Positions 1 to 48,646 of a stretch of DNA of 48,646 nt are shown piece after piece. The notes beneath the pieces are model-generated. The model was not told the DNA's origin, made no database searches, and saw nothing but the letters and a program-made list of their open reading frames with translations. Every line of letters begins with the position of its first letter. Position 1 is the stretch's first letter. A program made the position numbers and the translations under genes. The DNA is from Rubrivivax sp. (GTDB lineage Bacteria > Pseudomonadota > Gammaproteobacteria > Burkholderiales > Burkholderiaceae_C): the NCBI GenBank assembly GCA_026785885.1, contig JAJAZC010000121.1:1-48646 (forward strand), written 5' to 3'.

Positions 1-2
1 CG

Positions 3-1013
3 CTGATCCTGCCCTCAGGCTCGCGCCGTGGCGGGCGCCCGCACGAGACGACCTTCACGCCCGACCTTTACCGCATGAGCGAGACGATGCCGGCGCCGCT
101 GGAAACACAGAACGGCAGCTTGCAGTCGCTCAGCTATCACGGCCAGGCGCCACGCGCGCCCGCGCTGGAGCGTTGGGCCGACGTGGCGCGTGGCACCACG
201 CAGCACGCCGACCGTCAGGCCATCGAGCTGGTGAGCCGGCTGTTCGAGGCCATGCTGGCCGACGTGCGCGTGCCGGCCGACATCCAGCTGTTGATCTCAC
301 GCCTGCATGGCCCGGCCATGCGGCTCGCAATGCGTGACCGCTGCCTGCTGGACCAGGGCAAACACCCGCTGTGGCGCTTCATCAATCAGCTGGTTTTTTC
401 GGCCGAGATGGCGCCCGACGCCACCGACCCAGAGCGCCAGCAGCTGCTGAAGGTGGCGCAGGTGACGATCGACCAGTTGGCCAGCGAGCCAGCGCAGAAC
501 ACCAGCCTGTACGCCTGGGCCGTAGAGCGGCTGGAGACCTACCTGAAGAAGCGCCTGACCCGCCGCCTGGCCGCGCTGGCCAGCCAGATTGGCGCGCTGC
601 AAAAGCTCGAGGATCAGGTTGCCGATGGCCAAGGCCCGCCGTCGACGATGAGCGGCCCACTGGACGTTCACCAGCTGGACACCGTGCCGGCCGAATTTAT
701 GCCCAGCGACATGCCGGCGGCCATCGACAAGGCCGACGCGGGCGCTTGGCTGAACAAGCTGCGCGCCGGCGACTGGCTGCGCATGTTCTTCAAAGGCCGC
801 TGGCTCCAGGCGCAGTTGCTGTGGCCCGGCGAGCGGCGCGAGTTCCTGCTGTTTGGCGACGGTGCATCGGATCGAACCTGGGCCGTGCGGGCCGGCGCTT
901 TGAGCCTCATGCACGCCAACGGCCTGGTCAAGACGCTGAAGCAGCGCTCGATCGTCGGCAGCGCCGCGGTGCGGGTGCAGGAGCAGGTAACGTCCGATCC
1001 GTCGGCCGCCTGA
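3..1013 (+). CDS. DUF1631-like protein, C-terminal part (5' end outside window)
   Basis: The reading frame is open from base 3, upstream of the listed ATG at 75, so this is most likely the C-terminal part of a longer protein that starts before the window. The last ~100 residues have a GDWLRMFFKGRWLQAQLLW segment followed by a pattern ending in a Leu-rich stretch. This resembles the C-terminal end of DUF1631 proteins, which are large (about 700-800 residues) and of unknown function. The middle part is helical and rich in Leu, Arg and Gln. No catalytic motif is visible. The assignment rests on remembered family similarity only. The gene is convergent with the hydrolase that follows. Confidence 0.55.
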   Translation: MILPSGSRRGGRPHETTFTPDLYRMSETMPAPLETQNGSLQSLSYHGQAPRAPALERWADVARGTTQHADRQAIELVSRLFEAMLADVRVPADIQLLISRLHGPAMRLAMRDRCLLDQGKHPLWRFINQLVFSAEMAPDATDPERQQLLKVAQVTIDQLASEPAQNTSLYAWAVERLETYLKKRLTRRLAALASQIGALQKLEDQVADGQGPPSTMSGPLDVHQLDTVPAEFMPSDMPAAIDKADAGAWLNKLRAGDWLRMFFKGRWLQAQLLWPGERREFLLFGDGASDRTWAVRAGALSLMHANGLVKTLKQRSIVGSAAVRVQEQVTSDPSAA

Positions 1014-1039
1014 CGTGCACCGGCCGGACAGTCGGCAAC

Positions 1040-1981
1040 TCAGCCGGCCGCTGACCCGCCGAGCAAGGACACGATCACCTCGGTGACCAGCCTGGGCTGC
1101 TCGTGCACGATCCAGTGTGACGCGTCCGGCACGTGCACCAGCTGCAGCTGCGGCACCCAACGCTCCAGTCCCGTCAACAGCGAAGGCCGCAATGCGGCGT
1201 CGCGCTCACCCCATAGCACCGTCGTTGGCACGCGTGAGGTCACAGCTGCGTCAGGCGGTTGCAGCTGGTGCAGCGGATCATCAGCACCCGTTGGCGGGCG
1301 CAGCGGCGAAGCGCGGTAGTAGTTAAGAGCGCCCGTCAGGCCGCGCCCCTGGTTGAGCCAGGCCTGGCGGTACTGCGCGCGCACCGCCGGCGTCAACCAC
1401 GCCGGCTCCCCGAGAAAGGGCCACAGGCGGCGGAAGTCGTCTTCGGCCAGCTGCTGCTCAGCGCCTGGCCGGCACAGGTAGGTCATGTAAGCGCTGGCCG
1501 TCTGCTGCTCCGCGCTGTGGCGCAGCTCGCGCAGGAAGGCCGCCGGGTGCGGCGAGTTGACGATCAACAGCTGCTTGATCAGCTCCGGCCGCTGCGCCGC
1601 CAGGTTCCAGGCCAGCGCGCCGCCCCAGTCGTGCGCCACCAGCAAGTCCAGCGGGGGGCCCAGCGCGTCGATGGCTGCAGCCACATCGCCTACCAGGCAC
1701 TTGGCGCGGTAGGCCGCAACTTCAGTCGGCGCCGATGAGCCGATGTAGCCGCGCAGGTTGGGCGCCACCGCGGCCACCTGCGGCGCCAGGCGCTGCAGCA
1801 CCCCATCCCACACGAAGGCGGCTTCCGGAAAGCCGTGCAGCAGCATGGCCCGCACACGGCCGGTGCCGGCGCCGCGGCAGGCCAGCGTGATGCTGCCTGA
1901 GCCGCCTGAGCCGCCTGAGCCGCCTGAGCCGCCTGAGCCGCCTGAGCCGTTCGGCAGCGCAAGCTCGAAGTGCCGGATCAC
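1040..1981 (-). CDS. Alpha/beta hydrolase, epoxide hydrolase/haloalkane dehalogenase type
   Basis: A 313-residue alpha/beta hydrolase. The oxyanion-hole region is LLHGFPEAAFVWDG, the nucleophile elbow is VAHDWGGALAW with Asp as nucleophile, and the C-terminal histidine lies in DASHWIVHEQP. An Asp nucleophile in HDWGG is typical of epoxide hydrolases and haloalkane or fluoroacetate dehalogenases rather than serine esterases. The substrate cannot be told from sequence. Residues ~11-29 are a Gly-Gly-Ser repeat encoded by a 9-bp tandem array, placed just before the first beta strand. The stop of the upstream engB gene overlaps this start by 4 bases (1978-1981), so the two genes are probably cotranscribed and translationally coupled. 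Confidence 0.85.
   Translation of the reverse strand: MIRHFELALPNGSGGSGGSGGSGGSGGSGSITLACRGAGTGRVRAMLLHGFPEAAFVWDGVLQRLAPQVAAVAPNLRGYIGSSAPTEVAAYRAKCLVGDVAAAIDALGPPLDLLVAHDWGGALAWNLAAQRPELIKQLLIVNSPHPAAFLRELRHSAEQQTASAYMTYLCRPGAEQQLAEDDFRRLWPFLGEPAWLTPAVRAQYRQAWLNQGRGLTGALNYYRASPLRPPTGADDPLHQLQPPDAAVTSRVPTTVLWGERDAALRPSLLTGLERWVPQLQLVHVPDASHWIVHEQPRLVTEVIVSLLGGSAAG
1895..1948. repeat. 9-bp tandem repeat, 6 copies, encoding Gly-Gly-Ser
   Basis: Six perfect copies of GCCTGAGCC lie head to tail inside the hydrolase gene. On the minus strand they read GGC-TCA-GGC, giving a (Gly-Ser-Gly)n linker near the N-terminus. The unit length is a multiple of three, so gain or loss of a unit would change linker length without a frameshift. 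Confidence 0.95.
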
Positions 1982-2754
1982 TTGTGCGTCCAGCCGTGCA
2001 GCGCCTGCGCCACATCGCCCAGGCCCTGGCGCGACAGCGCCGAGAACGCAGTAACGCCGATGTCGGCGTTGTCGGTGGTGACTTCCGCCAGCACAGCCTG
2101 GGAGTCACGCAGCGCAGCCTGCACCTCGCTCTTGTTGAGCTTGTCGGCTTTGGTCAACAGGGCCAGCAACCGCACCTCGCCGTTGGCCAACCGCGGCGCG
2201 ATCAACGCCAGGAGGCGCTGATCCAGCTCGGTGAAGCCCAGACGCGAATCGATCATCAGCACGACACCGTGCAGGTTGCGGCGCAGCTGCAAATACTCGG
2301 CCATCACCTCCTGCCAGCGCAGCTTGGCCGCGCGCTCGACGGCTGCATAACCGTAGCCCGGTAGGTCGGCAAAACGCGCATCGGGCGCGTCCTTAGGGCC
2401 GACGTCGAACAGGTTGATGTGCTGCGTGCGCCCCGGAGTGCGCGACGCGAAAGCCAACCGCTTTTGCTGCGCCAGCCGGTTGATGGCCGTGGACTTGCCG
2501 GCGTTGCTGCGGCCGACAAAGGCGATCTCGGGCAGCTCGCTGGCGGGCAACTGGTCCAGCCGGCTGGCGGTGGTCAGGAAGCGGGCACTCTGGGTCCAGG
2601 CGAGTGCAATCTTGTCGAGATCGGCGGCGACAACGGCCGGTGCTTGAGCCGGTGCCTGCGCCGTGGCTGGGGCCGGCGCGTCAACCGACGCGTGGGTCGG
2701 CGCATCGGCCTGCCCGGTTGCTGCAGGAGTCGCCGAACGAATAGGGGTGCTCAT
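1978..2754 (-). CDS. engB: Ribosome biogenesis GTP-binding protein EngB/YsxC
   Basis: EngB is an essential GTPase that assists late assembly of the large ribosomal subunit. The 258-residue product has the P-loop GRSNAGKST (G1), the switch region ending in a TPGRTQ motif, DLPGYGYA (G3) and LLTKADKLNK (G4), in the order expected for the TrmE-Era-EngA-EngB-Septin group. I start it at ATG 2754 rather than at the track's 3090 start, because the extra 112 residues run antisense across the cytochrome c4 gene. The first ~55 residues are Ala/Pro/Thr-rich and variable. The gene is divergent from cytochrome c4 across 72 bases that must hold both promoters. Confidence 0.95.
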   Translation of the reverse strand: MSTPIRSATPAATGQADAPTHASVDAPAPATAQAPAQAPAVVAADLDKIALAWTQSARFLTTASRLDQLPASELPEIAFVGRSNAGKSTAINRLAQQKRLAFASRTPGRTQHINLFDVGPKDAPDARFADLPGYGYAAVERAAKLRWQEVMAEYLQLRRNLHGVVLMIDSRLGFTELDQRLLALIAPRLANGEVRLLALLTKADKLNKSEVQAALRDSQAVLAEVTTDNADIGVTAFSALSRQGLGDVAQALHGWTHK

Positions 2755-2826
2755 GGCGCATTGTAAAATTCGGGCCTTGGGTTGCCGCCATGCAGCTCCC
2801 GAGAACTTTTGTTGAAGGCCCGCTGC

Positions 2827-3453
2827 ATGAAGCCGTTCGTCGCCCAGACCCTGTTGGCCCTGACCCTGAGCGGGGCCGCCACAGCGGCCTTTGCCGTCGA
2901 TGCCAAGCCCGCCTTCAAGCCCGATATTGCCAAGGGTCAGCAAGTGGCCGCCACTTGCATGGCCTGCCATACCGCCGATGGCTCGCGCGGCTCGCCGGCC
3001 AACCCAATCCTTCAGGGTCAGCACCCCGAATACCTCGTCAAGCAGTTGACCGAGTACAAAAGCGGCAAGCGTAAGAACGCCATCATGCAAGGCATGGCGG
3101 CGGCTTTGTCAGAAGACGAAATGCGCCACGTTGCAGCCTTCTACGCCAGCAAACAGCCACGCAACGGATTTGCCCGCGTCAAGGAAACCGTGGGGCTGGG
3201 TGAGCAGATCTGGCGCGGCGGCATCGCCGCAAAAGCCGTGCCGGCCTGCGCTGGTTGCCACAGCCCGAACGGCGCCGGCATTCCAATACAGTACCCGCGC
3301 ATTTCGGGTCAGCATGGCGACTACACCGAGGCGCAGCTGCTTAACTTCCGCTCCGGCGCGCGCGGAAACAACGCGCAGATGATGACCATCGCGGCCAAGA
3401 TGAACGACCGCGAAATCAAGGCCGTGGCCGACTACACGGCCGGTTTGCGTTGA
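2827..3453 (+). CDS. Cytochrome c4, periplasmic diheme electron carrier
   Basis: A 208-residue diheme cytochrome c. A signal peptide (MKPFVAQTLLALTLSGAATA, cleavage near AFA|VDA) precedes two homologous domains with CMACH (residues 44-48) and CAGCH (141-145). Methionines in both domains can act as distal heme ligands (NAIMQGM and NAQMMTI). Cytochrome c4 carries electrons between the bc1 complex and terminal oxidases. I chose ATG 2827 because it gives a clean signal peptide and has GAAGG nine bases upstream; the track's 2782 start adds 15 residues before it. It lies directly upstream of the CcsBA heme-ligation genes on the same strand, an arrangement common in betaproteobacteria. Confidence 0.95.
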   Translation: MKPFVAQTLLALTLSGAATAAFAVDAKPAFKPDIAKGQQVAATCMACHTADGSRGSPANPILQGQHPEYLVKQLTEYKSGKRKNAIMQGMAAALSEDEMRHVAAFYASKQPRNGFARVKETVGLGEQIWRGGIAAKAVPACAGCHSPNGAGIPIQYPRISGQHGDYTEAQLLNFRSGARGNNAQMMTIAAKMNDREIKAVADYTAGLR

Positions 3454-3571
3454 GGGCGAGCGCTTAGAAGCCGACGACGGTTGCGCTTTTTACGCATAGT
3501 GGCAGCGTCAAAGAGCCTGTCATCACCCGGCCTTCTTCATGGCGCCGGGCTCGCGGCAGATAATCGCGGGC

Positions 3572-5734
3572 ATGGCTGTATCCACCTCGGGCGTTGAAGT
3601 TGCCGTTGGCTCGCGCCGCGTGCGCGATGCGATCGAACTGCTGTCGTCGATGCGGTTTTCGATCTCGCTGCTGACCGTGATCTGCATCGCGTCGGTCATC
3701 GGCACGGTGGTCAAACAAAACGAGCCGCTCAACAACTACGTTAACCAATTCGGGCCTTTTTGGGCCGATGTGTTCGGGCGCGTCAACCTGTACACGGTCT
3801 ACAGCGCGCCGTGGTTTCTGCTGATCCTGGCCTTTCTCGTGCTCAGCACCAGCCTGTGCATCGCACGCAATCTGCCCAAGATCATTGCCGACTGGCAGCA
3901 ATACAAAGAAGGCCTGCGCGAGCAATCGCTGCAGGCCTTTGCACACAAGGGACAGGCGGTGGTGGCTGAAGCGCCTGCCGCGGCGCTGCAACGCGTGAGC
4001 GATCTGCTGATTGCGCAAGGCTGGCGCGCCAAGGTGCAGACCCGCGACCACGGCGTGATGCTCGCGGCGCGCAAGGGCCGCAGCAACAAGATCGGCTACC
4101 TGGCCGCGCACTCGTCCATCGTGCTGATCTGCGTCGGTGGATTGCTGGACGGCGATCTGGTCGTGAAAGCGCAGATGGCGCTGTTGGGCAAAAGCACCTT
4201 TGCCGGCGGCGGCTTGATCGCCGAGGTACCTCCCGAGCACCGGCTGTCGGTCAACAACCCGACCTTCCGCGGCAACCTCTTCGTGCCCGAAGGCGCACGG
4301 GCCGGCGTGGCTGTGCTCAACATGCCCGACGGCGTTGTGCTGCAGGATTTGCCTTTCGACGTCGAGCTGAAGAAGTTCGTCGTCGAGTACTACGCCACCG
4401 GCATGCCCAAGCTGTTTGCCAGCGAGATCGTGATCCACGACCGCAAAACCGGCAGCAAGGCCGAGCACCGGGTCGAGGTCAACAAGCCCGCGTTCCACGA
4501 CGGCGTCGCGATTTACCAAAGCAGCTTCGACGATGGCGGCTCGCGCGTGAAACTGCGCGGCCTGCCGCTGGGCCTGGGCAAGCCCTTCGAGATCGAAGGC
4601 AACATCGGCGGCAAGACCGAGCTGGTGTCCAACGGCCCGCGCGGCGAAGAGAAGGTGACGCTGGAGTTCGCGACGCTGCGTCTCATCAACGTCGAGAACA
4701 TGGGCGGCGGGGTAGGGGCACGCGGTGCGGCGGGCGACTCGTCGGGCGCCGACGTGCGCAAAGTCGACCTCGTCAACTCGATCGAATCGCGCCTGGGCGC
4801 TGGCCACAAGGCGGCCAAGGAAAAGGTGCTGCAGAACGTCGGCCCGTCGATCACCTACCGGTTGCGCGACGCCGCCGGCCAGGCGCGGGAGTATCAGAAC
4901 TACATGGCGCCGGTGCCGCTGGAAGGCAGCAGCGTGTTTCTGATCGGCGTACGCGACAACCCGCAGGACAGCTTCCGATACTTGCGTGTTCCGGCCGACG
5001 AAAACAGCCAGATCGACGGCTGGCTGCGGCTGCGCCAGGCGCTGGACGATCCGGGGCTGCGCGATCAGGCGGCGCACCGCTACGTGGCCATCGCAGCGCC
5101 GGCTGACAAGCCGGAGTTGGTCGAGCAGCTCACCGCCACCACGCGCCGCGCGCTGGGCCTCTTTGCCGGCGCTGAGAAAGGCAAGGCGCCGAACACGCTG
5201 ACGCAAACGCTCAGCGGCTTGCAAGCGCTGGCCGACTTCATGGAGACCTCGGTGCCCGAGGGCGAGCGGCTGCGCGTGTCCGAAGTACTGCTGCGAATCC
5301 TCAACGGCTCGCTGTTCGAGCTGCTCAACCTCACGCGCGAACAAGCCGGTCTGCAGCCGCTGAAGCCTGGGCCCGAGGCCGAACGTTTCATGACGCAGGC
5401 CGTGACGTCGCTGTCCGATAGCTACTTCTACCCCGCGCCGCTGATCTTTCAGTTGAGTGACTTCACGCAGGTGCAGGCCAGCGTGTTTCAGGTCGCGCGG
5501 GCACCCGGTAAAACGCTGGTGTACTTGGGCTGCGGCGCGTTGATCCTGGGCATATTCATGATGTTGTACGTGCGCGACCGGCGGCTGTGGGTCTGGCTGC
5601 AAGCCGCGCCTGGCACGTCTGACGGCGTCACCACGCGCATCAGCACCGCGCTGTCCAGCACACGCCGCACGCTGGACGGCGACGCCGAATTCGATCGTCT
5701 CAAATCGGCCCTGTTGAAGGAGCACACCGCATGA
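3572..5734 (+). CDS. ccsB: Cytochrome c biogenesis protein CcsB (ResB family)
   Basis: The ResB/Ccs1 component of the System II cytochrome c synthase. It holds apocytochrome and, with CcsA, attaches heme on the periplasmic side. The ~720-residue protein has three N-terminal membrane segments (near FSISLLTVICIASVIGTVV, WFLLILAFLVLSTSLCIA and AHSSIVLICVGGLL), a long periplasmic domain, and a last membrane segment near TLVYLGCGALILGIFMMLYV. I prefer the internal ATG at 3572 over the track's 3539. The stop overlaps the ccsA start by four bases (ATGA at 5731-5734), so the pair is translationally coupled. Confidence 0.93.
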   Translation: MAVSTSGVEVAVGSRRVRDAIELLSSMRFSISLLTVICIASVIGTVVKQNEPLNNYVNQFGPFWADVFGRVNLYTVYSAPWFLLILAFLVLSTSLCIARNLPKIIADWQQYKEGLREQSLQAFAHKGQAVVAEAPAAALQRVSDLLIAQGWRAKVQTRDHGVMLAARKGRSNKIGYLAAHSSIVLICVGGLLDGDLVVKAQMALLGKSTFAGGGLIAEVPPEHRLSVNNPTFRGNLFVPEGARAGVAVLNMPDGVVLQDLPFDVELKKFVVEYYATGMPKLFASEIVIHDRKTGSKAEHRVEVNKPAFHDGVAIYQSSFDDGGSRVKLRGLPLGLGKPFEIEGNIGGKTELVSNGPRGEEKVTLEFATLRLINVENMGGGVGARGAAGDSSGADVRKVDLVNSIESRLGAGHKAAKEKVLQNVGPSITYRLRDAAGQAREYQNYMAPVPLEGSSVFLIGVRDNPQDSFRYLRVPADENSQIDGWLRLRQALDDPGLRDQAAHRYVAIAAPADKPELVEQLTATTRRALGLFAGAEKGKAPNTLTQTLSGLQALADFMETSVPEGERLRVSEVLLRILNGSLFELLNLTREQAGLQPLKPGPEAERFMTQAVTSLSDSYFYPAPLIFQLSDFTQVQASVFQVARAPGKTLVYLGCGALILGIFMMLYVRDRRLWVWLQAAPGTSDGVTTRISTALSSTRRTLDGDAEFDRLKSALLKEHTA

Positions 5735-7083
5735 ACACCACCACGCTGGCGCTGGGCCGCAGCTTCAACCCGCTGGCCCAGCGCAGCGTCTACGACTGGA
5801 TCTTCGCGCTGCTGATCGTGGCCGGCGCGGGCTACGCCTTGAGCCGCCATGGCCGGGCGATGGACGTGTACGAGCTGAGCATCCTGGCTGGCGCAGTGCC
5901 TGCGATGATTGCGCTGGGCTGGTTCTGGGGCCCGCTGCGCACCTTGACGCTGGGCGTCGGCGCGCTGGTGTTGATCGCGATTGCGCTTTACGCCCGCACA
6001 CCGGACGACTTCGGCGCCGATCTGGCGGCCGGCGAGAAAGTTTTTCTGCTCAAGTACTTTCTCTCCAGCCAGAGCGCGATCCTGTGGATGAGCATGCTGT
6101 TCTTCATGAGCACGGCGTTCTACTGGATCGGCCTGCTGGCGCGCCCGAGTGCTGGCGGCAGCGACAACGCTGCGCAGCATATCGGCAGCGGCCTGGCCTG
6201 GGCCGCGGTGGTGATGGCGCTGATCGGCATGCTGGTGCGCTGGTTCGAGAGCCACCAGATCGCGCCAGACATCGGCCACATCCCGGTGTCCAACCTGTAT
6301 GAAGTCTTCGTGCTGTTCTGCTGGATGACGACGCTGTTCTATCTGTACTACGAGCAGCACTACAAGACCCGCGCTTTGGGCGCCTTCGCGATGCTGATCG
6401 TCAGCGCTGCGGTCGGCTTCCTGCTCTGGTACACGGTGGTGCGCGACGCGCATGAGATCCAGCCCCTGGTGCCGGCGCTGCAGAGCTGGTGGATGAAGCT
6501 GCACGTGCCGGCCAACTTCATCGGCTACGGCACCTTCGCCATCGCGGCGATGGTGGCTTTTGCCTACCTGGTCAAGTCGCATGCCCAGGAAACACGCTGG
6601 TGGAAGTTGGCGCCGTTGTGGCTGCTGGGTATGGTGCTGTGCCTCGAGCCGCTGGTCTTCCGCAAAGGGGCCGCAGAGACGGGCAGCTACTGGTTCGTTT
6701 ACTTCGGCATCAGCGCGCTGATCGTGGCCGGTATCCTGGCCGCGCGGCGGCGCATTGCCGAGCGCATGCCGAGCTTCGAAGTGCTGGACGACGTGATGTA
6801 CAAGGCGATCGCGGTGGGCTTTGCGTTCTTCACGATCGCTACCATCCTGGGCGCCTTCTGGGCCGCAGAGGCCTGGGGCGGCTACTGGAGCTGGGACCCC
6901 AAGGAAACCTGGGCACTGATCGTCTGGCTCAACTACGCGGCCTGGCTGCACATGCGGCTGATGAAGGGCTTGCGCGGCGCCATCTCAGCCTGGTGGGCGC
7001 TGGTCGGGCTGGCGGTGACGACGTTTGCCTTTCTGGGCGTCAACATGTTCTTGTCGGGACTGCACTCCTACGGTGAACTGTAA
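5731..7083 (+). CDS. ccsA: Cytochrome c biogenesis protein CcsA (heme handling, WWD domain)
   Basis: A 450-residue polytopic membrane protein of the CcmC/CcmF/CcsA heme-handling family. The tryptophan-rich signature WGGYWSWDPKETWALIVW is complete. Conserved histidines flank it (in KLHVPANFIGY and AAWLHMRL) and are expected to bind heme. About eight hydrophobic segments can be counted. With CcsB it forms the System II cytochrome c synthase, and the upstream cytochrome c4 is an obvious client. Naming is inconsistent in databases: this protein is often labelled CcsB and the previous one ResB. Confidence 0.93.
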   Translation: MNTTTLALGRSFNPLAQRSVYDWIFALLIVAGAGYALSRHGRAMDVYELSILAGAVPAMIALGWFWGPLRTLTLGVGALVLIAIALYARTPDDFGADLAAGEKVFLLKYFLSSQSAILWMSMLFFMSTAFYWIGLLARPSAGGSDNAAQHIGSGLAWAAVVMALIGMLVRWFESHQIAPDIGHIPVSNLYEVFVLFCWMTTLFYLYYEQHYKTRALGAFAMLIVSAAVGFLLWYTVVRDAHEIQPLVPALQSWWMKLHVPANFIGYGTFAIAAMVAFAYLVKSHAQETRWWKLAPLWLLGMVLCLEPLVFRKGAAETGSYWFVYFGISALIVAGILAARRRIAERMPSFEVLDDVMYKAIAVGFAFFTIATILGAFWAAEAWGGYWSWDPKETWALIVWLNYAAWLHMRLMKGLRGAISAWWALVGLAVTTFAFLGVNMFLSGLHSYGEL

Positions 7084-7134
7084 GAAGCGCTGGCGGTCAC
7101 ACGACCTCCAGCCGATCACCGTACCGAAGCTTCC

Positions 7135-8118
7135 ATGCACGTCCCCAAGGACCGCGGCTTCCAGCAGACACCGGCGTCTGAGATCACATCGCGCAGCACC
7201 TACCTGCGCCGCCGCCAGCTGATGCACGGCCTGGCCGCAGGCGCTGCTGCGCTGGCCCTGCCGGCCACGGCGCAGACCGCAGCCGCGGCGCGCCCCGGCA
7301 AAAACGCCGCGCTGCCTGCTGCCCGCAGCACCGTGCCTGGCGCAGTGTCGATGGACAAGCCCACGCTCTACGCCGACACCAGCAGCTACAACAACTTCTA
7401 TGAGTTCGGCACCGACAAGGCCGACCCGGCACGCACCGCCGGCAGCTTGAAGACCCGCCCCTGGACCGTGGCCATCGAAGGCGAGGTCAAAAAGCCGATG
7501 ACGCTGGACATCGACGCGCTGATGAAGCTAGCTGCGATGGAAGAGCGCATCTACCGGCTGCGCTGCGTCGAAGGCTGGTCGATGGTCATCCCGTGGGTTG
7601 GCTTTTCGCTGGCCGAGTTGATCAAGCGCGTCGAGCCCACCGGCAACGCAAACTACCTGCAGTTCTTGACACTGGCCGACAAGGCGCAGATGCCGGGCCT
7701 GAGCTCGCGTGTGCTGGACTGGCCGTACGCCGAAGGCCTGCGCATCGACGAAGCCAATCACCCGTTGGCAATGCTGGCCTTCGGCATGTACGGCGAGCTG
7801 CTGCCCAACCAGAACGGCGCGCCGGTGCGGCTGGTGGTGCCGTGGAAGTACGGCTTCAAGAGCGCCAAGTCGATCGTCAAGATCCGCTTTGTGCAGAAGC
7901 AGCCCAGGACCAGCTGGGAAGAAGCCGCGCGCGACGAATACGGCTTTAATTCCAACGTCAACCCGAAGGTCGACCACCCGCGCTGGAGCCAGGCCACCGA
8001 GCGACGCATCCGCCAAGACGGCCTGTTCGCGAAGAAGCGGCCGACGTTGATGTTCAACGGCTACGAGCCGCAGGTTGGCCAGCTGTACGCCGGCATGGAT
8101 TTGAAAAAGTTGTTCTGA
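7135..8118 (+). CDS. msrP: Protein-methionine-sulfoxide reductase, molybdenum catalytic subunit MsrP
   Basis: MsrP (formerly YedY) is a periplasmic Mo-molybdopterin enzyme that repairs oxidised methionine in envelope proteins. The 327-residue precursor has a twin-arginine signal ([22 protein letters not shown]) consistent with export of a folded cofactor enzyme. The molybdenum-ligating cysteine is Cys144 in [15 protein letters not shown], and the C-terminal half keeps the [16 protein letters not shown] segment typical of the family. The stop codon shares its last base with the start of msrQ. MsrQ supplies electrons from the membrane, so the two genes form the expected two-gene system. Confidence 0.95.
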
Positions 8119-8831
8119 TGGCCCCCACGGGGGGCACACCGGCAGCACCGGTTGCGCCAGTGACGCCGGTCACACCGGCGCGTGCCACCGCGCCGCGCCA
8201 CTCGCAGCCGTCACGCCCAATGTGGGCCACCCGCCTCAATGCCGTGCTGCTGCGGCCCTGGGCCAAGCCGCTAATCTTTTTGCTGGCGCTGTTGCCGCTG
8301 GCCAGCCTGATCTACGGCGCGGCGGCCGACACGCTGGGTGCCAACCCGGCCGAAGCGCTGATCCGCAGTACAGGTGACTGGACGCTGCGCTTGCTGTGCC
8401 TGGCGTTGGCCATCACACCGCTGCGGCAGATGGCCGGCCTGGTGGCGCTGGCCCGGCTGCGCCGCATGCTGGGCCTGTTTACCTTTTTCTATGGCGTGCT
8501 GCACTTCTTGTGCTTCGCTTGGCTGGACATGGGCCTGGACGTGGCCGCCATCGTTGCCGACCTCCCGAAGCGCCCTTTCATCCTGGTGGGCAGCCTGGCG
8601 CTCTTGTTGATGTTGCCGCTGGCGCTGACCAGCTTCAACCGCGCGATCAAGGCACTGGGCGCGGCGCGTTGGCAGGCGCTGCACAAGGCGGTGTACGCGG
8701 TGGTACTGCTGGCGCTGCTGCACTTCTTCTGGATGCGCGCCGGAAAGAACGACTTTGCAGAGTGGTCTGTCTACGCGGCGGTGGTTGCAGTGCTGATGGG
8801 CTGGCGTTTGTGGCAGCGCTTTGCGCGCTGA
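8118..8831 (+). CDS. msrQ: Heme-binding membrane subunit MsrQ
   Basis: A 237-residue integral membrane b-type cytochrome (formerly YedZ) that passes quinol-derived electrons to periplasmic MsrP. It has about six hydrophobic segments and the histidines expected for heme binding, for example in FYGVLHFLCF, LHKAVY and LLHFFWMRAG. The first ~33 residues form an unusual Pro/Ala/Thr-rich cytoplasmic leader (GGTPAAPVAPVTPVTPARAT), longer than in E. coli MsrQ. The start overlaps the msrP stop by one base. The stop codon lies inside the first unit of a 7-bp tandem array. Confidence 0.92.
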   Translation: MAPTGGTPAAPVAPVTPVTPARATAPRHSQPSRPMWATRLNAVLLRPWAKPLIFLLALLPLASLIYGAAADTLGANPAEALIRSTGDWTLRLLCLALAITPLRQMAGLVALARLRRMLGLFTFFYGVLHFLCFAWLDMGLDVAAIVADLPKRPFILVGSLALLLMLPLALTSFNRAIKALGAARWQALHKAVYAVVLLALLHFFWMRAGKNDFAEWSVYAAVVAVLMGWRLWQRFAR

Positions 8832-8882
8832 GTGCTGAGTGCTGAGTGCTGAGCGCTGAGTGCTGAGTGCTGAGCGCTGAAC
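8827..8882. repeat. 7-bp tandem repeat, 8 units, over the msrQ stop codon
   Basis: Eight consecutive 7-mers follow GCTGAGT, with three units varying at the last bases (GCTGAGC twice, GCTGAAC once). The msrQ TGA is part of the first unit. Seven is not a multiple of three. The array lies between the convergent msrQ and vapC genes. No clear hairpin terminator is seen here. Confidence 0.95.
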
Positions 8883-8937
8883 GCTTGATTGGTCTGCTTC
8901 GATCGGACGGTTCAATCAAGCTGGACCGCCTGCCAGC

Positions 8938-9363
8938 TCAACGCCCGTCCAACAGCTCGACGGCCACGACCGATGCCAGCTTCCTTGCACGCGCAACCCG
9001 CTTGGCAAACTGCTTGTCGAAGGTCAGCAGCGCCTGCATCTGCGAGCTGCGGGTCAAATGCAGCGCGTCGGCAAAATCCAGGGTGTGTTCTTTGAACAGC
9101 TCCAGAGCCCCGGCAACATCGCCGCGGTGCTCGATGAGGACATGCTCCAGCCCGAGCAGCGTGCCCAGGATTGCCGCGACCGTGGGTCTTGGAAATTTGT
9201 AGAAGCCCTGAATCAGCCAGCTGAATTCCAGCAGCACCGTCAGCGGCACGAACACCGGTTGCGAGAAGACGCGCAAGGCCACCTGCCGCTGTCGCGCGGC
9301 CTCGGCGTCATCCGGGTCGTCGACCAGAAAGCGCGCCAGAACGTTGGTGTCGACTGCTTTCAC
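8938..9363 (-). CDS. vapC: PIN-domain ribonuclease toxin, VapC family
   Basis: A 141-residue PIN-domain protein. All four expected acidic active-site positions are present: Asp5 in AVDTNVLARFL, Glu46 in LLEFSW, Asp96/Asp99 in DFADALH, and Asp116 in TFDKQF. VapC toxins are Mg-dependent endoribonucleases that cut tRNA or rRNA and are neutralised by a cognate DNA-binding antitoxin. The start lies two bases after the stop of the AbrB-type antitoxin gene. Unlike the second VapC in this window, nothing suggests inactivation. Confidence 0.9.
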   Translation of the reverse strand: MKAVDTNVLARFLVDDPDDAEAARQRQVALRVFSQPVFVPLTVLLEFSWLIQGFYKFPRPTVAAILGTLLGLEHVLIEHRGDVAGALELFKEHTLDFADALHLTRSSQMQALLTFDKQFAKRVARARKLASVVAVELLDGR

Positions 9364-9365
9364 GC

Positions 9366-9635
9366 TCAGCGGCTGCGTTTGGGCTTGGCACCCAGCGTTG
9401 CATAGTCGGCGGCGTTGAAGTCGAACAGGCTCCTGGGCTTGCCCGCAGTTGGCGCCTTGAACTTGCCGGCGACCTCGGCCACAGACTGCTTTGGCACCGC
9501 GCGCACGACGCGCAAATGAAGGCCGTCAGCCGCCTCGACAACCTCGAGCTGCGACCCGGTACCCAACCCGAGCTTGCGCCGCAGCGGCGCCGGCAGCACG
9601 ATCTGCCCCTTGGACGAAACGGAGATAAGACTCAT
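9366..9635 (-). CDS. vapB: AbrB/MazE-type antitoxin of the VapBC pair
   Basis: An 89-residue antitoxin. The N-terminal half is a swapped-hairpin AbrB-like DNA-binding fold (ISVSSKGQIVLPAPLRRKLGLGTGSQLEVVE). The C-terminal half is disordered-looking and basic (TAGKPRSLFDFNAADYATL) and is likely to wrap the toxin. It precedes vapC in the same orientation, as usual for such modules. The dctM stop is only about 40 bases upstream, so some readthrough from the TRAP operon is possible besides its own promoter. Confidence 0.9.
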   Translation of the reverse strand: MSLISVSSKGQIVLPAPLRRKLGLGTGSQLEVVEAADGLHLRVVRAVPKQSVAEVAGKFKAPTAGKPRSLFDFNAADYATLGAKPKRSR

Positions 9636-9663
9636 GGCGCACCCACATGGTGAATTCCGACAT

Positions 9664-9676
9664 CTTACTTAGTAAG
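9664..9676. promoter_or_regulatory. Small palindrome upstream of vapB, possible operator
   Basis: CTTACTTAGTAAG has 5-base inverted arms around TTA and is AT-rich in a GC-rich setting. It lies in the 42 bases between the dctM stop and the vapB start. Antitoxins usually repress their own operon by binding a palindrome in this position. Assignment as an operator is inference only. Confidence 0.35.
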
Positions 9677-9677
9677 C

Positions 9678-10970
9678 CTATCTCATCATCCCCGGCAGCC
9701 ATAAGCTCAGCGGCTGAAAGTGCAGCACCACCACTAGCGCCAGCACCAGCGCAGCGACAAAGAGCCAGACGCCGCGGAAGATCTGGCGCAGGCCGACGTC
9801 CTTCAGCAGCGAATTCAGCACGAACAGGTTCATGCCCACCGGCGGGCTGATGAGCCCGATCTGCACCACCAGCACGATCAGCACGCCGAACCACACCGGG
9901 TCGAAGCCCAGCCCGGTGACGATGGGGAAGAACACCGGAATTGTCAGCAGCACCATGCTGAGCTCTTCCATGATGGTGCCCAACAGCACGTAGATCAGCA
10001 TCATCGCGCCCACCACCATCAACGGGCTCAAGCCCTGGCCCAGGATCCAGTCCTTGAGATCGCCAGGCATCGTCGTGAAGTTGACGAAGCTCGAAAACAG
10101 CATGGCTGCGATCAGGATCGTGAACAGCATCGCCGTCGTGCGCGCGCTTTCCACCAGCACCTGAAGCAGCACGCGCCAGCTCAAGGTGCGGCGCGCCAGC
10201 GCAAACAGGAAGGCGCCCATGGCACCGATGCCTGCGCCTTCGGTGGCGGTGAAGACGCCGCCGTAGATGCCGCCCAGCACCAGCACCACCAACAGCGCCA
10301 CACCCCAGATGTCGCGCAGCGCCTTCAGCCGATCGGGCCAGGCGGTGCGTTCGCCGGCCGGGCCGGCGCTGGGGTCGCGCCAGGTGATCCAGGCCACGGC
10401 CGCCATCAAAAAGCCGGCGCACATCAGGCCTGGCAACACGCCCGCAGCAAACAGCTTGCCGATGTTGGTCTCGGTCACGATGCCGTAGATCACGAGGATC
10501 GTGCTGGGCGGAATCATGATGCCCAACGTGCCGCCGGCTGCGATGACGCCGGTGCTCAGGTAGTCGGCATAGCCGAGCTTCTTCATCTGCGGGTAGGCCA
10601 CCTTGGCCATCGTGGCTGCGGTTGCGATGCTGCTGCCGCAAATGGCGCCAAAGCCGGCACAGGCCAGCACCGTGGCGTGCGCCAAGCCGCCGCGCAGGTG
10701 GCCGATGAAGGCATACGCAGCCCGAAACAGCTCCTGCGCCAGCCCAGCGCGCGCGACGAAGTTGCCCATCAGGATGAACAGCGGCACGACGCTCAGCGTG
10801 TAGGCGAAGCCGGTGTCGTAAACCACCTGTGCTGCGTTAGCCATGGTCGGCGCCCAGCCGCGCATGAGGCCCAGGCCGACAAAGCCCACCAGCCCCATTG
10901 CAAAGGCCAGCGGGATGCGCAGCAGCGCCAGCACAAACACCGCAGCAAAGCCGATCAGCGCTTCAGACAT
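9678..10970 (-). CDS. dctM: TRAP transporter large permease DctM
   Basis: A 430-residue, 12-13-segment membrane protein of the DctM family, the transport channel of tripartite ATP-independent periplasmic transporters. The N-terminus (ALLRIPLAFAMGLVGFVGLG), the conserved AGFGAICGSSIATAATM segment and the GGTLGIMIPPST segment are typical. The second half repeats the topology (GTIMEELSMVLLTIPVFFPI and GLISPPVGMNLFVLN). It is driven by a sodium or proton gradient. It is the last gene of dctP-dctQ-dctM, 55 bases downstream of dctQ. The substrate is unknown. Confidence 0.95.
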   Translation of the reverse strand: MSEALIGFAAVFVLALLRIPLAFAMGLVGFVGLGLMRGWAPTMANAAQVVYDTGFAYTLSVVPLFILMGNFVARAGLAQELFRAAYAFIGHLRGGLAHATVLACAGFGAICGSSIATAATMAKVAYPQMKKLGYADYLSTGVIAAGGTLGIMIPPSTILVIYGIVTETNIGKLFAAGVLPGLMCAGFLMAAVAWITWRDPSAGPAGERTAWPDRLKALRDIWGVALLVVLVLGGIYGGVFTATEGAGIGAMGAFLFALARRTLSWRVLLQVLVESARTTAMLFTILIAAMLFSSFVNFTTMPGDLKDWILGQGLSPLMVVGAMMLIYVLLGTIMEELSMVLLTIPVFFPIVTGLGFDPVWFGVLIVLVVQIGLISPPVGMNLFVLNSLLKDVGLRQIFRGVWLFVAALVLALVVVLHFQPLSLWLPGMMR

Positions 10971-11025
10971 TCAGTGCCTCGGGCACGTCTGCGCCTCGAT
11001 AGCAAAAACTTTGAACGTTAGCGCC

Positions 11026-11523
11026 TCAGACATACGCGTCTTCGGCCTGGTCGGTTGGAGCTTCCTGCGTCTGCAAGGCCAGCACCGCATGCACGCCGGC
11101 CGTGACGGCACACAACACAGCCATCACATACACAAACGGCGCCAGCGGCAGCTGCAGCTGCGCGGTGATGTCGCCGTAGCCGGCCATCTGCCCGGCCTTG
11201 CTCCACATCAGCCAGGCCAGGCCCAGCAGCAAAGCCGCGCTCAGCAGATCGACGGCAGCCAGCTGCATGCGGCGCAGCGCGGCCGGCGTCCAGCGGTCGA
11301 GCGAATCGAAGACCACATGCTCACGCTGTAGCGACACCAGCGGCAGCCCGGCAAAGATGACGACGACCATCAGCAGCTCGGTCAGCTCCAGCGAGCCGGG
11401 CACCGACGCGCTCAGGAATTTGCGGCCCAGCACGTCGACAAAAGTCAGCACCATGATGCCGAACAGCGCCAGCGCGGCCAGCAGGCCGCACAGCGTGGGC
11501 AGCAGCTTCTTCAAACGCGGCAA
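11026..11523 (-). CDS. dctQ: TRAP transporter small permease DctQ
   Basis: A 165-residue protein with four membrane segments and the short SVPGSLELTELLMVVVIFAGLP segment typical of DctQ subunits. It associates with DctM in the inner membrane. The listed start is a TTG (complement of 11521-11523). It lies seven bases after the end of the 27-bp repeat array, so the last repeat unit supplies the ribosome-binding region (GTGGGAT). A start further upstream inside the repeats cannot be excluded because the frame stays open there. Confidence 0.88.
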   Translation of the reverse strand: MPRLKKLLPTLCGLLAALALFGIMVLTFVDVLGRKFLSASVPGSLELTELLMVVVIFAGLPLVSLQREHVVFDSLDRWTPAALRRMQLAAVDLLSAALLLGLAWLMWSKAGQMAGYGDITAQLQLPLAPFVYVMAVLCAVTAGVHAVLALQTQEAPTDQAEDAYV

Positions 11524-11756
11524 GGCGCCATCCCACGCGACGCGTGGGATGCGTAAATCACGCCCGGCGCGTGAGGTGCGTCTTTCACACGCGACGCGTG
11601 GGATGCGTCACTCACACGCCGCGCGTGCGGTGCGTCATGCCCGCGCCGCGCGTGGGATGCGTCATGCCCACGCCGCGCGTGGGGTGCGTCATGCCCACGC
11701 CGCGCGTGGGGTGCGTCATGCCCACGCCGCGCGTGGGGTGTGGCCACCCGGTTCAC
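11511..11756 (-). other. Small repeat ORF bridging dctP and dctQ
   Basis: An 81-codon frame starts with a GTG that overlaps the dctP stop (GTGA), crosses the whole 27-bp array as about eight 9-residue repeats of the PHARRGHDA type, and ends 12 bases inside dctQ. This would let ribosomes pass from dctP to dctQ without a gap. Whether the peptide is made or merely serves translational coupling is unknown. No domain is recognised, and the composition is Arg/His/Ala-rich. Confidence 0.4.
11531..11746. repeat. 27-bp minisatellite, 8 units, each with a dyad
   Basis: Eight contiguous 27-mers separate dctP from dctQ. The three units nearest dctP are nearly identical and divergence increases toward dctQ. 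Each unit has an inverted repeat such as CACGCGACGCGTG or CACGC-CGC-GCGTG, so every unit can form a short GC hairpin in the mRNA. The unit length keeps all frames in phase. There are no spacers, so it is not a CRISPR array. Confidence 0.93.
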
Positions 11757-12769
11757 TGCAGCTTGGCGATGTCGGCGCGGAAGGTGACCAGTGCCTTCTT
11801 CGGCTCCTTCATGCCCTTGGCTTCGGCCGCCTTGGCCCAGGTGTCCACCAGCGGATCGGTCCTGGCCGTCACGGCCTTGACGAAGGCCGCGTCGGCCTTG
11901 CTGATCTGCACACCGGCGGCCTGCATGAAGGCCATGCCGCGGCGGTCGACCTTGTCCCAGGCCTTGCCGAACATACGGGCGGCGAATTCACCCGACATCT
12001 CGTCGATGGCACGCTTCACGTCAGCAGGCAGCGCGTCGTACTTGGCCTGGTTCATCATGAACACGAAGCTGGTGTTGTACAGGCCACCAGGAAACTGCGT
12101 GCCATGCTTGATGACCTTGTCGATCTTGAAGCTCTCGACGCTTTCTGCCGGGAACAGCGTGCCGTCCATAACGCCGGTGCTGAGCAGCTCGTAGCTTTCT
12201 GGCGCCGGCTTGAGCGTCACGTTCATGCCCATCGCCTTGCTGATCTCGTTGACCATGCCGCCGCCAACGCGCCACTTCAAGCCGAGCAAATCTTCGGCCT
12301 TGACCACCGGCCGCTTGGTGTTGAAGACGATGCCGGGGCCGTGCGTGAACACGGTGATGACCTTCACGCCCTTGTGTTCGTCGGCCATCGCCGGTGTCTT
12401 GGCGTACAGGCGCTGGAAGGCCACCGACACGGCTTCAGCGTTGTCGCCGAGAAACGGAAACTCCGCAATCTGCGTCGTCACGAAGCGGCCCGGGGTGTAG
12501 CCGTGCACCGTGAAGGAGATGTCGGCCAGCCCGTTGCGCACCGCGTCGAAGGTGGCTGGCGGCGCAGCCACGCTGCGCGGCAGCAGGTTGCACTTGACCT
12601 TGCCGGTGGTCTTCTGCTCAAGCAGGCTGCACCACTCTTTTTGCGTTTCCGTCAGCGCATGGCTGGGCGGCAGCCAAGACGATGAAGTGAGGACAGTCTG
12701 CGCCTGAGCGCCACCAAACAGCAGCGCTGCGGTGGCCGCAAGGGCGAGGGGCTTGGACACGGGGCGCAT
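11753..12769 (-). CDS. dctP: TRAP transporter periplasmic solute-binding protein DctP
   Basis: A 338-residue DctP-family extracytoplasmic binding protein. The signal peptide is MRPVSKPLALAATAALLFGG with cleavage near AQAQ. The body has the family's ligand-contact region (KWRVGGGMVNEISKAMGMN) and the PAESVESFKIDKVIKHG segment. I start it at ATG 12769 rather than the track's 12871 because it opens the signal peptide and has GGAG about seven bases upstream. It is the first gene of dctPQM. The hairpin-forming repeats after its stop could protect or favour the dctP message over dctQM, since binding proteins are needed in excess. The ligand is not predictable here. Confidence 0.93.
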   Translation of the reverse strand: MRPVSKPLALAATAALLFGGAQAQTVLTSSSWLPPSHALTETQKEWCSLLEQKTTGKVKCNLLPRSVAAPPATFDAVRNGLADISFTVHGYTPGRFVTTQIAEFPFLGDNAEAVSVAFQRLYAKTPAMADEHKGVKVITVFTHGPGIVFNTKRPVVKAEDLLGLKWRVGGGMVNEISKAMGMNVTLKPAPESYELLSTGVMDGTLFPAESVESFKIDKVIKHGTQFPGGLYNTSFVFMMNQAKYDALPADVKRAIDEMSGEFAARMFGKAWDKVDRRGMAFMQAAGVQISKADAAFVKAVTARTDPLVDTWAKAAEAKGMKEPKKALVTFRADIAKLQ

Positions 12770-12916
12770 AAATTCTCCAATCGATGGATGTGGCACAGGT
12801 ATCTCAATTTTCACGGCCCGACACCGAAGTTGAGCTGACTCGGCAGCTAGGACTAACCCGCGCCGCACCAAGTTGCGAGCGTGGCCGTCGGCCGTGCCAA
12901 CAGTTTCCCTTTGGCG

Positions 12917-13750
12917 TTAGTTGCCGGCAGGGTTTTTGCGCACCGGCTGCGCCCCGTTGCGTAGCGCGAGCTGTTTGGCGATCTCTGCCGTCATTGCGTC
13001 CATTTCGCTCAGCACCCTCTCGCTGGTGGTGGCAACCGTCACGAACTGTTCCTTGCGCGGGTTGTCGATGTTGTGCAGCGCGCTGTCGAAAAACACCATC
13101 TGCATACGCGCCAGCTCTAACTGCGGCGTAATGTTTGCGAACTCGGATTTCGCATCGTCGAACATCATGAGCGCGGCCTTGAACTGTGTAGCGGCAAATT
13201 CAGCGCGTTGTTTCAGCTCCGGCGCGCGTGCTTCTGTCTGGTACATCAAAAAGCACGCGGCAGCTCGTTGCGACAACATGCGTTGCCGTGCTGCCAGGTT
13301 GAGCAGGGCCGCGGGCGCCTCGACCCCGCCTTTGACAAACCCCTGGGTCAGCGCCTCGGCGTTGTTGAGCAACTCTTCGCTAACGAGAATCGCCGCCTGC
13401 AGCGTCTTGGCCGCAGGTGGTACCGACACGCTGAGCGCAAGCTTGGCGATCAACTCGCCCTGCTGTTTGCCCGACGTCTCTAGTGGCCCGCGCGCAGCGA
13501 GCAGGACCAGCGCCAGACCGCTGCGCAGTTCATCCAGCGATGTGCTCAGAATCGTTCCGGCCCTTGCAGGCAGCACATCCAGCGCCTGCATTGCATAGGC
13601 CTTCAGCACCCGCTGGCTCAGCATGCGTTGGCGGCCCGCTGTCGACACCAGGTTGAGGCTGGCCACGGATTGCGCGCTAGCTTGCATCTGCAAGCTCACA
13701 CAGCCTGAAACGCCGGCAGCGCCTATGAGCAACAAACGACGACGCTGCAT
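12917..13750 (-). CDS. Periplasmic protein with two PilJ_N (type IV pili sensor) domains, probable lipoprotein
   Basis: A 277-residue protein. The N-terminus MQRRRLLLIGAAGVSGC suggests an exported protein with a lipobox-like VSGC (Cys17). Two copies of the PilJ/NarX-type sensor signature follow, AGRQRMLSQRVLKAYA and LAARQRMLSQRAAACF, each in a long helical segment. These domains normally form the ligand-sensing part of chemoreceptors or nitrate sensors. Here there is no transmembrane exit, HAMP or signalling domain. Start 13750 has GAGG upstream; the track's longer start (13975) adds 75 residues without a signal peptide. Function is unknown. The ~290 bases upstream, up to the fibro-slime gene, show no further gene I can support. 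Confidence 0.75.
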   Translation of the reverse strand: MQRRRLLLIGAAGVSGCVSLQMQASAQSVASLNLVSTAGRQRMLSQRVLKAYAMQALDVLPARAGTILSTSLDELRSGLALVLLAARGPLETSGKQQGELIAKLALSVSVPPAAKTLQAAILVSEELLNNAEALTQGFVKGGVEAPAALLNLAARQRMLSQRAAACFLMYQTEARAPELKQRAEFAATQFKAALMMFDDAKSEFANITPQLELARMQMVFFDSALHNIDNPRKEQFVTVATTSERVLSEMDAMTAEIAKQLALRNGAQPVRKNPAGN

Positions 13751-14044
13751 ACCTTGACCTCTACATAGTTTGGGCTCTGGCAAAACACCGAGCCGATACA
13801 ACTGATTACAACGCGCCGGGTTCTGCTCGCGCAACGCATCGGCTACACGCCGACGTTCCTGGCGTGACAGATGCACGATGGGGTATGCAGCTAAGCGTTT
13901 CGTGAATGCACCACGAGCGGTCGCGCTACCCCCGGATCTGTGGGGCCTCGGCACCGCTTTGGGCAGGCTTGTCACCGAAGCCCGGGATGTCGCGGCAGTG
14001 CACGACGCCCTAGTCTTTAGCCCAACGAATCCAAGGACGTCCCG

Positions 14045-14809
14045 ATGAACAAGATCACCTTCGCCGCGCTTGGCCTCAGCCTTACGGCCATCACCGCACC
14101 GGGCTTCGCCGCCCCGATCACGCTGGCCGTCACGGTGCGCGACTTCTGCTCATCGGCCTTTACTGCGGCGGCCAGCTGCAGCAACCATGTCGACTTCGAC
14201 AACAGCGGCATCGAGAGCGTCAGCGACGCCGTCAAAGCCACGCTGGGCGCCGACGGCAAGCCAGTGTTCAACGCCAGCCCGTCTTCGGTCTTCAGCACCG
14301 CGGCCAACTTCGATCAGTGGTTCCGCGACACCCCGGGTATCAACCAAGCCATCAGCAGCAGCCTGACGCTGAGCGAGACGCTGCCCGGCATCTACGAATT
14401 CCAGAGCGCGGCCTACTTTCCTATCGACGGCCTGGGCTTCGGCAACCAAGGCAACGCGCACAACTACCACTTCACGATGGAGCTGCATTCCAGCTTCACC
14501 TACCGCGCCGGCCAGACCTTCAGCTTCACCGGCGACGACGACGTCTGGGCCTTCATCGACAACCAGCGCGTCGTCGACCTCGGCGGCATCCATGGCGCGG
14601 CCAGCCAGAGCGTCAACCTCGATACGCTGGGCCTGGTCGACGGCCAGAGCTACAACTTCGACTTTTTCTTCGCCGAGCGCCACCTGACCGAATCCAACCT
14701 GCGCATCCAGACCTCGATCGACTTCGGCAACCGCGTGCCGGAGCCGGCAACGCTGGCGCTGGTGGGGCTGGCGTTGCTGGGTGCGGCGGGCGCGCGGCGC
14801 AAGCGCTGA
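14045..14809 (+). CDS. Fibro-slime domain protein with PEP-CTERM sorting signal
   Basis: A 254-residue secreted protein. The signal peptide is MNKITFAALGLSLTAITAPGFA. The mature part matches the fibro-slime domain, with VTVRDF near the start, an FDQWFRDTPG segment, and the hallmark TGDDDVWAFIDNQRVVDLGG. It ends in a PEP-CTERM tripartite signal: VPEPATLALVGLALLG followed by ARRKR. PEP-CTERM proteins are processed by exosortase and are often linked to exopolysaccharide or biofilm matrix. No exosortase or polysaccharide gene is in the window, so the sorting system must be elsewhere. AAGGACG precedes the ATG by six bases. Confidence 0.92.
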   Translation: MNKITFAALGLSLTAITAPGFAAPITLAVTVRDFCSSAFTAAASCSNHVDFDNSGIESVSDAVKATLGADGKPVFNASPSSVFSTAANFDQWFRDTPGINQAISSSLTLSETLPGIYEFQSAAYFPIDGLGFGNQGNAHNYHFTMELHSSFTYRAGQTFSFTGDDDVWAFIDNQRVVDLGGIHGAASQSVNLDTLGLVDGQSYNFDFFFAERHLTESNLRIQTSIDFGNRVPEPATLALVGLALLGAAGARRKR

Positions 14810-14914
14810 GTGCTCGGCCTGGGCGGCAGCGCCTCTGCGGCTGGCTACCCACGCTTATCGCCACGTTGTCAGCGCCGGTCACCAGCGCTGACAGCTGGGC
14901 GGTCAGCTCCCCGC

Positions 14915-15236
14915 ATGGACGCAGACCACAGCACCAGTGACGAGCAAAGCCTCCGGCTGACCCGTGCAGCGCCGAGCCGCTTGCAAGCACAGCCGCAAAG
15001 GCTGCAAAGCGCACTGGCGACCTTGGACCGTTGGGACCGGGTAGCGCCGCTGGACTCCAAGCCGCTGCGGGACGACTAGCGCCGAATTTTGACTGGCGGC
15101 GACCGGCAGGTGCTTCTTCAGCCCGGCTCCAGGGGCCAGCAACTTCGGCAGGCTCTCGCCCTTGGGCAGAGCACTCGATCACAAGCAACGCCTGGCAATC
15201 ATTCGCGCATGCAAAGGTCGTAGCTCGAACACCTGA
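14915..15236 (+). pseudogene. Decayed small gene paired with nucleotidyltransferase remnant
   Basis: The frame from ATG 14915 reads a helical protein with ALATLDRWDRVAPLDSKPL. It is stopped by TAG at 15077-15079, where RDDxRRIL suggests an ancestral TGG (Trp). Coding-like sequence continues in the same frame to QQLRQA, then resumes one frame over as SPLGRALDHKQRLAIIRACKG and ends at TGA 15234-15236. One nonsense change plus one single-base shift explain this. The end overlaps the start of the next remnant by 28 bases, as in a coupled two-gene module. No name is proposed; an antitoxin-like role is a guess from position. Confidence 0.6.
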
Positions 15237-15739
15237 TCCGCGCCGGGGCCGAGATCACGAACCAGTCCGAGTTTGTGATCATCGGCAGCCAGTCGATCGT
15301 CGGCGCGCTGCTGGCGCCTCCGCGCGAGTGCACGGTGTCGATGGAAGCGGATATCTACCCTCTGCAGGCGCCGGAGCTGGCCGACCTTATCGACGGTGCC
15401 ATTGGCGAGCTGTCGTTCTTTCACGATCACTTCGGCTACTACGCGCAGGGCGTAGGCCCAACCACCGCGAAGCTCCCCCGCGGCTGGCAGGATCATTTGA
15501 TCCGTCTGCCGTCAGAGGCTACGAAGGGCCGCGTCGGTTACTGCCTGGACCCTACGGACCTGTTTGTCTCCAAGGCCTGTGCCGGGCGCTAAAAGGACGC
15601 CGGCTTGAACCGGGCCTTGCTGCGACACGGCATCGCCTCGGTTGGCCTGGCGCTGGCCCGTGCCGCCGGGCTGGACAACGCTGCTGACGCCGCCCGCGCG
15701 GCCGCCTGGATACGGCGTCCGGTGGCAGCGGCGCGCTGA
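15209..15739 (+). pseudogene. Nucleotidyltransferase-like (DUF6036 type) gene with two nonsense codons
   Basis: A single open frame, interrupted only by TAG at 15221 and TAA at 15590, reads MQRS*LEHLIRAG, then EFVIIGSQSIVGALL, SMEADIYPL, DLIDGAIGELSFFH, GYYAQGV, LDPTDLFVSKACAGR*KD and RALLRHGIASVG. The GSQ motif followed by EAD looks like the nucleotide-binding core of a minimal nucleotidyltransferase of the DUF6036 kind. Both stops sit where the frame suggests glutamate (GAG to TAG, GAA to TAA), each one base change away. The track's 105-residue ORF from GTG 15275 is the middle part only. Family naming is from memory. Confidence 0.68.
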
Positions 15740-15759
15740 AAGCGCTGCTCCTCGGCCCC

Positions 15760-18700
15760 TCAACCCCGCGCCAGCACCGCCTCCAGCGCCCGCCCCGTGT
15801 GCGAGCCCGCGGCCACCACGGCCTCGGGCGTGCCGGCGACCACCACGCGGCCGCCGGCGTTGCCGCCATCCGGCCCCAGGTCGATGACCCAGTCGGCTTC
15901 GGCGATGACGTCGAGATCGTGTTCGATGACCACCACGCTGTGGCCACCGTCGACCAGCCGGTGCAGCACCTGGATTAGCCGGCCGACATCGGCCATGTGC
16001 AGGCCCACGGTCGGCTCGTCCAGCACGTACAGCGTGCGCGGCGCGCGTTGGCCGCGGCGGGTGATGTCGTCGCGCACCTTGCTGAGTTCGGTGACGAGCT
16101 TGATGCGCTGGGCTTCACCGCCGCTCAGCGTCGGTGAGGGTTGGCCCAGCGTCAGGTAGCCCAGGCCGACGTCTTTGAGCAGCTGCAGCGGGTGCGCGAT
16201 GGCCGGCATGCTGGCGAAGAAGTCGACCGCCTCGTCGACTTCCATGCGCAGCACGTCGCCGATGCTTTTGCCGCGCCAGGTGACGGCCAGCGTCTCGGGG
16301 TTGAAGCGCGCGCCGTGGCAGATGTCGCAGGGCACCTTGACGTCAGGCAGAAAGCTCATCGCGATGGTCTTCATGCCCTGGCCTTCGCAGCCCGGGCAAC
16401 GCCCCTCCCCGGTGTTGAAGCTGAAGCGCGCCGCGGCATAACCACGGGCCCTGGCTTCCAGCGTTTCGGTAAACAGCTTGCGCATCGCGTCCCAGAAGCC
16501 GACGTAGGTCGCTGGGCAGCTGCGCGGGGTCTTGCCGATCGGCGTCTGGTCGACCTCCAGCACACGGTCGATGTCCTCGAAGCCCTGCAGGCCCGTGCAG
16601 CCGACCAGCGATGGCCGGCGGCCCGCGCTCAGCGCATCACGTCCGGCCTTGGTGGCCTTGTGCTGCACCAGTGCGGCCACGTTGGCCAGCAGCACATCGC
16701 GCGCCAGCGTGCTCTTGCCGGAGCCCGACACGCCCGTCACCGCCACCAGCCGGCCCAGCGGCAGCTGCAGGTCAACACCTTGCAGGTTATGCAGGTGCGC
16801 GCCCTGCAGCGTCAGCATCGGCTGGTTGGCGCCCAGCGCGCGGCGCGCCTGCTGCGGGTGGCGCATCGGGTGTGCAAGCAACCGGCCGGTCACGGACTCG
16901 GGCACAGCCGACAAATCCGCAGCGCTGCCTTGCGCCACCAGCGTGCCGCCGCGGCGCCCGGCGCCGGGGCCGATGTCGATCAGGTGCTCGGCGCGGCGGA
17001 TGGTGTCCTCGTCGTGCTCCACCACCACCAGCGTGTTGCCTGACGCGCTGAGCTTGGCCAAAGCGCCCAGCAAGATGCCGTTGTCGCGCGGGTGCAGGCC
17101 GATGGTCGGCTCGTCCAGCACGTAGCACACACCCTGCAGGTTGCTGCCCAGCTGCGCGGCCAGGCGAATGCGCTGCGCCTCGCCGCCGCTGAGCGTGGGC
17201 GCGGCGCGGTCCAGCGTCAAGTAACCCAGGCCGACATCGGACAGAAACTCCAGCCGGCTCGCGATCTCCGTAATCACATCGCGCGCAATGCCGCTTTGGC
17301 GCTCGCTCAAGCGGCCGTGCACAGACAGCGTTGCAATCCATGCCCGCGCTTCGTGCACCGACATGCGCGCCACGTCTTCGATCGGGTGCTGCTCGAAGGT
17401 GACCTTGCGCGACGTGGCGTTGAGCCGCGCGCCGCCGCAGTCGCTGCAAGGCGCGTCGACAACACCCTCGACCTCGGCTTCTTCGGACGGGAAGGTCATC
17501 TCACGGCCCTGCGTGTCGTCGGCTTTCACGCTGTCGTCGTAGGCCTTGCGCTGCTCACGCGTCAGCTTCAAGCCGGTGCCTACGCAGCCGGTGCACCAGC
17601 CGTGTTTGCTGTTGTAGCTGAACATGCGCGGGTCGAGCTCTGCGTAGCTGGTGCCGCACACCGGGCAGGCGCGCTTGGTGCTGAAGACCTTGATGTCGCC
17701 CACGCCGCTGCCAGTACCGCCAAAGTCCATCGCCACCGCCAGCCGGTCGATCGGGTGCAGCAGGTGCAGCACCCCGCGGCCGCCATCCAGCGCCTTGCTC
17801 AGCAGCGCGCGCAACTCGGGCTCGTTGGCTGCGCTGATGACGATGTCGCCCACCGGCAGCTCCAGCGTGTGCTCCTTGAAACGGTCGATGCGCGGAAAGG
17901 GCTGCGTCGGCAGGAATTCACCGTCTACCCGCAGGTGCGTGTGACCGCGCGCGTGGGCCCACTTGGCCAGATCGGTGTAGACGCCCTTGCGGTTAATGAC
18001 CAGCGGCGCCAGCAGGCCCACGTGCTCGCCGGCATGGTCGCGCAGTAGCTGCGCGGCGATGCTTTCCACACTCTGCGCGCGCACCGGTGCGCCGTCGTGC
18101 ACGCAATGCTGCAAGCCGAGCTTGACCCACAACAGCCGCAGGAAGTGCCAGACCTCGGTGGTGGTGGCCACCGTGCTTTTGCGGCCGCCGCGGCTCAGGC
18201 GCTGCTCGATGGCCACCGTGGGCGGAATGCCGTAGACCGCGTCGACCTCGGGCCGCCCTGCGGGCTGCACGATGCTGCGGGCGTAGGCGTTCAAGCTCTC
18301 CAGATAACGCCGCTGCCCTTCGTTGAACAGGATGTCAAAAGCCAGCGTGCTTTTGCCCGAGCCGCTGACGCCGGTGATGACGTTGAACTTGCCACGCGGG
18401 ATGTCGACGTTGAGGCTTTTGAGGTTGTGCTCGCGCGCGTTGACGATGCGGATGTTCTCGTCGGCCGCCGCGCGGCGCTCGCGCACGGCGCTCTGCAAAG
18501 AGCGTCCGTCCTCGCCGACCGATTGCACGGGCCGGCCTTCTTCGACCATCAAGGTGCCGGTGCCGAGCGCGGTTTCGTAGTCGCGCAGCGCCTGCCCGGT
18601 GTGCGATGTGGGGTGCGCCTTCACATCGTCCGGCGTGCCGTAGCAGACAACAGCGCCGCCGGCTTCACCGCCTTCGGGGCCCAGGTCGATGACCCAGTCG

Positions 18701-21486
18701 CTGGCGCGGATCACGTCCAGGTTGTGTTCGATCACCAGCAGTGAATGCCCAGCCGCCTGCAGCTTGCGCAAAGCGCGCATCAGCTTGGCGATGTCGTCGA
18801 AATGCAAGCCCGTGGTCGGCTCGTCGAACAAGAACAGCGTGCCGTGTTTGAAGGCTGCCTGGCGCGGCCCCGAGGCGGCGGCATCGGCCAAAAAACCCGC
18901 CAGCTTCAAGCGCTGTGCTTCGCCGCCCGACAGCGTCGGCACCGGTTGCCCCAGGCGCACGTAATCGAGCCCCACGTCGATGATCGGCTGCAGCCGTGCG
19001 ACCACCTCACGGTCGTTCTGGAACCAGTGCGCGGCCTCGGCCACGGTGAGGTCCAGCACGTCGGCAATGCTCAGCTGCATCGGCCCGCGCACGACCTTCA
19101 CGTCCAGGACCTGCGGGCGATAACGCCGGCCGTCGCAATCGGGGCAACGCAAGTAGACGTCGCTGAGGAACTGCATCTCGACGTGCTCGAAGCCGCTGCC
19201 GCCGCAGGTCGGGCAGCGGCCGTCGCCGGCGTTGAAGCTGAAGGTGCCGGCGCTGTAGCTGCGCTCGCGCGCCAGCGGCGCTTCGGCAAAGATCTTGCGC
19301 AACTCATCGAAAGCGCCGACGTAACTCGCCGGGTTGCTGCGCGCAGTTTTGCCGATCGGGCTTTGGTCGACGAAGACCGCGTCGCTGAGCATCTCGGCGC
19401 CCAGCAGGCGGTCGAAGGCGCCGGGCGTCTCCGTGGCCTTGCCGAAGTGGCGGGCCAGCGCCGGGTACAACACATCCTGGATCAGCGTGCTCTTGCCCGA
19501 GCCGCTGACGCCGGTGATGCAGACCAGCCGCTGCAGCGGCAGCTCGACCGTCACGTTCTGCAGGTTGTGGTCACGCGCGCCTTCCAGGATCAGCTTGGGC
19601 GTGTTGGCCTCCACCGCTTTGCGAAAGCCCAGGCCAACCTGTTTGCGCGCACCCAGGTAAGCGCCAGTCAGCGTGTCGGCACTGCGCGCCTCGAACGGTG
19701 TTCCGTCGAAGACGATCTGGCCACCGCGCTCGCCCGGGCCCGGGCCCATGTCGATCAGCCGGTCTGCCGCCAGCATCACGGCCGGGTCGTGCTCCACCAC
19801 CACCAGCGTGTTGCCGGCGTCGCGCAGCCGGTGCATGGCCTGCACGATGCGGTTCATGTCGCGCGGGTGCAGGCCGATGCTGGGCTCGTCCAGCACGAAC
19901 ATGGTGTTGACGAGGCTGGTGCCCAAAGCGGTCGTCAGGTTGATGCGCTGCACTTCGCCGCCGCTCAGCGTGCGGCTTTGGCGGTCCAGCGTCAGGTACT
20001 GCAGGCCAACATCGCACAGGTACTTCAGCCGCGTGCGCACCTCGTCCAGCAGCAGTTTCAGCGCGTCGTCCAGCATCGTCGACGGCAAGCTCAAGCCGTC
20101 GAAGAAGCGGCGCAGGCGCTCGATGCTGAGCTGCATCAGGTCATGCAGGCTCAGGCCGTCCAGCGCTTCGAGCTGATCGCGCGACCAGGCCGCGCCTACC
20201 GGCAGACAACGTTTCTCGGGCGGCAGCACCGCATCGGCATCGGCCTTGCTGCCCAAACGCCACAACAAAGATTCCAGCTTCAGCCGCGCACCGCCGCAGC
20301 TGCCGCAGGGCGTGTAGCTGCGGTATTTGGACAAGAGCACTCGGATATGCATCTTGTAGGCCTTGCTTTCCAGATAACTAAAAAAACGGCGCACGCCGTA
20401 CCACTGCTTGGCCCACTGCCCCTTCCAGTTGGGCGTGCCTTCGATGACCCAGTCGTGCTGTGCCGGCGTCAGCTGCGCCCAGGGTGTGTCGCGTGGGATG
20501 CCGGCCTCGCCTGCGTACTTCAGCAGGTCGCTCTGGCTATCGGCCCAGGCGGGTGTCTGCATCGGCTTGATGGCGCCGTTGCGGAGTGTCTTGCGCGCGT
20601 CGGGGATCACCAGGCCCATGTCGACGCCGACGACACGGCCGAAACCGCGGCAGGTGTCGCAAGCGCCATAAGCGCTGTTGAAGCTGAACATCGCCGGCTG
20701 CGGATCGGCATAGCGCAGGTTGCTCTCGGGGCAGTGCAGGCCGGTGCTGTAGCGCCAGATGGCTGCTTCCTGTTCGTTGCCGTTCGCGTCGGACACCACA
20801 TGCACGGTGAGCCGGCCGGCGCCGCGCTTGAGCGACAGCTCGATGGCTTCCAGCACACGCACCTTCTCAGCGCCGCCCAAGCGCACACGGTCGGCCACCA
20901 CGTCGAGGATCTTCTTGCCGTCCTCCACGCGCTCGGCCTGCACGCGCGTAAAGCCCGCGGCCGACAGCCATTGCTCCTGCTGATCGGCCGTAGTGCCGGC
21001 GGGCAGCTCGGCCGGAAAGGTGAACACCAGACGCGGGTCACCGGACGCGGCGGCGCGTTGCAGCAAGTCGGCGTAGATGGTTTCCGGCGTGTCGTGCCGC
21101 ACCGGCAGCGCGGTGTCCTTGTCGACCAGCTGCGCGGCGCGCGCAAACAACAGCTTCAGGTGGTCGTTCAGCTCGGTCATCGTGCCGACCGTGGAGCGGC
21201 TGGTTCGCACCGGGTTGGTCTGGTCGATGGCTATCGCCGGCGGCACACCGTCGACACGATCGACCGCCGGCCGGTCCATGCGATCCAGAAACTGCCGCGC
21301 GTAGGCGCTAAAAGTTTCGACGTAGCGGCGCTGGCCTTCGGCGTACAGCGTGTCGAACACCAGGCTGGATTTGCCCGAGCCGCTGGGCCCGGTGACCACC
21401 GTCATCTCACCCGTGTGAATGTCGAGATCGAGGTTCTTGAGGTTGTGCTGGCGTGCGCCGCGAATTCGAATGACACCGGTCGACAT
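15760..21486 (-). CDS. uvrA: Double-length excinuclease ABC subunit A (tandem UvrA)
   Basis: UvrA finds DNA lesions and loads UvrB in nucleotide excision repair. Typical UvrA has ~940 residues and two ATPase sites. This protein has about 1908 residues and two complete UvrA modules. Walker A motifs lie near residues 33 (GPSGSGKSS), 655, 1037 and 1582 (each GVSGSGKST). Four signature motifs are intact: [33 protein letters not shown] and [11 protein letters not shown]. Both modules keep Cys-pair zinc motifs ([18 protein letters not shown] and [18 protein letters not shown]). I start at ATG 21486 ([16 protein letters not shown]); the track's extra 55 residues look non-coding. Similar long UvrA proteins are known in Burkholderiales. 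It may be an accessory paralog rather than the only UvrA. Confidence 0.95.
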
Positions 21487-21703
21487 GAAGGCCTTCGGAA
21501 GCTGAGGGCGGGGGATTCTAGGGGTGGGGTTCTGGCATTTGCGGTGGATGGAGACCCGAGCCGGCGTGCCGAACGCGGGGTGTGCGGCGAGCGAACTCTT
21601 GCGTCCGTCGACGTCGGGCGCCTTGGCGACTGCGCACGGGCTCGGCATCAAACAGCGACATCAGCTGATGCAGGAATGCGTGCTGAACCAAGGAGCCGCA
21701 GCC

Positions 21704-21904
21704 ATGCGAACGACTATCAATCTCGACGATGACCTGCTCGCTGAGGCGGCCCGCCTGGCCGGCCTGCCCGACCGGCCGGCGTTGGTGCACGAGGCGCTGA
21801 AAGCCTTGATCGAGCGCGAGAGTGCCAGGCGGCTGGCCCGGCTGGGCGGCTCCCAGCCCGCCCTGAAGACGGTGCCCAGGCGGCGCGCTGCGCGCCGACC
21901 GTGA
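21704..21904 (+). CDS. vapB: VapB-type antitoxin (ribbon-helix-helix)
   Basis: A 66-residue antitoxin starting MRTTINLDDDLLAEAARLAG. This is the ribbon-helix-helix N-terminus typical of the VapB/DUF2191 group, followed by a helix (LVHEALKALIERESARRLARLGGS) and a basic tail. It dimerises, represses its own operon and binds the VapC toxin. The track's 126-residue version starts far upstream and adds no recognisable domain. AAGGAG-like sequence precedes the ATG. The last four bases overlap the vapC start (GTGA). It is divergent from uvrA. Confidence 0.9.
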   Translation: MRTTINLDDDLLAEAARLAGLPDRPALVHEALKALIERESARRLARLGGSQPALKTVPRRRAARRP

Positions 21905-22278
21905 TCCTGGTCGGCACATCGGTGTGGGTCGATCACCTGCGCCGCCGCGACAACCGTCTGGCTGCAGCACTCGACAGTGCGTTGGTGCTGATGCACCCCT
22001 TCGTGATCGGCGAGCTGGCCTGCGGCAGCCTGGCTTACCGTGGCGCGGTACTGGCTTTGTTGCAGGCCTTGCCTGCAGCAGCAGTCGCGCAGGATGCAGA
22101 AGCGCTGGGCTTCATCGAGCGCCATGGCCTGCACGGCGCCGGCATTGGCTATGTCGATGTCCATTTGCTGACAGCAACGGCCTTGAGCGCTGGCACCAGG
22201 CTATGGACGCGCAACCGTCGGCTGTCGTGGGCCGCACAGCAACTGGGCCTTGCCCACGCCGACCCGGGTACGCACTGA
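21901..22278 (+). CDS. VapC-like PIN protein with two catalytic acids replaced
   Basis: A 125-residue PIN-domain protein with a GTG start overlapping vapB. The family's N-terminal motif is normally MILVDTSVWVDHL; here residue 5 is Gly (codon GGC instead of GAC). Glu38 (VIGELACGS) and Asp86 (GIGYVDVHLL) remain. The late acidic position, normally LWTRDKRL, is Asn105 (LWTRNRRL, codon AAC instead of GAC). Loss of two metal-binding acids should abolish RNase activity. The frame is otherwise intact and full length. It could be a recently inactivated toxin or retained only as a co-repressor with VapB. Confidence 0.85.
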   Translation: MILVGTSVWVDHLRRRDNRLAAALDSALVLMHPFVIGELACGSLAYRGAVLALLQALPAAAVAQDAEALGFIERHGLHGAGIGYVDVHLLTATALSAGTRLWTRNRRLSWAAQQLGLAHADPGTH

Positions 22279-22333
22279 CGGCCGAGTGGCTAAGGGTGGG
22301 CCGGCACAAAATCCCAGCCAACGCGCCGCAAGC

Positions 22334-23347
22334 TCAGCGCGGATGCCCGTGCCCGTGCCCGTGCCCACCCTCGCCCAAAAACTCCACCGTGGCCCACGTT
22401 TGCCGTGAGTTCAGGATGCCGAGGTGTGTGGTGCGCAGGATGGGGTCGTAGGCGCCCTGCCCGGTCAACGCAATTTCGCGCGCGCCCTTCAGGCTGGCGC
22501 TGCGGCTGAAGTCAGTCGGTTTGCCGAAGCTGTCGATCGCCGGCACCGGTGCGATGAAGCCGTCCTGCAGCGGGAAGTACACGAAGCTGGTGTCGGCGTT
22601 GCGGATCACGAGCGCCCGCGTGCGGCCTTCGGTTTCGCGGCTGCCGCCGGGGCCGTTGAGCAACTTCAGAAACGATGTGTCGGGCGAGCCGAGTTCGCGG
22701 CAGACCTCGGACGATGGCGTGAAGCCGCCGGCCGCTGGCGCCTGAAAGTAGTTGGCCGGGTCCGGGCTGCAATTGATGATGCCGTGGTGAGGCCCGTCGA
22801 TGGCGACGAAACGGCGCACGGCTTTGTGCGCGTCGTCCTGGCGCATCCACTCACGGGCCAGCGTCACGCCCAGGCCGTGGCCGACGATGTCGACCTGGCG
22901 GGCGCCGGTGTAGGCCAGCACGGCTTGCACGAAGCGCCGCAGGTCCGGCACGTTGGCCTGGTTGGTGTGCGCAATGCGGCTGCGGTTGTTTTGATCGGCG
23001 GCCAGGTTGCACTGGTCACCCTGATAGCCCAGCGCCCACAGCTCGCTCGTGCTCCAGCCGTTGTCGGCCAGGTGCTGCGCCAGCGCCTGCACACGGCCGA
23101 AGCGGCTGCACGCCGTGGCAAACGGCGTGTCGTTGTTGCCGTGCAAGAAGATCACCGGCGTGCGCGTGACGGTGCCGGCCGCGCCGAAGCTGATCACCGG
23201 CTTGGCCAGAGACGCGTCTTCGATCACAGGAAAGTCGGGCGGGAAGCTGGTGCCTACCGTGCCGGCGGCTTGCGCAGCAGCGGCCAGCAGCAGCGCGGCG
23301 CTGGCGACGAAGCTGCGCATGCGGTGGGTGGATGTGACGGCGTTCAT
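22334..23347 (-). CDS. Secreted lipase/PHA-depolymerase-like hydrolase with Gly in place of nucleophile Ser
   Basis: A 337-residue exported alpha/beta hydrolase. The signal peptide lies within MRSFVASAALLLAAAAQA. VIFLHGNNDTP forms the oxyanion region. The expected GxSxG elbow reads VDIVGHGLGVTLAREW, with Gly (GGC) where Ser is expected (AGC is one base away). The rest (FVAIDGPHHGIINC, a late TTHLGIL histidine) resembles secreted triacylglycerol lipases or PhaZ7-like polyhydroxyalkanoate depolymerases. The C-terminus is a His-Gly tail (GHGHGHGHPR). I start at ATG 23347; ATG 23320 is also possible. Without the serine the enzyme is probably inactive, unless this subgroup uses another nucleophile. 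Confidence 0.7.
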   Translation of the reverse strand: MNAVTSTHRMRSFVASAALLLAAAAQAAGTVGTSFPPDFPVIEDASLAKPVISFGAAGTVTRTPVIFLHGNNDTPFATACSRFGRVQALAQHLADNGWSTSELWALGYQGDQCNLAADQNNRSRIAHTNQANVPDLRRFVQAVLAYTGARQVDIVGHGLGVTLAREWMRQDDAHKAVRRFVAIDGPHHGIINCSPDPANYFQAPAAGGFTPSSEVCRELGSPDTSFLKLLNGPGGSRETEGRTRALVIRNADTSFVYFPLQDGFIAPVPAIDSFGKPTDFSRSASLKGAREIALTGQGAYDPILRTTHLGILNSRQTWATVEFLGEGGHGHGHGHPR

Positions 23348-23388
23348 GTCGGTCTTCTGGTGTTGTGGTGGTGTGTGTTGTGGTCGAT

Positions 23389-24252
23389 TCAAGCCGAAAG
23401 AAAGCGCTCGACCAACGCAAACTGCTCTGGCGTATTGAGTGCCGGCGCGTGGCCGCAGCCGGCCATCGTCACCACCACCGCGCGCGGGCCGCGGTTGCGC
23501 ATGGCCTCGGCGGTATCAGGCAGCAGCAGGTCACTGCTCTGGCCGCGCAGCACCAGCACCGGCAGCGTCAACGAATCCCAGGCCAGCCACTGCTCTTAGT
23601 CCTGCGGGTGGTGCACGAACTGCTGGACGATGGCCGGGTCGTAGTGCGGCGTCACGCGGCCATCGGGCAGGCGGCGGCACGAGGTCTCGGTCAGCAGCCG
23701 CCACTGCGCATCGCTGAGCCAGCCGTACGGTTGGTAGATGAGGCGGAAGTACCGCTCAAGCTCGCTCACGGTGGCAAAAGCCGCCGGCTGGTTGGCATAA
23801 GACAGGATGCGGTCAGCGGCCGGCTCGGGCAGCGTCGGCCCGATGTCGTTGATGACCGGCCGCGTGATGCGCCCGCGCAGCAGGTTGGCTGCAGCGCGCA
23901 TGCCGATGGCGCCGCCCATGCTGGTGCCCAACCAGGCCAGCCGCTGCAGGCCCAGTTGATCCACCAGTGCCAGCGCCAGCCGCTCGTAGAAAGCCAGCTG
24001 GTATTCGGCCGCCGGGGCGGCGCTCCACTGGCTCAAGCCACGGCCCAGCGTGTCGGGGCAGATGACGTGAAAGCGCGGCGCCAGGTGCGCGGCCATCGCG
24101 TCCATGTCGCGCCCGGTGCGCGCCAGGCCGTGCCAGGCGATCAATGCCGGCGCTTGTGCGTCGCCCCACTCGGTGACGTGCAGCTCGCGGCCTTCGCAGC
24201 GCAGGTAAATGCTGCGCTGCGCTGCGCTGGGCTGCGCGGGGCGGCGCTGCAC
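23389..24252 (-). pseudogene. Alpha/beta hydrolase gene interrupted by an ochre codon
   Basis: The N-terminal four-fifths reads as an alpha/beta hydrolase: LIAWHGLARTGRDMD, CPDTLGRGLSQWS and the nucleophile elbow LGTSMGGAIGM. After IVQQFVHHPQD the frame meets TAA (complement of 23596-23598). The same frame then continues EQWLAWDSLTLPVLVLRG...SSDLLLPDTA to a C-terminal MAGCGHAPALNTPEQF that carries the catalytic histidine. Tyr to stop by one base is the simplest explanation. The start is unclear; GTG at 24252 is my best guess. The gene overlaps the end of livM by ~110 bases across a GC-rich short-repeat stretch and is the last gene of the liv operon. Confidence 0.75.
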
Positions 24253-25337
24253 GCACTCATCGCCGCACCGCCGCACCGCCGCACCGCCGCGCGCAGCCTG
24301 CCGACGATGCCACTCGGGAAGTGATGGACCGACAGCACAAACAGCAGGCCCAGCCACAACAGCCAGCGGTCGGGTGTCAGCGCTGCGCCCAAAAGCGGCA
24401 CACCTTCGAAGGCAGCGCTGGCCAGGCGCAGCAGATCCTGCAGATAGTTTTGCGCCAGCACAAACAGCGCCGCGCCGACCACCGCGCCGTACATCGTGCC
24501 CATGCCGCCGATGACGACGATGAGCAGGATGTCCAGCATGATCTCGAAGGACAGCGTGGTGTCCGGCCCCACGTAGCGCAGCCACAGCGCCAGCAGCGCA
24601 CCGGCCAGCGTGGCGAACAGCGCCGAGATCACGTTGCTGGCCGTGGGGTAAACGACGGTGCGAAAGCCCAGCGCCTCAGCCCGAACGTCGTTTTCGCGGA
24701 TGGCCTGCAGCACGCGGCCGAACGGTGAGTTGACGATGCGCAGCAGCGCCAGAAACAGCAGCGCCACGGCCACGAACAGGCCGTAGTAAGCGAGGATGCG
24801 GCCATCGATCACCAGGCCCAGCACCGGGGTACTGGACAGCTCGAAGGCCGGGCTCAGCCACTCTGGCGTCCTGAAGCTGAGACCGTCTTCACCGCCGGTG
24901 AAGTTCGACAGCTGCGAGGTCAGCGTCTGAAAGGCGCTGGCCACCGCCAGCGTGATCATCGCGAAGAAGATGGCCTTCACGCGCAGCGAGAACAGCCCCA
25001 CCAGCAGCGACAACAGCAAAGAAGTGACCAGCGCCGCTGCCGTGCCCAGCAGCACCTCGCTCCAGCCCGGCCCCAGCCGCGTGCCGGCAATGGCCACGCC
25101 GTAAGCGCCGATGCCAAAGAACATCGTGTGCGCAAAGCTGACGATGCCGGTGTAGCCCGGCAAAAGATCGAAGCTGGCCACCAGCAGGATGAACATTAGC
25201 GCCTTGGCAGCCACCGACAGCGCCTTGACACCGGGAAAGGCAAACGGCGCGACCAGCAGCGCAACGACGACGATGACCAGCGCCAGCGCCAGCCGGCGGC
25301 TGCGCGGCAGGTCGTGCGACAGCAGGCGGCTCGACAT
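24141..25337 (-). CDS. livM: Branched-chain amino acid ABC permease LivM
   Basis: A 398-residue LivM-family inner-membrane permease with about ten hydrophobic segments. It has the conserved GYTGIVSFAHTMFFGIGAYGVA near the N-terminus and REND..AEALGF plus VIGGMGTMYGAVVGAALF in the second half. With LivH it forms the transmembrane channel of the high-affinity ABC importer. The last ~45 residues (after GIVGRLRA) are Ala/Arg/Ser-rich, unlike LivM, and run antiparallel in phase over the adjacent hydrolase start. The original stop was probably lost near the GC repeat at 24.2-24.3 kb. Confidence 0.9.
   Translation of the reverse strand: MSSRLLSHDLPRSRRLALALVIVVVALLVAPFAFPGVKALSVAAKALMFILLVASFDLLPGYTGIVSFAHTMFFGIGAYGVAIAGTRLGPGWSEVLLGTAAALVTSLLLSLLVGLFSLRVKAIFFAMITLAVASAFQTLTSQLSNFTGGEDGLSFRTPEWLSPAFELSSTPVLGLVIDGRILAYYGLFVAVALLFLALLRIVNSPFGRVLQAIRENDVRAEALGFRTVVYPTASNVISALFATLAGALLALWLRYVGPDTTLSFEIMLDILLIVVIGGMGTMYGAVVGAALFVLAQNYLQDLLRLASAAFEGVPLLGAALTPDRWLLWLGLLFVLSVHHFPSGIVGRLRAAVRRCGGAAMSACSAAPRSPAQRSAAFTCAAKAASCTSPSGATHKRRH
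24258..24292. repeat. Short 8-bp GC-rich repeat at the livM/hydrolase overlap
   Basis: About 3.5 copies of an 8-mer (CGCCGCAC) lie here, with a further CTGCG-rich run just to the left. They sit where livM should end and the hydrolase should begin. Because the unit is not a multiple of three, slippage here could have removed the livM stop. Confidence 0.7.
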
Positions 25338-25388
25338 GATTTTGAGCCGAGGCCTAGCGCGGAACCGGCTTTGCCGGGCCGCTGCAAA

Positions 25389-25428
25389 CGCCCCCTCGGG
25401 GGCAGCGAGCGCAGCGAGCGTGGGGGCT
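25389..25428. repeat. REP-like palindromic element in the livH-livM gap
   Basis: Inverted C5/G5 arms (CCCCCTCGGGGG) adjoin GCAGCGAGCGCAGCGAGCG and a final TGGGGGC, forming a nested GC-rich hairpin. Sequences of this form are frequent extragenic palindromes in Burkholderiales genomes, from general knowledge. It may stabilise or attenuate the liv transcript. Confidence 0.6.
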
Positions 25429-26519
25429 TCATGACTTCACGGGGTAGAGGCCCTGCGGCCGCCACAGCAGGATTGCCACCATCAACGCGGTGTTCGAAAA
25501 CAGCGCCACCCTGGGCGCCAGAAAACCTAGTTGGTCAGCAGCCCGACCAGCAGCGCACCGATGAAACAGCCCAGCGTCGAGCCGAGGCCGCCGATGATGA
25601 TGACGATGAAGATCAGCACGTTGACCTGCGCACCGATCTGCGGTGACACGGCCTGCTGGTGGAGCCCCCACATCACACCGCCCAGGCCGGCCAGTGCCGA
25701 GCCAGCGACGAAGACACCGACAAACAAACGCCGGATGCGGTAGCCCAGGCTTTCGACCATCGCGCGGTCTTGCACACCGGCGCGGATGAGCAAACCGAGC
25801 TTGGTGCGCGACAGCGTCCACAGCAGCACCAGCAGCACGACCGCACCGACGATGCTGGCGAAGACGCGGTACTTCTCGATGGCCGCTGTCTCCGAACCGA
25901 TCTCGATCAGGAACGCGCCGCGCAAGGGCTGCGGCAGCGGCAGCGCAATCTGCCGCGGGCCCCAGATGACCTTGATGATCTCTTCACCGACGATCATGCC
26001 GCCCATCGTGATCAGGATCTGCTTCAGGTGCAGCCCGTAGACCGGCCGCACGATCACGCGCTCGAAAGCCCAGCCCAACGCACCGGCCACCGCCATGGCG
26101 ACCAGCATCGCGCAGAAGATCGCCAGCAGCGCAGCGGCTGCGTTCTGGTCGGCAAACGCGGCCATGCCGCCCATTACCGTGGTGGCCACGAAGGCACCCA
26201 GCGCGATGAACACGCCGTGGCCGAAGTTCAGCACGTCCATCAGGCCGAAGACCAGCGTCAAGCCGGACGCGATGACGAACACGATGAAGCCCATCGCCAA
26301 GCCAGCCACCGTGAGAGTTAGCCAGCTGCTTGTGCTGCCGATGGCCGGTATTGCGACCAGCATCAGGCCGACCAGCAGCGCCACCGGTATCCAGTCGAAC
26401 TGTGTTTTGGGCAGCGCGGCGCGCGGCGCCAGCACAGCCTGCGCGCTGGTGGCCGGGCCGGGCGCCACTGGGCGGTCGGCCGTGGCCGCGGCCGGTGCTG
26501 GTAGTGCCGATCTGCTCAT
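25429..26519 (-). pseudogene. livH: Branched-chain amino acid ABC permease LivH, frameshifted near the C-terminus
   Basis: From ATG 26519 the product is a LivH permease: GLAMGFIVFVIASGLTLVFGLMDVLNFGHG, ILITMGGMIVGEE, and a C-terminal VLIFIVIIIGGLGSTLGCFIGALLVG. The frame stops at LLTN-TAG (about 25527). The missing end, FLAPRVALFSNTALMVAILLWRPQGLYPVKS, follows in another frame and ends at 25429. A 1- or 4-base deletion just after the Asn codon explains this. About 30 residues including the last hydrophobic segment are displaced. The start overlaps the livF stop (ATGA). The listed ORF 25527-27092 merely runs on through livF in another frame. Confidence 0.8.
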
Positions 26520-27253
26520 GCGTGCGCCGCCAGCGACAAGCCCAGCAACCACTGCTGCAGCGCCGCGTTTGCTGCCAGCGCAGCCATCGTGCCGGTGTGC
26601 ACGACACGGCCGTTGTCCATCACCGCGACCGTATCGCCCAGGGCGCGCGCCATCATGAAGTTCTGCTCGACGAGCAGGATCGTCGTGCGCTGCAGCTTCA
26701 GCTCGCGCAGCGCGCGGATCAGGTTGTGCACGATGGCCGGCGCCAGGCCTTTGCTGGGCTCGTCGACGAGGATCAGCGCGCGCGGCTCGCAGATCGCGCG
26801 GGCCACCGCCAGCATCTGCTTTTGCCCACCCGACAGCTTGCCCGCCGGGTACAGCCAGAAGGTCTGCAGCGCCGGGAAGAGGCCGAAGATCCAGGCCATT
26901 CGCGCGGCATCCAGATCGCTCTCGTGGCGCGCTGCGCGGGCCGCCAGCAGCATGTTTTCCTTCACCGTCAGGTCGCTGAAGATGCCCATGCTCTCGGGCA
27001 CGTAGGCGATGCCGCTGGCAGCGATCTCGGGCGTGGCGCAGCTGTCCAGCCGCGTGCCCCGAAACGTGATGCGACCTTGCGACGTCCGCCACAAGCCCAT
27101 CACCGTGCGCAGCGTCGTGGTCTTGCCGGCGCCGTTGCGGCCCAGCAGCACGGTGACCTCGCCTTCGGGCACCACCAGGTCCACGCCATGCAGGATGTGG
27201 GGCGCGCCGATGTGCGTGTGCACGCCCTGCAGCGCGAGCAGCGGCGCGCTCAA
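26516..27253 (-). CDS. livF: Branched-chain amino acid ABC ATPase LivF
   Basis: A 245-residue cytoplasmic ABC ATPase. Walker A is GRNGAGKTT, the signature is KLSGGQKQMLAVARAI, and Walker B is ALILVDEPSKGLAP, followed by the switch histidine region (LLVEQNFMMA). The TTTLRTVMGL and YVPESMGIFSDLTVKENM segments are characteristic of LivF. It powers import together with LivG. The start overlaps the livG stop, and the stop overlaps the livH start. This gene appears intact. Confidence 0.94.
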   Translation of the reverse strand: MSAPLLALQGVHTHIGAPHILHGVDLVVPEGEVTVLLGRNGAGKTTTLRTVMGLWRTSQGRITFRGTRLDSCATPEIAASGIAYVPESMGIFSDLTVKENMLLAARAARHESDLDAARMAWIFGLFPALQTFWLYPAGKLSGGQKQMLAVARAICEPRALILVDEPSKGLAPAIVHNLIRALRELKLQRTTILLVEQNFMMARALGDTVAVMDNGRVVHTGTMAALAANAALQQWLLGLSLAAHA

Positions 27254-27978
27254 ACCAGCGCCTCGGCTGCGATGCCCGGGTAGGCCTGCTGCACCACCGG
27301 CAAGGCGATCACGGCTGCCGGCTCACCGTCGGCCACCAGCTGCCCGTTGTGCATCACGACGATGCGGTCAGCCAGCTCGCGCACGAGGTCCATCTTGTGC
27401 TCGACCAGCAGGATCGCGATGTCCTTGCGCGCTTTGAGCTGGCGGATGAGGTCCAGCACCACCGGCACGTCGGCCACGCTCATGCCTGCGGTCGGCTCGT
27501 CGAAGAGGTAGACCTTGGGGTCCAGCGCCATCAGCAGCGCCACTTCGAGCTTGCGCTGGTCACCGTGCGGCAGGCTGCTGGCGGTGGCCTCGGCCTTGTC
27601 GGCCAGATGTACAAGTGTCAATAGCTGCGCCGCTTCTGCTATCCAGGCGCGGTGGTCCGACCAGATGCGCCGCAGGTCCATGCCGCCCAGCGCCAGCAAG
27701 CCGCGGCGCGCGCGCCCGGCCTCACGCGCCTGCACCGCCAGGCGGACGTTCTCGTGCACCGTCAGATTCGGAAACAGCTGCGTCAGCTGAAAAGCCCGCC
27801 CGAGCCCCCGCCGTGTGCGCAGCGCCGCAGGCAAGGCCGTGATGTCCTCGCCCTGCAGCAGCACCCGGCCGGCACTCGCCCGCAACTGGCCCGAGATCAG
27901 GTTGAAGTAAGTCGTCTTGCCGGCGCCGTTGGGCCCGACGATGGCCGTCAGCGTGCCGGCCTCGAAGCGGCAGGACAC
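27250..27978 (-). CDS. livG: Branched-chain amino acid ABC ATPase LivG, N-terminus missing
   Basis: The 242-residue frame has Walker A GPNGAGKTT, the LivG-type FQLTQLFPNLTVHENVRLA, LPHGDQRKLEVALLMA and Walker B VYLFDEPTAGMSVADV. Compared with E. coli LivG, about 23 residues are missing before Walker A: homology begins only at VSCRFEAGTLTAIVG, so the first strands and the A-loop aromatic are absent. No ATG lies close; GTG 27978 would be the start. Just upstream the sequence turns into coding-like sequence of a different gene on the plus strand, suggesting a deletion junction. Confidence 0.85.
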   Translation of the reverse strand: MSCRFEAGTLTAIVGPNGAGKTTYFNLISGQLRASAGRVLLQGEDITALPAALRTRRGLGRAFQLTQLFPNLTVHENVRLAVQAREAGRARRGLLALGGMDLRRIWSDHRAWIAEAAQLLTLVHLADKAEATASSLPHGDQRKLEVALLMALDPKVYLFDEPTAGMSVADVPVVLDLIRQLKARKDIAILLVEHKMDLVRELADRIVVMHNGQLVADGEPAAVIALPVVQQAYPGIAAEALV

Positions 27979-27980
27979 GG

Positions 27981-28133
27981 CGCGCGCGGCTGGAGCGGCG
28001 CAATGCCCGTGGCAACATGTTCGGCAAAGGCCGGCGCCAGTCCTTCAGCCTGATGGTCAACTGCCCTTACGACGCGGGCCAAGTCCAGGTTCAGGCCCAG
28101 GCCAGTCGCGCCGAGTTTCACCACGGGAAGTAG
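27981..28133 (+). pseudogene. Possible C-terminal gene remnant abutting livG
   Basis: A plus-strand frame, too short for the ORF track, reads RLERRNARGNMFGKGRRQ, then SFSLMVNCPYDAGQ, and ends at TAG 28131-28133. Third codon positions are almost all G or C, as in real genes here. It has no start and runs into the truncated 5' end of livG. I read it as the 3' end of a gene whose body was lost in the same deletion. The family is not recognised. Confidence 0.4.
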
Positions 28134-28205
28134 CCCGCTCACGCGCCATCGCAGCGCCGGTTTCAGAGCCGCATCGAATCAAACCAACGACGGAGGCAAC
28201 AACGC

Positions 28206-29210
28206 ATGAACCGCATCGACCGCATCAATATCGACCGCCGCCAGGCGCTCATCGGCGGCACCGCCACCCTCGCCAGCATGCTGGCCACACCCTGGGTGCA
28301 GGCGCAGGCCGGCTGGCCCAGCAAGCCCGTGACCATCGTCGTGCCCTTCCCGCCCGGCGGCGGCACCGACGCCTTTGCACGGCCGCTGTTTGCCGCGATG
28401 ACGCGCAACCTGGGCAAGCAGTTCGTCATCGACAACAAGGGCGGCGCCGGCGGCACGCTGGGCGCGAGCCTGGCGGCCAAGGCCGCACCCGACGGCACCA
28501 CCTTCTTCATGGGCGCGGTGCACCACGCGATCGCGCCCAGCATGTACCCGAAGCTCGACTACAACATCGAGACCGACTTCATCCCCGTGGGCTTGGTCAG
28601 CAGCGTGCCGCAGGTCATCGTCGTCAACCCACAAAAAGTTGCGGCCACGACGCTGCCGCAGCTGCTGGAGTTGCTGCGCAAGAACCCGGGCCGGCTCAAT
28701 TACGGCTCGGCCGGCAACGGCACCAGCCACCACCTGGCCGGCGAGCTGTTCAAGCTGCAGACCAAGACCTTCATCACGCACATTCCCTACCGCGGCGCCG
28801 GGCCGGCGCTGCAGGATTTGATTGCCGGCCAGGTCGACCTGATGTTCGACGGCCTGGGCTCCAGCGCCACGCACATCAAGAGCGGCAGGCTGCGCGCCAT
28901 CGCCGTGGCCAGCGACAAGCGAGCACCCGGCTTCCCCGACGTTCCGACCTCGGTGGACGGCGGCGTGCCGACCTACCGGGTGGCCACCTGGTACGGCATC
29001 TGGGCGCCCAAAGGCACGCCGCGCGAAGCCATGCAGGCCATGGCCGCCGAGATGCGCAAGGCCCTGAACGCAGACGATTTACGGACCATGTGGACCGGCC
29101 TGGGCACCGAGACGCCCAACCTGTGGGGCGATGACTTCGGCAGGTTCGTCGGTGCCGAGGTCAAGCGCTGGGCCGAGGTGGTCAAAAACTCCGGCGCCCG
29201 GCTGGATTGA
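28206..29210 (+). CDS. Bug-family (TctC) tripartite tricarboxylate transporter binding protein
   Basis: A 334-residue periplasmic binding protein. The leader carries DRRQALIGGTATLASML, Tat-like, with likely cleavage after VQAQA. The mature part has the Bug signatures WPSKPVTIVVPFPPGGGTD, NKGGAGGTLGASLAAKAAPDG and HIPYRGAGPALQDLIAGQVDLMFDG. Bug proteins bind small carboxylates and related compounds. No TctA/TctB membrane genes are nearby, as is common for the many orphan Bug proteins in betaproteobacteria. GGAGG sits 8-10 bases before the ATG. It precedes malonyl-CoA synthetase by 20 bases, suggesting malonate or a related dicarboxylate as ligand. Confidence 0.93.
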   Translation: MNRIDRINIDRRQALIGGTATLASMLATPWVQAQAGWPSKPVTIVVPFPPGGGTDAFARPLFAAMTRNLGKQFVIDNKGGAGGTLGASLAAKAAPDGTTFFMGAVHHAIAPSMYPKLDYNIETDFIPVGLVSSVPQVIVVNPQKVAATTLPQLLELLRKNPGRLNYGSAGNGTSHHLAGELFKLQTKTFITHIPYRGAGPALQDLIAGQVDLMFDGLGSSATHIKSGRLRAIAVASDKRAPGFPDVPTSVDGGVPTYRVATWYGIWAPKGTPREAMQAMAAEMRKALNADDLRTMWTGLGTETPNLWGDDFGRFVGAEVKRWAEVVKNSGARLD

Positions 29211-29230
29211 CACCCAAGGCGCAATCCGAG

Positions 29231-30784
29231 ATGACGCCCGAGAACCACAACCTCTTCACCGCGCTGCGCGCCGCCTTCCCGGCCGACCTGGACAGCACCG
29301 CCATCGAGACCGCCGACACGGCGACGCCGCTGCACTACAGCTGGCGCGACCTGGACTGCGGCAGCGCGATGATGGCCAACCTGATCGACGCGCTGGAGCT
29401 GCCGCCGGCTTCCCGCGTGGCGGTGCAGGTCGACAAGAGCGTCGAAGCGCTCATGCTGTACCTGGCCGTGCTGCGTGCAGGCCACGTCTTCCTGCCGCTG
29501 AACACGGCGTACCAGGCGGCCGAGATCGCGTACTTCATCGGCAATGCCGAGCCGGCGCTGGTGGTGTGTGCGGGCAAGAACTTCGGCTGGGTCAGCAAGC
29601 TGGCTTTCCAGGCCGGCACGAAGAACGTTTTCACGCTCAACGACGACCGCACCGGCACGCTGCTGCAGCGTGCCGCACACCACAGCACGCAGCACGCGCC
29701 GGCCGAGCGCAGCGCCGACGACCTGGCCGCCATCCTCTACACCAGCGGCACGACAGGGCGCAGCAAGGGCGCGATGCTGACGCACGGCAACCTGCTGTCG
29801 AACGCGCGCGTGCTGAGGGACGCGTGGGGCTGGCAAACGGCTGCAGACGGCGGTGACGTGCTGATCCACGCGCTGCCCATCTTCCACGTGCACGGCCTGT
29901 TCGTGGCCAGCCACGGCGCGCTGATCAACGGCAGCAAGATGATCTGGTTTTCGCGCTTCGAGCCGCGCGCCGTGGCGGCCCGGCTGCCCGAGGCCACCGT
30001 GTTCATGGGTGTGCCTACGCTGTACGTGCGGCTGCTGGCCGAGCCGGGCTTCGGCAAGGAAGCCTGCAGCCGGATGCGCCTCTTCGTCAGCGGGTCTGCG
30101 CCGCTGCTGCTGGAGACCTTCCACGAATTCCGCACGCGCACCGGCCACACCCTGCTCGAGCGTTACGGCATGAGCGAGACGGTGATGCTCACCAGCAACC
30201 CCTACCGCCCAGAAAGCGCGCGCCGCGGCGGCACCGTGGGCCCGGCGCTGCCCGGCGTGGGTGTGCGCGTGCATGGCGACAACGGCCAGCCGCTGCCGGC
30301 CGGCAAGATCGGCCACATCGAAGTGCGCGGCCCCAACGTGTTCAAGGGCTACTGGAAGATGCCGGAGAAGACCGCGGCCGAGTTCACTGCCGACGGCTGG
30401 TTCAAGACCGGCGACGTGGGCCAGATCAGCGCCGACGGCGGGGTCACCATCGTCGGCCGCAGCAAGGACCTCATCATCACCGGCGGCTACAACGTCTACC
30501 CGGCCGAGATCGAGGGCTTCATCAACGACATGCCCGGCGTGGCCGAGAGCGCGGTGGTGGGCGTGCCGCACCCCGACTTCGGCGAGGCCGTGGTGGCGGT
30601 GGTGGTGCCCAAAGCCGGCGCCACGTTGAACGGCGCCGACATCGCCGCCCGGCTCAAAGGCCGGATCGCCAACTTCAAGGTGCCCAAGCTGGTGGAGGTG
30701 GCGCCCGACCTGCCGCGCAACGCCATGGGCAAGGTGCAGAAGAGTCTGTTGCGCGAGCGGCACCAGGGACTCTTCGCACGGTGA
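29231..30784 (+). CDS. matB: Malonyl-CoA synthetase (malonate-CoA ligase) MatB
   Basis: A 517-residue AMP-forming acyl-CoA synthetase. It has the P-loop-like AILYTSGTTGRSKGAML, the A5 motif ERYGMSET, the hinge region GWFKTGDVG, and the C-terminal A10 lysine in PRNAMGKVQKS. The long match around VEALMLYLAVLRAGHVFLPLNTAYQ...EIAYFIGNAEPALVVC is characteristic of MatB, which makes malonyl-CoA (or methylmalonyl-CoA) from the free acid, ATP and CoA. No malonyl-CoA decarboxylase (MatA) is seen beside it. I start at ATG 29231; the track's TTG 29207 overlaps the Bug gene end. Confidence 0.92.
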   Translation: MTPENHNLFTALRAAFPADLDSTAIETADTATPLHYSWRDLDCGSAMMANLIDALELPPASRVAVQVDKSVEALMLYLAVLRAGHVFLPLNTAYQAAEIAYFIGNAEPALVVCAGKNFGWVSKLAFQAGTKNVFTLNDDRTGTLLQRAAHHSTQHAPAERSADDLAAILYTSGTTGRSKGAMLTHGNLLSNARVLRDAWGWQTAADGGDVLIHALPIFHVHGLFVASHGALINGSKMIWFSRFEPRAVAARLPEATVFMGVPTLYVRLLAEPGFGKEACSRMRLFVSGSAPLLLETFHEFRTRTGHTLLERYGMSETVMLTSNPYRPESARRGGTVGPALPGVGVRVHGDNGQPLPAGKIGHIEVRGPNVFKGYWKMPEKTAAEFTADGWFKTGDVGQISADGGVTIVGRSKDLIITGGYNVYPAEIEGFINDMPGVAESAVVGVPHPDFGEAVVAVVVPKAGATLNGADIAARLKGRIANFKVPKLVEVAPDLPRNAMGKVQKSLLRERHQGLFAR

Positions 30785-31176
30785 ACGCCGCAGCCGACCC
30801 CGTAAGCCCCGCGGCGTTGCCTCTGGCGCCCTACCGCTGCCCGCGCTGCGGCGGCAGTTTCACTTGCGGCGCGGCCGGGCCGGCGCATTGCGCCTGCACC
30901 ACGGTGACATCGAGCGAAGCGCTGCAAGCCGCGCTGCGCGAGCGCTACAGCGGCTGCCCGCGCCTACGCTGCCTGCAGCAGCTGGAGGCCGAGGTTGCCG
31001 TCAACACAAGCGACAGCGCACCAGCTGGTCAGCGCACGGCGGGCAGCGGCTGCGCCTGTTGCAGCTGCGCCGGCGTCAGCGAAGCCGTCGACACCAGCTG
31101 CAGCTGCAGCGTCTGCGCGCCGCTGGTCTTTGGCGCAGACGCCTGCAGCTGTGCGTTGACCGCATCGGGAAAGTAG
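30781..31176 (+). CDS. Cysteine-rich CWC-family small protein with extended tail
   Basis: The GTG start overlaps the matB stop (GTGA). The first ~60 residues match the cysteine-rich CWC family pattern: YRCPRCGGSFTCG, HCACTT, LQAALRERYSGCPRLRCLQQL. These suggest a small zinc-binding protein of unknown function. The middle W of the CWC motif is Ala here. Such proteins normally end near this point. This frame continues ~65 residues, running antisense over the end of the convergent lipoprotein gene, so the tail is probably not conserved. Confidence 0.7.
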   Translation: MNAAADPVSPAALPLAPYRCPRCGGSFTCGAAGPAHCACTTVTSSEALQAALRERYSGCPRLRCLQQLEAEVAVNTSDSAPAGQRTAGSGCACCSCAGVSEAVDTSCSCSVCAPLVFGADACSCALTASGK

Positions 31177-31541
31177 TACATCGCCCCGGTCACCGGGTCC
31201 ACGGCCAGCATGCCGATGAAGCCGCCGAAGAGGATGTTGCCGATGTACCAGCCGCTCATCGTGCCGGTGACGGTGATCTCTTGCGGCGCGAAGCCGTCTT
31301 TGCTGTAGCTGACGGTGTAGGTTTCGGACTTGAAGTAACCGGCGCCGCGCTTGAGCGTCAGCGACACCGGCGTCATGCCGCTGTGGACCTTTTCGCCAGC
31401 GCGGTTGGTAACCGTGATCGCGGCACCCTCAGGCACGCTCTGGAAGGACACCGGCTGCGTCTGGCCGTTGAAGATCGTGGCGCAGGCGGACAGGCTCACA
31501 ACTGCGGTGAGCACGGTGGCAGCGCGGGTAGCAAACTTCAT
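31029..31541 (-). CDS. Small outer-membrane-type lipoprotein, PEGA-like
   Basis: A 170-residue lipoprotein. The leader MKFATRAATVLTAVVSLSAC ends in a lipobox LSAC. The next ATIFNGQTQPVSFQSVPEGAAITVTNRAGEKVHSGMTPVSLTLKRG resembles the PEGA-type beta-sandwich repeat found in surface lipoproteins. A hydrophobic glycine-rich segment (GWYIGNILFGGFIGMLAVDPVTGAMY) follows, typical of this small lipoprotein group. Function is unknown; an envelope or stress role is plausible. Its 3' end overlaps the CWC gene by 148 bases tail to tail. Confidence 0.85.
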   Translation of the reverse strand: MKFATRAATVLTAVVSLSACATIFNGQTQPVSFQSVPEGAAITVTNRAGEKVHSGMTPVSLTLKRGAGYFKSETYTVSYSKDGFAPQEITVTGTMSGWYIGNILFGGFIGMLAVDPVTGAMYYFPDAVNAQLQASAPKTSGAQTLQLQLVSTASLTPAQLQQAQPLPAVR

Positions 31542-31669
31542 GGCAAGGGGCTTGGGGTGACGAAAGGGACCCGCAGACTACCTGGCCACCGTTGCGGCCT
31601 AACCCCCAAGGTTCACAACTTTCCGCTTTGATCGACCCGGCGCGCTGCGCGCTGGTCCCAGCGCTGGCA

Positions 31670-32299
31670 TCAGGCCGGGCGCACGACACCCTGAGGCGCC
31701 GCACCCGCCGCATCCCACGCCGGCCCGGCGGACCAGGCGCCGCCGAGCAGTGCATCGCGCAGCATGGGCAGGCTCTCCAGGCCCCAGTACAAACGGCCAT
31801 CCAGCTCCAGCGTCGGCACACCGAACAAGCCGGCCGCCACAGCGGCGTCGGTGTGGCTGCGCAACTCGGCTTTGACATCGGTGCCGTCGGGGTCGCGCGC
31901 GGGTGCCAGCGTGTCGCGCAGCGTGGCCAGACGTTCTGGGTCCAGCGCATCCAGCCCGCCCTGCCACACGTGCGCCAGCGCAGCTTCGACGGTGCGGCGA
32001 TTGGGCCCGGCAGCGAGCAGCAGACGCAGGATGGGCAGTGGGTTGAACGGGTGCTGGGCCGGCGTTTGCAGCGCGATGCCGTGTTGCTGCGCCAGCCAAT
32101 ACACATGGCGAAAGATCCACGCGCGCTTGGGCTCGATCTCGGCCGGGCCCTTGTGTGCGTGCGCCTTGAGCAGCGCGGCAAACAGCAGCGGCCGGTATTC
32201 GACCGCGTAGCTGCAATCTTCCAGCACCTGCGGCAGGCGGTGGAAAGCCAGGTGCACGTAAGGCGAGATGACGTCGAAGTGGAAGACGATGTGTTTCAT
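31670..32299 (-). CDS. DsbA-family 2-hydroxychromene-2-carboxylate isomerase-like protein
   Basis: A 209-residue thioredoxin-fold protein of the DsbA/HCCA isomerase (kappa-class GST-like) group: HIVFHFDVISPYVHLAFHRLP at the N-terminus, where Ser replaces the Cys-X-X-Cys pair, and GVPTLELDGRLYWGLESLPMLRDAL near the C-terminus. Family members use glutathione to isomerise aromatic degradation intermediates, but many have unknown substrates. I start at ATG 32299; the track's longer frame runs across the DUF1289 gene. It is downstream of DUF1289 in the liu cluster orientation. Confidence 0.9.
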   Translation of the reverse strand: MKHIVFHFDVISPYVHLAFHRLPQVLEDCSYAVEYRPLLFAALLKAHAHKGPAEIEPKRAWIFRHVYWLAQQHGIALQTPAQHPFNPLPILRLLLAAGPNRRTVEAALAHVWQGGLDALDPERLATLRDTLAPARDPDGTDVKAELRSHTDAAVAAGLFGVPTLELDGRLYWGLESLPMLRDALLGGAWSAGPAWDAAGAAPQGVVRPA

Positions 32300-32354
32300 G
32301 CGATGTCTCGTCAGCCCGTTTGCCGCTTTCTGCGCGCCGGTTCGCCAGTCTCGA

Positions 32355-32588
32355 TCAGCCCGCGGTGCCGCCGCTGCGCTGGGTGCCTGGCGCGGCTTCG
32401 GCCGGGTGCAGGCGGCGCCACTGCACACGGCGCTCGGCCAACTGGCGCCACACGACGCGCTTTTCATCGTCGTCCAGCAGCGACCAGACACCGATCTCGT
32501 CCAGCGTGCGCAGGCAGCCTTCGCACCAGCCGGTGGCCGTGTCGACGCGGCACACGTCGATGCAGGGGCTGGCGACTGCTCCGCTCAC
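32355..32588 (-). CDS. DUF1289 family small cysteine protein
   Basis: A 77-residue protein with the DUF1289 pattern SPCIDVCRVDTATGWCEGCLRTLDEIGVWSLLDDDEKR: four cysteines, probably a metal site. Function is unknown; some members are annotated as predicted Fe-S or oxidoreductase-associated. The GTG start overlaps the liuE stop (GTGA), so it is translated with the leucine-degradation operon. Confidence 0.9.
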   Translation of the reverse strand: MSGAVASPCIDVCRVDTATGWCEGCLRTLDEIGVWSLLDDDEKRVVWRQLAERRVQWRRLHPAEAAPGTQRSGGTAG

Positions 32589-33523
32589 GACACCGCAACC
32601 TGCGCTGCCGCAGCGCGCTTGGCCAGCACCGCACGGCTGACGTGTGACACCGGCGCGCGGCCCAGCACGGTGCTGATGGCGGCTGCAGCGTCGACCAGCA
32701 GGTCGAGGTCCAGCCCGGTGGCTATGCCCATGCCGTGCAGCATGAAGACCACGTCTTCAGTCGCCACGTTGCCGGTTGCGCCTTTGGCGTAGGGGCAGCC
32801 GCCGAGGCCGGCGATGCTGGTGTCGAAGGTGTGCAGACCCATCTGCAGGCAGGCCAGGATGTTGGCCAGCGCCTGGCCGTAGGTGTCGTGGAAATGGCCG
32901 CTGACCTCGCCCACCGGGTAGTGCTTCAAGGCCCGCTCGATGGCTGCCTGCACGGCGCGCGGCGTGCCCACGCCGATGGTGTCGGCAATGCCGCAGTGGT
33001 CGACGCCGATCTGCTTCATCAGGCGCACCACGTGCTCGACCTCATCCGGCGTCACCGCGCCCTGGTAAGGGCAGCCGAGCGCGCAGGACACCGCGCCGCG
33101 CACCTTGAGCCCGGCTTCGTGCGCAGCGGCCACCACCGGCGCAAAGCGCTGCAGGCTCACCTCGATGCTGCAGTTGATGTTGCGTTGGCTGAATGCTTCA
33201 CTCGCCGCGCCGAAGACGACGAACTCGTCGGGCCAGCGCGCGCGTGGCAGCGCCAGCGCCGCCTGCAGGCCCTGCAGGTTGGGCGTCAGCACGGCATAGC
33301 GCACACCGGGCCGGCGCTGGATGCCGGCCAGCACCTGGGCGTTGTCGGCCATCTGCGGCACCCACTTCGGGCTCACGAAGCTGGTGACTTCGATCTCTCG
33401 GCAGCCGGCGGCCTGCAGAGCGTGAACCAGCGCGATCTTGTCTGCAGCGGCTACGACCTGGGCTTCGTTTTGCAGCCCGTCGCGCGGGCCGACATCGACG
33501 AGGGTGACGTGGTCGGGAATCAT
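32585..33523 (-). CDS. mvaB: Hydroxymethylglutaryl-CoA lyase
   Basis: A 312-residue TIM-barrel lyase (also called LiuE) that cleaves 3-hydroxy-3-methylglutaryl-CoA to acetoacetate and acetyl-CoA, the last step of leucine breakdown. Visible are VDVGPRDGLQNE at the N-terminus (metal and catalytic Arg-Asp), the TSFVSPKWVPQMAD segment, the HFHDTYG metal-binding histidines, and the GLGGCPYAKGATGN catalytic cysteine loop. Length and motifs are normal. It lies 45 bases after liuD. Confidence 0.96.
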   Translation of the reverse strand: MIPDHVTLVDVGPRDGLQNEAQVVAAADKIALVHALQAAGCREIEVTSFVSPKWVPQMADNAQVLAGIQRRPGVRYAVLTPNLQGLQAALALPRARWPDEFVVFGAASEAFSQRNINCSIEVSLQRFAPVVAAAHEAGLKVRGAVSCALGCPYQGAVTPDEVEHVVRLMKQIGVDHCGIADTIGVGTPRAVQAAIERALKHYPVGEVSGHFHDTYGQALANILACLQMGLHTFDTSIAGLGGCPYAKGATGNVATEDVVFMLHGMGIATGLDLDLLVDAAAAISTVLGRAPVSHVSRAVLAKRAAAAQVAVS

Positions 33524-33568
33524 CTGGTCAAGCCTACAGGGACACGTGGTGGGGGGCCGCGCCCGGGG

Positions 33569-35653
33569 TCATGGCGCGGCTGCGGCTGATACGGCGGCGT
33601 CCACGGCGCCCAGCCGCAACAGCGCCCCGCCTTCGGGCACCTGGTCGCCCACGCCGTACAACAGCTCTTCGATCACGCCGTCGTGCGGCGCGCTGATGGT
33701 GTGCTCCATCTTCATCGCCTCCATCACCGCCAGCGCCTGGCCGCGCTGCACGCGGTCACCGGCGCGGACCAGAAAGGACACGACCTTGCCCGGCATCGGC
33801 GCGGTCAGGCGGCCCGCCTCCTGAGCGCTGTCGCCGGCATGCGCAATCGGATCGAACCGCGCCAGCAGCGCGCTGCCCTGGGGCGCGAACACGGCATAAC
33901 GGTCACCATGCGCGTACACAGCCAGCGTGCGGCGGTCGTCGCCCAATTGCACGTCGAAGCGCGCGTCGCCCAGCAGCTGCGTCATCAGCGGCCAGCTCTG
34001 GCCATCGATCTGCAGCCGCGTGGCGCCGTCGTGCAGCCGCGTCAGCGTCGCGTGCAGCGTTGGCTGCGCCGGCTCGCCTTCAGCCACCAGATCGAGCCGG
34101 CGCTGCGCACCGCCATGCAGCCGCCAGCCGTCGCGCCGGCTCCAGGGGTCGGCGTCCTGCAGCGCCGCCTCGGCGGCCAGGCGGTGTGCGGCCACACCGG
34201 CGGCAGCCCAGGCCGCGGCAAGCGGCGGCACTTCGAACAGCGCCGCGTGTTCGCGCTCGATCAACGCGGTATCCAGATCGGCGCTGGCGAAAGCCCGGCT
34301 CGCGACCACACGGCGCAGGAAAGCGACGTTGGTGGCCAGGCCCATGATGTGCGTGCCGGCCAGTGCCGTGGCCAGCCGCGCCAGCGCTTGCGCGCGGTCT
34401 TCGCCCCAGACCACGAGCTTGGCAATCATGCTGTCGTAGTGCGGGCTGATCGCATCGCCTTCGCGCACGCCGCTGTCCACACGCGGCAGCGCATCGCTGC
34501 GCTCGAAGGCCACGTGCTGCGGCCAGCGTGCGATATGCAGCGTGCCGGTGGCGGGCAGAAAGTTGGCATCCGGGTTTTCGGCGCAGATGCGCGCTTCGAT
34601 CGCGTGGCCGCGCATCGTGAGCTGGTCTTGACGCAGGGGCAGCGGCTCGCCGGCGGCCACGCGCAATTGCCACTCGACGAGGTCCAGCCCGGTGATGGCT
34701 TCCGTCACCGGGTGCTCGACCTGCAGCCGCGTGTTCATCTCCATGAAGTAAAAGCGCAGGTCGCTGCTGTCGCTGCTGTCGCTGTTGTCGCTGCTATTGC
34801 CGCCGTCATCGGCAGGCTCGGCGATGAACTCCACCGTGCCGGCGCCGACATAGCCCACCGCGCGCGCGGCAGCCACCGCAGCGGCGCCCATCTCGGCACG
34901 GCGCTCGGCGCTGATGCCGGGTGCGGGCGCTTCTTCCAGCACTTTCTGGTGGCGGCGCTGCACGCTGCAGTCGCGCTCGAAGAGGTGGATGCAGTGGCCG
35001 TGCGCATCACCGAAGACCTGAATCTCGATGTGCCGCGGCCGCCGCACATAACGCTCGACAAGCACGTGTTGATCGCCGAAGCTATTCAGCGCCTCGCGCT
35101 GGCAGGCAGCCAGTGCGGCGATGAAATCGCTGGCCCGGTCGACACGCCGCATGCCCTTGCCACCGCCACCCGCACTTGCCTTGATCAGCACCGGGTAGCC
35201 GATCTGCGCGGCCTGCGCGGCCAGGAAGGCCGGCTCGTTGTTGCCGCCGTGGTAGCCGGGCACCAGCGGCACGCCGGCTTGGGCCATCAGCGACTTGGCT
35301 GCGCTCTTGCTGCCCATGGCCGCAATGGCTTCGGGCGGCGGGCCGACGAAGACCAGGCCGGCGGCAGCGCAGGCGCGCGCGAAAACCTCGTTCTCGCTCA
35401 AGAAGCCGTAGCCTGGATGCACGGCCTGCGCCCCTGTGGCCTGCGCGGCTTCGATGATGCGGTGCATCACCAGGTAGCTGTCGCGCGGCGCGTTGCTGCC
35501 GACGCGCACGGCTTCATCGCAGGCGCGCACGTGGCGCGCTTGCGCGTCGGCGTCGGAGTACACCGCCACCGTGCGCACGCCGAGGCGGCGGGCCGTGGCT
35601 GCCACGCGGCAGGCAATTTCACCGCGGTTGGCGATCAGTATCTTCGTGAACAT
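33569..35653 (-). CDS. liuD: Methylcrotonyl-CoA carboxylase biotin-carrying subunit
   Basis: A 694-residue subunit with biotin carboxylase (residues ~1-460: FTKILIANRGEIACRV, KASAGGGGKGMR ATP-grasp loop, EMNTRLQVEHPVTE), a linker, and a C-terminal biotinyl domain with AVMEAMKMEHT (biotin lysine) ending GAVDA. It makes carboxybiotin for LiuB, which carboxylates 3-methylcrotonyl-CoA. An unusual acidic/serine insert (NSSDNSDSSDSSD) sits just before the FYFMEMNTRLQVEH strand and is encoded by a 9-bp repeat. Operon context separates it from acetyl- or propionyl-CoA carboxylase subunits. Confidence 0.94.
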   Translation of the reverse strand: MFTKILIANRGEIACRVAATARRLGVRTVAVYSDADAQARHVRACDEAVRVGSNAPRDSYLVMHRIIEAAQATGAQAVHPGYGFLSENEVFARACAAAGLVFVGPPPEAIAAMGSKSAAKSLMAQAGVPLVPGYHGGNNEPAFLAAQAAQIGYPVLIKASAGGGGKGMRRVDRASDFIAALAACQREALNSFGDQHVLVERYVRRPRHIEIQVFGDAHGHCIHLFERDCSVQRRHQKVLEEAPAPGISAERRAEMGAAAVAAARAVGYVGAGTVEFIAEPADDGGNSSDNSDSSDSSDLRFYFMEMNTRLQVEHPVTEAITGLDLVEWQLRVAAGEPLPLRQDQLTMRGHAIEARICAENPDANFLPATGTLHIARWPQHVAFERSDALPRVDSGVREGDAISPHYDSMIAKLVVWGEDRAQALARLATALAGTHIMGLATNVAFLRRVVASRAFASADLDTALIEREHAALFEVPPLAAAWAAAGVAAHRLAAEAALQDADPWSRRDGWRLHGGAQRRLDLVAEGEPAQPTLHATLTRLHDGATRLQIDGQSWPLMTQLLGDARFDVQLGDDRRTLAVYAHGDRYAVFAPQGSALLARFDPIAHAGDSAQEAGRLTAPMPGKVVSFLVRAGDRVQRGQALAVMEAMKMEHTISAPHDGVIEELLYGVGDQVPEGGALLRLGAVDAAVSAAAAP
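34761..34796. repeat. 9-bp tandem repeat in liuD encoding Ser/Asp run
   Basis: Four 9-mers of the TCGCTGCTG type (one with GTTG, one ending CTA) encode Ser-Ser-Asp or Asn-Ser-Asp on the minus strand. It inserts a flexible acidic loop into the carboxylase domain without a frameshift. Confidence 0.9.
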
Positions 35654-35663
35654 GGCACGTCCT

Positions 35664-36290
35664 TCAAGCCGCCGCCGGGCTGGGTTTGAACAGCCGCCGC
35701 AGCAGCGCGCGCAGCACTTTGAACAGCACGACGATGGTGGTGAGCGCGATCAGCACCATCACCACCAAGAGCGGCCAGAACCAGGCCGGGTGCTCGTAGG
35801 CCAGCCACAGCATCACCGGCACCGCGGCATCGCCGGCCAGCGACATTGCAATGTTGGAAAACGGCTCCGGCGATGTGTTGACCGCTGCTCGCGAGGTGAT
35901 CTTGGCGGTGTGCGACGTGGCCGCCAGCGTGCCGCCGGCGAGTGCAGCGATCAGCGCCCAGCTGGCAGAGTCACCACCCAGGCCCCCGAAGGCGCCGGCT
36001 GCCAGCGCTGCACCCGCGGGTATGCGGATCACGGTGTGCACGGTGTCCCACAGGGAATCGACGAAAGGAATCTTGTCGGCAACAAATTCCACCATCAGCA
36101 TCAGCCCGCTGGCGCCCAGCACCCAGGGGTTCTGCAGCACCTGCAAGCCGGCGGGTAGCGGCACCCAGCCCAGGGTGCCCACCAGGCCGGTGATGAAGAC
36201 CACCGCATACAGCCGCAGCCCGCTGGCCCAGCCGAGTGCAGCGGCCATCGCGGCCAATGCGGACACATCGAGCGCACTGCCGATGTTCAT
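35664..36290 (-). CDS. DUF4126 membrane protein
   Basis: A 208-residue membrane protein with about five hydrophobic segments. ALGWASGLRLYAVVFITGLVG and LMLMVEFVADKIPFVDSLWDTVHTVIRIPAGA match the DUF4126 family, with a glycine-rich GAFGGLGGDSASWALIAALAGGTLAATSHTAK stretch. Function is unknown. The start overlaps the liuC stop (ATGA) and the end is 10 bases from liuD, so it is embedded in the liu operon. Confidence 0.9.
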   Translation of the reverse strand: MNIGSALDVSALAAMAAALGWASGLRLYAVVFITGLVGTLGWVPLPAGLQVLQNPWVLGASGLMLMVEFVADKIPFVDSLWDTVHTVIRIPAGAALAAGAFGGLGGDSASWALIAALAGGTLAATSHTAKITSRAAVNTSPEPFSNIAMSLAGDAAVPVMLWLAYEHPAWFWPLLVVMVLIALTTIVVLFKVLRALLRRLFKPSPAAA

Positions 36291-37069
36291 CGCCAGCCGG
36301 GCTCACGTTTGTCGAGAAAGGCTTTGACGCCTTCGCGCCCTTCGTCGCTGGCACGGATGTCGGCGATGCGGCGGGCCGTCTCGTCGCGCAGCGCGGCGTC
36401 GATGGCGCGGCCTTCGATGTCCTGCACCAGACGTTTGCAGGCCCGCACCGCGGCCGGCCCGTTGGCCACCAGCGCGCTGACGATGCCGGCGACCGTGCTG
36501 TCCAATCGATCGGCCGCCGCGACCTCGTGCACCAAGCCCAGAACCTGCGCCTGCGCAGCGCTGAAGCGCTCGGCGGTAAGGAAGTAGCGGCGCGAAGCCT
36601 GCACGCCCAAAGCGCGTACGACATAGGGGCCGATGGTGGCCGGCAGCAAACCGAGCCGCGCTTCGCTCAAGCAGAAGTGCGCGCCCTCGGCGGCCACCAG
36701 CACATCGCACACGGCAGCCAGGCCGACACCACCGGCATAACAGTCACCCTGGATGCGGCCGACCAGCGGCACCGGGCAGGTCGCCAGCGTCCACAGCATC
36801 TGCGCCAGCGCCGAGGCATCGGCGTGGTTCTGCTGCCAGTCGTAGTCGGCCATGCGGCGCATCCAGGCCAGATCGGCGCCGGCGCAAAAGGCTTTGCCGT
36901 GCCCACCCAGCACGATGGCGCGCAGATCACGGTCGGCACCCAGCATCGTGAAAGCGGCCGTCAGCTCGGCGATGACGCCGTCGTTGAAGGCGTTGCGGAC
37001 GTCGGGGCGGTTCAGCCAGACCTCGGCGACATGCGCGCTGGTGCGGCGGATGTCCAGCGTTGTGCTCAT
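36287..37069 (-). CDS. liuC: Methylglutaconyl-CoA hydratase (enoyl-CoA hydratase family)
   Basis: A 260-residue crotonase-fold protein with GHGKAFCAGADLAWMRRMADY (oxyanion loop) and GRIQGDCYAGGVGLAAVCDVLVAAEGAHFCLSEARLGLLPATIGPYV. In the liu context it hydrates 3-methylglutaconyl-CoA to HMG-CoA. I start at ATG 37069, the usual N-terminus (MSTTLDIRRTS); the listed 520-residue ORF extends antisense through the DinB gene. The ATG overlaps the stop of the GNAT-DinB gene, which places the hexanucleotide repeat just upstream of its ribosome-binding region. Confidence 0.93.
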   Translation of the reverse strand: MSTTLDIRRTSAHVAEVWLNRPDVRNAFNDGVIAELTAAFTMLGADRDLRAIVLGGHGKAFCAGADLAWMRRMADYDWQQNHADASALAQMLWTLATCPVPLVGRIQGDCYAGGVGLAAVCDVLVAAEGAHFCLSEARLGLLPATIGPYVVRALGVQASRRYFLTAERFSAAQAQVLGLVHEVAAADRLDSTVAGIVSALVANGPAAVRACKRLVQDIEGRAIDAALRDETARRIADIRASDEGREGVKAFLDKREPGWR

Positions 37070-38352
37070 CGCTGCGCCTGCATGTTCGTGTTCGTGTGCG
37101 ACTGCGTTTGTGGCTGTGGCTGTGGCTGTGGCTGTGGCTGTGGCTGGGGTTGTGGCTGTGGCTGTGGCTGCGTCTGAATTTGTGTCCGCATCTGCATCTG
37201 CATCTGCATCTGCATCTGCATCTGCGTCTGCATCTGCGTCTGCATCTGCATCTGCGTCTGCGTCTGCGTCTGCATCTGCGTCTGCGTCTGTGGCGTCTGG
37301 TCCTGCTGCAGCATTGGCACCATGTCCAACTCCGGGCAGGGCCGGCCCATCGCCGTCAGCGCGGCTGTGATCTGCCCGCGGTGGTGAATGCCGTGGTTGA
37401 AAACGTGCGCCAGCGTGGCCGCAAAAGGCAGCTCCATGGGCTGGCCGTCGGTGCGGGTGTAGGCCAGCGTGCCGGCCAGCCGGCCTTCGGGACAGACCTC
37501 GATCAGCGGTGTCCAGGCCAGCGCACCGTCGAGCAGGCGCTGTCGCAAGCGCACGCGGTCGGCCTCGGCCTCGGAGTCCAGCGCCAGTGCTTCGGAGCGG
37601 CCTTCGGCAAAACGCGCAAACCACAACAGGTGCTCGGCCAGCAGCAGGTGATTCAGTGTGCCGTGGATGCTCGTGAAGAACAGGCCCGCGTCGCGCCGGT
37701 AGTCGGCGTCCGGCAGTGCGTCCACGTGCTCGTACAGATGTTGCGTGGCCCAGCGGTTGTAGCGCGCCAGCGTCTGCAGATGGTCGCGCAGCGGTGAGCG
37801 GTCCAGGCCCTTGAGCATGATCACGCTGCGGTAGGCGCGGCCCTGCCACTGCACGCTGCCGACATCGCCGTAACCCAGGTGGCGGTACAGCGCGCGCAAG
37901 GCATCGGCTGGCTCGGCGGTATCCAGCGCCATGCGGCGGTAGCCGTTCTTGCGCGCCCAGCGTTCGCAGGCTTCGACGAGCCGACGGCCCACACCACGGC
38001 CCTGCGTGGCCGGGTCGACCGCAAACTGGTGGAAGTGCGCGGTGTCGGGGTCGCGGAACCAGGGCACGTCAGCAGTCCAGGGTGCGCTGTCGATGTCGTA
38101 GGGGCCGCACACCGTGACCGTGCCGACGACGCTGCCGCCGGCATCGGCCACGAGGCACTGGCCTTCGGCCACCCGCCGGCGTGTCACCTCGGCACCCTGC
38201 GTTGCGGCGACGAAGTTCAGACCCTGCGCGGCCAGCAGCGCGTAGGCGCGGTGCAGCAACGCGTTCAGCGCCTCCAGCGAATCGCGCGCGGCGAGCGGGC
38301 GGATGTCGATCACAGCGGGCGCAGCCTCAAAGGTTGATCGGGTGTTCCGCAT
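37066..38352 (-). CDS. GNAT acetyltransferase-DinB fusion with Gln-rich repeat tail
   Basis: A 428-residue two-domain protein. Residues ~15-180 are a GNAT N-acetyltransferase, with the acetyl-CoA loop QFAVDPATQGRGVGRRLVEACE and the C-terminal ALYRHLGYGDVG. Residues ~185-350 are a DinB/YfiT four-helix bundle (LARYNRWATQHLYEHV, GTLNHLLLAEHLLWF, HVFNHGIHHRGQ), with histidines placed to bind a metal. The last ~77 residues are low complexity: MQTQ repeats, then PQPQ repeats, encoded by hexanucleotide arrays. I start at ATG 38352 (MRNTRSTFEAAPAV). It lies between liuB and liuC. Its role in leucine breakdown, if any, is unknown; it may detoxify by acetyl or thiol transfer. Confidence 0.85.
   Translation of the reverse strand: MRNTRSTFEAAPAVIDIRPLAARDSLEALNALLHRAYALLAAQGLNFVAATQGAEVTRRRVAEGQCLVADAGGSVVGTVTVCGPYDIDSAPWTADVPWFRDPDTAHFHQFAVDPATQGRGVGRRLVEACERWARKNGYRRMALDTAEPADALRALYRHLGYGDVGSVQWQGRAYRSVIMLKGLDRSPLRDHLQTLARYNRWATQHLYEHVDALPDADYRRDAGLFFTSIHGTLNHLLLAEHLLWFARFAEGRSEALALDSEAEADRVRLRQRLLDGALAWTPLIEVCPEGRLAGTLAYTRTDGQPMELPFAATLAHVFNHGIHHRGQITAALTAMGRPCPELDMVPMLQQDQTPQTQTQMQTQTQTQMQMQTQMQTQMQMQMQMQMQMRTQIQTQPQPQPQPQPQPQPQPQPQPQTQSHTNTNMQAQR
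37108..37291. repeat. Two adjoining hexanucleotide arrays (TGTGGC and CATCTG/CGTCTG)
   Basis: About ten TGTGGC units are followed, after a short interruption, by about seventeen CATCTG or CGTCTG units. On the minus strand they encode Pro-Gln, and Gln-Met or Gln-Thr, respectively. Six-base units keep the frame, so length changes do not disturb coupling to liuC. Confidence 0.93.
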
Positions 38353-38369
38353 GCAGGTGACATGCGAAT

Positions 38370-39980
38370 TCACATGCGAAAGATGCCGAATCGCGGGCAG
38401 TCCGGGATCGGCGCGTTGAGGCTTGCGCTCAAGCCCAAAGCGAGCACACGGCGCGTGTCGGCCGGGTCGATGACGCCGTCGTCCCACAGGCGCGCGCTGG
38501 CGTAGTACGGGTGCGCCTGGTGCTCGAACTGCTTCAGGATCGGCGCCTTGAACGCGGCTTCTTCATCAGCAGTCCAGCGGCCGCCTTTGGCTTCGATACC
38601 GTCACGCTTGACGGTGGCCAACACACCTGCGGCCTGCTCGCCGCCCATCACGCTGATGCGCGCGTTGGGCCACATCCACAAGAAGCGCGGGCTGTACGCG
38701 CGGCCACACATGCCGTAATTGCCGGCGCCGAAACTGCCGCCGATGATGACGGTTAGCTTTGGCACCGTGGCGGTGGCCACCGCCGTCACCATCTTGGCGC
38801 CGTGTTTGGCAATGCCGTCGTTCTCGGCCTTCTTTCCGACCATGAAGCCGGTAATGTTCTGCAAGAAGATCAGCGGCACGCGGCGCTGGCAGCACAGCTC
38901 GATGAAGTGCGCGCCCTTTTGCGCGCTCTCACCGAACAGGATGCCGTTGTTGGCGATGATGCCCACCGGCAAACCTTCGATGTGCGCAAAACCCGTCACC
39001 AGCGTGGCGCCGTAACGGGCCTTGAATTCATCGAACTCGCTGCCGTCGACCAGCCGCGCGATGATTTCGCGCACATCGAAGGGTTTGCGCGGGTCGCTCG
39101 GGATTACGCCGTGCAGCTCAGCCGCATCGAACAGCGGCGCCCGCGGCGGCACGCGCAGCAACTGATCGGGTTTGCGCCAGTTGAGGTTGGCCACACTGGC
39201 GCGCGCAATGGCCAGCGCGTGCAGGTCGTTCTCGGCCAGGTGGTCGGCCACACCCGACAGTCGCGTGTGCACATCACCGCCGCCCAGGTCTTCAGCACTC
39301 ACGACCTCACCCGTGGCGGCCTTTACCAGTGGAGGGCCGCCGAGAAAGATGGTGCCCTGGTTCTTGACGATGATGGCTTCGTCGCTCATCGCCGGCACGT
39401 ACGCGCCGCCGGCCGTGCAAGAGCCCATGACGACGGCGATCTGCGGAATGCCCAGCGACGACATCTGCGCCTGGTTGTAGAAGATGCGGCCGAAGTGATC
39501 GCGGTCCGGAAAGACCTCGTCCTGGTTGGGCAGGTTGGCGCCGCCGCTGTCGACCAAGTAGATGCAGGGCAGCCGGTTTTGCTGCGCCACCTCTTGCGCG
39601 CGCAGGTGTTTTTTCACCGTCAGCGGGTAGTAGGTGCCGCCCTTGACGGTGGCGTCGTTGCACACGATCAGGCACTCGACACCGCTGACACGCCCGATGC
39701 CGGTAATCAAACCCGCGCCGGGCGCGGCGTTGTCGTAGAGGTCCAGCGCGGCCAGCGGCGCCAGCTCCAGGAACGGCGTGTCGGGGTCCAGCAGCATTTC
39801 CACCCGCTCGCGCGGCAGCAGCTTGCCGCGCGCAGTGTGCTTGGCGCGCGCTGCTTCGCCACCGCCCAGCGCGATCTGCGCCAGCTTCGCGTTGAGGTCG
39901 TCAATCAGCCCGCGCATCGAAGCCGCACCGGCCTTGAATGCCTCGGAGCGCGGGTTGAGTTTGGACGTAAGCGCGGGCAT
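38370..39980 (-). CDS. liuB: Methylcrotonyl-CoA carboxylase carboxyltransferase subunit
   Basis: A 536-residue carboxyltransferase of the acyl-CoA carboxylase beta family. Visible are [28 protein letters not shown], the [30 protein letters not shown] segment specific to methylcrotonyl/geranyl-CoA types, [13 protein letters not shown], and [42 protein letters not shown]. It transfers CO2 from biotin on LiuD to 3-methylcrotonyl-CoA. GAGGAG precedes the ATG. It is the first gene of the cluster; isovaleryl-CoA dehydrogenase (LiuA) is not upstream here. Confidence 0.95.
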
Positions 39981-40025
39981 GGGCGGGGGTCTCCTCGGCT
40001 GGCCGGTCAGGCTCTCGCGGCCTGG

Positions 40026-40041
40026 TTGACGTTAACGTCAA
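40026..40041. promoter_or_regulatory. Perfect 16-bp palindrome, probable LiuR operator
   Basis: TTGACGTTAACGTCAA is a perfect palindrome 46 bases upstream of the liuB start. It resembles the published consensus for LiuR, the MerR-type repressor of leucine/isovalerate catabolism genes in proteobacteria. Position and operon content agree. The regulator gene is not in the window. Confidence 0.75.
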
Positions 40042-40113
40042 TCGATTCTAGGTTGGGGCCGCGACGCGGCGGGGGTCTGGCAAGCGCGCCCAACAGCCGC
40101 AGCGACTGCACCG

Positions 40114-40527
40114 TCAAGATCCCGCGGTGGGCCCGGTATCCGGCAGCACCACCGGCGCACCAGCCGCGCGCCAGGCGCTGAAGCCGCCGTCGACATGGCA
40201 CACCCGCTGCAGCCCCATGTCCTGCAGCGTCTTGGCTGCCAGCGCCGAGCGCCAGCCGGCGGCGCAAAACAGCACGACGCGCCGGCCTTGGCCGAACACC
40301 GGCTTGAAGTAGTCGCTGTGCGGATCGACCCAGAACTCCAGCACGCCGCGCGGTGCATGAAAGGCGCCGGGGATGCCACCCTCGCGCTGCAACTCGCGCA
40401 CGTCGCGGATGTCGACGAACAGCGCGTCGGGATCGGGCAGCAGCGCTTGCGCTTCGGACAAGCCAATCGTCTGCACCTCGCGCAGCGCTTCGTCGACGAG
40501 TTGGCGGACGGTTTTCATGGACGACAT
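40114..40527 (-). CDS. Rhodanese-domain sulfurtransferase-like protein
   Basis: A single-domain rhodanese of ~137 residues: ALFVDIRDVRELQREGGIPGAFHAPRG, then the active-site loop VLFCAAGWRSALAAKTLQDMGL with the catalytic Cys, and VCHVDGGFSAWRAAGAPV. It probably moves sulfane sulfur in the cytoplasm. ATG 40527 or 40518 is preferred over the track's 40575, which would overlap brnA. No partner gene indicates a pathway. Confidence 0.9.
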   Translation of the reverse strand: MSSMKTVRQLVDEALREVQTIGLSEAQALLPDPDALFVDIRDVRELQREGGIPGAFHAPRGVLEFWVDPHSDYFKPVFGQGRRVVLFCAAGWRSALAAKTLQDMGLQRVCHVDGGFSAWRAAGAPVVLPDTGPTAGS

Positions 40528-40556
40528 GGGCTGGGCGAGGCCGCGTGCAAGCGCTC

Positions 40557-40781
40557 TCAGGAATTGCTCGGCCACTTGATCTCGACCTTGCGATTTTGTG
40601 CAAGGCAGTCTCTCAAGTACAGGTTGACGAGGCTCTGGTAAAGCACGCCCGCCTCGGCGGCCATGCTCTTGGAGTACTGAACCACATCCTCGGACAGGCG
40701 CATGGTCACCGACTTCTTGAGCTTTGAGGCGTACGGGTTGGGACGCGACTTCATTTTGGACAAGTTGTATTCCGTTTTCAT
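40557..40781 (-). CDS. brnA: BrnA-like antitoxin (CopG-type DNA-binding)
   Basis: A 74-residue protein with the BrnA pattern KKSVTMRLSEDVVQYSKSMAAEAGVLYQSLVNLYLRDCL, a ribbon-helix-helix followed by a helix. It binds the BrnT ribonuclease toxin and represses the operon. It directly follows the brnT remnant on the same strand, the standard toxin-first order. The frame is intact. Codon use is less GC-biased than in neighbours, suggesting acquisition by transfer. Confidence 0.85.
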   Translation of the reverse strand: MKTEYNLSKMKSRPNPYASKLKKSVTMRLSEDVVQYSKSMAAEAGVLYQSLVNLYLRDCLAQNRKVEIKWPSNS

Positions 40782-41059
40782 TTATCTACCTCGGTAGTGC
40801 CGAGCCTCGGTAACCGTGGCTTTGCGGGCGTAAATGATGCGGATGACGTCCCCATCTTCTGTCTCGCAGTGGCACACCAAAAGAAGTTTGGCGTCTGAAC
40901 TCAAGCCCAGCAAAAGGAAGCGGTCGTCATGCGAAGAGTGCTCATCGTCGAGAAACTGAATTGCGAAGTCGTCATGAAAACGGTCTTGGCCACTTCGAAG
41001 GTGACGTGGTGATTCCTCGCGTTCGACGCAGCCTTTGCGGGGTCCCACTCGAATCGCAT
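40782..41059 (-). pseudogene. brnT: BrnT-like ribonuclease toxin, frameshifted
   Basis: From ATG 41059 the frame reads MRFEWDPAKAASNARNHHVTFEVAKTVF, the normal BrnT N-terminus. After the T-run (complement of 40977-40980) homology continues one frame over as HDDFAIQFLDDEHSSHDDRFLLLGLS and ends RIIYARKATVTEARHYRGR. One missing T in the homopolymer explains it. The 103-residue ORF in the track uses a wrong N-terminal frame. The antitoxin next to it is intact. A sequencing error in the run is possible. Confidence 0.8.
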
Positions 41060-41119
41060 CCATAAATTGGATGGATCGAGGGAGCATGGTCAAGACGATG
41101 GTTCGCTATGGTGCGGGCA

Positions 41120-42502
41120 TCAGCTTGCCCCGCGGATTGCAGGGTCTGCCGGACTTAGCCCAGCCCCCAATTCCGCACCATCGGCAAGCAGCCGCCGCTG
41201 CAGCTCGGCGATGCTGAAAGCGCCCCGCACCCGCAGCGCCGCTGCAGTGCCTGCCGCCTGCCCCATCACGAAGCACGCACCACTGGCGCGTGCTGCGCTT
41301 TGGCCCAGGTGCTGCATGCCGGCGCAGCGCCCGGCCATCAGCAAGTTGGGCACGGCCAGCGGCACCAGCATGCGCCAAGGCAGCGTGTTGAAGGCGTTGT
41401 CGGCGTCGTGCGCAAAGCCCCATTCGATACGTCCGGCCACGTGCTGCTCCAGCGGCCAGGCATTGAGGCCGATGCTGTCGTCGAAGCGCGCGCCTTGCAG
41501 CACCTCGTCGCCACTCAACATGTGTTGGCAGTGCACACGGCGCGATTCGCGGATGCCGACTTGCGCTGCAATTTCGCTGATCTCCGCGGCCTCGAAACCC
41601 GGCACCTCGGCGCGCACAAAGCGCATGAACTCGACGATCTGGCGCCGGCCTTCGACCTCAGCCGCGCTGAGCTGGCGTGCATCGGTAGCGTCGGCCGCCT
41701 GGCCTTGCGCATTGCGCAGCTGCGTGACGTTGGCGCGCCATTCGCGTGGGTTGCGCTGCGGCCGGAGGATGGCACCGCGGCGCGGGAAGCTGTAGCGATC
41801 GGCTGCTGCGTCCATCAGCGCGTCGATGGCGCCGAAACTGCCGATGGCGGCCTGCGCGCGTGCTGCGTCGACGTTGCCGATGCGGAACATCGTGCTCGGG
41901 TACAGCGCGTTGCCGTGGCCGTCGCCTAAAGCGTAGGGCACACCGGCGTGGTGGGCGATATCGGCATCGCCGCTTGCGTCGATGACCTGGCGCGCGCGGA
42001 TGGCCTGGCGGCCGGAGCGGGTCTCGACGATTACCGCGTCGATGGCACCTGCAGGGTCCTTGACGACCGCCACCGCCAACGCGTGCAGCAGCAGCTGCAC
42101 ACCGGCGTCGATCAACCAAGCGTCGGCTGCACATTTGTAGGCCGCGACGTCGTAGCTGCGGACGCGGATGCGGCCCTGCAGCGCGTCCTGCGGGGTGTTG
42201 AGTCCGCCGAGCGCATCGATACGCGCGAGCAGCGCGTCGGCCACGCCGCGCACCAGCGGCTGCATGACGCCGCCGCGCTTGCCGTACAGGCCGGCGAAGT
42301 TGGTGACGCCGCCGGCCGTGCCCATGCCGCCGAGAAAGCCGTAGCGTTCCAGCAGCAGCGTGCTGGCACCGTGGCGCGCGGCGCTGACGGCGGCAGCCAG
42401 GCCGGCCGGGCCGCCGCCGACCACCAGCACGTCGTAGGTGCCGAAGACCGGCGTGTGCCGTGCGGGCTCGGCAACGGCTTGGGTCAGCGGCTCGTCAAGC
42501 AC
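41120..42502 (-). CDS. FAD-dependent oxidoreductase (FAD_oxidored family)
   Basis: A 460-residue flavoprotein. The Rossmann ADP-binding motif is DVLVVGGGPAGLAAAVSAARHG, followed by YGFLGGMGTAGGVTNFAGLY, a family hallmark. DASGDADIAHHAG and the C-terminal MAGRCAGMQHLGQSAAR...MGQAAGTAAAL complete the FAD site. The substrate is unknown. The GTG start abuts the stop of the upstream Bug gene, so the flavoprotein is translated with two solute-binding proteins and may act on the imported acid. Confidence 0.88.
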   Translation of the reverse strand: MLDEPLTQAVAEPARHTPVFGTYDVLVVGGGPAGLAAAVSAARHGASTLLLERYGFLGGMGTAGGVTNFAGLYGKRGGVMQPLVRGVADALLARIDALGGLNTPQDALQGRIRVRSYDVAAYKCAADAWLIDAGVQLLLHALAVAVVKDPAGAIDAVIVETRSGRQAIRARQVIDASGDADIAHHAGVPYALGDGHGNALYPSTMFRIGNVDAARAQAAIGSFGAIDALMDAAADRYSFPRRGAILRPQRNPREWRANVTQLRNAQGQAADATDARQLSAAEVEGRRQIVEFMRFVRAEVPGFEAAEISEIAAQVGIRESRRVHCQHMLSGDEVLQGARFDDSIGLNAWPLEQHVAGRIEWGFAHDADNAFNTLPWRMLVPLAVPNLLMAGRCAGMQHLGQSAARASGACFVMGQAAGTAAALRVRGAFSIAELQRRLLADGAELGAGLSPADPAIRGAS

Positions 42503-43564
42503 TCATTCCAGCTTGATGCCGCGGCTGGTGATGATGTCGCCGAGCAGCCGCGCCTCACTGGCCACGCGCGCGGCCAGAGCGTCGCTGGGTGAACGCGCGG
42601 CCAGCCCTTCTGCGCTGATGGCCTGCACGTCCCAGCCGCCGGTGAACAAGCGCGCGCGGGTCTCTGCTTCGCGCAGCGTGGCGGGCACGTCGCGCGCCAG
42701 GCGCTCCAGAGCGGCCTTGCTGAGGTTGGCCGGGCCGACGAGCGCGGTCCAAACTTCCAGCGGCGCCATCTTCAGGCCGCTGTCAGCCAGCGGTGCAACC
42801 TCCGGCGCCAGCGCGCTGCGCGGGCCCGTCAGGCCGATGGCGTGCAGCTTGCCGGCCTTGACTTGCGCCAGCGCCAGGCCCGGCGGCACCAGCGCCATCT
42901 GAATCTGTCCGCTCAACATGGCCGTCAGCACCGCGGGGTTGCCGTTGTAGGGCACGTGCACCGCGCCGGTGTTCGGCGCGCTTGTGCTGCCGGTGACGGT
43001 GCCGCTGCCTGCGCCGCTTGTGTTCTGAACGGCAGCCTTCACCAGCTCCATGCCCAGGTGCCCGACCGAGCCGATGCCGACCGAGCCATAGCTCCACTTG
43101 TCGCCCGCTGCGCGCGCCGCGGCGACGAAAGCCGCGCTCTGCGGCTGATCGGCCGGCGTCACCAGCACCAGCGGCGCAGTGGCGATCAGGCTGATCAGGC
43201 TGAAGTCCTTGGCCGGGTCGTACGGCAACTTGGGGTTGAGCTGTTTGGCCGAGGTCAGGTTGCCGTTGATGACGACGCCCAGCGTGTGGTCGTCGCTGCT
43301 CTTGGCCACCGCGTCGGCTGCAACGTTGCCAGAAGCACCGGGCCGGTTGTCGACCACCACCGGCTGGCCCCAGGTTTTGGCCAGCGCATCGGCCAGCGCA
43401 CGCGCTGCGATGTCGGGCGTGCTGCCGCCGGGGAAGCCGACGAGCAGCTTCACCGGCTTGCTCGGCCAGGGCGCGGTCTGCGCGTGGGCAACGCCGCAGC
43501 AGGCCAGCGCCAGGCCCAGCAAGGTGGCTTGGAAAACGCGGCGGGTGCAAGGGGTGATGCGCAT
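42503..43564 (-). CDS. Bug-family (TctC) solute-binding protein
   Basis: A 353-residue Bug protein with leader RVFQATLLGLALACCGVAHA, WPSKPVKLLVGFPGGSTPDIAARALADAL, VVDNRPGASGNVAADAVAKS and VHVPYNGNPAVLTAMLSGQIQMALV. An extra Gly/Ser/Thr-rich stretch (NTSGAGSGTVTGSTSAPNTG) lies between the VKAAVQ helix and the VHVPYNG strand, where family members have a short turn. ATG 43564 opens the signal peptide. It lies between another Bug gene (50 bases upstream) and the FAD oxidoreductase. Confidence 0.9.
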   Translation of the reverse strand: MRITPCTRRVFQATLLGLALACCGVAHAQTAPWPSKPVKLLVGFPGGSTPDIAARALADALAKTWGQPVVVDNRPGASGNVAADAVAKSSDDHTLGVVINGNLTSAKQLNPKLPYDPAKDFSLISLIATAPLVLVTPADQPQSAAFVAAARAAGDKWSYGSVGIGSVGHLGMELVKAAVQNTSGAGSGTVTGSTSAPNTGAVHVPYNGNPAVLTAMLSGQIQMALVPPGLALAQVKAGKLHAIGLTGPRSALAPEVAPLADSGLKMAPLEVWTALVGPANLSKAALERLARDVPATLREAETRARLFTGGWDVQAISAEGLAARSPSDALAARVASEARLLGDIITSRGIKLE

Positions 43565-43614
43565 GGCGTGTCTCTGGTTAATGTTGATCTTGATGGGCGC
43601 GCTCACTCGGCACC

Positions 43615-44598
43615 TCACTCGGCACGGATACCGGCGCGCTGAATCACGGCTTTCCAGCTCGTGTACTCGTCGCGGTAGGTCTTGGCAAACTGCTCCGGCG
43701 TGCTAACGACGGGCTCTGCCCCGAGCTTGTCCAGCCGCTCGGCCACGTCGGGTGCACGCACGATGGTGTTCAGCTCGCGGTTCAGGCGCTGCACGATGTC
43801 GGCCGGCGTGCCGGCCGGCGCAAAGATGCCGAACCAGTTGCTGAATTCCATGCCCGGCACGCCGATCTCGGCGAAGGTCGGCACGGTGGGCAGCGCGGCT
43901 GAGCGCTTGCTGCCGCTGACCGCCAACGCGCGGATCTTGCCGTCACGGATGTGCGATTGCGCCGACACCGCGCTGTCCATCAGGAAGCCGATCTGGCCGG
44001 CCATCAGATCGGTCAGTACGAGCCCGGTGCCGCGGTACGGGATGTGCACGACGAAGAGGCCTCCGGCGCGCCACTTGAACATCTCGGCCGACAGATGCGG
44101 ATAGGTGCCGATGCCGCTGGAGCCGTAGTTGTATTTGCCGGGGCTGGCCTTCACCGCCGCGATCAAATCCTGTGCCGTGCGCCACGGTGCGTTCTGGCCC
44201 ACCACGAGCACGCTGGGCGCATTGGCCACGTGGGCCACCGGCATGAAGTCCTTGAACGCGTCGTACGGCATGCGCGCGTTCAGCGCCGGCCCGATGGAAT
44301 GCGTGGAGCTGGTGGACATCAGCACCGTGTAGCCGTCGGGTGCGGCCTTTGCCGCCAGGTCGGCGCCGATGGTGCCGCCGGCGCCGGGGTTGTTGTCGAC
44401 CACGACCTGCTGGCCGAGCGCTGCCGACAGCTGCTGCGCCTGCGTGCGACCGATGATGTCGGGGGCGCCACCGGCCGGAAACGGCACCACCAGGCGCAGC
44501 GGCTTGTTGGGCCACGCGGGTTGGGCGGATGCGGCCAACGGCCACACGGCCGCAGCACCCACAACAGCAGCGGACAGGCAGGCAAACAAGGTCTTCAC
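43615..44598 (-). CDS. Bug-family (TctC) solute-binding protein
   Basis: A ~327-residue Bug protein: signal peptide VKTLFACLSAAVVGAAAVWPLAASA, WPNKPLRLVVPFPAGGAPDIIGRTQAQQL, VVDNNPGAGGTIGADLAAKAAPDG and HIPYRGTGLVLTDLMAGQIGFLMDS. GTG 44598 has GGAGAG upstream and starts the leader cleanly; the track's ATG 44634 adds 12 residues. It is the first gene of a three-gene unit with another Bug protein and an FAD oxidoreductase. The ligand is probably a carboxylate, unknown. Confidence 0.92.
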   Translation of the reverse strand: MKTLFACLSAAVVGAAAVWPLAASAQPAWPNKPLRLVVPFPAGGAPDIIGRTQAQQLSAALGQQVVVDNNPGAGGTIGADLAAKAAPDGYTVLMSTSSTHSIGPALNARMPYDAFKDFMPVAHVANAPSVLVVGQNAPWRTAQDLIAAVKASPGKYNYGSSGIGTYPHLSAEMFKWRAGGLFVVHIPYRGTGLVLTDLMAGQIGFLMDSAVSAQSHIRDGKIRALAVSGSKRSAALPTVPTFAEIGVPGMEFSNWFGIFAPAGTPADIVQRLNRELNTIVRAPDVAERLDKLGAEPVVSTPEQFAKTYRDEYTSWKAVIQRAGIRAE

Positions 44599-44698
44599 AG
44601 CAGCGCTCTCCAGTTTGGCGAGCGAGGATATCAACCAGCCCGCAGCGGGCAGCTGGTGAATCGCGCCGACTCAATGGCGCGGACTCAATGGCGCGGAC

Positions 44699-46153
44699 TC
44701 AACGCCGCCAGAACTGCGGCGTCAGCAACACCAGCACGCTGAGCAGCTCCAGCCGGCCCAGCATCATCGCGAAGGTGCAGACCCAGGTCTGGAAGTCGCT
44801 CAGGCTGCCGTAGTTGACGGCCGGGCCGACATCGCCGAGCCCGGGCCCGATGTTGTTGACGCAGGCCAGCACGGCGGTGAAAGCCGTCACGGCATCCAGC
44901 CCGCTGAACAGCATCAGCATCGTCAGCGTCACCAGCGTGGCGCCATAGGCCATCATGAAAGCGATCACGCTTTGCATCACACGGTCGCCGACGGCATTGC
45001 CACCCAGCACCACCGGGTTGACCACGCTCGGGTGCACGATGCGCACCAGCTCGCGCTGCGCCTGCTTTATCAGCAGCAGCATGCGGATCATCTTGATGCC
45101 GCCGCCGGTGCTGCCGGCGCAGGTGGCGAAGCAACCCAACAAGATCATCAACAGTGACGCGAACAACGGCCACTGCGCGTAGTCGTGCGTGGCGTAGCCG
45201 GCGGTGGTGGCCACCGAGACAACGTGGAAGGCGGTGTGGCGCAGCGCGTTGCCCCAGCTTGCGTATTCACCGCTCAGCACCAGAAAGGTCGTGATCAGCG
45301 CGATGCTGCCGGCCAGCACCGCCACAAAGGCGCGCGCCTCGACGTTGTGCCACAGGCGCAGCGCCGAGCGCGCGCGCCAGGCCATGAAGTACGTGACCAG
45401 GCCAATGCCCGACAAGACCATGAAGACGATGGCCACGGCTTCGATCAGCGGTGAATTCCAGTGGCCGAAGCTGGCGTCGTAGCGCGAAAAGCCGCCCAGG
45501 CTCACGGTGCTGCACATGTGCAAAAAGGCGTCGACCCAGTTCATGCCGGCGGCGCGGTAAGCCAGGAAGCAGGTGATCGACAACACGCCGTAGGTGCCCC
45601 AGATGGCGCGCGCGGTGTCGGCGATGCGCGGCGTCAGCTTCTGATCCTTCAGCGGGCCGGAGGCCTCGGTCTTGTACAGCTGCGAGCCGCCGACGCCCAG
45701 CAGCGGCAGGATGGCCACCGCCAGGATCACTATGCCCAGGCCGCCGACCCAGGTCATGAAACAGCGCCAAACGTTGACCGACAGCGGCAGCGCATCCAAC
45801 CCGGCGATGGCCGTGGCGCCGGTGGCGGTGAAGGCCGACATGGCCTCGAAGTAGGCGTCGGTGGCGCTCAAGCCCGGCACCGCGAGCCACAGCGGCAGCG
45901 CGCCGAACAGCGGCAGCACCAGCCAGGTCAGCGTGACCAGCACAAAGCCGTCGCGCGGCTGCAGCTCGCGCCTGAAGCGCCAGGTCAGCGCGGTGAGCGC
46001 TGCGCCACACAGCAGCGTCAGCAGTATCGCGGTGGCGAAGTCGCGCTGCGCTGCGTCTTGGCCGATCAGCGCAAAGGCCAGCGGCACCAGCATCAGCAGC
46101 GCAAACAACAGCACCATGCGGCCCACCAGTGCAACGACGGCCAGCGTGCCCAT
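44699..46153 (-). CDS. trkH: Potassium uptake channel subunit TrkH
   Basis: A 484-residue TrkH-type K+ transporter with four pore-loop repeats. Filter-like segments are visible: SAFTATGATAI, CSTVSLGGFSRYD, VVSVATTAGYATHDY and CVNNIGPGLGDVG. CAGSTGGGIKMIRMLLLIKQ matches the family's third-repeat region. Uptake is gated by TrkA. It is downstream of trkA in the same direction, but a 242-bp element separates them, ending ~22 bases before the ATG. Confidence 0.95.
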   Translation of the reverse strand: MGTLAVVALVGRMVLLFALLMLVPLAFALIGQDAAQRDFATAILLTLLCGAALTALTWRFRRELQPRDGFVLVTLTWLVLPLFGALPLWLAVPGLSATDAYFEAMSAFTATGATAIAGLDALPLSVNVWRCFMTWVGGLGIVILAVAILPLLGVGGSQLYKTEASGPLKDQKLTPRIADTARAIWGTYGVLSITCFLAYRAAGMNWVDAFLHMCSTVSLGGFSRYDASFGHWNSPLIEAVAIVFMVLSGIGLVTYFMAWRARSALRLWHNVEARAFVAVLAGSIALITTFLVLSGEYASWGNALRHTAFHVVSVATTAGYATHDYAQWPLFASLLMILLGCFATCAGSTGGGIKMIRMLLLIKQAQRELVRIVHPSVVNPVVLGGNAVGDRVMQSVIAFMMAYGATLVTLTMLMLFSGLDAVTAFTAVLACVNNIGPGLGDVGPAVNYGSLSDFQTWVCTFAMMLGRLELLSVLVLLTPQFWRR

Positions 46154-46175
46154 GTCAGTACCGCCCGGACATCAA

Positions 46176-46417
46176 GTGCAGTGTTCGACACTGTGTGGAA
46201 CATAAAACCGCGTCTTCGGCCGCCTGGCGTTGTTGCAAGCCTTGCAGACCGCGCTCGCGCAGGGCTTCAGCCCTTCGCCAGGCACGAACAGTCCGCAGGG
46301 ACTGTTCGTGCCCGGGCTCTGCCTCGCGATGCCACTGGGCATCGCTGTGGTTTGCGGCTGGCCAGACGAACGAATCCATCGGCTTTCTCAAATTCCACAC
46401 AGCATCGAACACTGCAC
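46176..46417. mobile_element. 242-bp MITE-like element with 25-bp terminal inverted repeats
   Basis: The left end GTGCAGTGTTCGACACTGTG... and the right end are inverted copies over 25 bases with two mismatches. Inside is a perfect 14-bp hairpin with a 4-base loop (arms 46281-46294 and 46299-46312) and smaller inverted repeats. There is no transposase. It fills almost the entire trkA-trkH gap, and its right end touches the trkA stop codon. No clear target duplication is seen. Confidence 0.75.
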
Positions 46418-47841
46418 TAGAACAAGAACGTGGCGCTGACCTGGAACAGCTTTTCGACCTCGCGCACCATCGCGTGCTGCGGCACGAAGACGATAACGTG
46501 GTCGTTGCGCTGCACCACCGTGTCGTGGTGCGCCATGATGACTTCGGGCCCGGTGTCGGTCCCGGTATCGGAGCCGTCATCACGGTGCAGACCGCGCACG
46601 ATGGCGCCGACCTGCGCGCCCGCGGGCAACGCCAGCTCGTCGATGCGCCGGCCGGCCATGCGGCAGGTCTTGCGGTCACCACGCACCACCGCTTCCAGCG
46701 CCTCGGCGGCGCCGCGGCGCAGGCTGTGCACGGCGCGCACATCACCGCGGCGTACAAAGGCCAGCAACTCGCCCAGCACGGCCTGGCTGGGATTGATGGC
46801 GATGTCGATGGTCGTGCCCTGCACGAGCTCGGCGTAAGCGCGGCGGTTGATCAGCGCCAGCACGCGCCGCGCACCCAGCCGCTTGGCCAACAGGCAGGAC
46901 ATGATGTTGTCCTCATCGTCGCTGGTCAGCGCCAAGAACAGGTCCATGTCCTGCACGTTCTCGTCGGCCAGCAACTCGCCGTCGGTGCTGTCGCCTTGCA
47001 GCACCAGCACGTCGGCCGCGGTCTGTGTGGCGAGGTACTCGCAACGCGCGGACTGCGGCTCGATGATCTTGATCTGGTGGTCGGCCTGCAGCTGCCGCGC
47101 CAGCCGCAGGCCGATCTTGCCGCCGCCGGCAATCATCACGCGCCGCGCCGGCTTGTCGCGCTGGCGCAGCGCGCCCAGCACGTTGCGGATGTGCGCGGTG
47201 GCGGCCAGCACGAAGACCTCATCGCCGGCCTGGATCAGCGTGTTGCCTTGCAGAACCGGCAGCGCCGTGTCCTGGCGGTAGATGGCGACGATGCGCATGT
47301 CCGCGCCCGGCACCAGGCGCGGAATCTCGGCCAGCGTGTGCTGCACCAGCAGCCCGCCGGCCACCGCGCGCACGGCGATCAGGCTGACCAGGCCACCTGC
47401 AAACTCCAGCACCTGCAGCGCCTCGGGGTAGTCGATCAGCTTGCGGATGTAGGCCGTGACGCTGGCTTCCGGGCACAAGGTGTGGTCGACCGCAAAGCCG
47501 GTCTTGCCGAGCAGCGCACTGCCCTCGACAAACTCCTGGCTGCGCACACGCGCAACCGTCGTCGGCACATTGAACAGGTCGTGCGCAATCTTGCAGACCA
47601 CCAGGTTGGTCTCGTCCAGCGGCGCGCACGCGATGATCATGTCGGCGTCAGCAATGCCGGCTTCCTGCAGCACGCTGGGCTGGATGCCGTTGCCGACCAC
47701 GGCGCGCAGGTCCAGCCGGTCCTGCAGATCGCGCAGGCGCGCCGGGTTGGTGTCGATCAAGGTGATGTCGTTGCGCTCGGTGACCAGACTCTCGGCCACG
47801 CTTTCACCGACGCGGCCTGCACCAAGGATCAGGATCTTCAT
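46417..47841 (-). CDS. trkA: Trk potassium system regulatory NAD-binding protein TrkA
   Basis: A 474-residue protein with two RCK_N/RCK_C pairs: MKILILGAGRVGESVAESL (first nucleotide-binding motif) and RRVMIAGGGKIGLRLARQL (second), each followed by an RCK_C segment (GLLVQHTLAEIPRLV and DELALPAGAQVGAIV). It gates TrkH in response to NADH/ATP. A DDGSDTGTDTGPEV insert near the C-terminus is longer than usual and acidic. It starts at ATG 47841. Its TAG stop shares one base with the inverted-repeat element. Confidence 0.95.
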   Translation of the reverse strand: MKILILGAGRVGESVAESLVTERNDITLIDTNPARLRDLQDRLDLRAVVGNGIQPSVLQEAGIADADMIIACAPLDETNLVVCKIAHDLFNVPTTVARVRSQEFVEGSALLGKTGFAVDHTLCPEASVTAYIRKLIDYPEALQVLEFAGGLVSLIAVRAVAGGLLVQHTLAEIPRLVPGADMRIVAIYRQDTALPVLQGNTLIQAGDEVFVLAATAHIRNVLGALRQRDKPARRVMIAGGGKIGLRLARQLQADHQIKIIEPQSARCEYLATQTAADVLVLQGDSTDGELLADENVQDMDLFLALTSDDEDNIMSCLLAKRLGARRVLALINRRAYAELVQGTTIDIAINPSQAVLGELLAFVRRGDVRAVHSLRRGAAEALEAVVRGDRKTCRMAGRRIDELALPAGAQVGAIVRGLHRDDGSDTGTDTGPEVIMAHHDTVVQRNDHVIVFVPQHAMVREVEKLFQVSATFLF

Positions 47842-47861
47842 GCGCGGCGAGTTTATGGGCG

Positions 47862-48002
47862 GCTGATGGGCGGCTGATGGGCGCCTTACGGGCGCTCGGT
47901 TCTGCTCACGGGCGCCGGGTCCGGTTCCGGGCGCCTTACGGGCGCTCGGTACGGCTCACGGGCGGCTCACCGGCGGCTCACCAGCCGCTCACGGGCCGCT
48001 CA
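47862..48002. repeat. Degenerate short GC-rich repeats between trkA and the next gene
   Basis: This gene-poor stretch contains two copies of a 22-base repeat (starting GGGCGCCTTACGGGC, at 47879 and 47929), two GGGCGGCTGAT units near 47858-47880, and several ~11-base GGCTCACGGGC-type units down to the stop of the upstream gene. The function is unknown. It could have expanded by slippage. Confidence 0.75.
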
Positions 48003-48646
48003 CGGGCCGCCCAGCGTCTGGCGCACGGTGCGTGCCAAGAGCGGCTGCAGCGCCGCGGCCAGGCGCTCGGCTTCGCCGCTGTTGTCCAGCCGGCGCTCGC
48101 GTGCGCGCCACAGCGCGGCCAGTGCGGCCTGGTTCTGCGCCAGTGCCGCGGCCAGCGCGGCATGCTGCTGCTGCGGCGCCGTCGGCCGCGGATGCGCGAC
48201 CGCCAGGTAGCTCTCCAGCAGCCCCTGCACGATGGGCGCCAGCGCGTCGTCGCTCCAGGCGACAAAGGGTTTGTCGGTGCCGCGCACGACGTTGAGGCCG
48301 CGCGCCACGCCGGCCGCACCCAGAGCGCCAATGACACTGCCGGCCAGCGCACCGGCGCCCATCGTCAGGCCGCCGCTGAGCACATCGGCCTTGAGCCCGG
48401 CCAGCGCGCCGGTCAGCGCACCGCCCACCAGTGCTGCGCGCCCTTCGCCGAAGCGGCTGCGCAGCGACGGTGCAGCACCGGTTGCGGGGCGCGGTGCAGT
48501 GGCCCGTGTAGACGCAACAGCGGTTGCCGGTACTGCGGTCAGCGCATGCGCGGGTCCAGGTCCAGGTCCAGGTCCAGGTCCAGGTCCAGGTCCAGGTCCA
48601 GGTCCAGGTCCAGGTCCAGGTCCAGGTCCAGGTCCAGGTCCAGGTC
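48000..48646 (-). CDS. DUF3482-like protein, C-terminal part with Pro-Gly repeat (runs off right edge)
   Basis: The frame is open from 48646 to the stop at 48000. It begins with a (Pro-Gly)n run from the hexamer array, then a Thr/Ala/Pro-rich linker. The last ~140 residues (GLTMGAGALAGSVIGALGAAGVARGLNVVRGTDKPFVAWSDDALAPIVQG) resemble the C-terminal glycine-rich hydrophobic region of DUF3482 proteins, which carry an N-terminal GTPase domain. The GTPase part, if present, is outside. The track's 48428 start is an internal GTG. Confidence 0.6.
   Translation of the reverse strand, partial: PGPGPGPGPGPGPGPGPGPGPGPGPGPGPGPAHALTAVPATAVASTRATAPRPATGAAPSLRSRFGEGRAALVGGALTGALAGLKADVLSGGLTMGAGALAGSVIGALGAAGVARGLNVVRGTDKPFVAWSDDALAPIVQGLLESYLAVAHPRPTAPQQQHAALAAALAQNQAALAALWRARERRLDNSGEAERLAAALQPLLARTVRQTLGGP
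48553..48646. repeat. Hexanucleotide GGTCCA array reaching the window end
   Basis: At least 15 perfect copies of GGTCCA run to the last base. On the minus strand the frame of the DUF3482-like gene reads Pro-Gly. The window (or contig) ends inside the array, so the true copy number is unknown. Confidence 0.95.

Follow-up and report, generated by a model that had tools for sequence, protein, structure and literature searches.

The locus described here combines remnants of two known gene clusters, namely the livKHMGF operon of the LIV-type (HAAT) ABC transporters and the malonate utilization (mat) cluster. The window (the whole stretch of DNA analyzed, 48,646 nt) is one entire contig of a draft MAG of Rubrivivax sp. 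(3.33 Mb, 227 contigs, 89.9% complete). It retains the livM–livH–livF–livG order and orientation of the LIV-type operon, and its livG and livF match the LivG/LivF as well as the UrtD/UrtE models, with scores below the NCBIfam equivalog cut-offs; the label is therefore that of a class, not of a substrate. It differs from this operon type in the absence of livK, which in the relatives codes for a Peripla_BP_6 protein, in a livG short by ~19 codons, and in a frameshifted livH. The mat cluster is represented in the relatives by the genes for a GntR/FCD regulator and malonyl-CoA decarboxylase (MCD) followed by tctC and matB, all reading in one direction; the window possesses a matB scoring above the PRK07514 malonyl-CoA synthase cut-off, but its regulator and MCD have been deleted. 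The carrier of the rhizobial mat operon is MatC; the transport gene here is of the tctC/Bug type instead. The locus also displays the familiar signs of bacterial deletion pseudogenes, i.e., truncated ends, frameshifts, a lost stop and excess change at conserved sites, with nothing unusual about them: two genes from opposite strands have been joined by one deletion.

The named relatives of the MAG in a genome collection are mostly Rubrivivax- or Ideonella-like Burkholderiales; the comparison comprised 36 same-genus livG loci, 18 relatives for the MCD remnant, and 80 further genomes from the genus. As the earlier note on this DNA had advised, close relatives with the full liv operon were inspected, and the intact arrangement was found. 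In G023 (locus L028), the minus strand carries hydrolase–livM–livH–livF–livG–livK–sigma54 regulator and, beyond the latter, the plus strand carries GntR/FCD regulator–MCD–tctC–matB. The two points adjoining in the window are ~5.0 kb apart there, with order and orientation unchanged; the spacing in other relatives is roughly 4–8 kb. Collinear livG and MCD on a single contig were documented in G023, G008, G017, G014, G006, G021, G062, G095, G060, G074, G059, G056, and G057. In every same-genus locus where it is visible, livK adjoins livG, this adjacency being absent only in the window. MCD is less constant: of the 80 other genomes, 40 gave no match to it, and the MCD-containing cluster has thus commonly been lost repeatedly or arranged differently in the genus. 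Loci L035, L060, L063, L064, and L069 have livK or the gene of the sigma54 regulator as the immediate neighbor of tctC–matB, without MCD and GntR.

On the left side of the junction, the gene of the branched-chain-type ABC transporter ATPase, livG (27250..27978, minus strand), has lost its 5′ end. The remainder is 75–81% identical to its counterparts and keeps the Walker A motif and the ABC domain homology (Pfam ABC_tran, 2e-28). Its homology stops exactly at the GTG (V) codon 27976–27978, beginning with V-SCRFEAG, as noticed earlier and now borne out against the 36 same-genus loci. In all 36, livG is longer, VSC being preceded by the nearly invariant M/V-LETxDLTIRFGGHVAVDH; by this alignment, the loss amounts to about 19 codons including the RFGG segment, instead of the ~23 residues estimated before. 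A short LivG shared by relatives, or a valid upstream start, had been named as observations speaking against a truncation. The short form occurs in none of the 36 relatives, and the codons upstream of the GTG, the sole in-frame start at the edge, run into an in-frame TGA before any ATG, GTG or TTG; hence, livG is left without a valid upstream start. Changes were found at 3 of 122 invariant sites (none in 29 of the 36 relatives). The pN/pS ratio of livG is not raised, which shows that constraint acted on the gene through most of its past and that its inactivation is recent relative to the separation of these species. Other liv-type ABC genes are present elsewhere in the genome; a LivG-like match on contig C201 contains one TGA, its translation being in an unsuitable frame.

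On the right side, the coding-like plus-strand sequence proved to be a genuine gene remnant. Comparison of its frame with proteins, another check proposed in the earlier note, identified the last ~45–60 codons of a matA-type MCD, located directly upstream of the same tctC as in the relatives, i.e., just before tctC–matB. The decayed 3′ end of MCD/matA occupies 27979..28165 (plus strand) and matches the MCD C-terminus with 57% identity (E = 2e-7, query residues 377–423) in the search of its own genome and with E down to 1e-11 against relatives. Alone, the fragment matches Pfam MCD (PF05292) weakly (E = 0.022), compared with 3e-89 for the full-length MCD of a relative. The gene is thus not the foreign one that had been supposed, since MCD normally belongs to this locus in the relatives. 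No full-length open frame is left, only the frameshifted ~45–60 codons. They carry a 12-nt in-frame insertion (approximately 28080..28091, plus strand) absent from the 18 relatives and, between 28126 and 28127, a 1-nt deletion (28126..28133, plus strand), which creates the TAG at 28131–28133. Hence, 28133 is a frameshift stop and not the authentic gene end for which it had been taken: the original frame continues as EVARSRAIAAPV to 28165, where the codon equivalent to the native stop (28163–28165) reads TCA. Of the 17 otherwise invariant residues, six are changed in the stub, each relative showing 0–1 changes among 11–12; the pN of the stub exceeds that of all others in the set. The stub is presumably inert.

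The junction itself falls within 27976..27984. The window agrees with the relatives on the livG side through GGACAC (27973–27978) and on the MCD side from about ACGGCGCG..GGCTGGAGCGG, with the MCD homology starting at about 27979–27984. The two ends possibly share a microhomology of 2–3 bp (AC/ACG), the GCGCGC run being longer by one GC, and no long repeat was found at them; this combination fits an illegitimate deletion. A junction-spanning DNA query of 1,101 bp searched against 81 genomes of the genus was split into 1–479..483 and 478..483–1099, i.e., at 27978–27982. Among the matches listed, none from the other 80 genomes spans the junction, the only spanning match being that of the source genome; relatives harbor the intact homologues with the intervening DNA. 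At 25360–25415 lies one copy of a short GC-rich repeat that is interspersed through the genome (~50–80 bp, about 75–93% identical, ~20 places). In G023, this repeat sits between livG and livK (L028, 8317–8397); it does not occur at the junction. A promoter/terminator scan of 27700–28300 returned no match, the GC-rich genome making such a scan uninformative.

The deleted genes were also sought elsewhere in the genome. Only the stub was found for MCD, and no orthologue was found for livK (best 27%), for the GntR regulator (best 39%) or for the sigma54 regulator (47% at best, a match in the shared AAA+ domain); overall, the best identities of the deleted-gene proteins within the genome were 23–47%. 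At the DNA level, the stretch deleted relative to G023 matched only paralogous sigma54 domains and the short interspersed repeat. Given the intact arrangement in the same-genus genomes, one deletion of ~5 kb explains both ends and the missing livK. The single deletion removing the livG 5′ end together with the 5′ part of the other gene, as conceived earlier, is thereby supported, and so is the suggested loss of the binding-protein gene, which adjoins livG in relatives and lacks an orthologue elsewhere in the genome. Two regulators, however, were missed in that account of the deleted content.

The damage is not confined to the junction. The livF frame (26516..27253, minus strand) is intact, and livH (25527..26519, minus strand) is interrupted by a 4-nt deletion at 25527–25530 (AACTACACCGGC to AACTAGG) when compared with every aligned relative; the resulting TAG (25527–25529) leaves the final ~35 codons (from 25432) out of frame. 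In the otherwise well conserved alpha/beta hydrolase homologue beside livM (23398..24213, minus strand), TAC has become the nonsense codon TAA (23596–23598). Neither lesion is within a homopolymer, and both were overlooked in the earlier note, which had recognized the truncated livG. The livM homology (24288..25337, minus strand) is open and departs from its relatives at positions that are invariant elsewhere, e.g., L61P and R245P; the livM frame (24141–25337) continues past the homology end at 24288 into the hydrolase start. On the plus strand, the tctC/Bug-type gene of a tripartite tricarboxylate transporter binding protein (28206..29210) and the malonyl-CoA synthase gene matB (29207..30784) are intact, the former upstream genes of their operon being gone. 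By invariant-site changes, the liv-side genes rank highest or nearly so in their sets and tctC and matB are ordinary, with the pooled difference not significant (16/563 vs. 4/363, p = 0.10); per-gene pN/pS did not separate the two groups. The terminal branch of the window is the longest of 13 in the liv set (a mild excess) and mid-range in tctC + matB. Overall, the liv transporter appears to be non-functional, and tctC and matB look maintained.

We consider it highly probable that an illegitimate deletion of ~5 kb joined livG to the end of MCD in an ancestor, the liv transporter being inactive thereafter. This short- or no-homology event, placed in the ancestral line of this Rubrivivax-like bacterium, would have fused livG, cut at about codon 20, to the terminal ~45–60 MCD codons on the opposite strand. 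As the relatives show, it removed the first ~19 codons of livG, livK, the sigma-54-dependent regulator, the GntR/FCD regulator, ~375 MCD codons and the divergent promoter region. Devoid of its binding protein, with LivG truncated and LivH frameshifted, the transporter would then be inactive, and tctC and matB, open and conserved, would have to use some other promoter. That the contig is instead misassembled, either by joining two real but separate stretches or by collapsing ~5 kb, is very improbable, even though the MAG consists of 227 contigs and the deleted genes could sit in the ~10% not recovered. The joined ends are neighbors in the relatives, in the same order and orientation, as would not be expected of a random chimera; the 2–3 bp common to both ends are no repeat able to collapse, and an intact hidden gene would not bear the frameshift, the stop loss, and the changed residues of the stub. 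One might also think of a truncated LivG, far better conserved than the MCD stub joined to it, that is still under selection and works without the N-terminal strand and livK, or of tctC–matB rewired to a deletion-created promoter; both deserve hardly any credence. Equally far-fetched is a functional re-started ATPase serving another binding protein. Its frame is open, Walker A and the remainder are conserved under unraised pN/pS, and the genome contains further liv-type ABC genes, but both the N-terminal strand and RFGG, present in 36/36 relatives, are missing, no start codon precedes the edge GTG, three invariant sites are altered, the livH partner is frameshifted, and livK is gone.

The order of events is a closer matter. 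The deletion may be real and yet not be what killed both genes: several smaller deletions may have occurred, or an already dead MCD may have eroded before a later deletion reached into livG. We assign this slightly less than an even chance; it lies within the preferred explanation, and credence in one does not detract from the other. It is favored by the unequal decay of the stubs (3/122 invariant sites changed in livG vs. 6/17 in MCD, Fisher p = 9e-5), a poor fit to both genes dying at the same moment, as well as by the frequent lack of MCD in the genus and the several relatives with livK or the sigma54 gene beside tctC–matB. At the same time, livK, the regulators, and the MCD body are wholly gone, which makes at least the final step one clean join; a single junction is visible. 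Probably, MCD lost its function first, or livG survived longer. In the simplest account, the function of MCD was already fading, possibly as in the half of the genus that is without it, and the deletion later removed what was left and extended into livG.

Thus, the truncated livG and the MCD stub represent a well-supported case of a real deletion scar and of ordinary genome decay. Annotators should be aware that the 242-aa ‘LivG’ and the ‘gene end’ at 28133 are pseudogene artefacts. In a genus with MCD missing from half of the sampled species, one lineage is here seen to have dismantled a transporter operon along with a malonate-catabolism cluster.
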